Assembly (NCBI RefSeq): GCF_000689395.1
Contig: NZ_HG966617.1
Coordinates: forward strand, 816,753-880,752
DNA length: 64,000 nt
From: Candidatus Phaeomarinobacter ectocarpi
GTDB lineage: Bacteria > Pseudomonadota > Alphaproteobacteria > CGMCC-115125
Reading direction: 5' to 3'
The position numbers were made by a program, and so were the translations under genes. The notes below the pieces were generated by a model. That model was not told the origin of the DNA and searched no databases. It saw nothing but the letters and a program-made list of their open reading frames with translations. Below, piece by piece: positions 1 to 64,000 of the stretch (position 1 is its first letter; the number at the start of each line of letters is the position of its first letter).

Positions 1-1
1 A

Positions 2-289
2 CTGTCAGAGCGCCTTCCCTGGGTTGTGGCCTTTGCATTCGGGCTTCTCCACGGATTTGGCTTTGCCGGGGCCCTTCAGGAAATCGGTTTGCCGGAAGGC
101 GCAGTTCTGGTTGCGTTGCTGACTTTCAATCTTGGCGTCGAAGCAGGCCAGATTCTGTTTGTGCTTGCCGCCGGCTCTGTGCTGGCGGTGGTCAGCCGCG
201 TGGCCTCGCGTCGGCTTGTCGAGCTGCCGATTACCTATGGTATCGGCATCGTTTCGTGTGTCTGGCTAATCGAGCGATTGCCACTTTAG
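2..289 (+). CDS. HupE/UreJ-like membrane protein, C-terminal part
   Basis: The frame is open to the left edge of the window, so the 5' end lies outside and only about 95 C-terminal residues are seen. The segment HGFGFAGALQEIGLP followed by a hydrophobic stretch with TFNLGVEAGQ resembles the HupE/UreJ family of integral membrane proteins, some members of which move nickel or cobalt for hydrogenase or urease. Three hydrophobic segments are visible. No hydrogenase or urease gene is in the window, so the metal is unknown. The family call rests on the HGFGFA and NLGVEAGQ motifs. Confidence 0.7.
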   Translation: MSERLPWVVAFAFGLLHGFGFAGALQEIGLPEGAVLVALLTFNLGVEAGQILFVLAAGSVLAVVSRVASRRLVELPITYGIGIVSCVWLIERLPL

Positions 290-363
290 GCGCACCCCTT
301 GCCCCCACCTCCCACAATGGGGTAATTCCGCACCCAATGGCGTGCTCATTCGTCAGGGGCTGG

Positions 364-381
364 GTCTTGTTTTCTCAAGAC
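364..381 (+). other. Small hairpin upstream of glcB
   Basis: GTCTTG, a TTTTCT loop and CAAGAC form a perfect 6-bp hairpin in the 182-bp gap between the HupE-like gene and glcB. No T-run follows, so it is a poor terminator. It could be chance. Confidence 0.2.
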
Positions 382-471
382 ATTCTTCCGGAATTCGCAG
401 ATTTCTGACTGCTTCCGCACCCCGGCGGGCATGGCGACCGCTTTGTCACAATGCAAGTTTGAGGGTTTTTC

Positions 472-2601
472 ATGGATTATCTGGACAAGGACGGCATCCG
501 TATTGCGGCGCCGCTCGTGGAATTTGTCGAAAGCAAGTGCCTTCCGGGCTCGGGCGTTTCAGCCGACGCGTTCTGGAAGGGAGCGGCTGACATCTTCAAG
601 AAGTTCTCGCCGGAGAACGATAAGCTTCTGGCATTCCGTGAAGAGCTTCAGACCAAGATCGACGCCTGGCATGAAGCCAACCCCGGCCCGATTACCGATG
701 CACCGGCCTATGAGGCATTCCTGCGCGAGATCGGTTACCTCGTGGATGAGCCTGCCAAGTTCAGCATCACTACAGAGAATGTGGACCCTGAGATTGCAAC
801 CATGGCCGGCCCCCAGCTTGTTGTGCCGTCTCTCAATGCGCGCTTTGTGCTGAATGCCGCCAACGCGCGCTGGGGTAGCCTGTATGACGCGTTCTATGGC
901 ACCGATGCCTTGCCCGGCGAAGCCAAAGGCCCAGGCTATGACGAAGAGCGCGGTGCACAGGTTGTTGAAAAGGCCAAAAGCCTCCTCGACGAGTTCGCGC
1001 CGCTCGCCTCCGGCAGCCACAAAGACGTAACAGGCTACAAAATTGAAGGTGGTGCCCTGACGCCGGCTCTCAAGGACCCGTCTCTGTTTGCTGGTTTCAC
1101 CGGTCTGCCAGACGCACCGGAATCCGTTCTGCTCAAGCACAACGGTCTGCACATTGAAATTTTGATCGACCGGTCCACGAATGTTGGTTCAACAGATGCT
1201 GCGGGCGTCACCGACATCTTGATGGAAGCAGCACTCACCACCATCGTCGACCTGGAAGACTCGGTTGCCGCTGTTGATTGCGCCGACAAGATCGACGCCT
1301 ACACAAACTGGCTCGGCCTCATGAAGGGCGACCTTGTTGAAAGCTTCGACAAGGGTGGCAAAACGCTGACCCGTAAGCTGGCCTCTGACAAGGACTTCAC
1401 AACGCCAGACGGCAAAGCGGCAACTCTGCAGGGCCGCAGCACGCTGCTCGTCCGCAATGTCGGCCATCTGATGAAAACGGAAGCTGTGCTTCTGGAGGAT
1501 GGAAGTCAGGCACCTGAAGGCGTGCTCGATGCTCTCATCACAAATCTCATCTCGCTGCAGGACGTTGGTCCCAATGGCCGACGCGTCAACAGCCCGGCCG
1601 GCTCCATCTATGTTGTGAAGCCGAAGATGCACGGTCCGGACGAAGTGGCGTTCACTGACAGCCTCTTTGCAGCGGTGGAAGACCTGGTTGGTCTGTCACG
1701 CGGCACCATCAAGGTCGGCGTCATGGACGAAGAGCGTCGCACGTCTGCTAATCTGGCGGCCTGCATCAAGGCTGTGTCCGGTCGCATCGTGTTCATCAAC
1801 ACGGGCTTCCTGGATCGCACCGGCGACGAAATGCACACCAGCATGAAAGCTGGTCCAATGATCCTCAAGGCGGACATGAAAGCGTCCGACTGGATCCAAG
1901 CCTATGAAGAACGCAACGTCGCTATTGGTCTGGCCTGTGGTCTGTCCGGCAAAGCGCAGATCGGCAAGGGCATGTGGGCGGCACCTGATCGGATGGGCGA
2001 CATGCTGGATCAGAAGATTGGCCACCCCAAGACCGGTGCCAACACCGCTTGGGTACCAAGCCCGACGGCGGCAACGCTTCACGCCATTCATTACCACCAG
2101 GTAGAAGTAATGGGTCTGCGTGATGAGATCGCCAAGCGTCCCACACCGTCCCTCGAACGGTTGCTGTCGGTCCCGCTTGCCAAGGATACCAATTGGCCGA
2201 CAGATGTTGTTGAGCGTGAGCTTGAAAACAATGCTCAGGGCATTCTGGGTTACGTGGTGCGGTGGATCGATCAGGGCGTTGGGTGTTCCAAGGTGCCCGA
2301 CGTCAATGACATCGGCCTCATGGAAGACCGGGCAACGCTGCGTATCTCATCCCAGCACATGGCCAACTGGCTGATGCATGGCATCTGCACACCGGCGCAG
2401 GTTGATGCTGCGTTTGAACGCATGGCTGCCAAGGTGGATGGCCAGAACGCAGGTGACGCGGCCTATGAGCCGATGGCACCCAAGTTTGACGGCCTGGCCT
2501 ACGAAGCGGCTAAGGCGCTCGTGTATCAGGGTGCTGTTCAGCCCAGCGGATATACAGAGCCGCTGCTGCACGCCTATCGGGTCAAAAAGAAGGCGTCCTA
2601 A
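472..2601 (+). CDS. glcB: Malate synthase G
   Basis: Malate synthase G (709 aa; the family is about 720) condenses glyoxylate with acetyl-CoA to malate in the cytoplasmic glyoxylate shunt. The protein aligns with the family along its whole length. [11 protein letters not shown] places an arginine at about residue 328, matching the glyoxylate-binding Arg338 of the E. coli enzyme. [13 protein letters not shown] places an aspartate at about 619, matching catalytic Asp631. The start ATG follows a GAGGG ribosome-binding site. The gene stands alone, with a strong terminator 30 bp downstream. No isocitrate lyase gene is in the window. Confidence 0.97.
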
Positions 2602-2631
2602 GCCGAGCTTCTAGCTACCCTGTCACCCACA

Positions 2632-2672
2632 AGAACCCCCGCCGGACGTAAATTCCGGCGGGGGTTCTGCTG
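2632..2672 (+). terminator. Rho-independent terminator of glcB
   Basis: A perfect 15-bp GC-rich stem (2632-2646 with 2654-2668, 7-nt loop) is followed by a short T-rich stretch (GCTGTTTT). It lies 30 bp after the glcB stop codon. Confidence 0.9.
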
Positions 2673-2709
2673 TTTTGCGGCAAATGAGGCGCCCATTTCA
2701 ACGACTTAC

Positions 2710-2739
2710 TGGTCAAGTCAGGTTTCCTTACTATATAAA
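2710..2739 (+). promoter_or_regulatory. Candidate promoter of the BVMO gene
   Basis: TGGTCA at 2710 and the AT-rich TATATAAAA at 2732-2740 have about promoter spacing, about 40 bp before the start codon. The -35 match is weak. Confidence 0.25.
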
Positions 2740-2741
2740 AG

Positions 2742-2754
2742 TGACAAAAAGTCA
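2742..2754. promoter_or_regulatory. Candidate operator, inverted repeat TGAC-N5-GTCA
   Basis: TGAC-AAAAA-GTCA lies just after the AT-rich -10-like element and about 25 bp before the BVMO start, where a repressor could block transcription. BVMO genes are often under local regulators, but none is adjacent here. It is short enough to be chance. Confidence 0.25.
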
Positions 2755-2778
2755 TTCGAGGAAACTGAGGATCACCCC

Positions 2779-4578
2779 ATGAGCGACGTCAAAGAACTGG
2801 TCGACTTCGATTCTGATGCCCTGCGCGAAAAGTACCGTGCTGAACGCGACAAACGTCTGCGGACAGATGGCAATGAGCAGTACCGCGAAGTTACAGGTGA
2901 ACTGGAGCAGTATCTCGAGGACCCCTATGTGGAGCCAGGGTTCTCCCGCGACCCACTGACTGACGAAGTTCAGGTAGCGGTGATTGGCGGTGGCTTCGGC
3001 GGGTTGCTTGCCGGTGCAGAACTGCGCAAGGCGGGCATCAAGGACCTGCGGATGATCGAGAAGGGCGGCGACTTCGGTGGTACCTGGTATTGGAACCGCT
3101 ATCCCGGTGCAGCGTGCGACATTGAAAGCTATGTCTATCTGCCGCTGCTCGAAGAAACCGGCTTCATCCCCTCGGAGAAGTACTCGCGTGCCTCTGAAAT
3201 TCTGGAGCACAGCCAGCGCATCGCCCGGCACTTTGACCTCTATGACAACGCCTGCCTGCAAACAGAAGTGACAGACATGTGGTGGGACGAAGACGCATCA
3301 CGCTGGGTGATTGAAACCAATCGCGGCGACAAGATGCGCGCGCAGTTTGTCATCATGTCCAATGGTCCGCTGCATCGGCCAAAGCTGCCAGGCATCAAGG
3401 GTGTTGAAAGCTTCAAGGGACATTCGTTCCACACCAGCCGTTGGGACTACGCCTATACGGGGGGCGCGCCGGAAGGTGGCCTGAACAAGATCAGCGATAA
3501 GCGCATCGGCATCATCGGCACCGGCGCAACTGCAGTGCAGTGCGTGCCGCATCTTGCAGCGGGTGCCAAGCAGCTGTTCGTGTTCCAGCGCACGCCATCC
3601 TCCATTGATGTGCGCAACAACAAGCCCACAGATCCTGAGTGGCACAAGTCACTGGAGCCGGGCTGGCACAAGCACCGGATGGAGAATTTCAACATTCTCG
3701 TCTCCGGTGGTTTTGCCGCAGAAGATCTGGTGAATGACGGCTGGACCGACATCATCCGCAACCTGCTCTTCATCGCCAGTCAGGGTGACAACAAGAACCT
3801 GTCCCCCAAGGACCTTGCAGATCTCGCTGAACTCGCTGACTTCAAGAAGATGGAGCAGGTACGCGCCCGCGTGGACGAGATCATCGCTGACCCGAATACT
3901 GCTGAAGCGCTCAAGCCCTGGTATCGCCAGTTCTGCAAACGGCCATGCTTCCACGATGAGTATCTGCAGGCCTTCAACCGCCCCAATGTCGAATTGGTTG
4001 ATACGGAAGGCAAGGGCGTCGACAAGATTACCGAAGGTGCTGTTTGGGCCAACGGCAAGGAATATGAGATCGATTGCCTGATCTATGCCACAGGCTTTGA
4101 GGTCGGCACGGAATACACCCGCCGCGCGGGCTATGACCTCAAGGGTCGCGGTGGCGTTACCTTGTCTGACAAATGGAAAGACGGCATGCGCACGCTCTAC
4201 GGCATGAATGTGCGCGACTTCCCCAACGTCTTCATCATGGGACCAGCACAGGCAGGCTTCACGGCCAATTATCCCCATCTCCTGATCGAGCAGGCAGGTC
4301 ACATTGCATATGTTGTTGACGAGGCCAACAAACGGCAGGCTCGAACTGTTCAGCCTACGGAAGAAGCGGAGAGTGCCTGGGTCCAGGAAATCATCGACAA
4401 CGCCGCATTGCGCCGCAGCTTCCTCGAGGAGTGCACGCCGGGGTACTACAACAATGAAGGTAAGCCCGCGGATCGCAGTGAGCAAAACAACGCATATGGT
4501 GCAGGGTCTGTGAAGTACTTCGAAATTCTCGAAGGATGGCGTGCCACTGGCAAGCTGGAAGGTCTTGAGCTGGCTTAG
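2779..4578 (+). CDS. Flavin-containing Baeyer-Villiger monooxygenase
   Basis: FAD/NADPH monooxygenase of 599 aa that would insert oxygen into ketones to give esters or lactones. The FAD-binding Rossmann motif IGGGFGG lies at about residues 69-75. The BVMO fingerprint FxGxxxHxxxW is present as FKGHSFHTSRW at about 212-222. A second dinucleotide motif GTGATAVQ (NADPH) follows. About 65 residues precede the first Rossmann fold, as in the longer BVMO subgroup that includes cyclododecanone and phenylacetone-type enzymes. The start ATG is preceded by GAGGA. The gene is monocistronic, with its own terminator. The substrate cannot be read from the sequence. Confidence 0.92.
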   Translation: MSDVKELVDFDSDALREKYRAERDKRLRTDGNEQYREVTGELEQYLEDPYVEPGFSRDPLTDEVQVAVIGGGFGGLLAGAELRKAGIKDLRMIEKGGDFGGTWYWNRYPGAACDIESYVYLPLLEETGFIPSEKYSRASEILEHSQRIARHFDLYDNACLQTEVTDMWWDEDASRWVIETNRGDKMRAQFVIMSNGPLHRPKLPGIKGVESFKGHSFHTSRWDYAYTGGAPEGGLNKISDKRIGIIGTGATAVQCVPHLAAGAKQLFVFQRTPSSIDVRNNKPTDPEWHKSLEPGWHKHRMENFNILVSGGFAAEDLVNDGWTDIIRNLLFIASQGDNKNLSPKDLADLAELADFKKMEQVRARVDEIIADPNTAEALKPWYRQFCKRPCFHDEYLQAFNRPNVELVDTEGKGVDKITEGAVWANGKEYEIDCLIYATGFEVGTEYTRRAGYDLKGRGGVTLSDKWKDGMRTLYGMNVRDFPNVFIMGPAQAGFTANYPHLLIEQAGHIAYVVDEANKRQARTVQPTEEAESAWVQEIIDNAALRRSFLEECTPGYYNNEGKPADRSEQNNAYGAGSVKYFEILEGWRATGKLEGLELA

Positions 4579-4659
4579 CAAAAAGAGCTGATGATTAGGG
4601 GCAGTGTCGAGTGCAGCTGCCGCGGTCATGAGCTAAATCCCAGCATTGACTTGGGTATC

Positions 4660-4691
4660 GGCCCGCTGCCGCAATGCAGCGGGCCTTTTTT
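4660..4691 (+). terminator. Rho-independent terminator of the BVMO gene
   Basis: A perfect 10-bp stem (GGCCCGCTGC, 4660-4669, with 4676-4685), a 6-nt loop and a run of six T. Confidence 0.92.
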
Positions 4692-4769
4692 GTGTCCTTA
4701 AGTTGGGGGCAGGCATGGGCAATGGGTATTGTGGGTGTGCGGGTTGTGGAGGGTCACTCCGGCGAGAGC

Positions 4770-5360
4770 TCAGAGTTGTGCCAGATCATCTGGCGCGTTG
4801 ATGTTGATGAATGAGCCATCAAGATCACCTGCTTGCACCTGAATGACCGAAGCACCGGCATCCTCCAATAACCCCATCATTGAAAGTGATTTTCCAGCCT
4901 GCAGCCTGTCTTCAACTTTGGAAAAGACTGACACCGGCCACATGGCACAAGCCGCCTCAATGCCGCGCGGTGTTTCCAAAACGGCCGGAGACGTTTGTCC
5001 GTGTGAGGAGAGCAGGCGCACCAGATTGCGTGGCAGCAGTGGCACGTCGCATGGCGCGGTCACCACGTGGGTGAAATCGTTTCCAAGCGCCCAGCTCAGT
5101 CCCGCAGCCAGACCCGCAAGGGGTCCTTTGGTTGCGTGTGCCCCATCTTCGAGCAGGGGACAGGCAAGAGTGTATGTCTGATTGGCCCCTGCAATCGCAA
5201 TGGATGCGACCTGAGGGCCCAAGCGGTCAGCCACATGGGCGATCATGGGGCGACCTTCGATCACAGTCGCAGCCTTGTCGGTGCCAAAGCGACGGCTGGC
5301 ACCTCCCGCCAGAATGATCCCTGCAATCCTCGTCACCAAGTCACGTTGGTCCTTGTCCAT
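4770..5360 (-). CDS. mobA: Molybdenum cofactor guanylyltransferase MobA
   Basis: MobA transfers GMP from GTP to molybdopterin-molybdate to make the bis-MGD cofactor. The nucleotidyltransferase signature LAGGASRRFGTDKA lies near the N-terminus, and the later APCDVPLL segment carries the metal-binding aspartate. The length of 196 aa matches MobA. I chose the ATG at 5360 (AAGG about 9 nt upstream); an in-frame ATG at 5399 would add 13 poorly conserved residues. It is divergent from moaA, so two Moco genes flank a shared intergenic region. Confidence 0.9.
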   Translation of the reverse strand: MDKDQRDLVTRIAGIILAGGASRRFGTDKAATVIEGRPMIAHVADRLGPQVASIAIAGANQTYTLACPLLEDGAHATKGPLAGLAAGLSWALGNDFTHVVTAPCDVPLLPRNLVRLLSSHGQTSPAVLETPRGIEAACAMWPVSVFSKVEDRLQAGKSLSMMGLLEDAGASVIQVQAGDLDGSFININAPDDLAQL

Positions 5361-5419
5361 CACGCGCCGCCTTGGCCATGTCCAACGGCCAGAAGACATA
5401 CCTTCACGTAAGTTTTATT

Positions 5420-5448
5420 TTAGAACGGACAATGTTATAGTGCTATAG
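5420..5448 (+). promoter_or_regulatory. Weak candidate promoter of moaA
   Basis: TTAGAA and CTATAG are 17 bp apart in the short mobA-moaA gap. The -10 overlaps the small palindrome TATAGTGCTATA. There is no room for a molybdenum-cofactor riboswitch. Confidence 0.25.
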
Positions 5449-5492
5449 TCTCGCCAACCTGAGGCATCCTTGAGCAAAAGGTCAAAGACCGC

Positions 5493-6485
5493 GTGATTGA
5501 TCCATTCGGCCGTAGTGTCACCTATCTGCGTCTGTCCGTGACAGACCGATGCGATCTGCGCTGCACATACTGCATGTCCGAGAAGATGACGTTCCTGCCA
5601 AAGCGGGATCTGCTCACGCTTGAGGAACTCGACCGCCTTTCGACGGCATTCATCACCAAGGGCGTGAGGAAGCTGCGCATTACCGGCGGTGAGCCGTTGG
5701 TGCGTAAAGATGTCCTCAACCTCATCGACAGCCTTTCAAGACATTTGAAATCTGGCGCACTTGATGAGCTGACACTGACTACAAATGGCACACAGCTGAA
5801 AAACCATGCCGCCCGACTGGCGCGCGCAGGTGTGCGGCGCCTGAACGTCTCGATTGACAGCCTGATCCCGGAAACCTATGCGCGGGTAACGCGCGGTGGT
5901 GATCTTGGGGGCGTGCTTGACGGCATCAAGGCTGCCACCGATGAAGGTATGCAGATCAAGATCAATGCAGTGGCCCTCAAACAGGACAACGCAGACGAGC
6001 TTGGTGACATGATCGAATGGGCCCACGGCGAAGGCCATGACTTCACGGTCATTGAAGCCATGCCCATGGGGGAGATCGGCGAAGATCGGTTTGACCAGTA
6101 CATTCCTCTAAGCCTCATTCAGGAACAGTTTGAAACCCGCTGGCAGTTGACGCCATTGGCCCACCGCACCGGTGGCCCTGCTCGCTACGTTCGGGTTGAG
6201 GAAACAGGTGGTCAGCTCGGTTTCATTACACCGCTCACCCATAATTTTTGCGAAGGCTGCAACCGGGTGAGGCTGACATGCACAGGCCAGCTCTATATGT
6301 GCCTTGGTCAGGAAGACAATGCCGACCTAAGAGCGGTCATGCGTGACAATCCAGATTCAGACGAAGCGCTTGCATCCGCAATTGATGAAGCAATTTCTCG
6401 CAAGCCCAAGGGCCATGATTTTGTGATCGACCGCCCGGGCAGCGCTCCGGCAGTCCCGCGACACATGTCCGTGACAGGCGGCTAG
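5493..6485 (+). CDS. moaA: GTP 3',8-cyclase MoaA
   Basis: Radical SAM enzyme that, with MoaC, turns GTP into cyclic pyranopterin monophosphate. The N-terminal CDLRCTYC gives the CxxxCxxC radical-SAM cluster, followed by the TGGEPL motif. The C-terminal FCEGCNRVR plus a later cysteine gives the second 4Fe-4S cluster site. The protein (330 aa) ends in the Gly-Gly tail needed for activity in this family. The start is GTG; the MIDPFGR beginning is typical. It is divergent from mobA; moaC is not in the window. Confidence 0.96.
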
Positions 6486-6584
6486 CCTCCCACAATTCCA
6501 TCCACGAGATTTAGGTCCCGTGGGGATTGACCGCGGCTTGAACATTGAGACAGGTTCGCTGATGCAATGGTCTGGGGAGGACCA

Positions 6585-8375
6585 ATGGCCGACCTGTCAC
6601 AAAATTCAATGGATGCAACGGACCGCGTTTCACTGGACCAGCGCGCGCTCGAAATGGAGCAGGCGCAGCTTCTGTTCGACAGGGCGCGCTCGTCGGCCGT
6701 AAGCGTATTTGCGCTCGTGGTGATGTTCTCCTTCATCATGGCATTCGTGATTGGTCCTTACAAAGCCGGTGTCTGGTTTATCATCGCAAGCGCCATGATT
6801 GCGGTGACAATTGCTCAGCCGCGACTGTTCACACCGCCTGGCATTACATCCGCGAACACGCAGACCTATCTGCTGGTCCACACGGTCATTTCCGGCATTA
6901 CTGGTGCGGTCTGGGGCATCGGGGCTGCATGGATGGCGGATCCTGATGTTCTCATCAGTGTTTACACGGGGGTTGTCATGGTACTGACAATTACCCTGGG
7001 AGGAATTTCGCCACAGTCGGCCTTCCGGCGCTCCTATGTGGCATTGGCAACCATGACAATGCTGCCCTTCGCCGCCTGGATTTTGTTCGCCGTGCCCTGG
7101 CCCGTAAATGCCAATGGAATTGGTGTGGTTGTGGCCTATGCATTCTTTATGGCGGTCAGCGCCCGGGTGGAGATCGGGACGCGAGACCTGATCGCCGCCA
7201 AGCGCAACATTGAATTGACGGACGAACTGCGCCGTCAGCGTGACGCCGTGCAAAAGGCCAATGAAGAGAAGACCCGCTTTCTCGCTGCGACCAGTCATGA
7301 CCTTGCACAACCACTCCATGCACAGGGGTTTTATCTGTCCGCCCTGCGCGCAAAGACGCAGGACGCAGACGCATTGGCGCTGATCGACAAGGTGTCAGAA
7401 AGCTGGCGCAGTCTTGGTCAGCTGCTTGACGGGTTGGTTGAAATCAACCGTTTGGACGCCGGCGCTGTTGTGCCAAATCTCGCGGCAATTGATCTGCGCT
7501 CCCATACAGAACGGGTGATTCATGGCTTCGAAGGCATAGCGTCCCAAAAGAACATCAAGCTGAGTGTGAAGGGCGCCGATGTGAGTGTTACGGCTGATGC
7601 AGCGCTCCTCTCAAGGGTGATAGGGAACCTGCTGTCCAATGCCATCAAGTTTACACCCGATGGTGGGCAGGTTTCGGTCTATTGGAGCGTCGGCGGTATG
7701 AAAGCGCGGCTCACCGTCAATGACACAGGCGGCGGCATTCCACCTGAGGCCCTCAATTCGGTCTTCGACGAGTATGTCCAGTTGGGAAACCCGGAGCGTA
7801 ACCGGGAAAAAGGTTTGGGCCTGGGCTTGTCCATTGTTCGCCGTCTGACCGATTTGATGGGTGTTACCGCGACCCTGACATCCACGCCAGGACAGGGGAC
7901 ACAGGCCATTCTCGAAATCCCTTTGGCTGCAGAAGCCGCAGAGCTGACGGCTGATGTCGAAAAGCTGGTTTCAAAAGATCGCCAGCGGATTAGCAGCCTG
8001 AAGGTCTTGATCGTTGACGATGAAGAAGCAATCCGGCTGTCAATGTCAGAGGTTCTGACGAGTTGGGGCTGCGAAGTCTATTGCACCGACGGCCGGGATG
8101 ACGTCATTGAATTTCTCGATCGCATGGACGCAACGCCTGACGTCATCATTGCTGACCATCGTCTGGGCAGTCACACAGACGGGAGCTACGTGATTGAGAA
8201 AGTGCGTGGTGAGCTGAACGATGTCGTGCCTGCCATCCTGATGACAGGCGATTCAGGCCTTACACTGTCAAATGAAGAGGGCGAGGCAACTCAACTCTTG
8301 TTTAAGCCCATCGACCCGGTTGCATTGCGGACTGCTCTGCTTGCCAGCTGGTCTGCAAAGCCAAAGACCGACTGA
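6585..8375 (+). CDS. Membrane hybrid histidine kinase with C-terminal receiver
   Basis: Sensor kinase of 596 aa. About six hydrophobic segments span residues 40-195 and a coiled stretch follows. The phosphoacceptor H-box SHDLAQPLHA puts the histidine near residue 238. This HDxxQP form differs from the usual HELRTP. The N-box NLLSNAIKF, DTGGGIP and GLGLGLS give the ATPase domain, and a receiver (IVDDEEA; acceptor Asp near 524 in IADHRLG) closes the protein. I chose the ATG at 6585 because GGGGAGG ends 4 nt before it; ATG 6567 is an alternative. It is convergent with the NarL-type regulator, a likely partner by proximity. Confidence 0.9.
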   Translation: MADLSQNSMDATDRVSLDQRALEMEQAQLLFDRARSSAVSVFALVVMFSFIMAFVIGPYKAGVWFIIASAMIAVTIAQPRLFTPPGITSANTQTYLLVHTVISGITGAVWGIGAAWMADPDVLISVYTGVVMVLTITLGGISPQSAFRRSYVALATMTMLPFAAWILFAVPWPVNANGIGVVVAYAFFMAVSARVEIGTRDLIAAKRNIELTDELRRQRDAVQKANEEKTRFLAATSHDLAQPLHAQGFYLSALRAKTQDADALALIDKVSESWRSLGQLLDGLVEINRLDAGAVVPNLAAIDLRSHTERVIHGFEGIASQKNIKLSVKGADVSVTADAALLSRVIGNLLSNAIKFTPDGGQVSVYWSVGGMKARLTVNDTGGGIPPEALNSVFDEYVQLGNPERNREKGLGLGLSIVRRLTDLMGVTATLTSTPGQGTQAILEIPLAAEAAELTADVEKLVSKDRQRISSLKVLIVDDEEAIRLSMSEVLTSWGCEVYCTDGRDDVIEFLDRMDATPDVIIADHRLGSHTDGSYVIEKVRGELNDVVPAILMTGDSGLTLSNEEGEATQLLFKPIDPVALRTALLASWSAKPKTD

Positions 8376-8388
8376 ACCAGATTGTCCC

Positions 8389-9051
8389 CTAGGAGACCAA
8401 CCCCAGCGCCCGCGCTTTGCTGACACATGCTGTGCGGCGGGTGACGCCCATATGCCGAAAGATGCCACTCACATGGCTTTTGACGGTGTTCTCGCTGATG
8501 TTGAGTATCTGCCCGATTTCCCTGTTTGTGCAGCCTTCAGCCATAAGCGTCACAACTTCCATCTGCCGCGCACCCAAATTGTCTTCCGGGCTGACAGGCG
8601 CGCCTGCTGGATCGCTTCTTTGTGGCACCGGATGTGCTTCCACCTGACGCCAGATGTTGTCCGGAACATAGATGTCATCCTTGAGAGCGGCCTCGATAGC
8701 CTCCTTCAACACAGCCGAAGACGCTGACTTGGGAACGAAACCATTCGCCCGCGCTTGCATTATCTTGTCGATAGGAGGTGCCGTATCAATCCCGGATACA
8801 ACCAGTGCTGGGGTGGATGGGCTGCGGGCCTTGAGTGCCATGACAAAGGCAATGCCATTCATTTCACCCATCACGAGGTCGGTGATGAACAGGTCGAACT
8901 TGTCACCGCTCTCAAGCGCATTGATGGCCTCAGCGGGTGTCCCAAACGGGGTGCAACGGTAGTTCGGGTCAAGAACGCGAATGACTTCGCCCAGGCCATC
9001 AAGAAACATCTGATGGTCATCTACCAACGCAATGTTGATCTCGCTCGTCAC
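8389..9051 (-). CDS. NarL/LuxR-family response regulator
   Basis: The N-terminal receiver has VDDHQMF and acceptor Asp near residue 58 (ITDLVMGEMNG). The C-terminal LuxR helix-turn-helix has GCTNREIGQILNISENTVKS. The length of 220 aa is typical. Start codons are non-ATG: TTG at 9054 or GTG at 9051, with AGGGG upstream; I used GTG. It sits tail to tail with the hybrid kinase, 13 bp apart, suggesting a kinase-regulator pair, although the two are not co-transcribed. Confidence 0.93.
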   Translation of the reverse strand: MTSEINIALVDDHQMFLDGLGEVIRVLDPNYRCTPFGTPAEAINALESGDKFDLFITDLVMGEMNGIAFVMALKARSPSTPALVVSGIDTAPPIDKIMQARANGFVPKSASSAVLKEAIEAALKDDIYVPDNIWRQVEAHPVPQRSDPAGAPVSPEDNLGARQMEVVTLMAEGCTNREIGQILNISENTVKSHVSGIFRHMGVTRRTACVSKARALGLVS

Positions 9052-9110
9052 CAAAGTCTACCCCTGTTGAAGGTCCGCCGCACAGCGCGCGAGGCCTTCG
9101 CCCGCTCAGC

Positions 9111-10169
9111 TCAGTCTCGTCCACCGGGAGTTGCCGTCACCTTGATGACTGTATCATCGCGAAAGACATCGAGTTTGACTTTCTTGCCAAGACGCTCAGC
9201 AGTGAGAAGCCGATGAAGGTCGTCCACGCCACCAATTTCCTCGCCGTCAAATTTGAGAATGACGTCACCGGGAGCAAGCCCTGCCTGGGCAGCCGGTGAG
9301 CCAAGTTCAAACTGCGCAACACGGACCGCGCCTGACACTTTTCGGTTGAGCTCGCGTCTGAGCCGTTGCGGAAGTTCAATTGTTTGGGCACCCAGTCCCA
9401 GATAGCTGCGCCGTACTTTTCCGTATTTGAGAATCTCACCCAGGACGTACTCGGCCGTATTGGACGCAATCGCAAAGCAAAGGCCCTGCGCGCCAGCAAT
9501 AACAGCCGTATTGATCCCGATCACCCTTCCATCAGGTGTGACCAGAGGCCCACCGGAATTGCCCGGATTGAGCGGCGCATCGGTTTGCAGGACATCGTCA
9601 ATCAGCCGCCCTGATTGACTTCGCAAAGACCGGCCCAAAGCTGAAATAACGCCCGTGGTGACAGTGCAGTCGAAGCCGAGCGGATTGCCGATGGCAACCA
9701 CAAGTTGTCCCTGCCGCAATGCCGCGCTGTCGCCAAGCTCGGCCCACTCGCGGTGCTTGCCAGGAAGTCGGACGATTGCAACGTCCGTGTCCGGATCCGC
9801 ACCAACCACATCAGCGTCAACCTCGCGACCATCCGGATACACCGCAGTCAGTGATTTGGCGCCGTTCACAACATGACTGTTGGTCAAGGCATAGCCATCG
9901 GACGTAAAAACAAATCCCGAGCCGGCCCCGGAGGACAATCCTGACTGTGTCGGTCGGCCCGTCACCTGCAGATGAACAACAGATGCGGACACCGCATCCA
10001 CGGCCCCGGCCACAGCTTGGCTATAAGCGTCCAGCAGATCATGTGATGATCCGCGACGCTTGCGGTTAGGCTTTTTGGCTTGGTTTCGCGGCGAAAACAG
10101 GCCCAAAGGTCGTCCTCCTGTGGTCGGCATCCCGATGTTGTTAAGCAAAATTTGGGAGCGTGCGGACAT
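9111..10169 (-). CDS. S1C (HtrA-like) serine protease with one PDZ domain
   Basis: Trypsin-fold protease with the full HtrA triad: His near 99 (TNSHVV), Asp near 129 (DTDVAIVRL) and Ser near 205 (GNSGGPL). A single PDZ domain spans about 260-345. Unlike DegP or DegS, the first 45 residues are polar and basic (KKPNRKRRG) with no signal peptide or membrane anchor, so it may act in the cytoplasm or use another route. The length is 352 aa. The start is the ATG at 10169; a TTG precedes it directly. It lies upstream of, and in the same direction as, the NarL-type regulator (59-bp gap), so the two may be co-transcribed. Confidence 0.88.
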   Translation of the reverse strand: MSARSQILLNNIGMPTTGGRPLGLFSPRNQAKKPNRKRRGSSHDLLDAYSQAVAGAVDAVSASVVHLQVTGRPTQSGLSSGAGSGFVFTSDGYALTNSHVVNGAKSLTAVYPDGREVDADVVGADPDTDVAIVRLPGKHREWAELGDSAALRQGQLVVAIGNPLGFDCTVTTGVISALGRSLRSQSGRLIDDVLQTDAPLNPGNSGGPLVTPDGRVIGINTAVIAGAQGLCFAIASNTAEYVLGEILKYGKVRRSYLGLGAQTIELPQRLRRELNRKVSGAVRVAQFELGSPAAQAGLAPGDVILKFDGEEIGGVDDLHRLLTAERLGKKVKLDVFRDDTVIKVTATPGGRD

Positions 10170-10199
10170 CAAGACAAGGGCAGATTAAGCATCTTCGTC

Positions 10200-10859
10200 A
10201 TGGGTGCACTCAATTTCCAAGGGCCGAGAGCAGAATCGGTTAACCTGACTGTGCAAGAACCACGACGCCGGAAGCCCTCCGGCGATTCTCAATTTGTTGT
10301 TCACCTAAGGTCTGCAGTTCAACCCGTGTCTGTCATTCAGGAAACCCGCCCAGACCTTGAGCGACCAGAGAACCGGGAGTTGCTGGGACACTGGGAAAAA
10401 ATTCGTGGCGATGCGCCTGTGCCGCTCCGCGCGCAATTTAATCCCATGGATGTCCCTCGACATCTGCCAAATCTCATCGTGCTTGAGCCAAAGGTGCCGG
10501 ACAACGCCAGTGTGCGCATCTTCGGCACCGAGCTCGCGCGCCGACTGGGGTTTGATCTTACCGGCATTGATCTGTTTTCCATGTATGACGGCCAGCGCGC
10601 TCTCGAGGTGGTCGACATGATTTCTCATGTCGTCGAGCAACAGGCGATTGCTGTTGCCTACAGCGAGTGGACCACGCCGTCTGGTCATACTTTCACCACT
10701 GAAAACCTGTGGATGCCACTGGCGTCTCAGGAAGGACCTGTAAACAGGGTCCTTGGCTCTGTGTGGGAAGTGGTTGAGGCACGTGCCGATGTGGACGATT
10801 TGGGTGGTGCCCTGGCACTCGCTCAGCTTCTGTCACGGCGTGCCTACTACAAATTCTGA
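10200..10859 (+). CDS. PAS_5-family protein (first of a tandem pair)
   Basis: The conserved part, from about residue 55 (RPENRELLGHWEKIRGDA) to the C-terminus, is a PAS_5-type sensory fold with FNPMDVPRHLP and RIFGTELARRLGFDLTG. No output domain is attached, so the ligand and partner are unknown. It is clearly paralogous to the next gene. The start is uncertain: ATG 10200 gives 219 aa with an unconserved 45-residue lead, and GTG 10326 would match the length of the paralogue. It is divergent from the protease gene. Confidence 0.75.
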   Translation: MGALNFQGPRAESVNLTVQEPRRRKPSGDSQFVVHLRSAVQPVSVIQETRPDLERPENRELLGHWEKIRGDAPVPLRAQFNPMDVPRHLPNLIVLEPKVPDNASVRIFGTELARRLGFDLTGIDLFSMYDGQRALEVVDMISHVVEQQAIAVAYSEWTTPSGHTFTTENLWMPLASQEGPVNRVLGSVWEVVEARADVDDLGGALALAQLLSRRAYYKF

Positions 10860-10994
10860 ACGAGCCTGCCGTTCCGGCCAGCGCGAGATAGCAGCCGATA
10901 TCAGTTAACTCCGAAGTAATGCAGCCGCATCAATACTCTGTGATCGGACGGAACAGTCCGACAGCGGGCGCAACTCAGGTTTTGATAGTCTTCC

Positions 10995-11528
10995 ATGGCG
11001 GACATTGTACCACATCGGCCAGTTCTCAAAAGACCAGAGAACTCGGCTCTTCTTGCGCACTGGGACGCCTTGCGGGGCGACGCAGTTGCACCCCAGCGCT
11101 CAAGTTTCCACCCGATGGACGTGCCGCGGCATCTGCCTCGTTTGATCATGCTGGAACCTGACCTGCCTGCAAAAGCCGACATTCGGATTTTTGGGACGGA
11201 GCTCGCACACCGACTTGGCTATGATCTGACAGGTCAGGACATGTTCGATCTCTATGACAGTGACCGTGTCCATGTGGTCAGAGAACTCGTGACGTTGGTT
11301 GCTGAACAACACCTGGTAGCCGTTGGCTATACGGATTGGACCACGCCCGCCGGCCATGTGTTCACCACAGAGAATGTGTGGTTTCCCCTCATCTGTGAGG
11401 ACGGCAAGGTGACACGACTCCTGGGCTCTCTGTGGGAGATGACCGCCATCGACGCGGATATCGTCAGTCTTGGAGACTCTTTGGACAAAGCTGAAAACCT
11501 GTCTGACCGCAAGTTCTACCAGTTCTAG
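10995..11528 (+). CDS. PAS_5-family protein (second of a tandem pair)
   Basis: This 177-aa protein is almost entirely a PAS_5 domain. It shares with its upstream neighbour the KRPENSALLAHWDALRGDA, PMDVPRHLP, FGTELAHRLGYDLTG and DWTTPAGHVFTTENVW segments and the aromatic C-terminus (KFYQF against AYYKF). This is a local gene duplication. It lacks any output domain. A signalling role through protein contact is inference. Confidence 0.8.
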   Translation: MADIVPHRPVLKRPENSALLAHWDALRGDAVAPQRSSFHPMDVPRHLPRLIMLEPDLPAKADIRIFGTELAHRLGYDLTGQDMFDLYDSDRVHVVRELVTLVAEQHLVAVGYTDWTTPAGHVFTTENVWFPLICEDGKVTRLLGSLWEMTAIDADIVSLGDSLDKAENLSDRKFYQF

Positions 11529-11676
11529 CTGACCCGGCGCTGACCGCCTCTGCACTGGGTGTACACTGGCTCTTCAACAAGCCGTGTGTTTGTGTTTGCC
11601 TGTGTTGTGTCCATACCTACATGGACACTACGCCCAATCACACAGACCTGCTCGCCTGCGGAGAAGAGCCATCCCC

Positions 11677-13341
11677 ATGTCCGACACGATGAAAGCATCA
11701 GACCTTTTCGTTCGCTGCCTTGAGGAAGAAGGCATTACCCACATTTTCGGTGTGCCCGGCGAGGAGAACGCCGACTTCATGATGTCGCTGGAAGGATCTT
11801 CCATCCAGTTCATCCTCACGCGCCACGAGCAGGGTGCCGCATTCATGGCGGAAGTGTATGGCCGGCTGACAGGCAACCCTGCCGGCTGCCTTGGAACTCT
11901 GGGCCCTGGAGCAACAAACCTCATTACGGGTGTGGCTGACGCGAACATGGATCGCGCACCCATGCTGGTGTTGACGGGGCAGGGGGCAACGGCACGGCAA
12001 CACAAGGAAAGCCACCAGATCATGGATGTGGTGGGCATGTATGAGCCGGTGACCAAATGGGCCTACTCTGTCAATCACGCGGACGCCATTCCGGAAATCA
12101 TTCGCAAGGCGGTGCGGCTTGCGCGCACGGAAAAGCCCGGCGCCGTGCTTGTCGAACTGCCCGAAGACATTGCCAAGCATGAAACAGATCGCACGCCGAT
12201 GCAGCCGCGCCGTTTCAGACGCCCCGGCCCGGATGACAAGATCACGGATCGTGCATTTGATATGATCCGCAATGCAAAGCGGCCGCTCATCCTTGCGGGC
12301 AATGGCGCCATCCGCAAGCGCGCGTCGTCCCAGCTGCGCACCCTTTGCGAGACGACCGGCATCGGAGTCATGTCCACGTTCATGGGCAAGGGTGCCGTTG
12401 ATATGGATGCCGACTACTGCCTCTACACCATTGGCCTTGGTCAGCGGGATGTGGTGTCACTTGCCATAGACGATGCGGACCTCATCATCACGCTTGGCTA
12501 TGACATGGTGGAGTATCACCCCAAGCTGTGGAACCCGGGCGGCAAGAAGGACATCATTCACATTGACTTCCTGCCGGCTGAAATTGACCGCAACTATCAT
12601 CCCAAATGTGAGCTGATAGGCGATGTGGCGCATTCCCTGTGGATGCTGAATGAGCGCATCTGGCGGCACCGTGACGAGTTGTCGTTTGACCTGGAGCCGC
12701 AGCGAAAAATTCGCGCGCGCATGAAGGAAGAACTCGAGGCGCATTGCGACGATGACACCGAAGGGTCCATCCGTCCGCAAAAGGCCCTGTGGGATGTCCG
12801 TCAGGCACTCGGCAAGGATGACATTCTCTTGTCCGGCGTGGGCGCTCACAAAATGTGGATCGCCCGCCACTATCAATGTCACGAGCCGAACACCTGCCTC
12901 ATCCCCAATGGCTTTTGCTCAATGGGCATGCCTCTGCCCGGCGCCATTGCAGCCGATATGGTCCACCCCGACCGCAGAATATTTGCCATCGCAGGCGATG
13001 GGGATTTCATGATGAACGTGCAGGAAATGGAGACGGCATCACGCATGAAGTCGAACATCACTGTCATGGTGTGGGAGGACGGTGGTTACGGCCTGATCTC
13101 CTGGAAACAGGAAAACGAGTTCAATCGTCACACCAATCTGAGTTTTACCAATCCTGACTGGATGAAGCTTGCGGACAGTTTTGGCTGGCAGGGACAGTAT
13201 GTGCCCAATTCGCGCGACCTCAGGGCGGCGCTGGATAAAGCCCTGGAACATGAGGGGCCGTCTCTTGTTGTGATTCCAATCGACTACCGCGAGAACGCGC
13301 TGTTGACGGAACGTCTTGGCCAGATTGACGTAACGATCTGA
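11677..13341 (+). CDS. Acetolactate synthase large-subunit-like TPP enzyme
   Basis: Thiamine-diphosphate enzyme of 554 aa with the three-domain layout of the acetohydroxyacid/catabolic acetolactate synthase group. The cofactor-activating glutamate is in RHEQGAAFMAE (residue 51). A central Rossmann-type domain follows, and the TPP motif starts GDGDFMMN near residue 440. The start ATG has GGAGAAGAG 8 nt upstream. No regulatory small subunit gene follows; the next gene is an aldehyde dehydrogenase. That favours an AlsS-like or other catabolic TPP enzyme over branched-chain amino acid synthesis. Substrate not determinable. Confidence 0.85.
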   Translation: MSDTMKASDLFVRCLEEEGITHIFGVPGEENADFMMSLEGSSIQFILTRHEQGAAFMAEVYGRLTGNPAGCLGTLGPGATNLITGVADANMDRAPMLVLTGQGATARQHKESHQIMDVVGMYEPVTKWAYSVNHADAIPEIIRKAVRLARTEKPGAVLVELPEDIAKHETDRTPMQPRRFRRPGPDDKITDRAFDMIRNAKRPLILAGNGAIRKRASSQLRTLCETTGIGVMSTFMGKGAVDMDADYCLYTIGLGQRDVVSLAIDDADLIITLGYDMVEYHPKLWNPGGKKDIIHIDFLPAEIDRNYHPKCELIGDVAHSLWMLNERIWRHRDELSFDLEPQRKIRARMKEELEAHCDDDTEGSIRPQKALWDVRQALGKDDILLSGVGAHKMWIARHYQCHEPNTCLIPNGFCSMGMPLPGAIAADMVHPDRRIFAIAGDGDFMMNVQEMETASRMKSNITVMVWEDGGYGLISWKQENEFNRHTNLSFTNPDWMKLADSFGWQGQYVPNSRDLRAALDKALEHEGPSLVVIPIDYRENALLTERLGQIDVTI

Positions 13342-13399
13342 CGCCGCATGGACTTGAACTCGCTAATGCAGCCATTGCCGAAACTGGAGTAAGCCGGAC

Positions 13400-14845
13400 A
13401 TGTCCAAGGATCACGAACTCAAAAGCGAATATCCCTACTATCTGGCCAACGAGCCACGCCAGCCGAACACCGATCTGGAAGTCGAGGACAAATACACCGG
13501 CAAGGTGGCAACCAAGGTAGCGATGGCAGACGAAGCCGCCATTGACGAAGCCATCGGGGCATCAGTGGAAGCTGCCGAGCCAATGGCTGCCCTTAAGTCC
13601 TATCAGCGCCGCGAGGTTCTGGATCATTGTGTTGGGCGCTTCACGGAGCGCCACGAGGAACTGTCCCGCGCATTGTGCATAGAGGCAGGCAAGCCCATCA
13701 AGGATGCGCGCGGGGAAGTAACCCGCCTCATTGAAACCTTCCGGATTGCCGCTGGCGAAGCTGAGCGCATTTATGGCGAAGTCATGCCCCTGGACAATGC
13801 GGAGCGGGCATCGGGGTATCGCGGCATGTGGCAGCGGGTGCCCATCGGCCCGTGCTCTTTCATTTCGCCATTCAATTTCCCGCTCAATCTCGCTGCGCAC
13901 AAAGTAGCGCCTGCCTTGGCGGCCGGCTGCCCGTTTGTTCTCAAGCCTGCAAGCCTGACACCCATCGGTGCCCTCATCATTGGTGAGACGCTGGCGGAAA
14001 CCGATTTGCCCAAGGGCGCCTTCTCGATTCTGCCCTGCCGCCGCGACGGCGCGCGGCTGTTTACTGAAGATGATCGGTTGAAACTGTTGAGTTTTACCGG
14101 GTCCGCTGACGTTGGCTGGGACCTGAAGTCGAAAGCTGGTCGCAAGCCGGTGGTCCTCGAACTTGGGGGCAATGCGGCGTGCATCGTGGATGCGGACGCT
14201 GATCTCGATGATGCGGTGGAGCGCATCATATTTGGCGCGTTTTATCAGTCGGGCCAAAGCTGCATCGGTGTCCAGCGCATTCTGGTTCACGAGGAAGTTT
14301 ATGATGACTTCAAGACGCGGTTTGTAGCTGCTGCCAGCCAGCTTAAGGCCGGCAATCCGCACGACGAAGATACGTTCATCGGGCCCATGATCTCTGAAAA
14401 AGAAGCTCAGCGGTTGCATGGCTGGGTGCAGGACGCGCAGGCCAAAGGTGCCAGTGTCCTGACCGGTGGAGATCTGGATGGCAAGATGCTGCAGGCAACT
14501 GTGCTGGAAAACGTGCCGGGTGACTGCGATGTGGTCCGTGAGGAAGCCTTCGGGCCAGTGGCAGTCCTCTCGCCCTTCAGTGATTTCGAGGCGGCCCTGC
14601 GAAGCGTGAATGAGAGCCGCTACGGGCTGCAGGCCGGCATCTTCACCAAGGACCTCTACAAGGCCATGAACGCCTGGGACATCTTGGATGTTGGCGGCGT
14701 CGTGGTAGGCGATGTGCCCTCATGGCGGGTCGACCACATGCCCTATGGTGGCGTTAAGGATTCAGGCCTTGGACGTGAGGGCATCCGCTGGGCCATTGAA
14801 GACATGACAGAAACCCGGTTGCTGGTGATTCGTGACCCGGCCTAG
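13400..14845 (+). CDS. Aldehyde dehydrogenase family protein
   Basis: NAD(P)-dependent aldehyde dehydrogenase of 481 aa. The general-base glutamate is near residue 254 (LELGGNA) and the catalytic cysteine near 288 (GQSCIG). PFNFPLNLAAHKVAPALAAGCP is the usual cofactor-domain segment. It starts 58 bp after the TPP enzyme in the same direction, so the two likely form an operon in which a TPP-derived or related aldehyde is oxidised; this pathway is inference. Confidence 0.92.
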   Translation: MSKDHELKSEYPYYLANEPRQPNTDLEVEDKYTGKVATKVAMADEAAIDEAIGASVEAAEPMAALKSYQRREVLDHCVGRFTERHEELSRALCIEAGKPIKDARGEVTRLIETFRIAAGEAERIYGEVMPLDNAERASGYRGMWQRVPIGPCSFISPFNFPLNLAAHKVAPALAAGCPFVLKPASLTPIGALIIGETLAETDLPKGAFSILPCRRDGARLFTEDDRLKLLSFTGSADVGWDLKSKAGRKPVVLELGGNAACIVDADADLDDAVERIIFGAFYQSGQSCIGVQRILVHEEVYDDFKTRFVAAASQLKAGNPHDEDTFIGPMISEKEAQRLHGWVQDAQAKGASVLTGGDLDGKMLQATVLENVPGDCDVVREEAFGPVAVLSPFSDFEAALRSVNESRYGLQAGIFTKDLYKAMNAWDILDVGGVVVGDVPSWRVDHMPYGGVKDSGLGREGIRWAIEDMTETRLLVIRDPA

Positions 14846-14954
14846 GGACGTGGTCGTTCCGGTGACGGTTGCAGACTTGCGTCCGCTCCAGTAATCACAG
14901 GTGTCACCGGGTGAGGTGACCCGTGATGCCTCACAGTGAGGGGAGCTCAGCAAC

Positions 14955-16235
14955 GTGAGAGACAGGATTGCAGGCGTTGGTCTTGCAACGGTTTTCGTAT
15001 TGCTGGCGATCGTACTGCTCCTTGTAGAGCGGGCACCTCCAATTGTGTGCGCCGTCGCCTTATTGTTTGCTGCCACGGGCACCCGTCTTCCGGCTCTGCG
15101 CCTTCAGGTAACGTCAAGCCCAGCTCTGTGGGCTGGGGCAGCGTTGGTTGCGTGGTTGCTACTCAGCGCGTCATGGTCGATCGCCGGATCTGAAGCCATA
15201 TCAAACGGGCTGCGGATTGCAGCGATGGTTATCACCGCGATCGTCCTGCCCGCATTATGTCTCACTCAATCGCAGAAAACGCAGGACCTCGCAGCGCGCT
15301 GGGCCTTGATCGCGAGTTGCCTGGTGCTGGTTCTCCTGCTCATTGAGACATTGTTCGACATGCCGCTGCTGCGGACTGCTCGGTACTATGTCAATGGAGA
15401 ACTGTTTGTGAATGGGCTGCCACCTTTGGAAGAGCGGCGCACGGACGTGACCTATTTTCAGGAATTGTACCTGGCAAACCGCCTGAGCCACATTGCGTCC
15501 ATTGCAGCCATTCTGGTTTTGCCGATTGCAGGCATTCTATGGCAACGCGGGCAGCGTCTTGGCGCAGTGGCAGCCTTTGCCGTTGGGTGTGCGGGAGTTG
15601 CCTTGGTCCCGACACAAACCCCGATGCTGGCTTTGGGGCTTGGGCTGGCCGTCGGTTTGATCATGCTCATACCCAAAATCGGTCAAAGCCGCCGATTGGG
15701 CGTAGCGCTTGCTGCTCTTGTTGCCGTTGGCGTTGTGACATCCCCGTGGCTTGCACAGACCGCCTATACAGCGTTGCATGATGCGCTTGCGTCATCGGAC
15801 ATCAGTATCATCCACCGGGTTGCAATCTGGGACTACGCGGCGGGCTTCATTGCCGAGCGACCGATTGCAGGTTACGGCATTGAAGCCGCGCGCACATTGG
15901 GTCGCGAAGGGGCAAATCTGGCTGAACTGGTGCCCGGTCACCCCTATGCTTTCCAGGCGCTTCCCCTGCACCCGCACAATGCCTCGATCCAGATATGGCT
16001 TGAGCTTGGAGGCGTTGGCGCACTGATTTTCGCGCTGTTCATGTTCGCGATGACGCGGACAGTTCATGCCTATGCAGACCAACCGGTGGCCCGCGCGGCC
16101 CTTATGGCCGGATTGGTCGTCGGGTTGGCAGTGGCCCATCTCAGCTATGGGATCTGGCAATATTGGTGGGTTGCATCCCTGGGGATGATTTACGCGATGC
16201 TCGCGCTCATTTTCGCGTCGGAAAGAACATCCTGA
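14955..16235 (+). CDS. O-antigen ligase/polymerase-like membrane protein
   Basis: Polytopic protein of 426 aa with about ten to twelve hydrophobic segments and one large loop. The loop carries IIHRVAIWDYAAGFIAERPIAGYG, the core of the Wzy_C/O-antigen ligase family (written here as two parts: IIHRVAIWDY and AERPIAGYG). A conserved histidine follows in HPHNASIQIWLELGG. Such enzymes join or polymerise lipid-linked glycans at the periplasmic face. GTG start; GGGGAG lies about 10 nt upstream. Its stop overlaps the start of the next gene, so the two are translationally coupled. Confidence 0.87.
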   Translation: MRDRIAGVGLATVFVLLAIVLLLVERAPPIVCAVALLFAATGTRLPALRLQVTSSPALWAGAALVAWLLLSASWSIAGSEAISNGLRIAAMVITAIVLPALCLTQSQKTQDLAARWALIASCLVLVLLLIETLFDMPLLRTARYYVNGELFVNGLPPLEERRTDVTYFQELYLANRLSHIASIAAILVLPIAGILWQRGQRLGAVAAFAVGCAGVALVPTQTPMLALGLGLAVGLIMLIPKIGQSRRLGVALAALVAVGVVTSPWLAQTAYTALHDALASSDISIIHRVAIWDYAAGFIAERPIAGYGIEAARTLGREGANLAELVPGHPYAFQALPLHPHNASIQIWLELGGVGALIFALFMFAMTRTVHAYADQPVARAALMAGLVVGLAVAHLSYGIWQYWWVASLGMIYAMLALIFASERTS

Positions 16236-17248
16236 TGCATCATGCATATCTTGCGGTTCTTCTCTCCTTCACGCTGTCGCTCAACATCGTCGCGTTTGTT
16301 TGTATGTGGGCAAAGACACGCCAACTGGATGTGCCCAATGAGCGCAGCTCCCACACCGTTCCAACACCGCGGGGCGGAGGCATTGCAATTGTCGTCACCG
16401 CATTGGTGAGTGTTGCGGTCCTTTACTGGGGTGGCCATCTGCCCTTGTCGCATGCGGTTGCGCTTGGCGGTGGCGGCGCATTGATAGCCCTGATTGGCCA
16501 TTGGGATGACCGCAAGGGCCTGTCTGCGTCGCTAAGACTTATCGTTCAGGTGGCCATTGCCCTGGCGGTCGTGGTGCTTGTCGGCGGTGTCAGTGTCTTG
16601 CCCGTTGGTGCTCAGACGTGGGAACCGGGTGTGATCGGCGGGATCATGGCCGTTATCGGGTTGGTCTGGATGATCAACCTCACGAATTTCATGGATGGAA
16701 TAGATGGCCTGGCGGCGAGCCACACGGTCTTTGTCGGCTTGGCAGGGGCAACGCTACTCTGGCAGGCAGACGCCCTTGGTCTGGCGGCCTTTATGCTGCT
16801 GTTGGCAGCCGCCTCAGCCGGATTCCTTGTCTTCAACTGGGCACCGGCTACCATTTTCATGGGCGATGTTTCATCGGGGTTTTTGGGTCTCGTCATTGGC
16901 GTGGTCGCCATTGCTTCTGCACAGGACGTGACCCTGTGGGCATGGGGCATTTTGATGACGCCCTTCATCGCAGACGCAACCATTACGCGGGCCATGCGCA
17001 TTAGGCTGTATGGCGATTACTTCGGCGCACATCGCGCCCATGTCTACCAAAGATTGTCGCGCAAGCTTGGCGGGCACGCGCCAGTTGTTGTGCGGTTCTG
17101 GGTGCTGTCCCTCGGGGTCATCCTGCCATTGGCAGTCTATGTCGCGCATCATCCGGCAACCGGCTGGTGGATCATGCCGCTTGTATGGCTGGTCAGCTTC
17201 GCGATTGCCTACCGGCTTGGCGCCGGGCGCGACGACGAGGTCGCCTGA
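16235..17248 (+). CDS. WecA/MraY-type undecaprenyl-phosphate glycosyl-1-phosphate transferase
   Basis: Membrane transferase of 337 aa that would start lipid-linked glycan synthesis by loading a sugar phosphate on undecaprenyl phosphate. Family motifs in order are NERSSHTVPTPRGGG (about 35-49), the Asp pair in HWDDRKG (91-92), NFMDGIDGLA (near 152), FMGDVSSGFLG and HRAHVYQRL. The ATG overlaps the upstream stop codon (TGATG). It pairs with the ligase-like gene, but no other glycan genes are near. The 10-bp gap to convergent gcdH leaves no visible terminator. Confidence 0.9.
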   Translation: MHHAYLAVLLSFTLSLNIVAFVCMWAKTRQLDVPNERSSHTVPTPRGGGIAIVVTALVSVAVLYWGGHLPLSHAVALGGGGALIALIGHWDDRKGLSASLRLIVQVAIALAVVVLVGGVSVLPVGAQTWEPGVIGGIMAVIGLVWMINLTNFMDGIDGLAASHTVFVGLAGATLLWQADALGLAAFMLLLAAASAGFLVFNWAPATIFMGDVSSGFLGLVIGVVAIASAQDVTLWAWGILMTPFIADATITRAMRIRLYGDYFGAHRAHVYQRLSRKLGGHAPVVVRFWVLSLGVILPLAVYVAHHPATGWWIMPLVWLVSFAIAYRLGAGRDDEVA

Positions 17249-17257
17249 GACTGTGTC

Positions 17258-18502
17258 CTAGAAAAACGCCTGCAGACCCGTCTGCGCACGACCCAGAATG
17301 AGCGCATGGACATCATGCGTGCCTTCATAGGTGTTGACCGCTTCCAGATTCATGACGTGACGGATCACGTGGTACTCATCTGAAACGCCATTGCCGCCAT
17401 GCATGTCGCGGGCGTGACGGGCGATGTCCAGCGCCTTGCCACAATTGTTGCGCTTGATGAGCGAGATCATGGGTGGGGCGGCACGTTTTTCATCAAACAA
17501 CCGGCCAACCCGCAAGGCGCCCTGAAGGCCGAGCGAAATTTCGGTCTGCATGTCGGCCAGCTTCTTCTGGATCAGCTGAGTCTGGGCCAGTGGCTTGCCG
17601 AACTGCTTGCGGTCCAGCGTGTACTGCCGCGCCTGGTGCCAGCAGAACTCAGCAGCCCCCATGGCGCCCCAGGCAATGCCATAGCGCGCACGGTTCAGGC
17701 AGCCGAACGGGCCTTTGAGGCCTTCCACATTCGGCAGCAGGTTCTCGGCAGGGACAAATACATCGTTCAGGACAATCTCACCGGTGATAGAGGCCCGCAG
17801 CGAAAATTTGCCTTCGATCTTCGGTGTCTCAAAGCCCTCAAAGTCGCGCTCCACCACGAAACCGCGGATCTTGTCCTTGCCGTCTTCGTCCTTGAGCTTG
17901 GCCCAGACCACCGCCAGATCCGCAATGGGTGAATTGGTGATCCACATCTTGGCGCCGTTGAGGATGTAGCCGCCGTCAACGGGCTTTGCGCGGGTGACCA
18001 TGCCGGCGGGGTCTGATCCATGGTCAGGTTCTGTCAGGCCAAAACAGCCCACCCATTCGCCGGTGGCGAGCTTCGGCAGATACTTCATCCGCTGCTCTTC
18101 CGTCCCATAGGCGTAGATCGGGTGCATCACCAGCGAGGACTGCACGCTCATGGCAGAGCGGTAGCCGGAGTCCACATACTCAACCTCGCGCGCGACCAGC
18201 CCGTAGGACACGTAGTTGAGACCCGCACAGCCATAGGCTTCCGGGATCGTGCAGCCCAAAAGGCCGAGCTCCCCCATTTCCGTCATGATTTCGCGGTGGA
18301 AAATCTCGTTCCGGTTGGCTTCCTTTACCCGGGTCATCAGATTGTCCTGGCAGTAGGCCTTGGCGGAATCGCGCACCATCCGCTCGTCTTCTGTCAGCTG
18401 ATCATCCAGGTAGAACGCGTCTTCCCACGAAAACGGCGCAGACGCTTCCGGCGACGGGTCAAATGGGGCATCAGCGGGGGACAGCTTGGCGGCTTCAGAC
18501 AT
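17258..18502 (-). CDS. gcdH: Glutaryl-CoA dehydrogenase
   Basis: Acyl-CoA dehydrogenase family flavoprotein (414 aa) that oxidises and decarboxylates glutaryl-CoA to crotonyl-CoA in lysine, tryptophan and aromatic catabolism. The catalytic glutamate is Glu393 in [17 protein letters not shown], the form typical of GcdH rather than other acyl-CoA dehydrogenases. [14 protein letters not shown] is the flavin-contact segment. It is followed upstream, in the same direction, by a LysR gene about 100 bp away. Confidence 0.93.
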
Positions 18503-18598
18503 GGTGTTTGGCTCTTGTTAATGGCGGCGGATAATCGACAGGTGCGGACACTAGACCCTTGCCCCTACGTCAACAAGTCGTGCGAAGAGGGCGCAGCG

Positions 18599-19480
18599 TC
18601 ACATCTTTAGGTAAGACCTAAGTCCTTGATCCAAATGGTCAAACAGCGCCCGCATGCGTGTCACCCGGCGCAGGTCCTCGTGCATTACCAGCCACATCTC
18701 AAGATCAAACCCGAACGCGTCATGCAGGACAGGCACCAGATCCGGGTCATTGTTTCCCAAGGGCATGTGGCAGCCGCTAATGCCCGCACCGGCCTTGAGC
18801 AGGGCAACCTGCGCTGCATCCCGGTCAGTCCTGAGCGAAAAGAAGTCGCGGGCGATGGGATAGCCGGCTTCCTGCAGCGGCTCCATGACCCAGGCCTGCT
18901 TGTCAAAGCCGATGAACCGATGGCCAGACGCGTCATCGCTCAAGGACTGCGGAATGCCGTGTTTGGCCACGTAGGATTTATGCGCATAAAGCGCCACCCG
19001 CACAGTGCCCAGCCTCAGGCCCACAAGCGCGTCCTGGGTCGGCGCGACCATCCGAACGGCGATGTCAGCCTCGCGGGCGGAAAGGTTGTCCGTATGGTCC
19101 GACAGCACAAGTTCCACGGCGATGTCGGGATGCTCCTCGACGAACGGCGCCAGAATACCGGGAATGACGTGCGCGCCCATGAACTCGCTGACCGTCAGCC
19201 GGATGGTGCCGCTCAGGGCTTGCGCAGGTGCGCTGGCGGATCGCACCAGCGCTGCAGCGGCGGATTGCATGGCTTCCGCGTGGGGCCGCAGAGAAAGCGC
19301 CATATCCGTTGGCGTCAGCCCGCGGACGGAGCGCACAAACAGGCTGGTCTCAAGGCCCGCCTCAAGCGCTTCGATGTGGCGGCCCAGTGTCGGCTGGGTC
19401 AGCCCCAGCCGATCCGCCGCACCAGAAAGCGAGCCGGTATCCAGAACCGCCAGAAACGATCGCCAATGGTCCCAACTCAT
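18599..19480 (-). CDS. LysR-family transcriptional regulator
   Basis: An N-terminal winged helix-turn-helix (AVLDTGSLSGAADRLGLTQP) is followed by a substrate-binding-like domain; 293 aa. I chose the ATG at 19480, which has AGGA 6 nt upstream; an in-frame ATG at 19495 is possible. It is divergent from the epimerase-like gene and upstream of gcdH on the same strand, so either may be its target. Confidence 0.92.
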   Translation of the reverse strand: MSWDHWRSFLAVLDTGSLSGAADRLGLTQPTLGRHIEALEAGLETSLFVRSVRGLTPTDMALSLRPHAEAMQSAAAALVRSASAPAQALSGTIRLTVSEFMGAHVIPGILAPFVEEHPDIAVELVLSDHTDNLSAREADIAVRMVAPTQDALVGLRLGTVRVALYAHKSYVAKHGIPQSLSDDASGHRFIGFDKQAWVMEPLQEAGYPIARDFFSLRTDRDAAQVALLKAGAGISGCHMPLGNNDPDLVPVLHDAFGFDLEMWLVMHEDLRRVTRMRALFDHLDQGLRSYLKM

Positions 19481-19491
19481 GGTGTTCCTAG

Positions 19492-19505
19492 ACATACAAA
19501 TATGT
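19492..19505. promoter_or_regulatory. Candidate LysR-binding inverted repeat
   Basis: ACATA-CAAA-TATGT is a perfect 5-bp inverted repeat directly upstream of the LysR start and in the divergent promoter region of the epimerase-like gene. LysR proteins typically bind AT-rich T-N11-A sites in such gaps. Confidence 0.4.
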
Positions 19506-19613
19506 TTATCAACTGCACGTATTTCGTCAATTTATGTTTTGGCCGAGCATCCTCATCTTTGTCCGGTAAGCGGTAAAACCGCTGATTTCTCAGACGTTTT
19601 CAGGAGCAGGATC

Positions 19614-20636
19614 ATGACCTCGACCACACGGATACTCGTCATCGGCGCCACCGGCGGCATCGGCTCGGAAGTGGCCAAGGCCGCTCTTGCTGCGGGGTGG
19701 GATGTCCGGGCGATGCACCGCCGCCCCAAAAAGGCGGCCGCCGCCATGGCGGATATGGGCGTGGAATGGGTGAAAGGCGACGCCATGCGGGCAAAGGACG
19801 TCACCCGCGCCGCCAAGGACTGCGACGTGATTTTTCACGGCGCAAACCCGCCCGGCTATAAGAAGTGGAAACAGCTGGCGATCCCGATGCTCGCCAACAC
19901 CATCAAGGCTGCCGAGACGGTGAAGGCGCGCATCGCCTTTCCCGGCAACATCTACGTGTATGGCGACGACGCGTTTCCCGTTCTGGGCGAAGATGCACCG
20001 CAGCATCCACCGACAGAAAAAGGAAACATACGCATCGAGATGGAATATATGTTGCGCCGCACACCCCAACCCGCGCTCGTTGTGCGCGCCGGAGATTTCT
20101 TCGGACCCAATGCCCCGGGCTCCTGGGTGGGCGGCGGCATGATCAAGGCCGAAAAGCCGATTTCATCCGTCACCTATCCCGGCGACCCGAAAACCCTGCA
20201 CGCCTTTGCCTATCTTCCTGACCTGGCGGAGACGTTCATCCGTCTACTGAGCAACCCGGAAGTTGCGGCATCCAACTTCGACATTTTTCATTTTGCGGGC
20301 CACACGGTTGGCGGCGATACCGGTGTGAGTTTCCCGGACGCACTGCGGAACGCAGCCCGCATGCCCGACGCGCCCATCAAGAAGCTGCCCTGGGCCATGG
20401 TCCGGGTCGCGGGGGTCTTCAACGAGACGTTCCGAGAGCTTTGGAAGATGCGCTATCTGTGGAGAACGCCACACCGGCTGGACAACACCAAGCTGCAATC
20501 AGTGATTGGCAGCGAGCCGCATACACCGCTTGAAGAAGCTCTGCGGGTCACGCTGGTGGGTCATGGATGCCTGCCCGAACAGGCGCCTGCCGCATCGCCA
20601 CAAAACGAAACCGGCCATGCAGCGGTAGCTGCATGA
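19614..20636 (+). CDS. NAD(P)-binding epimerase-like protein
   Basis: Extended short-chain dehydrogenase/NmrA-type Rossmann protein of 340 aa. The N-terminal ILVIGATGGIGSEV is the dinucleotide-binding motif. The usual catalytic YxxxK is not evident (EMEYMLRR is at the place), so it may bind rather than convert a substrate. The start ATG has CAGGAG 8 nt upstream. It is divergent from the LysR gene, which may control it. Confidence 0.8.
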   Translation: MTSTTRILVIGATGGIGSEVAKAALAAGWDVRAMHRRPKKAAAAMADMGVEWVKGDAMRAKDVTRAAKDCDVIFHGANPPGYKKWKQLAIPMLANTIKAAETVKARIAFPGNIYVYGDDAFPVLGEDAPQHPPTEKGNIRIEMEYMLRRTPQPALVVRAGDFFGPNAPGSWVGGGMIKAEKPISSVTYPGDPKTLHAFAYLPDLAETFIRLLSNPEVAASNFDIFHFAGHTVGGDTGVSFPDALRNAARMPDAPIKKLPWAMVRVAGVFNETFRELWKMRYLWRTPHRLDNTKLQSVIGSEPHTPLEEALRVTLVGHGCLPEQAPAASPQNETGHAAVAA

Positions 20637-20641
20637 CCGGT
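20610..20641 (-). terminator. Terminator of the nitronate monooxygenase gene
   Basis: A 14-bp stem with one mismatch (20610-20623 with 20628-20641, 4-nt loop) is followed, on the minus strand, by the T-rich TTTCGTTTTG. The hairpin overlaps the end of the convergent epimerase-like gene, and may serve both strands. Confidence 0.65.
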
Positions 20642-20666
20642 CATATTCTCAGGCTGATGGGTGGTC

Positions 20667-21674
20667 TTATTCAGCGGCGGATGCTTTGGCAGCGTGTGCG
20701 GACAAAAGTGACCGCCCACTAAGCCCATCCAGTGCTGAGCGGTACTGCTCCTCAAGCCGGTCCACAAGGTCCGCGACGGGAGGGGAATCGGAAATGCTGC
20801 CGATGCCCTGACCGGAGCCCCAGATGTCTTTCCAGGCTTTCTGCTTGGTGTTGCCGCCAGACCCGAAGTTCATCTTGGATTTGTCCGCCTCCGGAAGATT
20901 ATGCGGATCAAGACCTGCGTCTTCGATGGACGGTGCCAGATAGTTGCCATGCACGCCGGTAAACAGGTTGGAATACACAATGTCGTTGGCGGCATGCTTG
21001 ATCAGGGATTCCTTGTATCCCGGGTCCGCATTGGCTTCTTCCGTCGCAATGAAGCGGGTGCCGATATAGGCAAAGTCCGCCCCCAGGGCCAACGCGCTGG
21101 CAATGGACGACCCATCGGAAATCGCACCGGACAGAATAACCGTGCCGTCGAACCATTCCTTCACTTCGCGTACAAGTGCGAACGGTGAGAGCGAGCCGGC
21201 ATGGCCCCCGGCACCTGCACATACGAGGATCAACCCGTCCACGCCTTCTTCAGCGGCCTTCTTGGCGTGCTTCACATTGATGACGTCATGATAGACGACG
21301 CCGCCATAGGAATGCGCGGCTTCCACCACGAATGCCGGTGGGCGCAGGGATGTGATGATTATCGGCACTTCGTGCTTCACACACACATCCATGTCGTGCT
21401 GCAGACGATCATTCGATGCATGGCAGATCTGGTTCACCGCAAAGGGGGCAACCTTCTTGTCCGGATTGGCGGCCTGATACTCGGCCAGTTCCGTCTTGAT
21501 GCGGACGATCCACTCTTCCAGCACATGTTCGGGCCGTGCATTGAGCGCCGGGAACGAGCCGATGATGCCCGCCTTGCACTGGGCAATAACGAGTTCAGGA
21601 CCGGACACGATAAACAGCGGTGAGCCGATAACCGGCATCCGCAAATTGTCACGGATGTGAGCAGGAATGGCCAT
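20667..21674 (-). CDS. Nitronate monooxygenase (first copy)
   Basis: FMN-dependent TIM-barrel oxygenase of the 2-nitropropane dioxygenase/nitronate monooxygenase family, 335 aa. It has the phosphate-binding glycine run VCAGAGGHAG and LGADFAYIGTRFIATEE. Enzymes of this family detoxify alkyl nitronates such as propionate-3-nitronate. The ATG has GGAGAC 7 nt upstream. A diverged second copy lies at 23844-24839. Confidence 0.85.
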   Translation of the reverse strand: MAIPAHIRDNLRMPVIGSPLFIVSGPELVIAQCKAGIIGSFPALNARPEHVLEEWIVRIKTELAEYQAANPDKKVAPFAVNQICHASNDRLQHDMDVCVKHEVPIIITSLRPPAFVVEAAHSYGGVVYHDVINVKHAKKAAEEGVDGLILVCAGAGGHAGSLSPFALVREVKEWFDGTVILSGAISDGSSIASALALGADFAYIGTRFIATEEANADPGYKESLIKHAANDIVYSNLFTGVHGNYLAPSIEDAGLDPHNLPEADKSKMNFGSGGNTKQKAWKDIWGSGQGIGSISDSPPVADLVDRLEEQYRSALDGLSGRSLLSAHAAKASAAE

Positions 21675-21768
21675 GCGAAGTCTCCAAGAGAAAAGGATCA
21701 GGTGTTGTGAGGATATTTGGCGCGCGGAGCCGGAATGTCCAGTTCAGGAATGAACAGTTATCTATCCA

Positions 21769-22728
21769 TTACTGAACAGGAAAAGGCGTGGCATCGCCCC
21801 ATGGCTCAATGCTTCCCAGGAATGTCAGCAGGGCGGCCGCAACGTCGTCTGGCGCTTCAACCTGCGGAAAATGGCCCACACCCTCAAGTTCCACATAGGT
21901 ATAGGGCCCGGTAAATCCGTCCTTGCCTGCTTCGAACAGCTCAATATCAAGGGCCCCATCGTCGGCCCCCGCAATCACCAGGGACGGCATGGCGAAGCGG
22001 GTATCCTTGTCCGCCCGCTGGGTGCCCGGTGTCGGGTCAGCGCTGATGGACCAGTAATAGCCCAGCACTCCCTCCACACCCCCTTCGACGGCGAGGCTCT
22101 CTTTGACTGCGGTCGTATCGCGACGGTCCACATCAAAGGTCGGCGCCCAGGCCTCCACAATGCCGTCGATATGGGCAAAGTCGTTGCGAGCCACCATCCA
22201 GCTGGCCCAGGGAAACTGGTAGTAAATGAAATGCGGCGCATTGAGGAAAAGGCTGAGGCTCGGCTCGGTTGCCATGGGATGCGGGATCGTCAGGGAGACA
22301 AGACCAACCACCGTATCCGGGTCCGTCACCGCAGCAGACATGGCCGCCGTCGCGCCCCAGTCATGGCCCACCACAACCGCCTTGCTTTCGCCCAGTGCTT
22401 CAATCAAGGCCAGCGCGTCCGCCCCCAGGGTGCCCACGGTGTAGTCTTCATCCGGTGCAAACCCGCTGGGCGCATAGCCGCGCATGTTGGGCGCCACCAC
22501 GCGGTAGCCTGCCGCCGCCAGTTTGGCCTGCACCTGTTTCCAGCCACGGGCCGTTTCCGGGTAGCCGTGCAGCAGCACAACGAGTGGTCCGGTGCCTTCT
22601 TCCAGATAGGCCAGCTCAACGCCGTTGGCTTCAATGAAGGAGAATGCGCGCGTGTCCTCGGCCCGCGCGGCTCCAGCTGCCGCAGCAGCCACCAACACGA
22701 GTGCCGCAAAAAAACGAATGCCCATCAT
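21769..22728 (-). CDS. Exported alpha/beta hydrolase, epoxide-hydrolase-like
   Basis: A hydrophobic N-terminal signal peptide (cleavage likely after AARA, about residue 23) precedes an alpha/beta hydrolase fold, 319 aa. HGYPET is the oxyanion-hole motif. The nucleophile is Asp123 in GHDWGA and the catalytic His is in GHFPQVEAP. An aspartate nucleophile and HGYPET favour an epoxide hydrolase or dehalogenase over an esterase. The start codon overlaps the stop of the upstream LysR gene (ATGA), so the two are one operon. Confidence 0.85.
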   Translation of the reverse strand: MMGIRFFAALVLVAAAAAGAARAEDTRAFSFIEANGVELAYLEEGTGPLVVLLHGYPETARGWKQVQAKLAAAGYRVVAPNMRGYAPSGFAPDEDYTVGTLGADALALIEALGESKAVVVGHDWGATAAMSAAVTDPDTVVGLVSLTIPHPMATEPSLSLFLNAPHFIYYQFPWASWMVARNDFAHIDGIVEAWAPTFDVDRRDTTAVKESLAVEGGVEGVLGYYWSISADPTPGTQRADKDTRFAMPSLVIAGADDGALDIELFEAGKDGFTGPYTYVELEGVGHFPQVEAPDDVAAALLTFLGSIEPWGDATPFPVQ

Positions 22729-23627
22729 ATCCTCCCCAGAAGCATGTTGCGGTCAGTCTTGGCCGCTTCCGCGATAAAGTCGAGCACCGCCCGCACCGCA
22801 GGCGTATTTGTCAGATCCGGATGGGCCAGAAGCCAAACATCCGTGGCGCTGAACAGTTTTTCCGGCGCCACCCGCACGAGGTCTGCATGTGCATCGCCCT
22901 GCAGACAGGTCAGAGGCGCAATACCGCCATGGGTCCGCACGGCACTCACCATGTCCGCCATGGAAGAGCAGCGCAGATAGGTCGGTGCGCCGCGCGTCAC
23001 ATGTGCCGCCCAGCGCGCCAGTTCGGCGTCATTGGCTTCACCGGCAAAACCAATCAGCCGATGATCTGCCCATTCACCTCGCTGCTGCGGCAGGCCATTG
23101 GCGTCCGCGTACTCACGCGACGCATAAAACGCGACGCCACACCGGGCGATCTTGCGCCCCACAAGGTTTTCCTCGCCCGGGCCATAGAGCCGGATAACAA
23201 TCTCGGCCTCGCGCCGGGTGACGCTGGCCGGCCATGCATCGGTCACAAACTCGATCTCGATTTGCGGATAGCGTTCCGTAAACGCGCTCATATGCGGCAT
23301 CAGCCAGTAGCCCGCCAGCGTCGCAGCCGTGGACACGCGCACGATGCCCTGCGGCGTGCCGCTGGCGTCAGACAACGCATGTCCCGCACGCAGGACGGCA
23401 GATGCAATCTCGTCGGCTTCCGCCTTCAGCTTTTCACCGCCCGGCGACAGCCCGAACCCGTCATTGGTTTGCACAAAGAGCTTTGTGCCCAGCGCCTCCT
23501 CCAGTTCCGTAATCTTGCGGCCCACGGTGGCATGGCTCAGTTTCAGCTGGCGACCCGCACCGGAATAGCTGCGCGCCTCCGCAACCGCCAGAAACACCCG
23601 GTAGAGGTCCCAATTCGCCTGGCTCAT
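22725..23627 (-). CDS. LysR-family transcriptional regulator
   Basis: A 300-aa LysR protein with the N-terminal helix-turn-helix AEARSYSGAGRQLKLSHATV and an effector domain. It is translationally coupled to the downstream hydrolase gene and divergent from the second nitronate monooxygenase, so it may control both. It is one of two LysR regulators within 5 kb. Confidence 0.9.
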   Translation of the reverse strand: MSQANWDLYRVFLAVAEARSYSGAGRQLKLSHATVGRKITELEEALGTKLFVQTNDGFGLSPGGEKLKAEADEIASAVLRAGHALSDASGTPQGIVRVSTAATLAGYWLMPHMSAFTERYPQIEIEFVTDAWPASVTRREAEIVIRLYGPGEENLVGRKIARCGVAFYASREYADANGLPQQRGEWADHRLIGFAGEANDAELARWAAHVTRGAPTYLRCSSMADMVSAVRTHGGIAPLTCLQGDAHADLVRVAPEKLFSATDVWLLAHPDLTNTPAVRAVLDFIAEAAKTDRNMLLGRI

Positions 23628-23804
23628 TTATCTGGTGTCCCGTCAGGTTTCCGCAGCGTTTTGCCGCCTTGTTGCTAATCTAACAGGCCGCTGAACAAAT
23701 CTGAACAGGTGTCGGGGTGCAAGGCGCTTTGCAAACCTGCTAAAACACCGGTCATCAAGATATCCAGAAAGCTGGCGCCACAACGCGTCGTGCCAAATAA
23801 TTAA

Positions 23805-24839
<1,035 letters not shown>

Positions 24840-24865
24840 GCCCGCAAACATTCCGCAAGAACAGG

Positions 24866-24897
24866 AGCCCCGGATGCGCAAGCGTCCGGGGCTTTTT
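24866..24897 (+). terminator. Rho-independent terminator
   Basis: A 12-bp stem with one G-T pair (24866-24877 with 24882-24893), a GCAA tetraloop and five T. It lies 26 bp after the nitronate monooxygenase stop codon. Confidence 0.93.
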
Positions 24898-24922
24898 CAT
24901 GGGCCAACCAAACCGCAATACC

Positions 24923-24997
24923 CGCTTTCCCTCCGGCTTGACCGGAGGGCCCATCGGCAGCTCGGATAGACCCTCCGGTCAAGCCGGAGGGAGAGCG
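24923..24997. repeat. Inverted pair of CCCTCCGG-N5-CCGGAGGG palindromes
   Basis: Two short palindromes (24929-24949 and 24971-24991) are reverse complements of each other. With flanks they form a 27-bp inverted repeat with one mismatch and a 21-bp spacer. A third copy lies at 26145-26179. Confidence 0.85.
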
Positions 24998-25033
24998 GAG
25001 ATGAAAGGTCTCGAATCCAAAACACTCCCGTAT

Positions 25034-25052
25034 CCCCGGGCTGGACCCGGGG
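25034..25052. repeat. CCCCGGG-N5-CCCGGGG palindrome
   Basis: Perfect 7-bp arms with CTGGA between. It resembles GC-rich palindromes common between genes in alphaproteobacteria. Confidence 0.6.
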
Positions 25053-25121
25053 TCCACTCGCATTGCCTCTTGCGGCACCGAACTCTTTGGCACCGCGCCC
25101 TGCCGCACGGCATGTAGGCGT

Positions 25122-25138
25122 CGGATCAAGTCCGGGGA
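25122..25138. repeat. Related CGGA-TCAAG-TCCG element
   Basis: Short arms flank the same TCAAG loop seen in the other copies; probably a degenerate member of the repeat group. Confidence 0.45.
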
Positions 25139-25144
25139 CACGGC

Positions 25145-26044
25145 TTAGAGGATGATCAGCACCAGCCCGGCCACAACCAACGCAATACCCGCAAGCTCCG
25201 CCCGGTTGGTTTTCTCTTTGAAAATCAGGGTGGATGTCGCCAGCGCAAACACCAGCTCAATCTGCCCCAGCGCCTTCACATAGGCGGCATTTTCCAGCGC
25301 GAAAGCCGTGAACCAGCCAATGGAGCCAATGACGCTGGCAATGCCGACAGCAAGTGCGGGCCGCCACCGCACGTAGCTCTGTTTCAGGGAGTCCCGGTCG
25401 CGCAGCCCCAGCCATACACTCATGATCAGCGTCTGCCAGATCAGGACGGCGGTCAGCGTGGTCGCCGCAGAAACCGCAAAGCCATTGTCTTCAAGCGCCA
25501 GCGAGGCAGCGCGGTAGCACACAGACGCAATGGCAAACCCGGCACCACACCCAAGACCCATGAGGGCAACTGGTGATCCAAGCGACGTGAGAATGGCCCG
25601 CGGCGTCACAGCCGTGCGCGCAACCGAAAGCGCGATGACACCAATGAAGCTGATGAGAATGCCTGCAAAGGCATAAGGCCCGACCACTTCCCCAAGCACA
25701 ACAAACCCGATCAATGCAGTCTGCACTGTTTCGGTTTTTGAGTAGGTCGTGCCGACCGTAAACACGCGCAGGGCAAACATCCGTACAAGGAGCACGGCTG
25801 CAACCACCTGCGCTGCGCCGCCAATGAGAACAGACACAACGAACGTCGTGTTGATTTGAGGCGTTGTCTCGCCGGTAACCTGTAACAGAACAATGAGATA
25901 CAGCACCGCAAAGGGCAGGCCGTAGAGGAAGCGCACATAAGAGGCCCCCGTCGCCGTCAGGTCGGACGCCAGACTCTTCTGTAAGGCAGAGCGCACGTTC
26001 TGTGAAAACGCCGCAACGAGTGTGAAAGCTATCCAAAGCGGCAT
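25145..26044 (-). CDS. EamA/DMT-family transporter
   Basis: Polytopic membrane protein of 299 aa with about ten hydrophobic segments in two internally similar halves, the drug/metabolite transporter layout. The end of the second half has the EKTNRAELAGIALVVAGLVLI pattern (here cited by its parts EKTNRAELAG and VVAGLVLI) typical of EamA proteins. Substrate unknown. It is flanked on both sides by palindromic repeats and seems monocistronic. Confidence 0.85.
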   Translation of the reverse strand: MPLWIAFTLVAAFSQNVRSALQKSLASDLTATGASYVRFLYGLPFAVLYLIVLLQVTGETTPQINTTFVVSVLIGGAAQVVAAVLLVRMFALRVFTVGTTYSKTETVQTALIGFVVLGEVVGPYAFAGILISFIGVIALSVARTAVTPRAILTSLGSPVALMGLGCGAGFAIASVCYRAASLALEDNGFAVSAATTLTAVLIWQTLIMSVWLGLRDRDSLKQSYVRWRPALAVGIASVIGSIGWFTAFALENAAYVKALGQIELVFALATSTLIFKEKTNRAELAGIALVVAGLVLIIL

Positions 26045-26144
26045 GGAAAGATCCGGGCAGGGAAGGGTGCCTAGGTTCTAAGCCCCAATGCCAGCAGGAT
26101 GCCACTCATGCCAGCCATGCGTATCGGCATCTTCCGTTCCGTCC

Positions 26145-26179
26145 CCGCTTTCCCTCCGGTCAAGCCGGAGGGAAAGCGG
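26145..26179. repeat. Palindromic repeat with 15-bp arms
   Basis: Perfect 15-bp arms (26145-26159 and 26165-26179) flank a TCAAG loop. The core is the same CCCTCCGG/CCGGAGGG unit as at 24929 and 24971. It lies 21 bp after the stop codon of the minus-strand hydrolase gene, so it may also stop transcription, although no clean T-run follows. Confidence 0.88.
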
Positions 26180-26199
26180 ATATGGGGTGGCAAAGAGCC

Positions 26200-27450
26200 C
26201 TAGTCGTTGATGGCCGCATAGACCAGCTGCTGGAACTGGCGCCGCAGCGGGTAGGCTCCTGATGGCATCAACTGCGTCATCAGGATTGCAATCAGGTCTT
26301 CCGACGGATCGATCCAGAAAATCGTGCTGGCCGCACCGCCCCAGTAATAGGTGCCGTCGGGCCCGGTGATCTGCGACTTGGCTTCATCCACCGTCACCGC
26401 AAAGCCAAGGCCAAAGCCGATGCCGGCATTTGTGGTTTCAGAAAACGCACCTTGCGCAAGACCTTCAAGGTCCTGTCCACCTGGCAGATGGTTCTTGGTC
26501 ATCAGCGTGATGGTCGGGCGCGACAGCAGCCGTGTGCCGTCCGGTGCCGTCCCGCCGCGCAGCAGCATCTGACAGAATTTGAGATAGTCGGACTGTGTCG
26601 ACACAAGCCCGCCGCCGCCAGACGTAAACACCGGCGCACGCGCATAGCGACCGGTCTCCGGATCATCGGCCAGTGCAAAGGACTTGGTCTTGGGGTCGCG
26701 CTGATAGTTGGCAGCAAAGCGCGGCATCTGGTCGGCACTCACCTGAAACGCCGTGTCCGTCATGCCCAGCGGCTGGAAGATGCGCGTGTTGAAGAAATCA
26801 AACAGCGACATGCCCGAGACAACTTCCACCAGCCGACCCAGCACATCCGTGGACACCGAGTAGCTCCACGCTTCACCTGGATTGTGCAGCAGCGGCATGC
26901 GGCCCAGCAACTTGCAGAATTCTTCAAGGTTGGATGTTGTGAGGTCCACGCCGCCGATTTTGAAGTGGCGATAGGCTTCGTCCACCGGATGCACTTCCAT
27001 GAACCCGTAAGTAAAGCCGGACATATGCGTCAGCAGATCGCGGATCGTCACCTGACGGCTGGCAGATTTCACAGCCATGCCGCGCGCAGGTCCGCCCGCA
27101 TAGACCTTCAGGTCGCCAAGTTCAGGAATGTAGCGGCCGATTTCGTGCTCCAGCTGAAAACGGCCTTCCTCAAACAGCATCATGACGGCAACCGAGGTGA
27201 TCGGCTTCGACATGGAATAGATGCGGAAGATGGTGTCATGGGTCAGCGTCTTGCCGCGCTCCACATCCATCTGCCCCTGCACGTCAAAATGCGCCAGCTC
27301 GCCTTTGCGCCACACCAGCGTTGAAAGACCGGCAAGCTTCTTGCGGTCCACATAGCTCTGAAAAAACGGCGTGATGCGCGCCAGTCGGTCCGGGCACATG
27401 CCCGCCTGTTTGGCGGCGCTGGTCGGGTCGTTGATGAGGGGAGCGTTCAT
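26200..27450 (-). CDS. Serine hydrolase, class C beta-lactamase family (EstB-like)
   Basis: Cytoplasmic (no signal peptide) 416-aa protein with the penicillin-binding/beta-lactamase fold. The nucleophile motif SxxK is SMSKP in FRIYSMSKPITS, and the tyrosine motif is in AWSYSVSTD. Proteins of this group are usually esterases (EstB-type) rather than true beta-lactamases. It overlaps the upstream small gene by 4 bp, so they are coupled. Confidence 0.87.
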   Translation of the reverse strand: MNAPLINDPTSAAKQAGMCPDRLARITPFFQSYVDRKKLAGLSTLVWRKGELAHFDVQGQMDVERGKTLTHDTIFRIYSMSKPITSVAVMMLFEEGRFQLEHEIGRYIPELGDLKVYAGGPARGMAVKSASRQVTIRDLLTHMSGFTYGFMEVHPVDEAYRHFKIGGVDLTTSNLEEFCKLLGRMPLLHNPGEAWSYSVSTDVLGRLVEVVSGMSLFDFFNTRIFQPLGMTDTAFQVSADQMPRFAANYQRDPKTKSFALADDPETGRYARAPVFTSGGGGLVSTQSDYLKFCQMLLRGGTAPDGTRLLSRPTITLMTKNHLPGGQDLEGLAQGAFSETTNAGIGFGLGFAVTVDEAKSQITGPDGTYYWGGAASTIFWIDPSEDLIAILMTQLMPSGAYPLRRQFQQLVYAAIND

Positions 27451-27758
27451 GATGCTGTGGGCCTGTTCTGCTGTTCTTCAGGATAGCTCAGCGCCGCGAC
27501 GAGGTCCGTCAGCATGCGCGATTGATAGGCCGGCTGGTCATTGCCGTGTTCAAGGTCAAATGCTTTCCACAGGCCCGCAGCCTTTTCGATGCGAAAGCTG
27601 GGATGGGTCCAGCCGCAGCGATAGACCAGCACGCAGGGGCTGCCGTCTTCGTTGGTGACCACGTCGATATCGAGAGGCGAGCCTGCAGCAGCCTGAAACA
27701 GCCGCGTTCGGTCGCGATCGGTTATCCGGTCGAGCGGAAGATTAACAATATTGGTCAC
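27447..27758 (-). CDS. Small protein of unknown function
   Basis: A 103-aa protein with no motif I recognise. It has a WTHPSFRIEKAAGLW segment and an even charge, and looks soluble. Its stop overlaps the start of the serine hydrolase gene (ATGA), which supports it as a real coupled gene. Confidence 0.65.
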   Translation of the reverse strand: MTNIVNLPLDRITDRDRTRLFQAAAGSPLDIDVVTNEDGSPCVLVYRCGWTHPSFRIEKAAGLWKAFDLEHGNDQPAYQSRMLTDLVAALSYPEEQQNRPTAS

Positions 27759-27976
27759 TCAGTCCCCCAGGGCCGGACAACCGGCCATCGCCGCTGCAGG
27801 TCCCCCTGTTTCTCAAGGGCCAGCGCAGCTGTCTTCGTTTTTCTGCGAGCCATTGTTGGATAGACGACGCGACGGGGCAAGACTCAGTTGCGCCGAGTCG
27901 GCAGATTCATCGCTTCATTCACGCTTTAAGATTACCAAAGCCTGAGAAGACGGCATCAAACCTGAGCTAATGTCCG

Positions 27977-29056
27977 CTAGGCGACAGCAAAGCAGTCCGC
28001 AACATCCTTGATCCAGCGCTTCACGCCATCGCCCTGAACGTCATGGCTGTCCCCGTGACGGACCAGGATCAGGTCCTTTTCCGGCACGAGCACGATGTAT
28101 TGCCCGCCATAGCCATTGCACGAAAACGTGCCGGGGCCTGCGATTTCCAGCCACCAATGGGCGCCATAGCCCATGAACTCATCATCCCCGGTGGGCACTT
28201 TGCTTTGGGTGCGCGCGTAGTCTACCCAGCCATTTGGCAGAATTTGCCTGTCGCCCCACCAACCGCCGCGCAGATAAAGCAGCCCGAACCGGGCAAAATC
28301 CCGCGCTGTCATGAAGCAGTAGGAGGACCCGATCCAGGTCCCCACACCGTCGAATTTCGGGACGGCATGGGTGACGCCAATGGGGTCCAGCAGCTCAGTC
28401 CGCATGAAGGCTTCAAAGTCCTGCGCCGAGAGCGGCTCACCATCGCCCAGCACCGTGGACAGCGCCCGCACCAGTATGTTGGTGGTCCCACTTGAATAGT
28501 TGAAAACGCTGTCAATCGGATGGATCAGCGGCTTGTCGGCCGCGTAATGGGCCACATCCGCCTTACCCTCGCCAAACAGCATGGAGATGGTGTCCGATAT
28601 GTCGCCATCCACGTAGTTTTCATCAAATTCCAGCCCGCTCGCCATGCGCAGCAGCTGGTCAAAGGTGAGCTCCGCTCGCGGATCCCCCGCTGGCCATTCC
28701 GGCGCACCGACCCGGTCAAAAATCGACATTTTGCCGTCGCGCACCGCAATGCCGATCAAGGCCTGCAACATGCTCTTGGCCATGGACCAGGACGGATAGG
28801 TCTGGGTGGGGCCATACCCCTCCGCATAGGCTTCCGACACCAGCTTGCCGCCCTGAATGGCCACAAAGGCATGGGTCGGGCCCATATCATCGGGCCCCTT
28901 GCCGTCGCCATTGGGGTCAGAAAACGCGTGGTCCAGCAGGTCACCCAGCGCCACATGGTTGGCGGTGGTGGCGGTGCCGGTCGGCCAGTCGCCATTGGGC
29001 CAGTCAACATTGGTTGGCTGCGAGGGAAGGGTGGGGAGGTTGGATGTATCTGTCAT
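27977..29056 (-). CDS. Serine hydrolase, beta-lactamase family (6-aminohexanoate-dimer-hydrolase-like)
   Basis: A 359-aa member of the beta-lactamase fold with nucleophile SMAKS (SxxK) in PSWSMAKSMLQAL and the YSSG motif in FNYSSGTTNIL, typical of the 6-aminohexanoate-dimer hydrolase group. No signal peptide. I used the ATG at 29056 (AAGGTG about 8 nt before); a longer frame exists upstream but is not conserved-looking. It is divergent from the GH5 gene. Confidence 0.85.
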   Translation of the reverse strand: MTDTSNLPTLPSQPTNVDWPNGDWPTGTATTANHVALGDLLDHAFSDPNGDGKGPDDMGPTHAFVAIQGGKLVSEAYAEGYGPTQTYPSWSMAKSMLQALIGIAVRDGKMSIFDRVGAPEWPAGDPRAELTFDQLLRMASGLEFDENYVDGDISDTISMLFGEGKADVAHYAADKPLIHPIDSVFNYSSGTTNILVRALSTVLGDGEPLSAQDFEAFMRTELLDPIGVTHAVPKFDGVGTWIGSSYCFMTARDFARFGLLYLRGGWWGDRQILPNGWVDYARTQSKVPTGDDEFMGYGAHWWLEIAGPGTFSCNGYGGQYIVLVPEKDLILVRHGDSHDVQGDGVKRWIKDVADCFAVA

Positions 29057-29216
29057 GGGCCGCACCTTGCCACACGCCCCACACTTCGCAAGTTTGATTT
29101 GATGCAGCGGGGCGAAGTTTTTTGGCCTCCCAATGAGCCCCGTCTTTCTGGCATAGTTGCCCAAACAAGCAACACGTGCCGGAGCGCGATCCTGCACGCC
29201 GGGGAGGCCTGCTCAT

Positions 29217-31205
29217 ATGTCATTGCCAAAACTGCACCTTGAGGGAGACCGTTTCGTGGACGAAGCGGGCCGTCATGTCATCCTGCGCGGCGTCAATCTG
29301 GGGGGTGACTGCAAGCTGCCTTACCCGGATGGTGGCACCCACATCCCCACCGATTTTTCCGATCACCGGGAGGTCAGCTTTATCGGCCGGCCGTTCCCCA
29401 TTGATGAAGCGGACGAGCATCTGGGCCGCCTCAAGCACTGGGGCTTCAACTGCCTGCGCCTTCTGACCACGTGGGAGTCGTGTGAGCACGCAGGGCCCGG
29501 TCAGTATGACGAGGCCTATCTGGATTACATCGCTGATGTCTGCCGCCGCGCCGGCGACCATGGCATGTATGTGTTCATCGACTTCCATCAGGACGTCTGG
29601 TCGCGCATGTCAGGCGGCGATGGTGCACCCGGCTGGACATTTGAAAAATGCGGCCTCGACTTCACAAAATTCCATGAGTCCGGTTCCGCCAAGGTCATGC
29701 AGCATTGCTATGATTTTGAGCGTGGCGGTGGCCGTCAGGAAGACACCTATCCCACCATGACATGGGCGCAGAACTACCGCCGCCCCGGCAACGCCATCAT
29801 GTGGACGCTGTTTTTCGCAGGCGCTGACTTTGCACCAGACCTGATGGTTGATGGCGTCAACGCGCAGGAGTTTCTGCAAAGCCACTATCTGGGCGCCATG
29901 CAGCAGATCGCCAGGCGCGTGAAAGACATGCCGCACGTCCTTGGGTTCGACACGCTCAATGAGCCCGGCTCCGGCTGGATTGCCAACGAGACGAGCTATC
30001 AGCATACAGAAAAATCCAAGGAGCATCCTGAGCGTGTATCTCCCGGCCCGGCATGGTCACCGCTTGATGGACTGCTGGTTGCCCGCGGCATCCCGCGCTC
30101 CGTGCCGGTCGTGAGCTTTGATGCCACGGAAATGAAGATGAAGGTCACCGGCGAAGAACGCGCCAACGACAATCGCGTGCCCATCTGGCGCGACGGCGTT
30201 GCGTGCCCGTTCGAGCAGGCAGGGGCCTATCGCCTCAATGCCAATGGCGAAGCCGAAGACGTCAACGAGACATACTTCACCCATCGCAATGGCAAGCCCG
30301 TTGATCTGGAAGCGGACTACATGGCGCCGTTCTTCAACCGGGTGGCGGATGGCATTCGTGAGATCAAATCAGACTGGATGGTCTTTGCCGAACTCGACCC
30401 GTTCCGTGGTCTGAGCGGTGAAGGCTTCCCGGAAGGCTCGCCGGACAACACGGTCAATGCCAGCCACTGGTATGACATCGTGACCCTTGTGACCAAGGTT
30501 TTCATGTACCCAACCGCCGTCAATCCGTTCAATGGCCGCGTTATCGAAGGGCCGGATGCCATTCAGGCCCAGTATGTGGAGCAGCTTGATCTCATCAAAC
30601 AGGCAGCCCGCACACTCAATGGCGGCAAGGGCGCCCCAACCCTGATTGGTGAATTCGGTATCCCCTATGACCTTGATCAGGCAGCGGCCTACAAGGCCTG
30701 GGCCGCAGGCGATCACAGCGATAAGCCATGGGAGATGCACAAGACATCTCTTGATCTGATGTACAACGCCATGGATGCGCTGCTGCTTTCGACAGCACAC
30801 TGGAACTACACTGCATCCAACAGCAATGATCAGGCGATCGGCGACGGGTGGAACCAGGAAGACCTGTCGATCTTCTCCCGCGATCAGCAGGACAATCCGC
30901 TCGACAAGGATTCCGGCGGACGCGGCCTCAAGGGCTTCTGCCGTCCGTATGTGCGCCGTGCGCAGGGCGAGCTTGTGTCCCACGGATTTGATCTCAAGAC
31001 GCGCAAATTCAAAGCCGAGATCAAACTCGATGGTGAGGCTTCCGAAACCGAGCTCTACATCCCCCGCCTGCATTACGGGTCCGGTTGCGATATCAGCCTG
31101 ACATCCGGCAATGCATCATTCATCGGAGACGGTCAGGTTGTGACCATTTCCGGGACCGAAGGGAGCCGTCTGGAAATCGTGGTGCAGCCGTCAACTGGCG
31201 CCTAG
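29217..31205 (+). CDS. Glycoside hydrolase family 5 enzyme, endoglycoceramidase/steryl-glucosidase-like
   Basis: A 662-aa GH5 protein with the acid/base glutamate in TLNEPGSGW (Glu249) and the nucleophile in LIGEFGIPYD (Glu479), followed by a C-terminal beta-type domain. Long GH5 proteins of this type include endoglycoceramidases and fungal glucocerebrosidase/ergosteryl-glucosidase enzymes. There is no signal peptide, which suits an intracellular lipid-glycoside hydrolase. The start is the ATG at 29217, with GGGGAGG 9 nt before it. Substrate is inference. Confidence 0.87.
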   Translation: MSLPKLHLEGDRFVDEAGRHVILRGVNLGGDCKLPYPDGGTHIPTDFSDHREVSFIGRPFPIDEADEHLGRLKHWGFNCLRLLTTWESCEHAGPGQYDEAYLDYIADVCRRAGDHGMYVFIDFHQDVWSRMSGGDGAPGWTFEKCGLDFTKFHESGSAKVMQHCYDFERGGGRQEDTYPTMTWAQNYRRPGNAIMWTLFFAGADFAPDLMVDGVNAQEFLQSHYLGAMQQIARRVKDMPHVLGFDTLNEPGSGWIANETSYQHTEKSKEHPERVSPGPAWSPLDGLLVARGIPRSVPVVSFDATEMKMKVTGEERANDNRVPIWRDGVACPFEQAGAYRLNANGEAEDVNETYFTHRNGKPVDLEADYMAPFFNRVADGIREIKSDWMVFAELDPFRGLSGEGFPEGSPDNTVNASHWYDIVTLVTKVFMYPTAVNPFNGRVIEGPDAIQAQYVEQLDLIKQAARTLNGGKGAPTLIGEFGIPYDLDQAAAYKAWAAGDHSDKPWEMHKTSLDLMYNAMDALLLSTAHWNYTASNSNDQAIGDGWNQEDLSIFSRDQQDNPLDKDSGGRGLKGFCRPYVRRAQGELVSHGFDLKTRKFKAEIKLDGEASETELYIPRLHYGSGCDISLTSGNASFIGDGQVVTISGTEGSRLEIVVQPSTGA

Positions 31206-31212
31206 GTCTGCG

Positions 31213-31599
31213 TCAGATTTCAATTGGGATGCCGGTGTGCTTTTCAATTTTTTGTTTGACGAAGCCCTTTGCCAACGCTGCAAGTATTTCAACAGTGAAT
31301 CCACCGGCACTTTCGGCAGATTTCTTGGTCAATTCCCAAACGTTGTCGTCGCGGACACTGTCAAGAAAGTCGTGGCCCTGCCATGTGAGTTCGAGGTCGT
31401 GCCAAATTTTGCCACCCAGAAGTGGCACTGGCATGCCCTTCAGATACCCCACTTCTTCCACAAGCATGGCAAGGTGATAGCCTAGTTTTTTCAGATCAGA
31501 CTCTGTCGAATCGGCATCAAGAAATTCAGCCATCTTGGGTTTGTTGAGGGTCTCAACTTCTAGGAGAATTCCTCGCACAAAATCCATATCTCGTTTCAT
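31213..31599 (-). CDS. DUF2513-family protein
   Basis: A 128-aa protein beginning MKRDMDFVRGILLEVE and containing LTWQGHDFLDSVRDDNVW, the hallmarks of DUF2513, a family common in phages and mobile DNA. The base composition is lower in G+C than its neighbours (near 47% by eye), consistent with acquisition. It is squeezed between the GH5 gene and ptrB, with 7- and 18-bp gaps and no other mobile genes. Function unknown. Confidence 0.85.
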   Translation of the reverse strand: MKRDMDFVRGILLEVETLNKPKMAEFLDADSTESDLKKLGYHLAMLVEEVGYLKGMPVPLLGGKIWHDLELTWQGHDFLDSVRDDNVWELTKKSAESAGGFTVEILAALAKGFVKQKIEKHTGIPIEI

Positions 31600-31617
31600 A
31601 TGAAGCCTCCAAATCAG

Positions 31618-33696
31618 TTAAGCCTTGCCGGTCACCATCAGGCAGAATGCAAAGACCTCGGCCACTTCATGCAGGCCTTCAAAGCGGCCCGACTTGCCGC
31701 CATGTCCGGCTTCCATGTTGGTCTTGAGCATCAGCAGGTTGTCGTCGGTCTTAAGCGCCCGCAACTTCGCTACCCACTTCGTAGGCTCCCAATAGGTCAC
31801 GCGGGGGTCAGCCAACCCGCCCAGCGCAAACAGCGCCGGGTAGTCCTGCGCGCTCACATTGTCATAGGGCGAGTACGCCGCAATCCAGTCATATGCCTCA
31901 GGATCGGCGATCGGGTTGCCCCACTCATTCCACTCCGGTGGGGTGAGGGGCAGGGTATCGTCCAGCATGGTCGCCAGCACATCCACAAACGGCACCTCGG
32001 CTACAATGCCCGCAAACAAGTCCGGCCGCATATTGGCAACCGCACCCATCAACATGCCGCCGGCACTACCACCCTGCGCAACGATGTGGCCTTTGGATGT
32101 AAAGCCTTGCGCAATCAGATGTTCACCCGCAGCAATGAAGTCCGTGAACGTATTGGGCTTCTGCTGCAGCTTGCCGCCACGATACCACTGATATCCTTTG
32201 TCCTTGCCGCCACGAATATGCGCAATGGCATAGACAAATCCGCGATCAACAAGCGACAGGCGAGCAACCGAAAACCCCGCCGGAATGCTGATCCCATACG
32301 CCCCGTAGCCATAGAGCAGGCAGGGCGCGGAGCCATCCAGTGGCGTGTCCTTGTGATGGATGAGCGACACCGGCACCTGCTCTCCATCAGGCGCGGTCGC
32401 CATGAGCCGCCGCGTCACATAGTCAGATGGGTCATGCCCGCTTGGCACTTCCTGGCGCTTCAGCAACACACGCTCCCGCGTCGCCATGTCGTAATCATAC
32501 TGCTCGGCAGGCGTGGTCATGGATGAGTAAGTGAACCGCACTTTGGAGGTGTCATATTCATATCCCGCGGCCAGTCCCAGCGAGTAGGCCTCTTCATCAA
32601 AGGCAATGGCGTGCTCGTCGCCTGTCGCCATGTCGCGGATGATCGCGCGGGGGAGACCACCAAACCGTTCGAGACGGGCCAGGTGGCCCTTGAGAGCAAA
32701 ATGCGCCTGCACAAATGTGCCGGGCGCATGCGGCACGAGGTCTTTCCAGTTTTCCCGGCCCGGCGTCGCAACCGGCGTTTCAACCAGCTTGAAATCTTCC
32801 GCATTCGCCGCATTGGTGCGGATGATGAGGCGGCCCTCCCATTCCTCAACATCATACTCATGGCCGTCATCACGCGCCGCAATCAGAACCGGTGCGGTGT
32901 CAGGGATGGCGGCGGGAATGAAACGGATTTCAGATGTCTGATGATCATGACTGTCAATCAGGATCAGCTTTCCGCTTTGTGTCTGACCCACCCCGACAAA
33001 GAAGCCGGGGTCGGTTTCTTCGTAGATGCAGACATCGTCCGCCACAGGCGTCCCGAGTACGTGACGCATGACCTTGTGTGGTCGGTGGTTCCCATCCTGC
33101 ACAGTGTAGAAAAGCGTCGCGTTGTCATCCGCCCAAACAACGCCACCGGATGTATCGGGAATGGTGTCAGCCAGCAGCGCGCCGGTCTCAAGATTCTTTA
33201 CGGATACGGAGAAATACTCCGAGCCTGCAGTATCAACGCTGAAGGCCAGAAGTTTGTGGTCCCGCGAATGCGCAGCATCACCGATCTTCAGATAGCTTTC
33301 GCCTTCAGCCAGAACCGGCCCATCGAGAATGATGGTCTCTTCGCCACCGTCGCGCGGCTGACGGCAGTAGAGCGGATACTCCGCACCGGCATCCCAGCGA
33401 GAGTAATAGGCAAAGGGGCCATCGGGCGAAGGCACCGAGCTGTCATCCTCTTTGATGCGGCCTTTAATCTCGCCAAAGATCGTGTCCTGAAGCGCCTTCG
33501 TCGGTGCCATCTGCGCGTCGGTGTAGGCATTCTCTGCTTCAAGATAGGCGCGGATGTCCGGATCAAGGGTGTCCGGCTCGCGCATCACCTGTTGCCAGTT
33601 CTCGGCCCGCAGCCACCCGTAGTCATCACTGCGCGTGCGCCCGTGATGCGTTTCTTGTGTTGGTTTGCGGGCGGCTGCCGGTGCCGAGAGTGTCAT
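31618..33696 (-). CDS. ptrB: Oligopeptidase B (S9 family serine peptidase)
   Basis: Cytoplasmic serine peptidase of 692 aa cutting short peptides after basic residues. An N-terminal beta-propeller precedes the alpha/beta hydrolase domain. The nucleophile is near Ser544 in QGGSAGGMLMG, with CLLYGYGAYG before and MLKTNMEAGHGGKSGR (catalytic His) near the end. msrB follows 5 bp away on the minus strand side (33702), so the two likely share a transcript. Confidence 0.94.
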   Translation of the reverse strand: MTLSAPAAARKPTQETHHGRTRSDDYGWLRAENWQQVMREPDTLDPDIRAYLEAENAYTDAQMAPTKALQDTIFGEIKGRIKEDDSSVPSPDGPFAYYSRWDAGAEYPLYCRQPRDGGEETIILDGPVLAEGESYLKIGDAAHSRDHKLLAFSVDTAGSEYFSVSVKNLETGALLADTIPDTSGGVVWADDNATLFYTVQDGNHRPHKVMRHVLGTPVADDVCIYEETDPGFFVGVGQTQSGKLILIDSHDHQTSEIRFIPAAIPDTAPVLIAARDDGHEYDVEEWEGRLIIRTNAANAEDFKLVETPVATPGRENWKDLVPHAPGTFVQAHFALKGHLARLERFGGLPRAIIRDMATGDEHAIAFDEEAYSLGLAAGYEYDTSKVRFTYSSMTTPAEQYDYDMATRERVLLKRQEVPSGHDPSDYVTRRLMATAPDGEQVPVSLIHHKDTPLDGSAPCLLYGYGAYGISIPAGFSVARLSLVDRGFVYAIAHIRGGKDKGYQWYRGGKLQQKPNTFTDFIAAGEHLIAQGFTSKGHIVAQGGSAGGMLMGAVANMRPDLFAGIVAEVPFVDVLATMLDDTLPLTPPEWNEWGNPIADPEAYDWIAAYSPYDNVSAQDYPALFALGGLADPRVTYWEPTKWVAKLRALKTDDNLLMLKTNMEAGHGGKSGRFEGLHEVAEVFAFCLMVTGKA

Positions 33697-33701
33697 GCGT
33701 G

Positions 33702-34142
33702 TCAGTCTTCCTTGCGGTCAAAATCCATGGCCAGGCCATTCATGCAATAGCGCAGGCCCGTAGGTGCAGGGCCGTCGGGAAACACATGACCCAGATGCCC
33801 GTCGCAGTTCGAGCACACGACTTCCGTACGGGTGGAGAACAGCGATTTGTCTGCCACATATTCCACAGCATCTTCGGCCACAGGGGCATAGAAGCTGGGC
33901 CAGCCGGTGCCACTGTCATACTTGGTCTCTGCATCAAACAGCGCCTGCCCGCAGCAAACGCAGTTGTACACGCCAGCTGCTTTCTGGTCCCAGTTCGGAC
34001 CCGTAAAGGCACGCTCCGTGCCTGCCTTGCGAGCAACATGAAACTGTTCCGGCGTCAGTTGCGCCTGCCATTCAGCTTCTGATTTCTCAACCTTGTTGGC
34101 CTTCTTGGTTTTTGTCCAAAGGGCGCGCGTAGGATCGCTCAT
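33702..34142 (-). CDS. msrB: Peptide-methionine (R)-S-oxide reductase MsrB
   Basis: Reduces methionine-R-sulfoxide in proteins. The zinc site is formed by Cys61/Cys64 (CVCC) and Cys110/Cys113 (CSNC). The catalytic cysteine is Cys133 in [14 protein letters not shown] and GHLGHVF are family signatures. The ATG at 34142 gives 146 aa; a longer in-frame start upstream adds unrelated residues. It precedes ptrB on the minus strand. Confidence 0.95.
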
Positions 34143-34275
34143 GGCATGCCTCACAGTCTGAAGAGTGGAAGTTCCCAACTTGGGTACTTGGCTACTTGGG
34201 TCCAGATATAGGAAGACCGGCAGGCGTCTCAATGAAACCCGCCGGTCAATTTATCGCGATTAGGGTGTGTATGGC

Positions 34276-34728
34276 CTATTCAAAAACAAGCGAAAGCGTT
34301 TCAGCAACCATCGCAGGACGGTCAGAGCCTTCCACTTCCATGGTCACTTCGTTGGTCATCTGCATGCCGCCGGACTTGGGCTCCATATTGACCAGTTTGA
34401 CGCGGGCGCGCACCTTGCTGTCCACGGGAACCATGCCCGTGAAGCGAACCTTGTTGCTGCCGTAGTTGATGCCGCGGGTCACGCTCTTGATGCCGGAAAC
34501 GCTGCCCTGAAGCATCGGCAGCAGGGACAGTGTGAGGTAGCCATGGGCAATCGTCGGCATGCCGAGTTCTTTTTGCGTGCGCTCCCCATCCAGGTGGATC
34601 CACTGGTGGTCGCCTGTGGCCTCGGCAAACAGGTTGATGCGGTCCTGGTCAATCTGGACCCAGTCGCTGACGCCGATCTCTTTGCCGACTTCCTTGGTCA
34701 TTTCTTCGATGTTTTCAAACATGCGCAT
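34276..34728 (-). CDS. MaoC-family dehydratase
   Basis: Single hot-dog fold, 150 aa. The (R)-hydratase active site is visible as the Asp and His in ATGDHQWIH, with AHGYLTLSL after it. Such enzymes hydrate trans-2-enoyl-CoA to (R)-3-hydroxyacyl-CoA and may feed polyhydroxyalkanoate or lipid breakdown. GGGAGA lies before the ATG. It stands alone. Confidence 0.9.
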   Translation of the reverse strand: MRMFENIEEMTKEVGKEIGVSDWVQIDQDRINLFAEATGDHQWIHLDGERTQKELGMPTIAHGYLTLSLLPMLQGSVSGIKSVTRGINYGSNKVRFTGMVPVDSKVRARVKLVNMEPKSGGMQMTNEVTMEVEGSDRPAMVAETLSLVFE

Positions 34729-34906
34729 GGCGGGTGGTCTCCCTTTGTTGTTTGTAGGCGGGCCCGGCAGCGCGCGGAATATGCTGCGCTGCCGCCAGGC
34801 AAGGTGAAAAAGTCAGGCGGACTTTAGCCGTGTGACAGTGCCGCTGCCAATAGCCAGTGTTTATCGGTCAGCCTGGGAGACAACCACACCGCATGAGCCG
34901 CAAACG

Positions 34907-35359
34907 CTAGTAGGAGAACGTCACATCCACCCGGCGGTCAGCAGCGCTGTCATCGGTGAGCCAGTCGGTCATGAAACCCCAGCTTTCACCTTTGGATTTC
35001 ACCACGATCTGGTCCCGCCGCCAGCCACGCGCCACAAACGCCTTGGCCACAGCTTCGGCACGTCCATAGGCCAGGTTGGCGTTTCGCTTGGAATCGCCTT
35101 CCTTGCTGGCCTGCCCGACGATGCAAAGCTGAGCCACGTCGCGCGCGGATGCGATGGAGTGGGCGCGATCGATGCGCTTGATCGACTCCTCACTCAGTTC
35201 ATTGCCGGACGTGTGGAAATAGATGCGGTATTCATCGTCGATCTGGGCATCCACATTGTTGTCGCACTTGGTCGCCCAGGCATGGGCTGGACCGGAGGAC
35301 ATCAATCCAAGGGACGCCAGCGCGGCAACACCGACAGCAGATAAAAGGAAACGGTTCAT
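34907..35359 (-). CDS. Exported OmpA-like peptidoglycan-associated protein
   Basis: A clear signal peptide (cleavage after AHA near residue 27) leads to a short OmpA-type C-terminal domain: IYFHTSGNELSEESIKRID, LAYGRAEAVAKAFVARG and DRRVDVTFSY. 150 aa. No lipobox. Periplasmic, probably binding peptidoglycan. I used ATG 35359; the longer frame starts outside the signal peptide. Confidence 0.87.
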   Translation of the reverse strand: MNRFLLSAVGVAALASLGLMSSGPAHAWATKCDNNVDAQIDDEYRIYFHTSGNELSEESIKRIDRAHSIASARDVAQLCIVGQASKEGDSKRNANLAYGRAEAVAKAFVARGWRRDQIVVKSKGESWGFMTDWLTDDSAADRRVDVTFSY

Positions 35360-35457
35360 GAGACTTTGCCTTTGATGAATCGAATGATCTGCACCTAACA
35401 CGCGGTGCAGATGTTAGCGCAGACGAATCCAAGAGGCGAGGTTCAATCTATGGAAGC

Positions 35458-36219
35458 CTAGTCGCCCGCCACGTCCCGCACCCGGTCACATAGTTTGTGC
35501 ATGGGCCCGGCGCTGATCCCCAGCGCGTCCAGCCGCTCTACTGTCCGGTAAAGATACTCACGATTGGTCCCCAGCTGGCCCTCAGCGCGCGCAATGCGGC
35601 GCACAATCGTGTCTTCCTTCACCTTGCCCGCATAGCGTTTGTGCGCCCGGTTGATGACATAGGTGAACGCGGGTTGCTTGATGGTGCGCCCGTTCATCTG
35701 CAGGTTGATCCAAGTGGGCCTGTAGGACCCACCGATCATTTCGCGCATCCACAAAATCTCGGTTTCGCTTTCCACCTGATGCGCTGCAATTCGGTGCGCC
35801 ATGCCCTGGCAAGACCCGCCATGGTCCAGCGCCAGCATCAATCCCGGCCGCTCCGGCGTGCCGCGTCCCAGGGGCAGCTTGAGACAGAACGACCGGTGCA
35901 GGCCAAACACCTTGGCGGGTTTGGTGTCGGCCACATGAATGGCCGGGTTCCACATCAAGGAGCCATAGCCAAACACCCAGATGTCGGACTTGCCGTCCCA
36001 CCGGCGCAGGAACTGACGGCGGTTGTCTTCGCGCTGCTCTTCGGTGAGCAGCGAATTGTCGCCGCGTTCCGCCAGCTCGCGGCGAAGCGTTTCCATGCGT
36101 TCGGGCGTAAAGTTCTCGCGCAGAATCATGCCGTCCGGCGACATCTTCAACAAAGATGCCGACGTCGCTGGCTGGCCGTTCTTCTTGCGTGTGCTGCTGC
36201 TAGACGATTTTCGAGTCAC
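35458..36219 (-). CDS. chaC: ChaC-type gamma-glutamylcyclotransferase
   Basis: Releases 5-oxoproline from gamma-glutamyl peptides such as glutathione. VFGYGSLMWNPA is the family substrate-binding loop, GRGTPERPGLMLALD follows, and the catalytic glutamate is in LWMREM. The N-terminal 65 residues are low-complexity. The start is uncertain: GTG 36219 (20-bp overlap with the ligase end, GGGG upstream), or ATG 36144 or 36129. Confidence 0.85.
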   Translation of the reverse strand: MTRKSSSSSTRKKNGQPATSASLLKMSPDGMILRENFTPERMETLRRELAERGDNSLLTEEQREDNRRQFLRRWDGKSDIWVFGYGSLMWNPAIHVADTKPAKVFGLHRSFCLKLPLGRGTPERPGLMLALDHGGSCQGMAHRIAAHQVESETEILWMREMIGGSYRPTWINLQMNGRTIKQPAFTYVINRAHKRYAGKVKEDTIVRRIARAEGQLGTNREYLYRTVERLDALGISAGPMHKLCDRVRDVAGD

Positions 36220-37741
36220 GGTTGCCCCAGTACCGGTCACGGATAAGCCGTTTATACAGCTTTCCGGTTGGGTGGCGGGGCAATTCCTGGTCAAAGTCGA
36301 TCGACCGCGGGCATTTGATCTTGGCCAGTTGCGACTGACAAAACTCAATGAGTTCTGCTTCCAGCTCCGGTCCCTTTTCAGCCCAGTCCATAGGCTGCAC
36401 AACGGCCTTCACTTCTTCGCCAAAGTCCTCGTTCGGAACACCAATCACTGCGACATCCGCCACTTTTGGATGGGTGACGAGCAGATTTTCCGCTTCCTGC
36501 GGATAAATGTTCACGCCCCCGGAAATGATCATGTAGGACTTCCGGTCCGTCAGATAAAGGTATCCATCGTCATCAACGCGTCCCACGTCGCCCAGCGTCG
36601 TCCATCCCTTGGGGTGTTTCGCTTCGGCGGTCTTGCCCGGGTCATTGTGATATTCAAACTCGTTGCCGCCACCAAAATAGATGGTGCCGACCTCGCCGGC
36701 GGGCAGTTCGTTGCCCTCTTCGTCGCAGATGTGCAACTCACCCATCAGCGGTTTGCCGACAGAGCCCTTGTGGGCCAGCCACTCTTCTGAGTTCAGCGCG
36801 CAAAAGCCATTGCCCTCGGTGCCCGCATAATACTCATTGATGACAGGACCCCACCACTCGATCATCTGTTCCTTGATGGGAACGGGGCAGGGCGCCGCCG
36901 CATGAATGGCGCAATCAATGCTCGACACATCGTATTTCTTGCGGACGTCTTCATCCAGCTTGAGCATCCGCACAAACATCGTCGGCACCCACTGGGCAAT
37001 GGTGATCTTGTGTTTCTCGATGAGTTTCAGCGCTTCTTCCGCATCAAAATGCTCCATGACCACACAGCTCGCACCCACACGATGCATGGCCATGTTGTAG
37101 CGCAAAGGCGCTGCATGATAGAGCGGCGCCGGAGAGAGATAGGTGGACTCGGTGCCTGCCCCATACAGCCCCATGATCAGTGCCAGCAGCGACGGCACTT
37201 CATTGATCGGACCGTCAGGCAACGGTGATTTGATCCCTTTGGGGCGACCGGTCGTGCCGGACGAATACAGCATGTCCGTGCCCGCGCTTTCATCCGCAAT
37301 CGGCTCAGCCGGCATCGCATCGCGCGCGTCTTCAAAGGACTCGTATCCCGGCCGCGTGCCGCCCACCATCAGGCGGTGCTCGACACCCGGCATCATGTCA
37401 ACGAGTTCATCGACAACAGATCCCATGGCAGCTGACGTAATGAACAGCTTCGCGCCGCAGTCACCGGCAATGTACTCTACTTCGCCGGCTGTCAGCCGTG
37501 AGGAGATACAGGTGAAGTAGAGCCCGGAGCGTTGTGCCGCCCAGCACAGCTCCATGAACCGCGCATTGTTTTCCATGAAGATCGCGATGGCATCGCCGCG
37601 CTTGAGACCATATTTGCGAAACAGCTGCGCACCCTGATTGGAGCGGTCGTTCAGGTCCTTATACGTCACCGTTTCACCGGTGGCTGCCATGATGTAGGCA
37701 GGTTTGTCAGGCGATGTCTGGGCGTGATCAGCCGGATGCAT
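36200..37741 (-). CDS. AMP-dependent acyl-CoA synthetase
   Basis: Fatty- or aryl-acid:CoA ligase of 513 aa. YSSGTTGRPKGIK is the P-loop-like motif A3, YAGTEGNG is A5, and DRKSYMIISGGVNIYPQEAEN holds the hinge and motif A8 (cited in two parts: DRKSYMIISGGV and NIYPQEAEN). PRHPTGKLYKR carries the catalytic Lys. No membrane anchor. It is divergent from the enoyl-CoA hydratase, a likely pathway partner. Confidence 0.92.
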   Translation of the reverse strand: MHPADHAQTSPDKPAYIMAATGETVTYKDLNDRSNQGAQLFRKYGLKRGDAIAIFMENNARFMELCWAAQRSGLYFTCISSRLTAGEVEYIAGDCGAKLFITSAAMGSVVDELVDMMPGVEHRLMVGGTRPGYESFEDARDAMPAEPIADESAGTDMLYSSGTTGRPKGIKSPLPDGPINEVPSLLALIMGLYGAGTESTYLSPAPLYHAAPLRYNMAMHRVGASCVVMEHFDAEEALKLIEKHKITIAQWVPTMFVRMLKLDEDVRKKYDVSSIDCAIHAAAPCPVPIKEQMIEWWGPVINEYYAGTEGNGFCALNSEEWLAHKGSVGKPLMGELHICDEEGNELPAGEVGTIYFGGGNEFEYHNDPGKTAEAKHPKGWTTLGDVGRVDDDGYLYLTDRKSYMIISGGVNIYPQEAENLLVTHPKVADVAVIGVPNEDFGEEVKAVVQPMDWAEKGPELEAELIEFCQSQLAKIKCPRSIDFDQELPRHPTGKLYKRLIRDRYWGNRDSKIV

Positions 37742-37970
37742 TGTCGGTCTCCCTGAAAGAGCATTTGTGCAGGCACGCTGCTTTTTTGCAGCTTTCCTAA
37801 TGAATTATAGCCGTTCAGCCTCCCCCACAAGCATTTGCGCGCGGTGAGGGTCAGACAGGCGGTTGACCCTACGGCAACTAGCCTTGTGCGCAGACCACGC
37901 TAAACTCCCGCCCGACAGAAACACACAATTCCACAAGGCATACAGCCCCAATACTCAGGGAGACGACCCA

Positions 37971-38882
37971 ATGGCCGACAAGACCTACAACACCATCCTC
38001 TATGATCTGGATGACGGCGTGCTGACGCTGACGCTGCACCGTCCTGAAAAGATGAATGCCTTCACCGGCGAGATGATGATGGAGATGATTGACGCTTTTG
38101 ATCGCGCCGATGCCGATGACAACGTCCGCGCCATCATCGTGACCGGTGCCGACCGCGCGTTCTGCGCCGGTGCTGACCTGTCCCAGGGCGCCAAGACATT
38201 TGACTATGAGGCCCGTGACGACCGCCCGGACAAAGCAGGCAGCGCCATGAAGAATGGTGAGATCGACTGGTCTGACGAAAAAGTGCGCGACGGCGGTGGA
38301 CGCCTGACCCTGCGCATCTTCGAAAGCATCAAGCCCGTTATCGGTGCCATCAATGGCGCGGCGGTTGGTGTCGGTGTCACCATGCAGCTGCCCATGGATA
38401 TCCGCATTGCTTCCACCAAGGCGCGCTTCGGCTTTGTGTTCGCGCGCCGCGGCATCATTCCAGAAGCCTGCTCCAGCTACTTCCTGCCGCGCGTCGTTGG
38501 CATCTCCAAGGCGCTTGAGTGGTGCTATTCAGGCCGCGTGTTTGATGCGCAGGAAGCGCTCGATGGCGGTCTTGTTCGCTCGTTGCACGAGCCTGAAGAC
38601 CTGCTGCCGGAAGCGCGCCGCATTGCTCGCGAGATTGCGGACAATACGTCATCCGTATCCGTGTCCCTGACCCGTCAGATGATGTGGCGCATGCTGGGTG
38701 CGGATCATCCCATGGAAGCGCACAAGATCGACAGCCGTGCGATTTACTCGCGCGGTCAGACGGAAGACGCCAAGGAAGGCGTCATGTCCTTCCTTGAAAA
38801 GCGCCAGCCGGAATACCCGTGCAAGCCATCCAAGGACATGCCGAGTTTCTATCCGTGGTGGGAAGAGCGCAAATACAGCTAG
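37971..38882 (+). CDS. Enoyl-CoA hydratase/isomerase family protein
   Basis: Crotonase-fold protein of 303 aa. CAGADLS is the oxyanion-hole segment, with a following insertion, and INGAAVGVGVTM the second one. The first catalytic glutamate position has a non-standard context, so hydratase against isomerase or CoA hydrolase is not settled. The ATG has GGGAGA about 8 nt upstream. It is divergent from the acyl-CoA synthetase. Confidence 0.88.
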   Translation: MADKTYNTILYDLDDGVLTLTLHRPEKMNAFTGEMMMEMIDAFDRADADDNVRAIIVTGADRAFCAGADLSQGAKTFDYEARDDRPDKAGSAMKNGEIDWSDEKVRDGGGRLTLRIFESIKPVIGAINGAAVGVGVTMQLPMDIRIASTKARFGFVFARRGIIPEACSSYFLPRVVGISKALEWCYSGRVFDAQEALDGGLVRSLHEPEDLLPEARRIAREIADNTSSVSVSLTRQMMWRMLGADHPMEAHKIDSRAIYSRGQTEDAKEGVMSFLEKRQPEYPCKPSKDMPSFYPWWEERKYS

Positions 38883-38923
38883 ACGACAACACCCCAACGA
38901 CACGATGTGGTGCCGCGATCTGC

Positions 38924-40174
38924 CTAGTCGGCAGGTTGCGGCACGACGCTGCGGACATCCGCTTTCCACAGGTCCGTGAAGAAGAAGACGCCGAGCCACA
39001 GCACCACCATGAAGGCCGGTGGCACCAGGATGGCGTCAAACAACCCAAGCTTGCTCGCCACATAGCCCGCCAGCAATGAGCCGATGGGGCCGCCGCCCAT
39101 CATGGCGACCTGAAAGGCTGCCAGCATTCGCCCTCGATGGCTTTCAGGCGCCCGGGCCTGCACGATCGCGCGGGCCGTAGACATGCTCACACCCGCAGAC
39201 ATGCCCCAGATCAATACAAGTGCCAGCACGAGCCAGAGCGGTGGCTGAAAGTGCACCAGCGTCATGGTGACGGACCCCATGCACATGGCCAGCATGATCG
39301 CTCGGCCCTGCCGTTTGATTTCGGGCAGCCGGGTGAGGATGAAGCTGGAGGCACCGATGCCACCAAAGAAGAACGAGGTGAACAGCGCAATCTCCAAGGC
39401 GCCGCCGCCATACACATCCCGGGCTAGCAACGGGAAGATCACCATGAACACGCCAATGTAGAAGACGCCGCCAACGCCCATCAGGATCATGATCGCGCGG
39501 ATGTCGGGGTCCGCCAGTGTCATGGACATGCCCTCCATCATTTCCTTGAAACGCGAATGGGTCTGTGCGGCGCGCGGGGCAGGGGGGGCTTCATCAAGGC
39601 GACTGGTCGAAAACGCTGTCAGCAGCGACATCGCCGCGTGGAAAGCGAGATAGGGCACAGCACCAAAAAGCCCGGCCGCAGCAGCAACCAGCATCCCAAT
39701 GACCTGGGCTGCAAATTGTGCAGCCGTTGCCATCGCAACAGCATGGGGAATGGCGCCACCCATTGAGCGCATGGCAATGCGTGTGAGCATGGAGTCGCGC
39801 GCTGGAACAATCCACGCGGCAGTCGTGGACATGACACCGACATATGCCAGCACCACCCAATAGGTGAGGGCGTCGGACATGATGAACGCAGCCAGCACCA
39901 AGGACGGCACGGCGACGAAAACCTGTAGACGCACAAGGTGGCTGCGCAGTTCTGCGCGATCAGCCGACGCGCCTCCAACCATAATGAACACCAGCATGGG
40001 CAGCATTGAGAACATCTGTGCAATGCCCACACGCTCGGGAGTTTCTGCCAGAACGATCGTCACCAGCCACGAAACCAGAACACCCTGAATACCGGCTGCG
40101 AGGAAATAGGCCGCATGTCCGGTCATGTACCAGCGGGCTTCATTTGGCGAATGATGGTCTATGGCGTCGGTCAC
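38924..40174 (-). CDS. MFS transporter (first of a paralogous pair)
   Basis: Twelve-segment major facilitator protein of 416 aa with the loop motif MVGGASADRAELRSH between helices 2 and 3. It resembles the MFS_3/EntS-type exporters. A paralogue lies 132 bp upstream. Substrate unknown. It is convergent with the enoyl-CoA hydratase gene. Confidence 0.87.
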   Translation of the reverse strand: MTDAIDHHSPNEARWYMTGHAAYFLAAGIQGVLVSWLVTIVLAETPERVGIAQMFSMLPMLVFIMVGGASADRAELRSHLVRLQVFVAVPSLVLAAFIMSDALTYWVVLAYVGVMSTTAAWIVPARDSMLTRIAMRSMGGAIPHAVAMATAAQFAAQVIGMLVAAAAGLFGAVPYLAFHAAMSLLTAFSTSRLDEAPPAPRAAQTHSRFKEMMEGMSMTLADPDIRAIMILMGVGGVFYIGVFMVIFPLLARDVYGGGALEIALFTSFFFGGIGASSFILTRLPEIKRQGRAIMLAMCMGSVTMTLVHFQPPLWLVLALVLIWGMSAGVSMSTARAIVQARAPESHRGRMLAAFQVAMMGGGPIGSLLAGYVASKLGLFDAILVPPAFMVVLWLGVFFFTDLWKADVRSVVPQPAD

Positions 40175-40306
40175 GCGTGTACTTCCGGTCTGCAGGAGAG
40201 GGGCGGCGATGTGGATTCACAATCCAGTGCTCTGACGTATTGTCAGCGATATGCGCCTGTCAGTCCAGCCATGGGAATCTTCAAGGGAACGCAAGGGTTT
40301 CTGCGC

Positions 40307-41563
40307 TCAAGCCGGCGAAGCAGCCACATCATCTGACGTGATGGATACAAGCCGCGTGGTTGTGGCCAGTGTCAGCAGGACAAGAACCATAACCCCTGCG
40401 GAAATCCATGCCGCCGTGTGAATGCTCGTCAGTTCCACGATGAACCCGGACGCAAACGCGCCGATGGGGCCACCGCCTGCAAAGCCCAGCTGAAAAATCG
40501 ACAGCACCCGAGCGCGATGGGTGGGAGGGGCTGCAAGCTGCACAATGGTTCTGCTCATGGTCATGGAGGTGCCTGCGCCCAGCCCCCATGCAAAGCACAA
40601 AATGCACATCACAAAAAACGGGGCAGGCACACCGATCAGAAAAAGAATGACCGCACCACTTGTGAGGCTGCAGGTCATGATCAACCCACGCCGGTGAATA
40701 TGCCCGAAGCGCAGCAGGGCAAAGGTGGCGATGATGGTGCCACCCCAAAAGCAGATATTCACAATAGAGATGCCGGTGGCGCCGCCGTCATAATAATTGG
40801 TGACCAGAAGCGGCAGCAGCACCATGAAGCTGCCAACGTAAAGGACGCCGACGGCAAACATCCCCAACACCACCGGCAGCAGGATGGGCGACCGGGCCAC
40901 CTGCGCGATGCCGTCGCGCATGTCTGACAGGGGATGTGAAGGCTCACGATCAAGCGGCGGCGCGGGCGGCAGCTTGCGCACCATGAAGGCACCGGACAGC
41001 ATGACCACCGATTGTAGGGCAAGCAGGGCGGGCGCGCCCGTCACAGCGGCGGCACCGGCAACAATGATGCCCCCAAGCTGCCCAAGAAACTGGACGCCGG
41101 ATGCCATCGTCACGGCCCGTTGAATATCTTCCCCAAAGGCTTTGACCGCGACGGTGGACAGCAATGAGTCGCGCGCGGGAATGGCAAATGCCGAGAGCGA
41201 CCCCATGATCAGGCCATACACAATCAGCCACTCATATTGCAGCTCGCCTGAGAAAATGATCAGCGCCAGGGCAAGGGGCGGAAGTGCCGCCGCACAATGA
41301 AGGCGAATTAGAACCGCCCGCGTGTCGCTCCGGTCAGCGAAGGCACCGCCAAAGATCATGAACAGGAGCGACGGAGCCATGAGGGCGGTTTGTGCAAGGC
41401 CAACCCGAAACGCCCGCTCATCAAGAACATCTGTCACCAGCCAGGCAAACAGCACCATCTGGAGCCCAATGCTGCTGAACCAGGTTGCCTGTCCGCCCAG
41501 GTAAAACCCGAACAGACCAGGTTCGGCCCCGTCTTGTTTGCTATCCGTAGACTGAGTGTTCAC
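40307..41563 (-). CDS. MFS transporter (second of a paralogous pair)
   Basis: Major facilitator exporter of 418 aa. FMIFGGAFADRSDTRAVLIRL matches the equivalent loop of its neighbour, and the order of motifs is the same, so the pair arose by duplication (cited here as IFGGAFADRSDTRAV). It precedes the first copy on the minus strand; a shared transcript is possible. Confidence 0.87.
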   Translation of the reverse strand: MNTQSTDSKQDGAEPGLFGFYLGGQATWFSSIGLQMVLFAWLVTDVLDERAFRVGLAQTALMAPSLLFMIFGGAFADRSDTRAVLIRLHCAAALPPLALALIIFSGELQYEWLIVYGLIMGSLSAFAIPARDSLLSTVAVKAFGEDIQRAVTMASGVQFLGQLGGIIVAGAAAVTGAPALLALQSVVMLSGAFMVRKLPPAPPLDREPSHPLSDMRDGIAQVARSPILLPVVLGMFAVGVLYVGSFMVLLPLLVTNYYDGGATGISIVNICFWGGTIIATFALLRFGHIHRRGLIMTCSLTSGAVILFLIGVPAPFFVMCILCFAWGLGAGTSMTMSRTIVQLAAPPTHRARVLSIFQLGFAGGGPIGAFASGFIVELTSIHTAAWISAGVMVLVLLTLATTTRLVSITSDDVAASPA

Positions 41564-41662
41564 GCGCGAGGGCTTTCAGGAATCAAAAGTGCATTGAATG
41601 TTGGGTGTCATATTGCGGATGTATGCATGCCCGCTTTCGCCCGGTCGGGCAAGAGGTGCCGG

Positions 41663-42106
41663 TCAGCATGGGTTCAGGGCATCAAAGGCTGAAAACGCCA
41701 GTTCGGTCGCGGGCGCATCCAGCAGTGCCGGCTCCCATTCCGCCTGATTGACAACCTTTTGGGCCAGCTGTTTGAAACTGGCTGCCTGCGGCACCTTCAG
41801 GCACTGCACCCGGTCCGTGTCCTCGTTTGAATGCTGTTTGGCTGTCAGCCGGTTGCGCGTCATCACCTGGTGACTGCGAAACAACCCGGAAAGAAAGTGG
41901 TTGCAGTGATAGATCGCCACAGAGTTCTGCGGCGTCTTGCCCACCTCAAAATCCCTCACCGCCTGCTGGCAGGCATTGTAAAGGTCCTGGCCGGATTCGA
42001 CGCGCGGCTTTGCCGCTGCCGTTTCCAGCAGCATGAAGAACGTCACAACAGTGAAAATGACCCCGGCAATGCCATGCTGGTCGCGTTTTGAATGACCCAT
42101 ATGCAA
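41663..42106 (-). CDS. Small exported or anchored protein, Rap1a/Tai-like
   Basis: 147 aa with an N-terminal hydrophobic segment (signal peptide or anchor) and cysteines at four places. The end (FKQLAQKVVNQAEWEPALLD, then FSAFDALNPC) resembles the Rap1a/Tai immunity-protein fold, in which conserved cysteines pair. I see no adjacent type VI amidase effector. Recognition is tentative. Confidence 0.55.
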   Translation of the reverse strand: MHMGHSKRDQHGIAGVIFTVVTFFMLLETAAAKPRVESGQDLYNACQQAVRDFEVGKTPQNSVAIYHCNHFLSGLFRSHQVMTRNRLTAKQHSNEDTDRVQCLKVPQAASFKQLAQKVVNQAEWEPALLDAPATELAFSAFDALNPC

Positions 42107-42159
42107 AGCCTAAAGCCATGCAGCATGACCCGCCAAGTACTTCTGACAACAAGCAGGCT

Positions 42160-42471
42160 CTAAAGCCGTGTAGGGCCGATCTGCTGATCTTCAAACATGC
42201 GGTTTCGGCCAAGGCCATCAGACGCACCGCAGCTCATCGAAGCTTCGCGCCAGCCGGAGCGATAGGCGGAATTCTGGTCAAAGGCATCGTCATTGCGGAA
42301 TGTCTTGGTGGCAAAGCCACGTTGCCGGTTTTGTGCTGTCCGGCATCCATCAGCATACCCAGCCTGATATGCCGGCAGCCGCTCCAGGTCGCGGTCAGGT
42401 TCGTGAGCGCAGCCCGCAACTGTCATTGCAAATACGGCTGCCACCATGGGAATTACTAATGCGCGTGCCAC
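42160..42471 (-). CDS. Small lipoprotein of unknown function
   Basis: 103 aa with a lipoprotein signal; the lipobox is MTVAGC with the acylated cysteine at about residue 21. The mature part is short, polar and Cys/Arg-rich, with no known domain. It precedes the Rap1a/Tai-like gene on the same strand by 53 bp. Confidence 0.7.
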   Translation of the reverse strand: MARALVIPMVAAVFAMTVAGCAHEPDRDLERLPAYQAGYADGCRTAQNRQRGFATKTFRNDDAFDQNSAYRSGWREASMSCGASDGLGRNRMFEDQQIGPTRL

Positions 42472-42733
42472 GACTTTTCTCCCGCAAACGCCAAATCGGC
42501 ATTCTTTTTACATGTATTTTGCAAACCCTAGCAGAACCGCATGGCGGGAGCGATGGGCCACAAAAAACGCGGTAAACGAGGGTTTGTGAGGACCCGCATA
42601 AAACACCCGTAAAAATCCGGACAAATCTGTCGCTCACTAAAATCGAATGCCGAGCTCAGTTTTGGCGTCTTCTCAAGGTGCGTCCGCAATCCTCATCCAA
42701 TCGTGCAGAAAGCACACGACTTTGAGGAAGGAC

Positions 42734-43894
42734 ATGACCATGGCCAGTGAGCGCCAGGATCTGACCCTGAGACGGGAAGCAAAAGAAGTGCTGGGGCTTG
42801 TGGCTCTGGCACAGGACAAAGCCGGCAAGGCCCGCGCGCTGATTGTGCGCCGCCTGACGGACATTGCCCTTTTGCCCGAAAGCCAGCTGACGCCGCAGGA
42901 GCGCCAGCTCGTGGACCAGATGCTGGCCCAGCTTGTCGGCCACATAGAAGTGGATCTTCGTGCCCGCCTTGCCACGCGCCTCGCAGACCGCGCGGATGCC
43001 CCCCAGGAAGTGATCGTAACCCTGGCCCACGACGTCATCTCGGTTGCGCGGCCATTGCTTGAAAAATCAACGGCGCTGGGAGACAGCGACCTCGTCGATG
43101 TCATTCAAGCCAAGGGCCGCGACCATTGGGTCGCCACCTCCAGGCGCAAAGAGCTTTCTTCTTCAGTGACCGATGCGCTGATTGCCACCGGTGAATCCGA
43201 GGCGCTGATCGAGATCGCCCGCAACAAGGGCGCCCAGTTCTCCGCCGCCGGCTATGAGCGCATTGTCCACCTGAGCGAAAAAGAGCCGGCCCTGTGCGAC
43301 CTGCTGGTGGCGCGAGACGACATCACACCCGCTCTGGCCCACACCATGTTCTGGTGGGCCTCGTCCAGCCTGCGCCTCGACATCGTCAATCGGTTTACAG
43401 CCGACCGGCGGATGCTGCGCGAAGCCCTGAACGACGCGATCGACGAAGGCATTGATGCTTTTTCCAGCGATCCCGAACTGATGCGGACCTTGAGCATGAT
43501 GGCGCCCCAGCGGCGTTACGGGCCAAGCCTTGGCGAGGAACTTCTGTCTGCCGCCCGCAGCACCGACATGCGCAAAGTCGTCAGCCTGTTGGCCAAATAC
43601 GCAGACATCCGTCCACAGACAGCGGCGCACATTGTCACGGATCCCGGCGGGGAAGCGCTGGCAGTCGCAGCCAAAGCCCTGGGCATGACGCGCAAGGAAT
43701 TTCTTCAGTTCGCCTTGCTTATCGCAAGCCATCGCGACAGCACGTCCCGCACTGCCGCTGAAGTGAACCGGCTGACCGCGCTGTTTGACAGCGTGGCAAC
43801 GGACAGGGCCGATGTGGTGCTGAGGTACTGGGACGACACGGTGCGCGCCACCAAGCCGTCCATAAAGGCTGCCGGACGCATGGCCGCTGCCTAG
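42734..43894 (+). CDS. DUF2336-domain protein
   Basis: A 386-aa helical repeat-like protein, soluble, with the features of DUF2336, a family confined largely to alphaproteobacteria and of unknown function. GAGG lies 6 nt before the ATG at 42734; an ATG two codons later is possible. The C-terminal part of another member lies at the right edge of the window. Confidence 0.75.
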   Translation: MTMASERQDLTLRREAKEVLGLVALAQDKAGKARALIVRRLTDIALLPESQLTPQERQLVDQMLAQLVGHIEVDLRARLATRLADRADAPQEVIVTLAHDVISVARPLLEKSTALGDSDLVDVIQAKGRDHWVATSRRKELSSSVTDALIATGESEALIEIARNKGAQFSAAGYERIVHLSEKEPALCDLLVARDDITPALAHTMFWWASSSLRLDIVNRFTADRRMLREALNDAIDEGIDAFSSDPELMRTLSMMAPQRRYGPSLGEELLSAARSTDMRKVVSLLAKYADIRPQTAAHIVTDPGGEALAVAAKALGMTRKEFLQFALLIASHRDSTSRTAAEVNRLTALFDSVATDRADVVLRYWDDTVRATKPSIKAAGRMAAA

Positions 43895-43900
43895 CGCGGT

Positions 43901-44704
43901 CTATTCCCCGGCAATCTGCTGAGGCGCTGCCGCCGCATCTTCTGACGGGCTGACCTGATCACTTCGCGAAGCGGACTTGCGTGAAGGCGTCTTGGTTGCA
44001 ACCGCAAATGCATCCACCGAAATGATTTCCTCCAGCCGGGATTGCGCATTGCGCGCGGTCTCGACGATGTCCTGTTCGGCCTGATCCACCAGCGCGACGA
44101 TCTGTGCCAGCGCATCGGTCAACTGAGACGCCCAGATGGGTTCCGCCCCATCCACCACCATGGCATCCATGTCCCGTCCAAGTCGCGCGGCTGCATTGCG
44201 CACCGCGCCGCTGTCGAACGCGCCACTGGAGATCGACGCCCGAATGCCCGCAATCTCTGCCTTGAAGGCTGCTTCACGACCGGCGCGCCGCAGGCTGTCG
44301 GCATCTTCGTCGTCCGCCATCGGCGCAAGGTCATCAAGACTGATGTTGAGATGGCGCGCTAAGGCGGCCATGGTTTTGAAAGTGCCTTCCTTCTTGCCGG
44401 TTTCAATCTCCGACAAATAGGCCGGGCTTATGCCCGCCATCCGCGCCAGGGCAACAGCCTTGTGGCCGCGATGTTCCCGCCACACCCGCACCGGGTTGTC
44501 GCCGTCGGCAATCCGGTGCGCCACGTCAGCCGGCAGCGCCACCTCGCCATCGTCGAGTGCCCGCAATTCGCTCACGCCGGTCTTGAGATCACGATACGCC
44601 TCAAGATCCCGCACCATCACCCGATAGGTTTCGATGGGGACCGCAGCAAAGGACGCGTCGCCCTGTGGTGTTTCAATGATCTGGACCGGCTGCTCCTTGC
44701 TCAT
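43901..44704 (-). CDS. HTH antitoxin-like regulator with C-terminal extension
   Basis: 267 aa. An XRE-type helix-turn-helix lies at about residues 78-130 (ALARMAGISPAYLSEIETGK), preceded by about 70 residues of the kind seen in antitoxins of RelE-type modules. The last 125 residues are an unusual acidic/coiled extension. It overlaps the RelE-like gene by 4 bp, with the RelE-like gene upstream. This HigBA-like order and coupling suggest a toxin-antitoxin pair. Confidence 0.7.
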   Translation of the reverse strand: MSKEQPVQIIETPQGDASFAAVPIETYRVMVRDLEAYRDLKTGVSELRALDDGEVALPADVAHRIADGDNPVRVWREHRGHKAVALARMAGISPAYLSEIETGKKEGTFKTMAALARHLNISLDDLAPMADDEDADSLRRAGREAAFKAEIAGIRASISSGAFDSGAVRNAAARLGRDMDAMVVDGAEPIWASQLTDALAQIVALVDQAEQDIVETARNAQSRLEEIISVDAFAVATKTPSRKSASRSDQVSPSEDAAAAPQQIAGE

Positions 44705-45036
44705 GCAGCACCGCCGACCTGAACAGGCCCAAAGTCTGACCGAGGGGCGGAAGGCGGCAACGCATGATCACGCCCCACAATCGCCAGCACGTCGATCCTC
44801 TCCTGCGTGATTCGGCAGACCAGTCGTCCCACACCCTCAACCGCAACTTGCGCCAGATCACGCTCAAGCCCGCCCGGCAGAGCGCGAATGGGCGCGAGTG
44901 ACCGCTCCGGCATGCGCAGCATATCAGCCATGGCACGCACGGCAGCCTGCGCTGAATGCGGCAGTGCAGCGAGCGCGCGGAAGGCGGCACGGCTGTAATA
45001 AAGCGGGGTCACAGGTGAGCGGGTCCAATTTTTCAA
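44701..45036 (-). CDS. RelE/ParE-like putative toxin
   Basis: 111 aa. The pattern YSRAAFRALAALPHSAQAAV, then IRALPGGLERD, then GVGRLVCRITQERIDVLAIV follows the RelE/ParE fold (helical hairpin plus beta strands with RxVxxI). The C-terminal tail is diverged, and the usual catalytic basic/aromatic residues are not obvious, so it may be inactive or a ParE-like gyrase-type toxin. It is the first gene of the pair. Confidence 0.55.
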   Translation of the reverse strand: MKNWTRSPVTPLYYSRAAFRALAALPHSAQAAVRAMADMLRMPERSLAPIRALPGGLERDLAQVAVEGVGRLVCRITQERIDVLAIVGRDHALPPSAPRSDFGPVQVGGAA

Positions 45037-45109
45037 CGGCGGTAAAAACCGTCTGACGGCAAGGATATACGATTCGCACCTCCACGAGGTGTTGCGTTAG
45101 GCTTTGCGA

Positions 45110-46042
45110 ATGACAAGAGAACCAATGCTCACCCAATCGGCGTCCGCCCCGGCTCTGACGGCCGCAACGCTTCCGGACTATTTGCAGGAGCGCGCGTCCT
45201 CCCGCATGGGGCTGTCTTTGGCAGACCGACGCATCGCGGTGGATGAAAACGCCATCACCTTCCCCACGGACCCGGACATCCAGATCGGTGCTGTTGAGGC
45301 AGGCGGTGTGCCGTGCGAATGGCAGGTGCCGCCAGGTGCTGAGGCGGGCAAATGCCTGCTCTATTTTCACGGCGGCGGGTATGTCTTCGGGTCAGCGACA
45401 TCACATCGGCACCTGACGTCAAAACTGGCGCAGCTTGCCGGTATGAGATGTCTGAGCGTCAGCTACCGTCTCGCGCCTGAGAACCCATATCCCGCGGCCG
45501 TGGAGGATGCGCTTGCTGCATATCGCTGGCTTCTCGACGAAGGCATATCTGCACAGGATATTGCGGTCGCAGGCGATTCTGCGGGCGGTGGACTTGCGGT
45601 GGCATTGATGTTGAAAGCCCGCGAGGAAGGTCTGCCCCTACCGGCGGCCGCCCTGCTTTTTTGTCCGTGGACGGACATGGCCTGCAACCGGCCAAGCTAC
45701 AAGTCCCGCGCAACCATAGATCCCTCGATCACCCAGCAGGGCATTCTCGAATCCGCCAGCGCCTACATGAACGGGGCAGACATCACGTCACCATTGGCGT
45801 CGCCGGTCTATGCGGACCTGTCAGGACTGCCCCCCTGCCTGGTACAGGTGGGTGAACGCGAAGTGCTGGTAGACGATGCCCGTGACCTTGTTGCTGGAAT
45901 GCGCCGGGTTGGCACAACTGCCGAACTCGAAGTCTGGGACGGCATGGTGCATGTGTGGCATGCCTTCCATCCGATACTGAAAGAAGGGCTGCAGGCGGTG
46001 CAGCGCGGCGCCGACTTCCTGAGCACCCATATGAAACCCTGA
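45110..46042 (+). CDS. HSL-family alpha/beta hydrolase (esterase/lipase)
   Basis: 310 aa. HGGGYVFGS is the HSL oxyanion-hole motif and GDSAGGG holds the nucleophile serine, with the acidic and His residues (WDGMVHVWHAF) at the end. This is a soluble GDSAG-type carboxylesterase. The start is uncertain among ATG 45110, a TTG just before, and ATG 45125; there is no strong ribosome-binding site. It is convergent with the Rieske gene. Confidence 0.9.
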   Translation: MTREPMLTQSASAPALTAATLPDYLQERASSRMGLSLADRRIAVDENAITFPTDPDIQIGAVEAGGVPCEWQVPPGAEAGKCLLYFHGGGYVFGSATSHRHLTSKLAQLAGMRCLSVSYRLAPENPYPAAVEDALAAYRWLLDEGISAQDIAVAGDSAGGGLAVALMLKAREEGLPLPAAALLFCPWTDMACNRPSYKSRATIDPSITQQGILESASAYMNGADITSPLASPVYADLSGLPPCLVQVGEREVLVDDARDLVAGMRRVGTTAELEVWDGMVHVWHAFHPILKEGLQAVQRGADFLSTHMKP

Positions 46043-46054
46043 CGCGGTTGGGCG

Positions 46055-47116
46055 TTAGCTGCGCCAGCGCAACACGGTTTTTTCGGGAACAGGGTTCTTG
46101 AAGGGGCGGCCTTCTGCCCGGGCACGATCCCATTCAGCCTTCATGCTGAAATACCATTTGCCCTGAATGTCGGATTCATTGATCAGCATCAGGCGAGGAT
46201 CAAACTTCAACCCCTCCTGCATGATGTTGGCAATGTCCGCATCCTGTTTCAGGAAGTGATACATGAATGGCTTGAACACGGGCGCCAGAAAATTGAGCAC
46301 CGGGTTCGTCGAGTAGAAACTCTGGGTGATCTCGGTTTCTTCGGGGCCTGTTGGCGTGACCGTGGTCATGCCGACAACATGGTGTTTGCCCGCCGTAATG
46401 TGCTCAATGCGCACACCGGGAATTAGAAAACTGATCTCGGTTTTTACGTCGCCGCCCAGCAGCGAATAGACCTTGGAATTGGCTGAGGGCTTGTGCCCCA
46501 CCATCACAAAGCCATTCTTGACCGGCGCAAATTCCTTGGCCTTTTCGCGCATGCCGCTTTCATCGCGCCAGAACCAGTTCTTGTGCACAAACGGTCCGTG
46601 CGCCGGGTCAATCAGCCCGATCACCGCGTTGTCTACATGGCAGGTCAGGTCAAACTTCTGGTAGATGCGCGCCGGGCGGTCGCCCACACCGGGCATCAGT
46701 GGCGGTTCTTCCGTCGGCTGCGCCGGGTTGCGCAGGTCGGACGGGACAAAAACCCACAACGCCCCTTGTTGCTCCCGCAAGGGATAGGACGTCACGGCAA
46801 TTTTCGTCGGATCCATATCCTGCCCCTCGTACAAAGAGGGAATGTGCTTGCACACACCATCGGTGCCAAACCGCCACCCATGGTAAGGGCATTGCACCGT
46901 AGGCTGATTGTCTGTTTCAACAAATTTACCGGCAGAAAGCGGCACACCGCGATGGGGGCAGATGTCGCGAATGGCGAAGGCATCACCCGCCTTGGTGCGC
47001 CCGACCAGCACCGGCTGACCTGCAATCACCTTGTGCACCAGCGCACCCGGCTTTATTTCCCGGCCATGAACCGCGAAATACCAGATATCTTTCAGGAAGC
47101 CGTCGTTCTGATCCAT
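46055..47116 (-). CDS. Rieske non-heme iron oxygenase
   Basis: 353 aa. The 2Fe-2S ligands are CPHRG and CPYHGW, at about residues 50 and 72. The C-terminal catalytic domain has the iron-site residues near DPAHGPFVH. The sequence fits the aromatic ring-hydroxylating/vanillate-O-demethylase-like group, probably a single-component terminal oxygenase needing a separate reductase that is not here. I used ATG 47116. It is divergent from sbtA. Confidence 0.87.
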   Translation of the reverse strand: MDQNDGFLKDIWYFAVHGREIKPGALVHKVIAGQPVLVGRTKAGDAFAIRDICPHRGVPLSAGKFVETDNQPTVQCPYHGWRFGTDGVCKHIPSLYEGQDMDPTKIAVTSYPLREQQGALWVFVPSDLRNPAQPTEEPPLMPGVGDRPARIYQKFDLTCHVDNAVIGLIDPAHGPFVHKNWFWRDESGMREKAKEFAPVKNGFVMVGHKPSANSKVYSLLGGDVKTEISFLIPGVRIEHITAGKHHVVGMTTVTPTGPEETEITQSFYSTNPVLNFLAPVFKPFMYHFLKQDADIANIMQEGLKFDPRLMLINESDIQGKWYFSMKAEWDRARAEGRPFKNPVPEKTVLRWRS

Positions 47117-47230
47117 TGCCAGCCTGTTTGTTGCGGCGATAATTCCAACACATATTTTGCCACGCCTGCGTGTTATGCACTGGTCTAGGTATGAACAGCA
47201 ATTGTGCTGTGTCAAAACAAGAGCCACCCT

Positions 47231-47278
47231 ATGCTGAATCCCGCGTATCACGATTGGATTTCGAAAATCTATGGCTGA
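47231..47278 (+). CDS. Possible 15-codon leader peptide of sbtA
   Basis: ATG at 47231 starts a frame coding MLNPAYHDWISKIYG that ends at TGA 47276-47278, overlapping the sbtA start by 8 nt. A weak AAGAG lies ahead. The sbtA ATG has no good ribosome-binding site of its own, so coupling is plausible but unproven. Confidence 0.3.
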   Translation: MLNPAYHDWISKIYG

Positions 47279-48257
47279 CACACTCAACGTCGCGCTCGCC
47301 AACCTGGCCTCGCCCATGGTGCTGTTCTTTGCCCTTGGCTTCCTGGCAGCCCTTGCCCGGTCGGAGCTGTCAGTGCCCGAAGCGGTGGGTAAGGGGCTTG
47401 CCCTCTACCTCATGCTTGCCATCGGCTTCAAAGGCGGCGTATCGGTCGCGGAAGCCGGGTTGAGCACGCAGCTGCTGGTGACCGCACTGGCGGGCATCAT
47501 TCTGGGCTTCATCGTCCCGGTCATTGCACACACGCTGCTGCGCATGACCACACGGCTCGATGACGCGACCCGTGCCGCCGTCGCAGCGCATTACGGCTCC
47601 ATCAGCGTGGTCACCTTCGTGGCCGCGACCGAGGTCGTGACATCCATGGGGCTTGTCTTTGACGGCTACATGGTTGCCGTCATGGCCTTGATGGAAACGC
47701 CAGCCATTATTGCGGGCCTTCTCTTGGCGCGCGGGGCGGTGACATCCTCCAGTCCTGAAACCGCCACCCCCTGGAGCAGCCTTGCCCGAGAGGTCTTTCT
47801 CAATGGCAGTGTGGTGTTGCTCATCGGGGCCTTCATCATCGGCATTGCCACAGGCACCAAGGGAATGCAGTCGATCGGTCCTTTTGTGGAAGCGCCCTTC
47901 AAAGGCATATTGTGCCTGTTCCTGCTGGACATGGGGCTGCTTGCCGCGCGTCGTCTGCGGGAATCCACCGGTCTGACATTTCCGCTCGCGGCCTTTGGCA
48001 TCTACATGCCGCTGATTGCGGCAGTGCTCGGCGTCGTGAGTGGCACATTGCTGGGTCTTGATGTCGGCAGCGTCGCCTTGCTGACCGTGCTATGCGCCAG
48101 CGCCTCATATATTGCGGTTCCGGCGGCAATGCGCATGGCGCTGCCCGAGGCCAATGCGGCTATCTACTTGACATTGTCGATGGCGATCACGTTCCCCTTC
48201 AATCTCGTCATCGGAATCCCACTCTACATATCTGCTGCGCAGATGCTGGCGGGATAA
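47271..48257 (+). CDS. sbtA: Sodium-dependent bicarbonate transporter SbtA
   Basis: Polytopic membrane protein of 328 aa with about ten hydrophobic segments in two inverted halves, as in SbtA. The segments AIGFKGGVSVAE, AAHYGSISVVTFVAATE and ALMETPAIIAGLLLAR carry the family's conserved glycines and serines. In cyanobacteria SbtA imports HCO3- with Na+. The assignment is supported by the next gene, a PII-like protein, the usual SbtB partner. No carboxysome or RuBisCO genes are in the window. Confidence 0.88.
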   Translation: MADTLNVALANLASPMVLFFALGFLAALARSELSVPEAVGKGLALYLMLAIGFKGGVSVAEAGLSTQLLVTALAGIILGFIVPVIAHTLLRMTTRLDDATRAAVAAHYGSISVVTFVAATEVVTSMGLVFDGYMVAVMALMETPAIIAGLLLARGAVTSSSPETATPWSSLAREVFLNGSVVLLIGAFIIGIATGTKGMQSIGPFVEAPFKGILCLFLLDMGLLAARRLRESTGLTFPLAAFGIYMPLIAAVLGVVSGTLLGLDVGSVALLTVLCASASYIAVPAAMRMALPEANAAIYLTLSMAITFPFNLVIGIPLYISAAQMLAG

Positions 48258-48277
48258 CCCATGCAAGGCACAATTCA

Positions 48278-48604
48278 ATGGCTATAGAAACAACCACGTG
48301 CAAACGCATCGAACTGGCAATTGCCAAGGCCCATCTGCGGGTGTTCGCGCGCGTCTTCGAGACGGTCGGGGTAACCGGCTGGACAGCGCTCAAGACAGTG
48401 GGCGGGGCAGGGACATCCGGTGTCTGGCAGGAAGATCAGCTGACCGGGGCAGAAGACCACATCGTGGTCATCGCCATCACAGACGATAAAGGCGCCGACG
48501 AGGTGCTTGCGAAAATCAGCAAGCTCTTTGAGCGCTATCCCGGCATAGTGTCCGTCAGCGAGGCGCAGGTGCTACGCCCAGAACGATTTGCGGGCAAACC
48601 CTGA
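48278..48604 (+). CDS. sbtB: PII-like regulator SbtB
   Basis: 108-aa PII-superfamily protein 20 bp after sbtA. The sequence gives the beta-alpha-beta pattern (CKRIELAIAKAHLRVFARVF), a T-loop-like GGAGTSGVWQEDQL, and DHIVVIAITDDKGADEVL. In cyanobacteria SbtB binds adenine nucleotides and inhibits or tunes SbtA. The ATG at 48278 has AAGG 10 nt upstream. Likely an operon with sbtA. Confidence 0.82.
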   Translation: MAIETTTCKRIELAIAKAHLRVFARVFETVGVTGWTALKTVGGAGTSGVWQEDQLTGAEDHIVVIAITDDKGADEVLAKISKLFERYPGIVSVSEAQVLRPERFAGKP

Positions 48605-48645
48605 GGGTTCGCCCGCACTCAACGTCTTCAATGTGTCAAAGCGGG

Positions 48646-49404
48646 TTACGCCGCGTGCGTGCCGTTCGCCAATGCGCCGATCACAGGCACCTTGCCCACA
48701 ACCGTGCGTCCCAGGGCAAGGCCTTCTGACACGGCCTCCGTGGTGACCGTTGACACCGTGGGACGTGACAGGTCGAACTGCGCTTCCACAGTCTCGTCAC
48801 GGAACCGGTCAACTTCACCACCGAACTTTTCCGCAATCCGGTACATGCGCTCATTCTTGACGAGGCAGAGCATGTAAATCCGGCTCATGAAACGGTTGCG
48901 GCCAATCGTCAGCATCCGCTTTGTCAGCTCAGATCCAAGGCCGTAACCCTGCATGTTGCTTTCAACGGCAACAGCAGCTGATCCTTCGAGCGGCAGACGC
49001 CATCCGATCGGCGTGAGGATACCCGACGCTGTCACTTCACCGTCCACAACCGCACCAATCACGATGTCGCGGAACCAGTCGATGCGATCCACATAGGTCT
49101 GGATAAAGCGGTTGGTGACCGGACGGCCAAACCGCAACGTGCGATCGTCGCGGTCGAGGCGGCACAAATGGCGGCGCATGGCATCTGCTTCCAGCGGCCA
49201 GATTCGGCGAATAACCGGCTGAGCAATTGCGCGGGGCTTTGAAGGCTTGGCTTCAGCCTTGGGCGCTGCTGTCTTCTTTGATGCTGTCTTTGAAGCTGAT
49301 TTTGCGGCGGTTTTCCGCGCAGTTGGCTTCTTGGCCGCTGTTTTACGGGCAGCTGTTTTCGTCCGCGCTTTGGACTTTGGAGCGCTTTTTCGGGCTGTAG
49401 CCAT
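48646..49404 (-). CDS. GNAT acetyltransferase with histone-H1-like N-terminal tail
   Basis: 252 aa. The first about 60 residues are Lys/Ala/Thr-rich with repeated KTAAKK/RKTAAK units, like H1 or the C-terminal tails of bacterial nucleoid proteins. The following GNAT domain shows the acetyl-CoA loop MQGYGLGSELTKRML. A hydrophobic C-terminal segment ends it. The ATG at 49404 has AAAGGT 8 nt upstream. The tail could bind DNA, RNA or polyphosphate; the target is unknown. Confidence 0.8.
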   Translation of the reverse strand: MATARKSAPKSKARTKTAARKTAAKKPTARKTAAKSASKTASKKTAAPKAEAKPSKPRAIAQPVIRRIWPLEADAMRRHLCRLDRDDRTLRFGRPVTNRFIQTYVDRIDWFRDIVIGAVVDGEVTASGILTPIGWRLPLEGSAAVAVESNMQGYGLGSELTKRMLTIGRNRFMSRIYMLCLVKNERMYRIAEKFGGEVDRFRDETVEAQFDLSRPTVSTVTTEAVSEGLALGRTVVGKVPVIGALANGTHAA

Positions 49405-49494
49405 GAGAATACCTTTCTGGTGCTGACAATGTGTCAGCTGCAATCGGTCGGCGAACCATACACAAAGGCTATGTTGCTCTGCAATATAAGAAGA

Positions 49495-51534
49495 ATGCAG
49501 CCCATCCCAACCCTGATTCGGCCTGACAGACGCTTTTTGTGGTCATTTCGCGTGCCATCACCCCGAAACCTCATCGTGGCGGTGATTGGTTTGGGGGGAG
49601 CACTCATTCTGAATCCTGCATTCGGTGCCGCTCAGGAGAGTGCAGCAGCTCAATCCAGCCCGCCTTGTCCCATATGTGAGATCAGCAGGTCGCTCGCGGG
49701 CGATCTGGCGGACAAGGCAGCAAATCTCAACAGCAAGGCACAGGCAGCACTGGATGCGAGCCGCATCCAGACAGACCCATCCAAAATGAGGTGGCCGGGC
49801 CCGGCACGTCTGGACAGCGGATCAACAATCTGGACGCAGCAGCAAACCGCACTTGCGCATTCGAAGGCGGCAGATCGTTCAAACCAGATAGCAATGGGCG
49901 TTGATCTGTTGGCGCAAGCTGCGGCGCGCGCGGCATCTGCATGTCTGATGGAAAATATCTGCAGCGCATCTCACCGCGTGATCACACCAGCATCCCCTGC
50001 CTGCGCGGTTATTGGCGGCGACCAGATGGTGGACCTTGATCGCGTCCTGTCACCCATCCGCGCGACAACACGGGCACTGGAAACCGAAGCACTCACCTGC
50101 TCGGCCATGCCGTGCCCCGGCGCTGACTGCACGGCACGTCACGTCCTGCTGGAAAGCGCCGCTTTTGCAGATGGCATCTTGAGTGCTGCCGTTGGGGAAA
50201 CATCTGAAACGGTGGTTGAAGCCGTGCCGCCTGACCTCACCCACACCTCGGACGCAGCAACCGTGTCCGTTAGCATGTCCGGCCTTCAAGCCTTGTCGCG
50301 CCTGGCAGAGATCTTCGATACGACCGGTCTTGATCCGCAGGGGACACAGGAGCTGGCCGCAAGCCTGGCCAACATCGAAAAAAATTTGATCAAGCCGGTT
50401 TCGGGGGAAGGGCGTCCTCCGCGCTGGCGGCGCGTCTCGCTCCGCCTGGCACTTGCCGGCATGCGCGATGCGCTGGGCAGTCTGCGTCTGGAAAAGCGTG
50501 TGTCCCAGCCTGCAGCATGGGAGCGGGCAGCAGGCCGCCTTGAAACAGCGATGAAATCTCTCATGCGCCTTGAACGCACAAAGCCGGTAGATGCAGGGGC
50601 GAAAGCGACCCATGCCTTATCCTGTCCCGGCGTTGACCCGCAGCTGACACGAACTCTCTTTCAGTTGCGCCGGGCGATCAATGCGTCCGCCGTTTGCTCT
50701 GTGCGCAGCGGGTGCAGCGCGCAGGAGGCGATTGATCAGGGCACACAGCGGGCAGCTGTGTTGGTTGGCAAGCCGGTGCTGGAGCCAAGGCTTGAGTTGA
50801 TCAAGACCCTTGAAGAAGAAGTGGCGATCAGCCCTGCGGTGCTCAGTGACGCCGGTGTGTCCGCTGAGCCCGTGCCTGGCATTTCATTGACGCGTACGGC
50901 CTACCAGCAGGGCAGCGCGATCGAGCTTGATCTGGAAATCCGCAACAACCGGTGCCTCGCCAATGGTGGTCATGTGGCTCTCGTACCGTTGGATGAAGCG
51001 AACGGTGCGATTGCCATATCGGTTGATCTGCTTGCCGACACAGTCGAGCAGGCGGAAGTTTCAGGCGATCCAAAATCGCGCCTGCTTTTCCGCGCCCCGC
51101 CGGAGGGTTCTTACACCGCGGCTGTCTATGCTGGAGCTGCGGAAGGCGGCGCGCTTCTGGCGGCAACGCCACTGCGTGTCACCAAGCCTGAGCCGCACCG
51201 CTGCGACGGGTGGACCGGCGTCTGGCGGACCGAGTTTGGGCGCCTCGTCACTGTGCAGCACGATGATGAAACGGTTACCGGGTCATATGGCCGGGATCCC
51301 GGTGTGCAGCCAGGTTTTTTGTTTGGCCGTATACGGAATACCCAACTGCGCGGTGTGTGGGTGTCAGAAATCAGTTCCGGCGGCGCGCGCCTGACACTTG
51401 AGGGCGATGGCGTGTTTCGCGGCAGTTGGGGCCTGTCACCGGATCAGATCACAAATGGCGGCCGCTGGTCGGGCGTCTGCATCGCCCAGGCGCCTGACGA
51501 TCAGTCCCCCGAAGGGTCCATGGATGCGAATTAG
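49495..51534 (+). CDS. Large secreted Cys-rich protein of unknown function
   Basis: 679 aa. An N-terminal basic stretch and hydrophobic segment (LIVAVIGLGGALILNPAFG) form a likely signal peptide. Paired cysteines occur (CPIC, CLMENIC, CSAMPCPGADC, CSVRSGC), which suits a disulfide-rich periplasmic or surface protein. A beta-rich domain near 460-565 resembles an Ig-like module. The last about 90 residues (GWTGVWRTEFG, GRWSGVC) look like a lipocalin-type fold. I do not recognise the whole. It meets the XRE gene tail to tail with 4 bp overlap. Confidence 0.75.
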   Translation: MQPIPTLIRPDRRFLWSFRVPSPRNLIVAVIGLGGALILNPAFGAAQESAAAQSSPPCPICEISRSLAGDLADKAANLNSKAQAALDASRIQTDPSKMRWPGPARLDSGSTIWTQQQTALAHSKAADRSNQIAMGVDLLAQAAARAASACLMENICSASHRVITPASPACAVIGGDQMVDLDRVLSPIRATTRALETEALTCSAMPCPGADCTARHVLLESAAFADGILSAAVGETSETVVEAVPPDLTHTSDAATVSVSMSGLQALSRLAEIFDTTGLDPQGTQELAASLANIEKNLIKPVSGEGRPPRWRRVSLRLALAGMRDALGSLRLEKRVSQPAAWERAAGRLETAMKSLMRLERTKPVDAGAKATHALSCPGVDPQLTRTLFQLRRAINASAVCSVRSGCSAQEAIDQGTQRAAVLVGKPVLEPRLELIKTLEEEVAISPAVLSDAGVSAEPVPGISLTRTAYQQGSAIELDLEIRNNRCLANGGHVALVPLDEANGAIAISVDLLADTVEQAEVSGDPKSRLLFRAPPEGSYTAAVYAGAAEGGALLAATPLRVTKPEPHRCDGWTGVWRTEFGRLVTVQHDDETVTGSYGRDPGVQPGFLFGRIRNTQLRGVWVSEISSGGARLTLEGDGVFRGSWGLSPDQITNGGRWSGVCIAQAPDDQSPEGSMDAN

Positions 51535-52127
51535 CGCGGCTTTCTGAAATACTGAATGCGCATGACAATGCGCGCAGCCCAGTCGAGCTCCGCGCCAAAG
51601 CGCACGTCTCCGCCCGCATCAAGCGGCATCAGCGTGAACAGTCCACTGTCCTCCCGCGCCACGCGGCGCAGATACAAACTGTTGTTGTCTCCGGGGACAA
51701 GGCAATCCTGAGCATGGGCCGCTGCAAGGTCTGCTCCTTCAAGCCGGTTGCCGATCAAGAGATCTCCCGCCTCATAGGGGCCGACTCTGCCCGACAGCCA
51801 TACGGCGACGGGGCGGTCGGCGGGGATATCCACCGCGAAGCCGGGAAGGTCCGCTTCCGTTGCCGTCAGTGCCGCACCGTCGCCGGCCAATGTACCCATC
51901 AGGTCAATTTCGCGGCCCTGGGTGCCGGAAATCAGATCACGCACCTGGACATCAAAGACACCGGCAAATCGCTCCAGCCAGTCAATGGAGACCGTCATGT
52001 TGCCGGTTTCCAGCCGGGAAATGGTCTGAGGTGTGGTTTCTACCTTGTCGGCCAGCTGCTGCAGGGTCAGCCCGCGCAGTTTCCGGTAGTGCCGAATACG
52101 TGTCTGCATTGCCTGCCCCCTGATCAT
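51531..52127 (-). CDS. XRE-family transcriptional regulator
   Basis: 198 aa. The N-terminal helix-turn-helix LQQLADKVETTPQTISRLET is followed by a domain reminiscent of S24/LexA-like repressor ends (VGPYEAGDLLIGNRL). The Ser-Lys catalytic pair of LexA is not evident. Starts at 52127 (GGAGA upstream) or 52109 (AGGGGG upstream) are both plausible. It is divergent from the DnaA-domain-IV gene, so it may control it through the palindromes in the 168-bp gap. Confidence 0.85.
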   Translation of the reverse strand: MIRGQAMQTRIRHYRKLRGLTLQQLADKVETTPQTISRLETGNMTVSIDWLERFAGVFDVQVRDLISGTQGREIDLMGTLAGDGAALTATEADLPGFAVDIPADRPVAVWLSGRVGPYEAGDLLIGNRLEGADLAAAHAQDCLVPGDNNSLYLRRVAREDSGLFTLMPLDAGGDVRFGAELDWAARIVMRIQYFRKPR

Positions 52128-52216
52128 TGCTCTGTCTCCGAACCTGCGTCGGAGCTTCTAAGACGGATTGCAACCAGACTTTTTTCAGTCGATTGCCAAA
52201 AAATCTATCCCCGGTG

Positions 52217-52233
52217 TTTACGCAATACGTAAA
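52217..52233. promoter_or_regulatory. Candidate operator TTTACG-N5-CGTAAA
   Basis: A perfect 6-bp inverted repeat with a CAATA spacer in the divergent region between the XRE and DnaA-IV genes. It is a plausible site for the XRE regulator. Confidence 0.45.
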
Positions 52234-52245
52234 AATATCGCAAAT

Positions 52246-52260
52246 CGAACAGTAAGTTCG
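52246..52260. promoter_or_regulatory. Candidate operator CGAAC-N5-GTTCG
   Basis: A perfect 5-bp inverted repeat 13 bp after the first one, directly followed by a TATTAT element that could be the -10 of the DnaA-IV gene. Confidence 0.4.
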
Positions 52261-52295
52261 TATTATGTTCCTATAGGATAGCGGGGAAAACCTCA

Positions 52296-52670
52296 ATGCC
52301 GAACGTAATTGACGCGAGAAGGCCAACGGCCTCAGGGCCCAGACTCACTACGTATAAGTCGCAAAGTAGGCAGTTATCACAACTTGTGCGAGCATTTGTG
52401 TCTCATCAGTTCAATGTGTCTGTGGATGAGCTTGTGTCTGCCCAGCGCGGATCCTCTGCGGCGTGTCACGCCCGCCAGGTTGCCATGTACCTCACCCATG
52501 TGGTCTTCGGGGTCACGCTCACGAGCGTTGGCGATGAGTTTGGCCGCGACAGGTCCACCGTCTCCCATGCCTGCCGCAAGGTGGAATGGTCCCGGGACGA
52601 CGTGGTGTTTGACCAGCTCCTCTCGCGCCTGGAATGGCAACTGCGCGCGGCCACCGGCAAGGAGGTTTAG
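52296..52670 (+). CDS. Stand-alone DnaA domain IV (DNA-binding) protein
   Basis: 124 aa. The core ARQVAMYLTHVVFGVTLTSV plus DEFGRDRSTVSHACRKVE matches the DnaA-box-binding domain IV, including the GRDxxTVxHAC signature; the ATPase and other DnaA domains are absent. Such proteins could recognise DnaA boxes without initiating. GGGGAA lies about 9 nt before the ATG. The downstream DUF6456 gene starts 4 bp after its stop. Confidence 0.9.
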   Translation: MPNVIDARRPTASGPRLTTYKSQSRQLSQLVRAFVSHQFNVSVDELVSAQRGSSAACHARQVAMYLTHVVFGVTLTSVGDEFGRDRSTVSHACRKVEWSRDDVVFDQLLSRLEWQLRAATGKEV

Positions 52671-52674
52671 CGCC

Positions 52675-53595
52675 ATGGCAAAAACACCTCCCTCCAAATG
52701 GCTCACACCCCCATCAGCAGCCCCTGTGCCCGCAAAACCGGTAGCCATCGCGAAAGGCGAACTTGACCGGGAGGCGCGCCGTATTCTGCCGCGCCTCGTG
52801 TCGCCGGGCACCCACCTTGTTCCGGTTCCCCAGACAAAGCGCTACGCCATACGCTCGGGAAGATCGCGCGGTGGCACCCCGCGCACCCGTGTGGACGCGC
52901 GCATCGTTCATGCGTTTGAGCGCGACGGATTGATTGCAGCAACCGGTGATGAGTTCACCCTTACGGATCTTGGCCGTGCCCGTGTCTCCCGGGACGCGGC
53001 GACCGTGGACCCCTTTCGTGCCCAGCATCAACTCGAAGGTACCCGGATGATTGACGGGCGAGGGGACGGCACAAGAACCGCGCTCACGCCCATGCGCGTA
53101 AACCTAGCGGAAACACCGCTTGGGTGGCTGCGTCGCCGCAAAGGTGCCAACGGCAAGGCGCTCATTTCACAAAACCAGTTTGAGGCCGGTGAAAAACTGC
53201 GCGCGGATTTCACCAGCGCCCAGATGACCCAGCGGGTGACCGCGGACTGGTCCGTCCAGCTCGACGGCAATCGCCGCAACGCGAATGAGGGTCTGAATGT
53301 CAGCGAAAAAGCACTGGCCGCACGCCAGCGCTTCTATAAGGCATTGGATGCCGTCGGGCCCGGCCTCGCGGAACCGCTGGTGGATGTGTGTTGCTACCTG
53401 AGCGGCCTTGAAGATGCCGAGCGACGCATGGGGTGGCCGCAACGCTCAGGCAAAGTCGTGCTCGCCATCGCACTGGAGCGTCTGGCTGGCTATTACGGCT
53501 TCAATGGATCATCTGGCGGGCGAAACAGGTCCAGCTACGTTTGGCATGCGCCGGACGCACCCGAGATGGACCCGCCGCCGGAATCGCAGGCGTGA
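52675..53595 (+). CDS. DUF6456-domain protein
   Basis: 306 aa, soluble. A winged-helix-like region (RIVHAFERDGLIAATGDEFT) is followed by the DUF6456 signature TPLGWLRRRKG, then LISQNQFEAGEKLRADFTSA and a C-terminal segment LAIALERLAGYYG. In Rhizobiales this domain often follows a DnaA-like gene; function unknown. The start has AAGGAGG about 9 nt upstream, overlapping the end of the preceding gene. Same operon as the DnaA-IV gene. Confidence 0.82.
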   Translation: MAKTPPSKWLTPPSAAPVPAKPVAIAKGELDREARRILPRLVSPGTHLVPVPQTKRYAIRSGRSRGGTPRTRVDARIVHAFERDGLIAATGDEFTLTDLGRARVSRDAATVDPFRAQHQLEGTRMIDGRGDGTRTALTPMRVNLAETPLGWLRRRKGANGKALISQNQFEAGEKLRADFTSAQMTQRVTADWSVQLDGNRRNANEGLNVSEKALAARQRFYKALDAVGPGLAEPLVDVCCYLSGLEDAERRMGWPQRSGKVVLAIALERLAGYYGFNGSSGGRNRSSYVWHAPDAPEMDPPPESQA

Positions 53596-53599
53596 GGGG

Positions 53600-53962
53600 T
53601 CAGCTAATCAAGAACGGTGTTGCAAGCAGGGCGGCTATGACGAACTCAAATGCGGTGCCGCCGTAATTGGCTCCGTTGGCCGCGCGATCAATCACCATCG
53701 ACACAAGTCGCACAATACCGGTCAATCCCCAGCCGCAGGCGAGCGTCACAAAAGCCGTGTCGCTGCCGGTTACAAGGGCAAACGCGTGCCCCCCGGCGAA
53801 CACGCCCCCATAGGTTGCCCGAACTTCGGAAATTGAATGCGGCAATGCGTCGTCAATCTTGATCCCGACAAGCTTTGCCGCGCCATAGGGACGAAAAATA
53901 GCAAACAGCCCAAGCCCCAGCCCGATGACACCGCCAATGTAAGGCAGGACATAAAGACCCAT
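53600..53962 (-). CDS. Small membrane protein, DUF4345-like
   Basis: 120 aa with about four hydrophobic segments and a central acidic stretch (IDDALPHSISEVRATYGG). It resembles DUF4345. It begins one base after the sufE stop codon, so the two are one operon, and is convergent with the DUF6456 gene. Confidence 0.65.
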   Translation of the reverse strand: MGLYVLPYIGGVIGLGLGLFAIFRPYGAAKLVGIKIDDALPHSISEVRATYGGVFAGGHAFALVTGSDTAFVTLACGWGLTGIVRLVSMVIDRAANGANYGGTAFEFVIAALLATPFLIS

Positions 53963-53963
53963 G

Positions 53964-54398
53964 CTAGGCGACCCCGGCGTCTGCCAGAGCTGCAGAGGCA
54001 TCGGCCTGAATTCGACCGACCATCGCGTGCAGACCATTTGAGCGTTGTGGACTTAGATGTTCATCAAGACCGATCTGCTGAAAAACCGGGTCCGCCGGTG
54101 TTTTGGCGATCTCGGAAGCCGGACGTCCTGAATACAGCCGCAGCACAATCGCAATGAGCCCGCGCACAATATGGGCATCACTGTCGCCAATGAAGGTAAG
54201 AACCGGCTCACCATTGTCGCCCCTGGCAACATGGGTCTGGAGCCAAACCTGGCTCACACAGCCTTTTACCTTGTTTGCGTCCGAGTGTTCTGCCTCTGGC
54301 AGTGGCTCAAGGTCTTTGCCCAGCTCGATCACATACCGATACCGGTCTTCCCAATCATCAAGATAGGAAAAGTCGTCAATCAGATCGTTGATACTCAC
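53964..54398 (-). CDS. sufE: Cysteine desulfuration protein SufE
   Basis: 144 aa. SufE takes sulfur from the desulfurase SufS for Fe-S cluster assembly. The sulfur-accepting cysteine is in VKGCVSQVWL (about residue 47). The length and overall pattern (GLHAMVGRI at the end) fit. It is followed closely by the DUF4345-like gene. Confidence 0.92.
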   Translation of the reverse strand: MSINDLIDDFSYLDDWEDRYRYVIELGKDLEPLPEAEHSDANKVKGCVSQVWLQTHVARGDNGEPVLTFIGDSDAHIVRGLIAIVLRLYSGRPASEIAKTPADPVFQQIGLDEHLSPQRSNGLHAMVGRIQADASAALADAGVA

Positions 54399-54514
54399 AG
54401 CCAGACACGTCCTTGATCAGCATAGCGCGATGGCTGGATACGCCATCCCTCTTGCCTCAAAGACATAGGCTTTTGGGGCTGGTGAGACAACTGGTGGGAA
54501 ACAGGCAAAAAAAT

Positions 54515-54580
54515 GGCGCGTATTGCACTGAGGGGACAAGACCTGGGGGGGGAAGGTCTTTGGGATGTGCAATACGCGCC
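54515..54580 (-). terminator. Two-tier hairpin; probable terminator of the DUF5330-like gene
   Basis: A perfect 14-bp outer stem (54515-54528 with 54567-54580) encloses a 7-bp inner stem (54538-54544 with 54554-54560) whose loop contains a run of eight G on the plus strand. On the minus strand the structure is followed by a run of seven T (54507-54513). It lies about 70 bp past the stop of the minus-strand gene, so a terminator is the simplest reading; a small RNA ending there is an alternative. Confidence 0.6.
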
Positions 54581-54650
54581 CTTGAGAGGATCGCTATAAT
54601 TGTGAAACAGCTAAGGCTGCTTCTGGTTCCCGGGTCAGCCCGGTTTTTGC

Positions 54651-55067
54651 CTACGCGCCTTGTGAGGGGATGGGCGCGGGGACATCTGCAGTAACTTCAG
54701 CGGGCGTTACGGGCGCAGCCGGCGATACGCCAGGCGCACCAGTCTCGGCACTGCGGGCATCAATGAGGGCCTGCGCAGCCCAGCTCACAGCTTCACCGGT
54801 GTAGTAGATGAGTTGGTTTGCAACGTGTGATCCGCCGGCAGCAACGGTGTCGCATACAGCGTCATTGCGTTCACAAAAGCTCAAAACGTCAGAGCCTGTG
54901 TTCATGGCCATATCTACAGCGGCGCTGGCATCGAAGACTTCCGCGTCGCCAGCAGGTGCGCCTGACGCAGCCTGTGCCGTGCCGTCAGAAGAAGACATGC
55001 TTGGCGCCGATGGCAGCAGAACCGCAACAACGGCAATCCAGAAGGCAATTCTCAAAATAAGCATCAA
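54651..55067 (-). CDS. DUF5330-like exported protein
   Basis: 138 aa. An N-terminal hydrophobic segment serves as signal or anchor (RIAFWIAVVAVLLPS). The core FCERNDAVCDT has two cysteines, and the end is rich in Ala/Pro. It resembles DUF5330 proteins of alphaproteobacteria. Function unknown. Confidence 0.6.
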   Translation of the reverse strand: MMLILRIAFWIAVVAVLLPSAPSMSSSDGTAQAASGAPAGDAEVFDASAAVDMAMNTGSDVLSFCERNDAVCDTVAAGGSHVANQLIYYTGEAVSWAAQALIDARSAETGAPGVSPAAPVTPAEVTADVPAPIPSQGA

Positions 55068-55193
55068 ACCGACCCCTCGGTTGCGCCGTCTTTCGCCTGG
55101 ACCGGTTCATCCGATCCACAGCATTAGAGGGCATTGCTTCTAATCATGCTGCGAGATTAGGCGCGGGGGTCTTGTGAGGTTGCAAAACAAATA

Positions 55194-55207
55194 GATCAAA
55201 TTTGATC
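55194..55207. promoter_or_regulatory. Perfect 14-bp palindrome GATCAAATTTGATC
   Basis: It lies in the gap between the end of ppk2 and the start of the DUF5330-like gene, about 130 bp upstream of the latter. The length makes chance less likely, and it could be an operator. No known regulator is matched. Confidence 0.4.
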
Positions 55208-55300
55208 CAACTCCCCTTCCAATGGTGCAAATGCGCGCCATGCCTAAGGTGGGGTTTTGTGCGTCGCTAAAATCAAAACGGCACTTGTGTAAAATTTTAG

Positions 55301-56188
55301 CTATTTGGAATCCGGGTCAATCCCCAGCTCTTTGTGAGCTTCGGCGAGAAATTCTTTGTTCGGCGCGGGCGGTTTGAAATCGATGCCGGACCCAAGCGTG
55401 CGGATGATGGTGGAGATTGCAGCAATTCGCGCAAACTTCTTGTCGTTGGCAGGGATCACATACCAGGGCGCATCGGGTGCCGATGTTCGCCGCACCATTT
55501 CTTCAATCGCGTCTTCATAGGCCGCACGGCGGCTCCGGTTGCGCAAATCTTCCGGTGTAAGTTTCCATCGCTTGAGGGGATCATCAAGACGATCGCGAAA
55601 ACGCTGCGCCTGTTCTTCGTGGTCCACCTGCAGAAAAATCTTCACAAGGCGAAATCCATCGGCGGCCAGCGATGCTTCAAAGGCATTTATCTCGCTATAG
55701 GCACGCCCCCACTCTTCGCGGGTGGCAAAGTCCTCTACACGCTCCACCAGCACCCGTCCGTACCAGGAGCGGTCAAAGATGCCCAACTCCCCATTGGGCG
55801 GCAGCCGTCGCCAGAAGCGTTGAAGATAGTGTTCCTCCCGCTCGCGTTGGTCAGGCGCTGAAATGGGCCAGACACGAACAGCACGCGGGTCCATTACGCT
55901 GGTCAGTCTCCGGATGATGCCGCCCTTGCCTGCTGCATCCCAGCCTTCAAAAACAATGACGCCCTTGAGCTTGTTGTAGAGAAAGGCCAGCTGCAGTTCA
56001 CGCAGGTCGTCCTGCAGCGACTTCAGAATGTCGGCGTATTCGCTGCTCTCGACTGATGCACCGCCGGGCACCTCTGACAGCCTGAAGCCATTGGGCTGCC
56101 AGACGGCAAATAGATCCTCGTGATGAATGTCAGCATCCGCCCCATTCTCACCTGATGCATTGTCTGATTTGTTTTTCTTGGAAGCCAT
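55301..56188 (-). CDS. ppk2: Polyphosphate kinase 2
   Basis: PPK2 family (295 aa): phosphorylates nucleotides from polyphosphate. The Walker A is EGWDAAGKGG (81-90), the Walker B/lid FDRSWYGRV (138-146), and the segment EEHYLQRFWRRLP follows the family. One PPK2 domain, so one of the one-domain classes; the preference for ADP or AMP cannot be read. Preceded by three 17-bp tandem repeats. Confidence 0.92.
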   Translation of the reverse strand: MASKKNKSDNASGENGADADIHHEDLFAVWQPNGFRLSEVPGGASVESSEYADILKSLQDDLRELQLAFLYNKLKGVIVFEGWDAAGKGGIIRRLTSVMDPRAVRVWPISAPDQREREEHYLQRFWRRLPPNGELGIFDRSWYGRVLVERVEDFATREEWGRAYSEINAFEASLAADGFRLVKIFLQVDHEEQAQRFRDRLDDPLKRWKLTPEDLRNRSRRAAYEDAIEEMVRRTSAPDAPWYVIPANDKKFARIAAISTIIRTLGSGIDFKPPAPNKEFLAEAHKELGIDPDSK

Positions 56189-56206
56189 GTCTGGAAAGTC
56201 TCGCCC

Positions 56207-56257
56207 TGTCGTGTCCCGGGAAGTGTCATATCCCGGGAAATGTCGTAACCCGGCAAT
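56207..56257. repeat. Three 17-bp tandem repeats upstream of ppk2
   Basis: Units at 56207-56223, 56224-56240 and 56241-56257 differ at 3 to 4 bases each (consensus TGTCRTATCCCGGGAAR); the first two contain a TCCCGGGA palindrome. They sit 18-70 bp before the ppk2 start, in the promoter or leader. Confidence 0.7.
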
Positions 56258-56341
56258 TCATGCTGCACACGCAGTGCATCATGCTCCGATCAGTATGTCA
56301 CCTGATCTTGCACGCTGGCGACAGGATCGCCGTTTCGGCGT

Positions 56342-58018
56342 CTAGTGTGATGGAGAGGCAATGAGGCCATAGCCTCTGCCGACATTGTGCGCGCCGACAG
56401 CTGGCTCACTGGCTTCTTTGGGCAGCCACACCGTAGCGGTGGTGCCCTTGCCCAGCGTGCTGGCGAGTTCAACCGAGCCGCCGTGCAGTTCAATCAGCGA
56501 TTTCACGATCGGCAGGCCAAGACCTGTGCCCTGCTTGCCCGCCGCAAATGTGGAATCCACCTGTTCAAACGGGATCATCACCCGCCGCAGATCATTCGGG
56601 GCAATGCCAATGCCTGTATCGCTGACAATAAGGAGCGCCATGTCGCCCTTGTCCTCAAGGCGGACGGTTACCGATCCGCCTTCCTTGGTGAATTTGATCG
56701 CGTTTGACATGAGGTTCAGCACACACTGACGAATTGCCGTGTGGTCAGCATCCACCTCGCAATCGCCATCCGGCATTGCGACATCCACGGAAATGTTGCC
56801 GGCTTTGGCCTGGGGGGCCAGCAGGTCACCGCAGTCTTCTAGGATATCGCGCAGATCAAACGGGTTGTGAACAATTTCGTATCGACCGGCCTCGATCTTT
56901 GACAGATCAAGTATCTGATTGATCAGCGACAGAAGATGTCCGCCGGACGTATTGATCATCGAGGCATAATCGAGATAGCGCTCATTGCCCAGGCGACCGA
57001 ACAGCTCCTGCTCAAGGACTTCGGAAAAGCCGATGATTGAGTTGAGCGGTGTGCGCAGCTCGTGGCTCATGTTGCGCAGGAACGACGTCTTGCTTTCATT
57101 GGCCCGCTCGGCAGCTGATTTGGCCGAGTCGAGTTTCTCCGCCACGTCCACCAGGTTAGAGGCCTGGTCTTCGAGCTTGGCGCGGTTCATTTCCAGTTCC
57201 TGCACGGTGTATTGCAGGGTCCGTCCGCGCTCTATGAGCTGGCGTTCACGCTCCTTGAGCTCGGTAATGTCCGTATACACCGTGACCCGTCCGCCTTCGC
57301 GTGTGCGCCGGTCGCGCATCAGGAACCAGCGGCCATCCTTGTGGCGCAGTGTGCTCTGACCAACAGGCAGGCCGTGTTTTTCAACGCGTCGGGCAATCCA
57401 CTCATCAGGGTTTTCTCCATCATCAAAGACACCCGAATGTGCTGTCTCTGTCATGAAGGTCTTGAAGGTGGTCCCAGGCTTGAGCCGCTCTGATGTGGCG
57501 CGATGTAGACGTGCAAATACGCGGTTGTGGAGCACCAGCCGGTCTGCCTGATCCCAGATCGCAAAGCCGTCAGCCGTGCTTTCTATGGCCGCTTCAAACC
57601 GAAGCTGTGTCTGCATGAGGCTCGTCACATCGTTCCAGTGAACAATGGCACCGCCATCATCCATGGGGCGACATTTGACTTCCATCCAGCGACCGTCGGA
57701 CAGCCGTTCTATCCGAGGCGCATAGTCACGGGAGCGATGATGGGCAAGCGTGTCAGCAAGCCAGTTTTCCGGGTCACGGATGGCGCGCTCGCCTGCAAAC
57801 TCGCCGTTGTCCAGCAGAGTTTTGAGAATGTCCTCATAGGCGAGGCCTGAAATCTCATCCAGATGGTCAAACGTCCGGAAGATGAAACGGAAATGGTCAT
57901 TGCAATAGACCAGCCGGTCAGAGCCATCAAAAACGATGATCCCCACCCGCAGGCTGTCCAGCCCGTTTACCAGTGCCTCGATGCCCTCACGCGTACCAAC
58001 CGGCATTGGATGCCCCAA
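56342..58018 (-). CDS. Cytoplasmic PAS-PAS sensor histidine kinase
   Basis: 558 aa, no membrane segment. Two PAS-type domains at about 15-145 and 145-255, a coiled coil (about 255-310), then HisKA with the phosphoacceptor His319 in NMSHELRTPLNSIIGFSEV and the ATPase domain (NLMSNAIKF, DTGIGI, TGLGLPI). The RYLDYASMI-INTSGGHLL pattern is that of the PleC/DivJ group. Upstream of ppk2 on the same strand. Confidence 0.93.
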   Translation of the reverse strand: MGHPMPVGTREGIEALVNGLDSLRVGIIVFDGSDRLVYCNDHFRFIFRTFDHLDEISGLAYEDILKTLLDNGEFAGERAIRDPENWLADTLAHHRSRDYAPRIERLSDGRWMEVKCRPMDDGGAIVHWNDVTSLMQTQLRFEAAIESTADGFAIWDQADRLVLHNRVFARLHRATSERLKPGTTFKTFMTETAHSGVFDDGENPDEWIARRVEKHGLPVGQSTLRHKDGRWFLMRDRRTREGGRVTVYTDITELKERERQLIERGRTLQYTVQELEMNRAKLEDQASNLVDVAEKLDSAKSAAERANESKTSFLRNMSHELRTPLNSIIGFSEVLEQELFGRLGNERYLDYASMINTSGGHLLSLINQILDLSKIEAGRYEIVHNPFDLRDILEDCGDLLAPQAKAGNISVDVAMPDGDCEVDADHTAIRQCVLNLMSNAIKFTKEGGSVTVRLEDKGDMALLIVSDTGIGIAPNDLRRVMIPFEQVDSTFAAGKQGTGLGLPIVKSLIELHGGSVELASTLGKGTTATVWLPKEASEPAVGAHNVGRGYGLIASPSH

Positions 58019-58111
58019 ATTGCCCTAACAATCGGGTCAAACTGACCCGGGGCGAGAATAGGCAGAACGAAGTTAGGAAATCGTTTGCGCTATTTCTGGC
58101 TGACAGGACGC

Positions 58112-58141
58112 AAAAAAGGCGGCTTTTGAGAAAGCCGCCTT
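58112..58141 (-). terminator. Rho-independent terminator of the lipoprotein gene
   Basis: Perfect 11-bp stem (58116-58126 with 58131-58141) with a 4-nt loop and, on the minus strand, six T (58112-58117). It lies 33 bp past the stop codon. Confidence 0.88.
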
Positions 58142-58173
58142 CTTGGTGGATCCGTAACGGATCGCAGTAGCTG

Positions 58174-59259
58174 TTACTTGGCAGCAGCCGGAAGATATGT
58201 CGCCCAGCAATAGGCAATCTCGTTCACTGCGTGTTTGCCCGTGCAATAGGCTTCTTCTGACGGGAAGTGGGCCGCGGCAAGGCACTGGTTGAGATTGAGG
58301 CGGGCAAACCGTGTGCACCGTGAAAGGTCGCGGTTCTGCACCAGGGAAACAGTCGCGCTTGCTTCGGATTCTTCAAGGGCAATATGTCCGGCAATAGCCA
58401 GAATACGCTGCATCACGGGTGCTGCGGCCTGTGCTTCGGTCACACCGGCCAGCTCGGCAAGAATACCGCCGAAGCCCATGTTCTCAATTTCAGCGGCCGC
58501 AAACTGCGGATCAACCGAGAACGGCACAACCGGCTCATAGCTGCCCCAGCGGGTGCGCTGAAACTCAACAGCCGTGGTGAGGAAGCGCTGACCAAGGCCG
58601 GTCAGTTTCTGGTAGGCGTCCGCGGCGTCAGCAACCACAGCGGAGCGCGCTTTCTGAGAGCCTGCAAACATCCATACGCCGGTGCCTGACTTGAGGCGGG
58701 TCAAAACAGCCTGTTTGCCGTCACGCGCCACAGCTGCCTTCAAGGCAGCAACAAATTCCGGCTGAGCAGCAGCAAGAAAGGCGCTGTTGGCAACCCAGCC
58801 TTCGCCGAGTTTGGCAGGATCGTGTGGACGAAGAGAGTCGAGTGCGGCCCGCACGTCCCGGGGCGCCTTGAACTTGCGGTTCGCCAGATCATCGATCGCC
58901 GCATCAAAGGCGCGATAGGCCGCGGCCTTTTCGACAAGGCCCTGTGGACCTTCCAGCGGCGCTGCCCGGCGGGCGTCTGACCGTGTGACTGTGTCCAGCG
59001 GCTTGCCGGCAATGGCGGGCTTTGCGCGCGGAATGGGGACAATCGTCCCGTCTGAAAGAACAACCGGCGCACTGGCAATCTGATACGGCTCAACCACCGG
59101 CGCGGCAGCTGCAACTGGCTGGGCCTGCACAGCATTGATGTTTGGTGGGCTGTCGCCGAGGCAGCCCGCAAGAGCGAGCCCGAGCCCTGTAACAGCCATA
59201 ATCCCGGCCGTTTTTCTCAGAAGGGCATTGCCAAAGGCGCCTGTGGTGGTGTCAGCCAT
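58174..59259 (-). CDS. Lipoprotein of unknown function
   Basis: 361 aa. A lipoprotein signal with lipobox LALAGC (acylated Cys near residue 33) precedes a Pro/Ala-rich stretch and an alpha-helical domain. Conserved-looking Cys and Trp lie at the end (CTRFARLNLNQCLAAAHFPS, and CTGK, YCWATYLP). No family recognised. ATG 59259, GGGGACG about 6 nt upstream; an ATG five codons earlier is possible. Confidence 0.75.
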   Translation of the reverse strand: MADTTTGAFGNALLRKTAGIMAVTGLGLALAGCLGDSPPNINAVQAQPVAAAAPVVEPYQIASAPVVLSDGTIVPIPRAKPAIAGKPLDTVTRSDARRAAPLEGPQGLVEKAAAYRAFDAAIDDLANRKFKAPRDVRAALDSLRPHDPAKLGEGWVANSAFLAAAQPEFVAALKAAVARDGKQAVLTRLKSGTGVWMFAGSQKARSAVVADAADAYQKLTGLGQRFLTTAVEFQRTRWGSYEPVVPFSVDPQFAAAEIENMGFGGILAELAGVTEAQAAAPVMQRILAIAGHIALEESEASATVSLVQNRDLSRCTRFARLNLNQCLAAAHFPSEEAYCTGKHAVNEIAYCWATYLPAAAK

Positions 59260-59727
59260 GTGTTTCGTCCCCAATACTGGTCTTCGGCGGCAGCGACAGC
59301 GCCCGCAGACCTGGAAATCAATTACCAGTCGTCCCCAAAAGTGCCTGATCTGTCCCCTTCGGCATCATGTGCCTTGGATTTTGGGGCCGCGCATAAGCGA
59401 TGACTGCGCGAAAATTCCCAATAATGTGCCAGATCGGAGCACCCGTCAGAGTCCCATTAAGACTTCTGCAACGGACGTGCCCAACCCTAAGCCGACGCGG
59501 TCCGCGTTGCAATGCGGCAAGTCCGTCCGCAGCGTGATTCCGGGCAGGTTTCTGGCCCGGCATTTGATTCAAATCCAACGGGAATTCTCAAGGTTTCCCC
59601 TTCTTTAACCCTCACGAGCCACACTGGCACCATTCATTGTGCCACCGCGCCCGCGGCGTGGGCTGGCAGCGGACATAGTTAATGCGAAACCGGGGCAATC
59701 CCCCAAAACTTGTGTGAGGATTCGAGC
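59260..59727. other. 468-bp intergenic region without a credible gene
   Basis: The gap separates the divergent lipoprotein and kinase genes. I see no conserved reading frame, RNA or repeat in it. The promoters of both genes must be here but no clear -35/-10 pair stands out. Confidence 0.6.
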
Positions 59728-61419
59728 GTGCAGATTGCTGACTGGCAGGTGCATCTAAGCGTGCGCGGACGACCGCGGCAGATGCGGCGTCATGCGTCCT
59801 TCATCAAGCAGCATCTCAGCGGTGGGGCCCTGGGTCTTGCCGGCGGTATCCTGTTCGCTGTTGTAACCGGCGGCATCGACCTGTTTGCGGTGGGGGCTTT
59901 TGCGCTTCTTGGCGCCACAGCTTTGCCGGGTCTCTTCTTGCGTGCGACGGGTCAACTGGCAGCGTCATACGCCCTGTCTTCCACGTTCTTTGCCATTCTG
60001 GTCGGCTGGCTGTGCCTGTGGACGGGCGGCGTGGATTCCCCGGCCATATTCTGGCTCGCGATCGTGCCCATGGAAGCCGCGCTGTCAGCAAACCGCCGAA
60101 GCGCGATCACGGCTGCAGCCATCTCGTCCATTATTTTCTCATGCCTTGTCTGGATGTCTCTGGCATCCAGCCTGCCGCCCGCACACTTGCCGGGCATTGA
60201 TCCATTCCTGACGCGCATGGTGTCGATCGTTGCGGCAATCGTTTACGCCTGCGCCCTCGCAATGCGGACCCAGGAAGCCTATCAGCGTGCGGAAGATGCA
60301 GCCGACAACGAAGAAGCGCGCTACCGCATGGTCGCAGACAACGCCAGTGACCTGATCACCCGTCACTCGATTGACGGCACGGTGCTGTTCGCAACACCCG
60401 CCAGCCGCCGCCTGCTGAACGTGTCACCGGACAAACTCATCGGCCGCCGCCTATCTGACGTTGCCGGCACCAGCTATGCCGAGGCAATTACCGACGCCTT
60501 CACAAACGCGCTGCGCAATGGCGGCGAGGCAACCGTTGAATTCGCCGTGACCAATGATGACGGCACGACGCGCTATCTGGAGACACGTCTGCGCGCAACG
60601 GGAACAGCTATTGATATCAGCCTCATCGCTGTGACCCGCGACGTCACGGATCGTCAGGAAGCGCAACTGGTCATGGAAGAAGCGCGTGACATGGCTGAAT
60701 CTGCCAGCCGCACCAAATCAGCCTTCTTGCGCAGCATGAGCCATGAGCTGCGCACGCCGCTCAACTCAATCATCGGATTCGCGCAGGTGATCCGTGATCA
60801 GTCCTTTGGTCCCATCGGCAATGGCCGGTATTCCGACTATGCGGACATGATCGGCGATAGCGGCAAGACACTGTTGCGCATTGTGACCGATGTCCTGCGC
60901 ATGTCGGAAATAGAAGCCGGCAATGTGGAAATGGATGTGGAGGAAACCCGCCTCCTGCCGATAGCCGATGGCGCCATTCGCACGCTTGAGCCTCAGGCTC
61001 GCCATGGGCGTGTCGTCATCATCAACCACGTGTCCGAAGATTTGCCCCTTGCCCTTGCCGATGCGCGGGCGGCTGGCCAGGCCGTCAACGGCATTCTCGC
61101 AAATGCCATTCAGTACTCAGCCCTGGGCGATAGCATCGATATTGAAGCCGGGTCTGATGACCTGAGCGTATGGCTGGAAATCAAGGACAATGGTCCCGGG
61201 ATTCCGGCAAGAGACATCGACCGGCTCATGCGCCCGTTTGAACGCACCGGCGGCAGCCTTGAAGGCCGCCCGTCCGGCGCAGGCGTCGGGCTGGCAATCG
61301 CCAAGGCCCTGACCGAACTGCAGCGTGGTGGCTTCTCCATCCGTTCGCAGGAGGGCGAGGGCACAACCGTACGTCTGGCGTTTCCGCGCGCCCGCATGGC
61401 ACGTCGCCGCTCCGCCTGA
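59728..61419 (+). CDS. Membrane sensor histidine kinase with PAS domain
   Basis: 563 aa. Five to six hydrophobic segments (about 35-190), a PAS domain (about 200-315), then HisKA with His339 in SMSHELRTPLNSIIGFAQV and an ATPase domain (NAIQYS, IKDNGPGIP, GAGVGLAIAKAL). It belongs to the same PleC/DivJ-like group as the gene at 56342. GTG start with GTGAGGA about 7 nt before it. Confidence 0.9.
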   Translation: MQIADWQVHLSVRGRPRQMRRHASFIKQHLSGGALGLAGGILFAVVTGGIDLFAVGAFALLGATALPGLFLRATGQLAASYALSSTFFAILVGWLCLWTGGVDSPAIFWLAIVPMEAALSANRRSAITAAAISSIIFSCLVWMSLASSLPPAHLPGIDPFLTRMVSIVAAIVYACALAMRTQEAYQRAEDAADNEEARYRMVADNASDLITRHSIDGTVLFATPASRRLLNVSPDKLIGRRLSDVAGTSYAEAITDAFTNALRNGGEATVEFAVTNDDGTTRYLETRLRATGTAIDISLIAVTRDVTDRQEAQLVMEEARDMAESASRTKSAFLRSMSHELRTPLNSIIGFAQVIRDQSFGPIGNGRYSDYADMIGDSGKTLLRIVTDVLRMSEIEAGNVEMDVEETRLLPIADGAIRTLEPQARHGRVVIINHVSEDLPLALADARAAGQAVNGILANAIQYSALGDSIDIEAGSDDLSVWLEIKDNGPGIPARDIDRLMRPFERTGGSLEGRPSGAGVGLAIAKALTELQRGGFSIRSQEGEGTTVRLAFPRARMARRRSA

Positions 61420-61494
61420 TCTGTCAGGGCGCGTCAGACCGGATACTCAATCTCTTCATCCCTTGCCGCAGCCGCCACGCAAAGGCACTGTGCC

Positions 61495-61896
61495 GTGATG
61501 CAACCACGACTGAGATCAGATCTGCGGGTTCAGGCAATCATGCGCCGTGCAACCAGCGCAGGCGCCTTTACAGCAATTGTCCAAAAGGGCCACGAAGCTG
61601 CCGGCGCTGTATTCGTGAAGGCCGCATTGCCGGATCGTACGGTCCGGGTCTTTGGCCCGGCACCCGGACCCGGCACGGACGATGACGGCCACCCGCGCTG
61701 GATGTGCGTGACAGGTGCAACGCCGGTGGCCGAAATGGATGCCGACACCTATCTCGCGCGTTACGCCAAATCGGACCCGGATTTATGGATTGTGGAAATA
61801 GAATCCGGCGACGGTGAAGCCTGTCTGGATGGCGTCGTCATTGACGAAACACCCGCGCAGACAGACCCCCTCATCACGCAGATTTTTGGTCCCTAG
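61495..61896 (+). CDS. DUF1491-family protein
   Basis: 133 aa. RLRSDLRVQAIMRRATSAGA, then ARYAKSDPDLWIVEIESGDG, are family hallmarks. Cytoplasmic, function unknown. GTG at 61495 or the directly following ATG; start not settled. It is convergent with the next gene. Confidence 0.82.
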   Translation: MMQPRLRSDLRVQAIMRRATSAGAFTAIVQKGHEAAGAVFVKAALPDRTVRVFGPAPGPGTDDDGHPRWMCVTGATPVAEMDADTYLARYAKSDPDLWIVEIESGDGEACLDGVVIDETPAQTDPLITQIFGP

Positions 61897-61910
61897 CCGT
61901 CGGACCCAAA

Positions 61911-62129
61911 TTATGGCCGCATGAACGCGATGCCGTCGCCGGCATCCATGTTCTCAGCCGCCGCCATCAATTCGCTGGCGATATCATCAGGCTGCCGGTC
62001 CATCCGGTAGAGCTTGATGACCTGGTCAAACAGCACCCGCGCGACCGAGTCACGCGGATGTCCGGTTTCAGCGGCTTCGTCGAGGGCTGCCTGAACGTGC
62101 TTTTCAACAATTTCTCGAGCGGTTGCCAT
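61911..62129 (-). CDS. Small helical protein of unknown function
   Basis: 72 aa, soluble, largely helical and acidic. The ATG at 62129 has AAGGAGA 7 nt before it, a strong ribosome-binding site that supports it as a real gene. No known motif. Confidence 0.7.
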   Translation of the reverse strand: MATAREIVEKHVQAALDEAAETGHPRDSVARVLFDQVIKLYRMDRQPDDIASELMAAAENMDAGDGIAFMRP

Positions 62130-62360
62130 GGTGGTCTCCTTCAATCGGAATTTGGTCAATAAATCAGTTTCACGACCAGTATAGCCGCGCGGAAAGAGGG
62201 GCAGCGATGATCAAGGTCAAACCAGCAATGCACAAACCTGCAACGCATATGGCGGCAGCTTGAGGCGCAGGCCAAAACCGCGCTATCAGGGGCTCCCTCG
62301 AATGCATCTGGCAGTGCCCCTGGCAGCGCAAAGCCCAACCGGAAGAAAAGAACACCCCAT

Positions 62361-63512
62361 ATGGTGCAGGAACTCGCAGCAAATTTCTGGTCAGTTTTGG
62401 TCAACTTCTGGACTGACGGTGTGCTGGGGATCGATTTCACGCGATTGCTGATCGTCGCGGGAATTCTGATTTTCTTCTATGTGCTGCGCGGACTGTTCGC
62501 CCGCATAGTTCTGGTCACCGTCCGCCAATGGGCCAAAAACACCGACACCAATTTTGACGACATGGTGATTGAAGCAGTCAGCCCATCCCTCAAGCTCCTG
62601 GTGGTGACGGTTGGTGTCTTCACTGCCGGGCAGTATCTGGCGCTCGAGGGCATCGGTGGCGTCATTATCGACAATCTGGTCCGGTCCATGGTGGCGGTGG
62701 CATTCTTCTGGGCGCTGTACAACATCACCAAGCCGTTGACCCTGGTCTTTAAGCGTCTTGAGGCCGTGTTGACGCGCGAGATGGTAGACTGGCTGATCAC
62801 TGCCACGCGCATTGGCGTGGTTCTGCTGGGCCTTGCCACCAGCCTTCAGATCTGGGGCATTCAGGTTGCCCCGTTGATTGCAGGCCTGGGCCTGTTCGGT
62901 GTCGCTGTCGCTCTGGGCGCACAGGATTTGTTCAAGAACCTGCTGGCCGGCCTGTCCATCCTGGTTGAAAAGCGGTTTGGCGTTGGCGATTGGGTGATGG
63001 TTGATGGCGTTGTAGAAGGCACGGTTGAGCAGATCGGGTTCCGGTCAACGCGCATTCGCCGGTTTGACAAGGCCCCTGTGTATGTTCCGAACACGGAGTT
63101 CGCGGACAGCGCGGTGACAAATTTCTCAGCCATGACCCATCGCCGCATCTACTGGAAGATCGGTATTGAATACAGCGCGTCCAAGGATCAGCTGCAGCAG
63201 GTCCGCAATGGCATTGAGGCGTACGTACTGAACAATGAGGATTTTGCCAAACCGCCGGAAGTGCCGCTGTTTGTGCGCATAGATGCCTTCAACGACAGCT
63301 CGATCGACATCATGCTCTACTGTTTCACCCGGACGACCGTATGGGGCGAGTGGCTTGAGATAAAAGAGCAGCTGGCTCTGGCAATCAAAGGCATCGTGGA
63401 AGGCGCGGGCACTGGCTTTGCCTTCCCATCCACCTCTATCTATCTGGAAAGTCTGCCCGCCGGTGCGCCGGAGATCTTTGAGCCGCCCAAGCAGGTGGGC
63501 ACAGACGCCTGA
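62361..63512 (+). CDS. MscS-family mechanosensitive channel
   Basis: 383 aa with about four to five hydrophobic segments. The pore helix and loop are ALGAQDLFKNLLAGLSIL, and the beta domain has VGDWVMVDGVVEGTVEQIGF. Such channels release solutes on hypo-osmotic shock. The ATG at 62361 starts in a gap with no strong ribosome-binding site. The first 230 bp of gap hold nothing else I can support. Confidence 0.9.
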   Translation: MVQELAANFWSVLVNFWTDGVLGIDFTRLLIVAGILIFFYVLRGLFARIVLVTVRQWAKNTDTNFDDMVIEAVSPSLKLLVVTVGVFTAGQYLALEGIGGVIIDNLVRSMVAVAFFWALYNITKPLTLVFKRLEAVLTREMVDWLITATRIGVVLLGLATSLQIWGIQVAPLIAGLGLFGVAVALGAQDLFKNLLAGLSILVEKRFGVGDWVMVDGVVEGTVEQIGFRSTRIRRFDKAPVYVPNTEFADSAVTNFSAMTHRRIYWKIGIEYSASKDQLQQVRNGIEAYVLNNEDFAKPPEVPLFVRIDAFNDSSIDIMLYCFTRTTVWGEWLEIKEQLALAIKGIVEGAGTGFAFPSTSIYLESLPAGAPEIFEPPKQVGTDA

Positions 63513-63535
63513 CGGGGCGGGATTGCAGGATCAGT

Positions 63536-64000
63536 CTAACTGGCCTGTCGCGTATCACCCGCATCATCAGCGTCAGCGAGCTCCGCACCGGCAAACAGCA
63601 CCTGCCAGAACCCGAGCAGTCTTTCGGCAGAAGCGTCATCTAGCGTCTCAAAGGCAGACATGAGGTCAAACGTCTGATCCGTAGATCGCTGGGCGCCGTC
63701 TTCTCCCAGACGCACGAGCGTTGAGAAAGTGGAGCGCGCAAATCGTGCCGCGCGGCAGGCGACCATGAGCGCAAATCCGCTTCTTTCAGCCATGATGGCT
63801 TCCCCGGTTGCGCGATCAATATCTGTCAGCTTGTCGAGGCAGGCATAGAACCGATCCATGTCTCCATCGCGCAAGAGCCTGACCACAAGTGGCTCCTTCA
63901 ATTCATGGCGGCTGTATTTTTGCACCGCATAAGATGCTGCCTCTTCCGGGTGAGGCGAGGCCTTGCCTTCGGCCATACCAATTGCCGCTGCAGCTTCAAT
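63536..64000 (-). CDS. DUF2336-like protein, C-terminal part
   Basis: The frame stays open to the right edge, so the N-terminus is outside. The visible about 155 residues (LVVRLLRDGDMDRFYACLDKL, EAIMAERSGFALMVACRAAR; both cited within limits as LLRDGDMDRFYACLDKL and EAIMAERSGFALMVACRAA) resemble the C-terminal part of DUF2336 proteins, of which a full-length relative lies at 42734. An in-frame ATG at 63976 is inside the gene, not the start. Confidence 0.6.
   Translation of the reverse strand: MEAAAAIGMAEGKASPHPEEAASYAVQKYSRHELKEPLVVRLLRDGDMDRFYACLDKLTDIDRATGEAIMAERSGFALMVACRAARFARSTFSTLVRLGEDGAQRSTDQTFDLMSAFETLDDASAERLLGFWQVLFAGAELADADDAGDTRQAS

Follow-up and report, generated by a model that had tools for sequence, protein, structure and literature searches.

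A Pat-like GNAT protein with a lysine-rich tail and a PhaR-type promoter site in Candidatus Phaeomarinobacter ectocarpi

Gene layout and the GNAT domain

The window analysed here is a stretch of 64,000 nucleotides (64 kb) from the genome of Candidatus Phaeomarinobacter ectocarpi. An open reading frame of 252 codons on its negative strand, 48646-49404 (-), runs from an ATG at 49404 to a stop at 48646 and has the translation MATARKSAPKSKARTKTAARKTAAKKPTARKTAAKS...AKPSKPRAIAQPVIRRIWPLEADAMRRH... In the 252-aa protein, a Lys/Ala/Thr tail of 60 residues is followed by a GNAT domain and then by a C-terminal helix. The original prediction, a GNAT acetyltransferase fused to about 60 Lys/Ala/Thr-rich residues, is borne out by this reading frame, by a PF00583 match above the cut-off and by the composition of the tail. 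The features of the gene and its translation start are as follows.

48646..49404 (-), tailed GNAT gene (ORF and translation; orthologues in 4/4 genomes of the genus)
49412..49418 (-), Shine-Dalgarno sequence AGAAAGG for the ATG ahead of the tail, conserved in the genus
49225..49404 (-), Lys/Ala/Thr-rich H1-like tail, aa 1-60 (composition, weak HC2 match, AlphaFold2, purifying selection)
48772..49215 (-), GNAT domain of Pat type, about aa 64-211 (Pfam PF00583, PDB profile matches, Foldseek)
48979..48981 (-), codon of S142, at the position of the Pat catalytic-base Glu (alignment)
48934..48951 (-), acetyl-CoA binding loop Q152-G-Y-G155-L-G157 (13-sequence alignment)
48691..48756 (-), C-terminal helix, about aa 217-238 (AlphaFold2 model and alignment with 4ava)

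The genus sample consists of four genomes, the window's own (G000) and G001, G002 and G003; no others were found in the order. The nearest named relative is a MAG labelled 'Candidatus Phaeomarinobacter sp.', with 93% identity over the GNAT part. Adjoining the gene and convergent with it is a gene for an SbtA-type bicarbonate transporter (Sbt_1; 47271-48604 (+)); a short ORF of PII/SbtB-like appearance comes after it, and the gene order is the same in G001. Elsewhere in the window, 52296-52670 (+) encodes a short stand-alone DnaA C-terminal (DNA-binding) domain protein of 124 aa.

The GNAT domain matches PF00583 with 26.6 bits, above the Pfam cut-off, and by profile and fold comparison is closest to the Pat protein-lysine acetyltransferases. 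In a profile search of the PDB the top match was mycobacterial Pat (4ava, E=2e-14), followed by S. lividans Pat and then E. coli PatZ. An AlphaFold2 model, built from 13 input sequences, has pLDDT values mostly of about 75-94 in the GNAT domain; its top Foldseek match was 4nxy (the GNAT domain of S. lividans Pat, E=9e-12), with 9it0 also among the best. Next in similarity, among 385 evenly sampled alphaproteobacterial genomes, come the GNAT ends of Pat proteins of about 900 aa. With the GNAT part of mycobacterial Pat (Rv0998 / MSMEG_5458) the protein shares the acetyl-CoA loop and a profile match that extends through the C-terminal helix, which aligns with the C-terminal extension of 4ava; unlike that enzyme, to which it is about 20% identical, it has an H1-like tail in place of a cNMP-binding domain. 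S. lividans Pat and E. coli PatZ supply the best Foldseek matches through their GNAT domains, whereas the window protein stands alone, lacking the acyl-CoA-synthetase-like domain. No Pfam match to an additional regulatory domain (ACS-like, cNMP, NADP or ACT) was found, and only the tail precedes the GNAT domain.

The acetyl-CoA loop (Q/R-x-x-G-x-G/A) is intact, and Q152, G155 and G157 do not vary across the 13 aligned sequences. Pat enzymes have a Glu that has been proposed as general base (E809 in S. enterica Pat, E234/E235 in MsPat); its position, as read from the alignment column of the 'AEFAV/AEIAF' strand, is occupied by Ser (S142) in 4/4 tailed proteins vs Glu in 64/64 homologues outside the genus. 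Since the Glu is lost exactly in the tailed proteins, acetyltransferase activity cannot be assumed for them. Neither is Ser in place of Glu proof of inactivity, because Pat enzymes in which that Glu was mutated retain partial activity, and GNATs without it are known, some of them reportedly relying on Ser or on other means (PMC8556138). E140, two residues before S142 and present in 4/4 tailed proteins, could stand in for the lost Glu. By analogy with the Pat fold, the domain may be a lysine acyltransferase. A second, distant Pat-like GNAT is encoded in the same genome (3227892-3228329 (-)); it keeps the Glu (DKAEIAVTV) and has no tail, and this distant paralogue was set aside as a catalytic relative.

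A lysine-rich tail confined to one genus

Residues 1-60 include 18 Ala, 15 Lys, 8 Thr, 6 Ser, 5 Arg, 5 Pro and one acidic residue. The stretch is predicted to be disordered (pLDDT 42-58), and its repeats are variants of KTAAK/KPTARK, not KPAA. Its match to the Pfam HC2 (histone H1-like) profile is weak (E=6e-4) and falls under the curated cut-off, so membership of HC2 was rejected; the similarity to chlamydial Hc2 (PF07382) is a weak one of composition, and no homology is claimed. It is nevertheless the sole HC2-like stretch at E<=1e-3 in the whole 3.4-Mb genome, and with a single match genome-wide HC2-like lysine tails cannot be regarded as a general habit of this genome.

Comparison within the genus indicates that the tail is translated as part of the protein. 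A Shine-Dalgarno sequence (AAAGG) and ATG precede the tail in 4/4 genomes, and the same ATG context (MATA[RK]KSAPKSKAR...) is found in 3/4. Tail length varies from about 52 aa in G003 to about 118 aa in G001, and the indels are in frame. In comparisons of G000 with G002, G003 and G001, pN/pS was 0.05, 0.23 and 0.33 for the tail and 0.02, 0.06 and 0.13 for the GNAT part, these being simple counts from few, partly saturated sequences with an uncertain tail alignment. The codon counts thus point to purifying selection on the tail, laxer than that on the GNAT part. It is the kept Shine-Dalgarno sequence and ATG, the in-frame length changes and the purifying selection that argue for translation of the tail; a mis-set start codon was therefore rejected, and a start downstream of the tail, considered in the original prediction, is opposed by the same comparative evidence. 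By analogy, the tail would bind polyanions (DNA, perhaps polyphosphate).

Outside the genus, 64 homologues of the GNAT family were inspected: 11 from GTDB r220 contigs, 24 loci from the 385-genome sample and 29 from the order of Azospirillum, in which 72/82 genomes are positive for the family. The tail is absent in 64/64, and the highest Lys content of any 30-aa stretch in their in-frame extensions is 13% vs 30-40% inside the genus. On these comparisons the fusion is confined to Ca. Phaeomarinobacter among the homologues inspected, so the family would be the older part and the tail a later addition. The original prediction had named orthologues lacking the tail as counting against the fusion; all those inspected outside the genus lack it, and none inside does (4/4 tailed). 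The GNAT family itself is widespread in Alphaproteobacteria and apparently undescribed. Two of the tail-less homologues (in G054 and G038) sit divergently beside a TerB/DnaJ (DjlA-like) gene.

PhaR-type operator and PHB context

The region upstream of the tailed GNAT gene contains two features.

49472..49486 (both strands), PhaR-type operator TGTTGCTCTGCAATA (TTGC-AGA-GCAA palindrome), identical in 4/4 genomes of the genus
49455..49484 (-), possible sigma-70-type promoter TTGCAG-18-TATGGT, read by eye and overlapping the operator

An automatic promoter scan prefers TTGGGA-16-TATATT at 49510-49483; under either placement the PhaR-type site is in the promoter region. The upstream regions of the four genus genomes share TATATTGCAGAGCAACAT at 49472-49486, and much of the surroundings has diverged. 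The shared site is similar to operators of PhaR, a repressor that responds to the storage bioplastic poly-3-hydroxybutyrate (PHB). The operator of PhaR has been defined as TGCRNYGCASMA by footprinting in B. diazoefficiens (PMC6201568), and the S. meliloti PhaR site has a YGCRNYGCR core with AT-rich arms (PMC12542648). A 12/12 match to TGCRNYGCASMA is present within 300 bp upstream in 24/34 homologues outside the genus, and an 11/12 match in 3 more; these loci are drawn from many families but are partly close relatives and so not independent. Controls gave 1/34 downstream, 0/34 inside the gene and 9/1700 dinucleotide shuffles (0.5%). With 29 Azospirillaceae loci added, many of them near-duplicates, 11 or 12 of 12 positions matched in 56/64 homologues (500-bp window).

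A palindromic matrix built solely from the sites of the outside-genus homologues was used to score every position of the 64-kb window. The top score, 15.3, was that of 49472-49486, just under the weakest training site (16.4); the runner-up (14.4) falls within an ORF close to the end of the window. The site matches 10/12 of the published consensus, both mismatches being towards A, and is degenerate in the centre (AGA vs the expected RNY). TTGCN3GCAA occurs 70 times genome-wide vs 68 in a reversed control. With no enrichment the genome-wide count was rejected as evidence by itself, and only position, conservation and family comparison count.

The operator also overlaps the possible start (ATG TTG CTC TGC AAT ATA) of a divergent, unannotated ORF of about 690 aa (49471-51534 (+); MLLCNI...), which has no Pfam match and is conserved in G001. 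Part of the conservation of the site could therefore be coding, but a DNA signal is favoured because all wobble positions are conserved. The divergent gene may be the PhaR target, or a second one. Judged from these sequence features, PhaR may bind at 49472-49486.

Genomic context is in keeping with such a link. PhaR was detected in 231/385 sampled genomes vs 34/35 of those with a stand-alone GNAT counted at about 80 bits or more (Fisher p=1.6e-7, kinship ignored), and the sole PhaR-less genome among the 35 is 78%-complete. The genome of Ca. P. ectocarpi encodes PhaR (PF07879, 107 bits; locus at 2798227) and PhaC. It has only one Phasin_2 protein, at 886060-886428 (+), outside the window, which starts MAAAKKTAKKTTTRRRP (longer: MAAAKKTAKKTTTRRRPAQQKTRRPAS), a Lys/Arg-rich tail behind a good Shine-Dalgarno sequence. 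Two perfect PhaR sites, TGCACCGCACAA and TGCATCGCACAA, lie about 190 and 140 bp upstream of it, and a tail of this kind, with a pair of PhaR sites, recurs in the phasin genes of G001 and G002. In this genus, then, two proteins presumed from their upstream sites to belong to the PHB regulon carry N-terminal Lys/Arg-rich tails.

The locus resembles the alphaproteobacterial PhaR (AniA) regulon in having a PhaR-type operator in its promoter, and the genome also encodes PhaR, PhaC and a phasin. A difference is that the PhaR literature examined, namely the Bradyrhizobium and Sinorhizobium PhaR studies, mentions no GNAT of this kind; blr2367, listed as an 'acetyltransferase' among B. diazoefficiens PhaR genes, is part of an exoZ operon.

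Possible roles of the tailed GNAT

The reading preferred here, with middling confidence, is that of a PHB-regulon Pat-like acyltransferase with a genus-specific polyanion-binding tail, working or merely sitting at the granule-nucleoid interface. The gene would be the representative, in Ca. Phaeomarinobacter, of a PhaR-controlled family of short Pat-like GNATs found in Alphaproteobacteria. As PHB builds up, PhaR would be drawn off its operators and phasin and GNAT would be made together, as expected from the known regulon. Family members in general would probably acylate lysines of metabolic proteins, much as Pat acts on acyl-CoA synthetases, with acetyl-CoA or a different acyl-CoA from the PHB cycle as donor. 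In the genus, phasin and GNAT would both have gained N-terminal Lys/Arg-rich, H1-like polyanion-binding tails. PhaF and AlgP have H1-like tails with which PHA and polyP granules are organised and, it is thought, held to the nucleoid (PMC9239181), and the tail described here would likewise put the GNAT at the nucleoid-granule interface. Pseudomonas PhaF (a phasin) and AlgP offer the likeness of a basic, disordered H1-like tail on a storage-granule protein, the granule role of the window protein being putative; the window tail differs in being N-terminal and KTAAK-like rather than KPAA, and in having a GNAT rather than a phasin helix as its partner domain. Once there, the GNAT could acylate nearby basic proteins and tails, including itself and phasin, and so loosen the tether; or else, its Glu base being lost, it could serve mainly as an acetyl-CoA-binding tether or sensor.

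An active lysine acetyltransferase, tethered to DNA and modifying nucleoid proteins or its own tail without any special link to PHB, is an unlikely alternative, though the Pat-type fold, the intact acetyl-CoA loop, the purifying selection on the domain and the many lysines on offer in the tail would suit it, as would the partial activity of Glu-less Pat and the use of Ser or other means by some GNATs (PMC8556138). It leaves unexplained both the PhaR operators upstream of most homologues and the restriction to PhaR-bearing genomes, and the Glu has been lost precisely in the tailed lineage. Local or self-acetylation, as put forward in the original prediction, could still occur, given that the H1-like tail fused to the Pat-type GNAT is genuine and conserved; the lost Glu, the single-genus fusion and promoters that point to PHB alter the picture. 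For the polyphosphate-linked targets suggested at the same time, nothing specific was found and the link was rejected; the guess was near in kind (AlgP, PhaF), and the evidence favours PHB granules.

Rather improbable, too, is a pseudoenzyme acting as a tether: no longer catalytic, its GNAT fold would do no more than bind CoA or protein partners, and the tail would attach it to DNA or granules. The Ser found in 4/4 tailed vs the Glu in 64/64 untailed proteins would fit it, as would a tail of the same kind on phasin, yet the acetyl-CoA loop residues are invariant, the domain is strongly constrained and E140, present in all four tailed proteins, might serve instead. A functionless tail, arisen as a near-neutral expansion of low complexity, might be suggested by its about two-fold length variation within the genus and its absence elsewhere, but is very unlikely given its retention in 4/4 genomes with pN/pS of 0.05-0.33, its preserved basic character and its standing as the sole HC2-like stretch of the genome.

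Returning to the preferred reading of a PHB-regulon acyltransferase, Pat-like GNATs, H1-like tails and the PhaR regulon were each already known separately. In the literature searched, with partial coverage, no description was found of a PhaR-regulon GNAT or a PhaR-controlled Pat-like GNAT family, nor of a GNAT-H1 tail fusion or the tailed, Ser-for-Glu version. Acetyl-CoA feeds both PHB storage and protein acetylation; as far as that literature shows, a dedicated acetyltransferase had not previously been placed in the PhaR regulon, and the promoter evidence points to one such enzyme in many genera. These data suggest that the GNAT family connects carbon storage with protein acetylation, and in this genus with the chromosome as well. 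Gain of the tail and loss of the catalytic Glu in the same lineage, whose phasin has a like tail, amount to a natural experiment, and the tailed version is relevant to the question of how storage granules come to be placed on bacterial chromosomes. A far-reaching form of the idea can be put forward as a long shot: a PhaR-controlled lysine acyltransferase family would couple PHB storage to protein acylation throughout Alphaproteobacteria, and in Ca. Phaeomarinobacter the tailed Ser-for-Glu enzyme, sited where PHB granules meet the chromosome, would acylate H1-like tails (its own and that of phasin), making granule tethering responsive to acetyl-CoA or 3-hydroxybutyryl-CoA.

Further TTGCAGNGCAA sites occur in the genome, e.g. 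in upstream regions near 1194102 and 2099089, and are possible PhaR targets.

Follow-up and report, generated by a model that had tools for sequence, protein, structure and literature searches.

Gene transfer agents (GTAs) are particles resembling phages, by which bacterial DNA is transferred from cell to cell. In Caulobacter, GafY is homologous to DnaA domain IV, GafZ is its partner and RogA is a LexA-like repressor of gafYZ (PMC9632790, PMC11150451). The activation of GTA promoters, the antitermination by GafZ and the complex of GafY with GafZ were, according to the available parts of these sources, studied experimentally in Caulobacter only. In Rhodobacter capsulatus both parts are present in one protein, GafA (PMC6363796, PMC9638019). 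In Hyphomicrobiales gafYZ are mostly split, with sufE located downstream and an HTH gene located upstream (PMC9638019).

We analyzed a window of 64,000 nucleotides from Candidatus Phaeomarinobacter ectocarpi (contig NZ_HG966617.1), the term window meaning the whole of this stretch. We identify one of its loci, with high confidence, as an operon of gafY and gafZ from which a rogA-like gene diverges, that is the GTA master switch, in a genome which lost the GTA target. This confidence applies to the identity of the module and to the loss of the target, not to the assignment of promoter motifs. The kind of locus is already known. What is new is that the GTA cluster was cleanly lost from a genome that kept the switch, together with the predictions of promoter motifs.

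Layout and identity of the locus

Table 1. Features of the gafYZ/rogA locus, in window positions.
Feature	Positions	Strand	Description
rogA-like gene	51531-52127	-	198 aa; XRE HTH_3, E 1.9e-10, and LexA/cI-like C-terminal domain
Third inverted repeat	52136-52154		arms 6, spacer 7
Candidate GafY box CTATCCCCG (consensus TTATCCCCG)	52205-52213	+	k-mer enrichment; covariation with GafY residues
Inverted repeat 1, TTTACGCAATACGTAAA	52217-52233		6-nt arms, 5-nt spacer; candidate RogA operator, alternatively a GafY site
Inverted repeat 2, CGAACAGTAAGTTCG	52246-52260		5-nt arms, 5-nt spacer; right arm overlaps putative SOS box
Candidate LexA box GTTC-N7-GTTC, GTTCGTATTATGTTC	52256-52270	+	overlaps right arm of repeat 2 and putative -10
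Putative gafYZ promoter -10, TATTAT	52261-52266	+	suggested by position and conservation
Second GafY-box-like site, inverted, imperfect, CGGGGAAAA	52282-52290	-	
gafY	52296-52670	+	124 aa; Bac_DnaA_C (PF08299) at residues 31-96, E 4.8e-18
Shine-Dalgarno-like AAGGAGG for gafZ	52659-52665	+	within gafY 3' end; from sequence
gafZ	52675-53595	+	306 aa; DUF6456 (PF20057) at residues 140-275, E 2.5e-50
DUF4345 gene	53600-54037		between gafZ and sufE
sufE	53964-54398	-	PF02657, E 7.2e-47; downstream of gafYZ

The original prediction described a small protein that keeps only DnaA domain IV, followed directly by a DUF6456 gene and faced by a helix-turn-helix regulator. We confirmed all three elements (Table 1). 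In the Pfam search of the gafY product nothing besides Bac_DnaA_C was above the cut-off, and no AAA+ domain was detected. The closest solved structure by sequence was domain IV of E. coli DnaA (1j1v, E 3e-9). The sole other Bac_DnaA_C match in the genome is located in a frame of 525 aa at the contig start, which we take as the ordinary chromosomal dnaA. There are 4 nt between the gafY stop and the gafZ start, and the AAGGAGG motif inside the end of gafY suggests that both genes may be translationally coupled. A winged-helix-like region had also been described in GafZ. The N-terminal half of its AlphaFold model (pLDDT 79.3) contains a helix (75-83) and then short strands (87-90 and 93-96), which are compatible with such a region, but a Foldseek search of the PDB with the whole model gave no match at E ≤ 0.001.

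The rogA-like gene is separated from gafY by a divergent gap of 168 nt, and an ATG at residue 7 is an alternative start of its reading frame. The AlphaFold model of the product (pLDDT 79.8) matched the lambda-186 hybrid repressor, lambda cI and LexA, and the protein was 99.4% identical over 178 residues to its counterpart in a congener (G002, see below). With regard to the LexA/cI catalytic residues, we obtained no S24 Pfam match and, at the level of the alignment only, no conserved Ser ahead of the AGD(L/I)L region. A transcription factor with a DnaA-type reading domain that faces an XRE repressor, one of the roles proposed originally, matches the GafY-GafZ/RogA module. The synteny of Hyphomicrobiales was observed as well, with sufE on the 3' side and the HTH gene on the 5' side. 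Further, the N-terminal part of phrog_31864 weakly matched GafY (E 0.025) and its C-terminal part weakly matched GafZ (E 0.024), as would be expected if this PHROG family were the fused gafY-gafZ form.

We compared the locus with others in a set of 89 gafZ loci (the best 80 of at least 586, 8 further loci and the window). All of them were gathered through DUF6456, therefore the set is silent on GafY-like genes elsewhere. Independence of the loci cannot be assumed: L010 and L135 denote one and the same site in a single genome, L005 is a close relative of the window, and there are kin groups of four Ancylobacter and four Methylocystis/Methylosinus-type loci. The gafY domain was detected at 77 of the 89 loci. 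An upstream region of 300 nt or more was available for 75 of them, of which 50 were split and 25 fused. A rogA homologue was divergent from gafY at 20 of the 89.

Loss of the GTA cluster and integrity of the switch

We compared the genome of the window (G000) with those of three congeners (G001, G002 and G003). An RcGTA-like structural cluster, which would be expected beside GafYZ activators, was present in G002 and absent from G000. The cluster of G002 comprises terminase, portal, HK97-type capsid, connector, tail tube, baseplate-hub, NlpC/P60 and DUF2460 genes, as identified by Pfam (8 of 10 submitted proteins matched, one of them in the flank). In the single-contig genome G000 there was no match for DUF2460, a GTA tail gene, and none when the terminase and capsid of G002 were used as queries; the same searches matched G002. 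The flanks of the cluster were collinear between both genomes (86-88% identity, bar one smaller indel), and 18,696 bp (~18.7 kb) were missing from G000 relative to G002. The junction is located at C1:900555-900557, about 30 kb downstream of gafZ. Since the scar in G000 retains the upstream part of the GTA promoter up to the putative -35, as well as 53 codons of the last gene of the cluster (85% identical), the gap is a deletion. The switch is therefore now without its main target. We still count gafYZ of G000 as members of the family, because the congeneric gafYZ (95% and 91% identical) occur together with a GTA cluster that looks complete.

In the corresponding region of G001 a terminase and a GTA_TIM-domain tail gene remain and a histidine-kinase gene is present; we observed no match for portal through NlpC there, and none for capsid or DUF2460 in that genome. 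Terminase, capsid and DUF2460 were unmatched in G003 (81% complete) and also in G021, another genome with DUF6456. A terminase was found in 24 of the 28 gafZ-bearing genomes searched. It was missing from G000, G003 and two MAGs, and one of these MAGs gave a broken capsid match. A genome that retains the switch and is devoid of the GTA provides a natural experiment on possible other targets of these regulators.

A rival reading is that of a decaying leftover, which has been drifting without function since the loss of the cluster. Besides the missing terminase, capsid and DUF2460, this is suggested by the substitution rates. Between G000 and the GTA-bearing G002, dN/dS was 0.086 for gafY, 0.138 for gafZ and 0.017 for rogA (178 codons), while the median of 22 neighbouring genes was 0.0445 and gafZ exceeded 21 of the 22. 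The raised value of gafZ could reflect early relaxation. On the other side, the frames of gafY, gafZ and rogA are all open, the value for rogA is low, and the gafYZ promoter is the same in G000 and G002 from the candidate GafY box up to the start codon. With G001 as outgroup, the G000 branch showed no surplus of resolvable replacements (6 vs 8 in gafZ, 1 vs 2 in gafY, 1 vs 0 in rogA; 14 further replacements in gafZ and 3 in gafY were unresolved). Relaxed selection following the GTA loss was rejected, as this excess was absent. The values of dN/dS and the open frames show that the switch is intact, not that it functions, and neither side of the question is strong, the deletion being undated. 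We give the leftover reading considerable, but less than even, weight.

Motifs in the gafYZ promoter

The usual alphaproteobacterial LexA box is GTTC-N7-GTTC. The candidate box of the window was kept in G001 and G002. The pattern was present in 10 of 75 gafY/gafA upstream regions, with 0.81 expected. The GTTC pair was enriched at spacing 7 alone (other spacings from 3 to 11 gave 0-2 loci), and all ten loci had the box on the sense strand, one with an extra copy on the opposite strand. Further, when 12 matches in the genome were chosen by the composition of the spacer, 4 of them were located near lexA, ImuA-like, ligase-associated exonuclease-like and YifB/ComM-like genes (the last three names are NCBIfam matches under curated cut-offs, two of them from fragments). 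These results argue against the explanation that GTTC-N7-GTTC is a coincidence of the -10 sequence and that SOS is not directly involved. We regard such a coincidence as possible, if somewhat doubtful, given that the box overlaps the putative -10, that the pattern was no commoner genome-wide than its reversed control (71 vs 89 matches), and that the box is confined to about five lineages (the genus of the window, L082, L095, Ancylobacter and L010/L135).

A bearing of LexA on GTAs is not new. LexA is needed for RcGTA and is thought to work via CckA, and predicted LexA sites at the GTA cluster of Dinoroseobacter were already published; one paper names GTTC and GAAC as LexA consensus motifs. In the available parts of the literature on GTA and SOS we found no LexA site at the gafYZ promoter, which does not prove that none was described. 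The natural triggers of GTA activation were called elusive (PMC13236601). The candidate box points to the SOS response as such a trigger: if gafYZ were a direct target of LexA, DNA damage would be a natural trigger of GTA production.

The second motif was obtained from enrichment of k-mers. Upstream of split gafY the top 8-mer was TATCCCCG, found in 24 of 47 de-duplicated regions (0.7 expected from dinucleotide shuffles). The 8-mer was found upstream of 25 of 50 split genes and of 1 of 25 fused genes, while TATCCACA was present in 8 of 25 fused-gafA regions, partly within one conserved block, and 1 of 50 split regions. We propose TTATCCCCG as a candidate GafY box. In G001 both copies of the box are perfect, the inverted one being CGGGGATAA. 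We also observed that the candidate box resembles the DnaA box TTATCCACA.

The residues by which E. coli DnaA contacts its box are R399, P423, D433, H434, T435 and H439 (PMC7561715, a paper on C. difficile DnaA). In the recognition helix of GafY, H434 is replaced by R and T435 by S, and P423 corresponds to T by alignment; the equivalents of R399, D433 and H439 are retained in the alignment with 1j1v. R at the H434 position is common to the standard class of GafY. The predicted reading of DnaA boxes has to be revised, the helix being altered and the gafY promoters enriched in TATCCCCG, not TATCCACA.

The candidate box was associated with these residues. For the comparison, we counted as a box any sense-strand site that differed from TTATCCCCG at no more than one position, or an exact TATCCCC; 12 loci without the gafY domain, the fused loci and L079 (too short) were dropped. 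The box was present at 34 of 40 loci with GafY RDR[TS]T and at 0 of 10 loci with altered residues (Fisher p = 7.8e-7; residues and motif had both been inspected before this test was framed, and phylogeny was handled through GafY clustering only). The altered loci were those of Ancylobacter (RHRST) and of Methylocystis type (RDRA), L012 and L111. Thus 6 of 40 promoters with standard residues lacked the box, and two of the ten altered loci (L092 and L098) had it on the reverse strand. When GafY proteins were clustered at 65% identity, the box was present in 19 of 23 against 0 of 5 clusters (p = 0.0013; at 75, 60 and 55% identity p = 3.2e-5, 0.0049 and 0.048, respectively). The box was more frequent beside rogA (19/20 vs 15/30, p = 7.3e-4), but this effect was not significant when only loci with standard residues were considered (p = 0.18). 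At loci without rogA the box was present at 15 of 20 with standard and 0 of 10 with altered residues (p = 2.0e-4; 9/12 vs 0/5 in 65% clusters, p = 0.009; p = 4.9e-4 at 75% and 0.07 at 60%).

At GTA promoters the box was rare. We scanned 30 GTA upstream regions (length 1,303 nt; among them one at an additional terminase locus in G072, one at a weak, partial terminase locus in G075, and that of G045, which has no DUF6456 match) with a profile of 32 GafY-box sites. Only 3 reached p ≤ 0.05: L171 and L172 matched on the sense strand and L070 on the reverse strand. In Caulobacter GafY binds the GTA promoter, and the element mapped there has a different core, ACTATG (PMC11150451). The role of the box may thus lie in autoregulation, not at the GTA promoter. 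In the whole genome TTATCCCCG had 24 exact matches, compared with 15 for the reversed control. We dropped a genome-wide GafY regulon derived from TTATCCCCG, since 23 of the 24 matches were within stop-free frames of at least 90 codons (not all of which are genes) and some were in an apparent interspersed repeat. It was reported that MEME could not predict a consensus motif of GafY in Caulobacter (PMC11150451). The candidate box is a short, testable sequence where no GafY consensus was available.

Both inverted repeats of the original prediction are present in the divergent gap; the third repeat in Table 1 was not mentioned there. In dinucleotide shuffles of the gap, arms of at least 6 nt with a spacer of 5 were obtained in 4.2% and arms of at least 5 nt in 15.9%. 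Repeat 1 is mildly unusual and repeat 2 is at the level of chance. Conservation among relatives was found for repeat 1, which is retained in G001 and G002, and in part for repeat 2, which is intact in G002 but degenerate in G001, where GTTCG stays. Repeat 2 is probably not functional as a palindrome. The core of repeat 1, TTACGNNNTACGTAA, was the single zero-mismatch site in the genome. Perfect AT-rich repeats with 6-nt arms and a 5-nt spacer were observed in 7 of 20 upstream regions adjacent to rogA and 0 of 30 others (p = 7.8e-4, kinship ignored). The suggestion that the palindromes are sites of the XRE protein can be kept, with uncertainty, for repeat 1, which is a candidate RogA operator, although GafY could read it.

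The last possibility leads to a reading with the roles swapped, in which repeat 1 is the GafY site, used for autoregulation and at the GTA promoter, and another factor recognizes TTATCCCCG. Palindromes of the repeat 1 type were located just upstream of the putative GTA -35 in G001, G012 and G064, and weaker ones were found at the GTA promoters of G002, G063 and G067 and in the scar of G000. Those of G012 and G064 resembled the gafY palindrome of the same genome. Since Caulobacter RogA, as far as the available part of the source goes, was not found at GTA promoters, these sites would fit GafY better than RogA. However, the perfect palindromes at gafY promoters accompanied rogA (the 7/20 vs 0/30 above, kinship ignored), and TTATCCCCG tracked the residues of GafY also where rogA was not adjacent (15/20 vs 0/10). 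A search for palindromes shared by gafY and GTA promoters in 24 genomes, one of which was skipped, gave a single genome of 23 (G064) that beat all 20 shuffles. We consider the swapped roles rather unlikely and prefer TTATCCCCG as the candidate GafY box and repeat 1 as the candidate RogA operator.

A role in the modulation of origin firing, in which a free DnaA DNA-binding domain would compete at DnaA boxes, is highly improbable and was rejected: despite the clear homology to DnaA domain IV and the R399, D433 and H439 equivalents kept in the alignment, the genome has a separate dnaA, the recognition residues are changed, promoters of split gafY contain TATCCCCG (25/50) and hardly TATCCACA (1/50), the partner in the operon carries DUF6456, the GafZ/GafA domain, and in the available part of their paper the Caulobacter authors propose no action of GafY on oriC via DnaA (PMC9632790).

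Proposed model and comparison with known systems

Our model combines the gene identity, architecture, synteny, deletion and motif statistics obtained in this analysis with repression, activation and antitermination carried over from the Caulobacter and Rhodobacter work. By analogy, RogA, a LexA/cI-like protein probably incapable of self-cleavage, would keep the gafYZ promoter off, most likely through repeat 1. After gafYZ is switched on, GafY, whose DnaA domain IV has an altered recognition helix, would recruit RNA polymerase and would boost its own operon, most likely via TTATCCCCG beside repeat 1. GafZ would be loaded at the GTA promoter and take the polymerase past terminators. The putative LexA box across the -10 would let DNA damage lift a second brake. 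The pairing of proteins with motifs, the control by LexA and the present-day use of the switch are what we infer. A wider proposal would hold that the helix of GafY was recoded (H434 to R) to read TTATCCCCG and not TTATCCACA, that LexA directly controls gafYZ in about five lineages of Alphaproteobacteria, and that the switch outlived the GTA and now controls something else. We judge this combination unlikely to be correct in all its parts.

The locus is closest to GafY-GafZ of Caulobacter crescentus, with which it shares split genes, a DnaA domain IV-type GafY followed by GafZ, and a LexA-like repressor. Here, in contrast, rogA adjoins gafYZ divergently, the GTA cluster is deleted, and the promoter contains TTATCCCCG as a candidate site of GafY, along with a putative SOS box; judging by locus number, rogA (CCNA_00080) and gafYZ (CCNA_01111) of Caulobacter are unlinked. 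RogA CCNA_00080 has the same combination of HTH and LexA/cI-like domain, and the two proteins are likened by description, not by sequence; repression of gafYZ is a feature of the Caulobacter protein. GafA of Rhodobacter capsulatus shares the DnaA-like and DUF6456 regions and activates RcGTA, but it is fused, its DnaA-like part is shorter and has other recognition residues, and its promoter contains a CtrA site. With domain IV of DnaA (1j1v) GafY shares the sequence family, the helix-turn-helix and several base-contact residues; it differs from DnaA in the lack of AAA+, the change of H434 to R and the candidate box TTATCCCCG rather than TTATCCACA. Finally, in a phage-like context, that of IMG/VR contig L163, a DUF6456 gene is located directly upstream of terminase and portal genes, which fits a regulator of late genes; five ORFs were scanned there, and none had a DnaA-type or XRE domain.

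Loss of GTA genes in two congeners

The window's own genome, G000, carries a deletion scar of the gene transfer agent (GTA) cluster, at which 53 codons of the cluster's last gene survive as a relict. In the congener G001, the GTA genes from portal to NlpC were missing at locus L065 and a histidine-kinase gene was found there instead. Separately, we observed that TTATCCCCG and AAAAACTTATCCCCGGTCTC lie together within what looks like an interspersed repeat at L256, L260 and L264 of G000.

Coordinates of the features described in this section and the next
Feature	Location	Strand	Remark
GTA-cluster deletion scar (18.7 kb)	G000 C1:900555-900557		outside window; inside putative GTA promoter
Histidine-kinase gene	L065:9523-10860 (G001)		occupies place of missing GTA portal-to-NlpC genes
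DUF6456 protein	L163:4560-5402		IMG/VR contig; adjoins, on upstream side, small terminase, large terminase and portal genes
704-aa ORF	window 49420-51534	+	Pfam search

DUF6456 and DnaA domain IV in other contexts

A phage regulator of late genes may be the ancestor of GafZ: the DUF6456 protein of L163 is encoded directly upstream of terminase and portal genes. In genome G046, from which DUF6456 is absent, a 110-aa frame matched Bac_DnaA_C at C35:14382-14585 with an E value of 2.4e-26; it is another DnaA domain IV-only protein, outside any gafYZ pair. Pfam gave zero matches at E ≤ 0.1 for the 704-aa ORF.

Upstream sequences of gafA, gafY and the GTA genes

Upstream of fused gafA (L106, L123, L125, L129, L140, L151), TATCCACAG, a DnaA-box core, is followed by a conserved TTTTAACCAtTCaGTAATCA block, which looks CtrA-like. 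Where gafY has no adjacent rogA (e.g. L102, L112, L119, L150), what comes after TATCCCCG is a TAGGATATA...TCCTA-type sequence in place of repeat 1, the inverted repeat upstream of gafY in the window; this sequence may be an operator for another repressor.

In GTA upstream regions, e.g. at L172 and L174, we observed a conserved AGCGTSACGCT-type inverted repeat beside TTGNCA, with GCGTCACGC present in 12 of 30 regions (1.0 expected). The position of the repeat is similar to that of the published GafZ element, which lies between -35 and -10.
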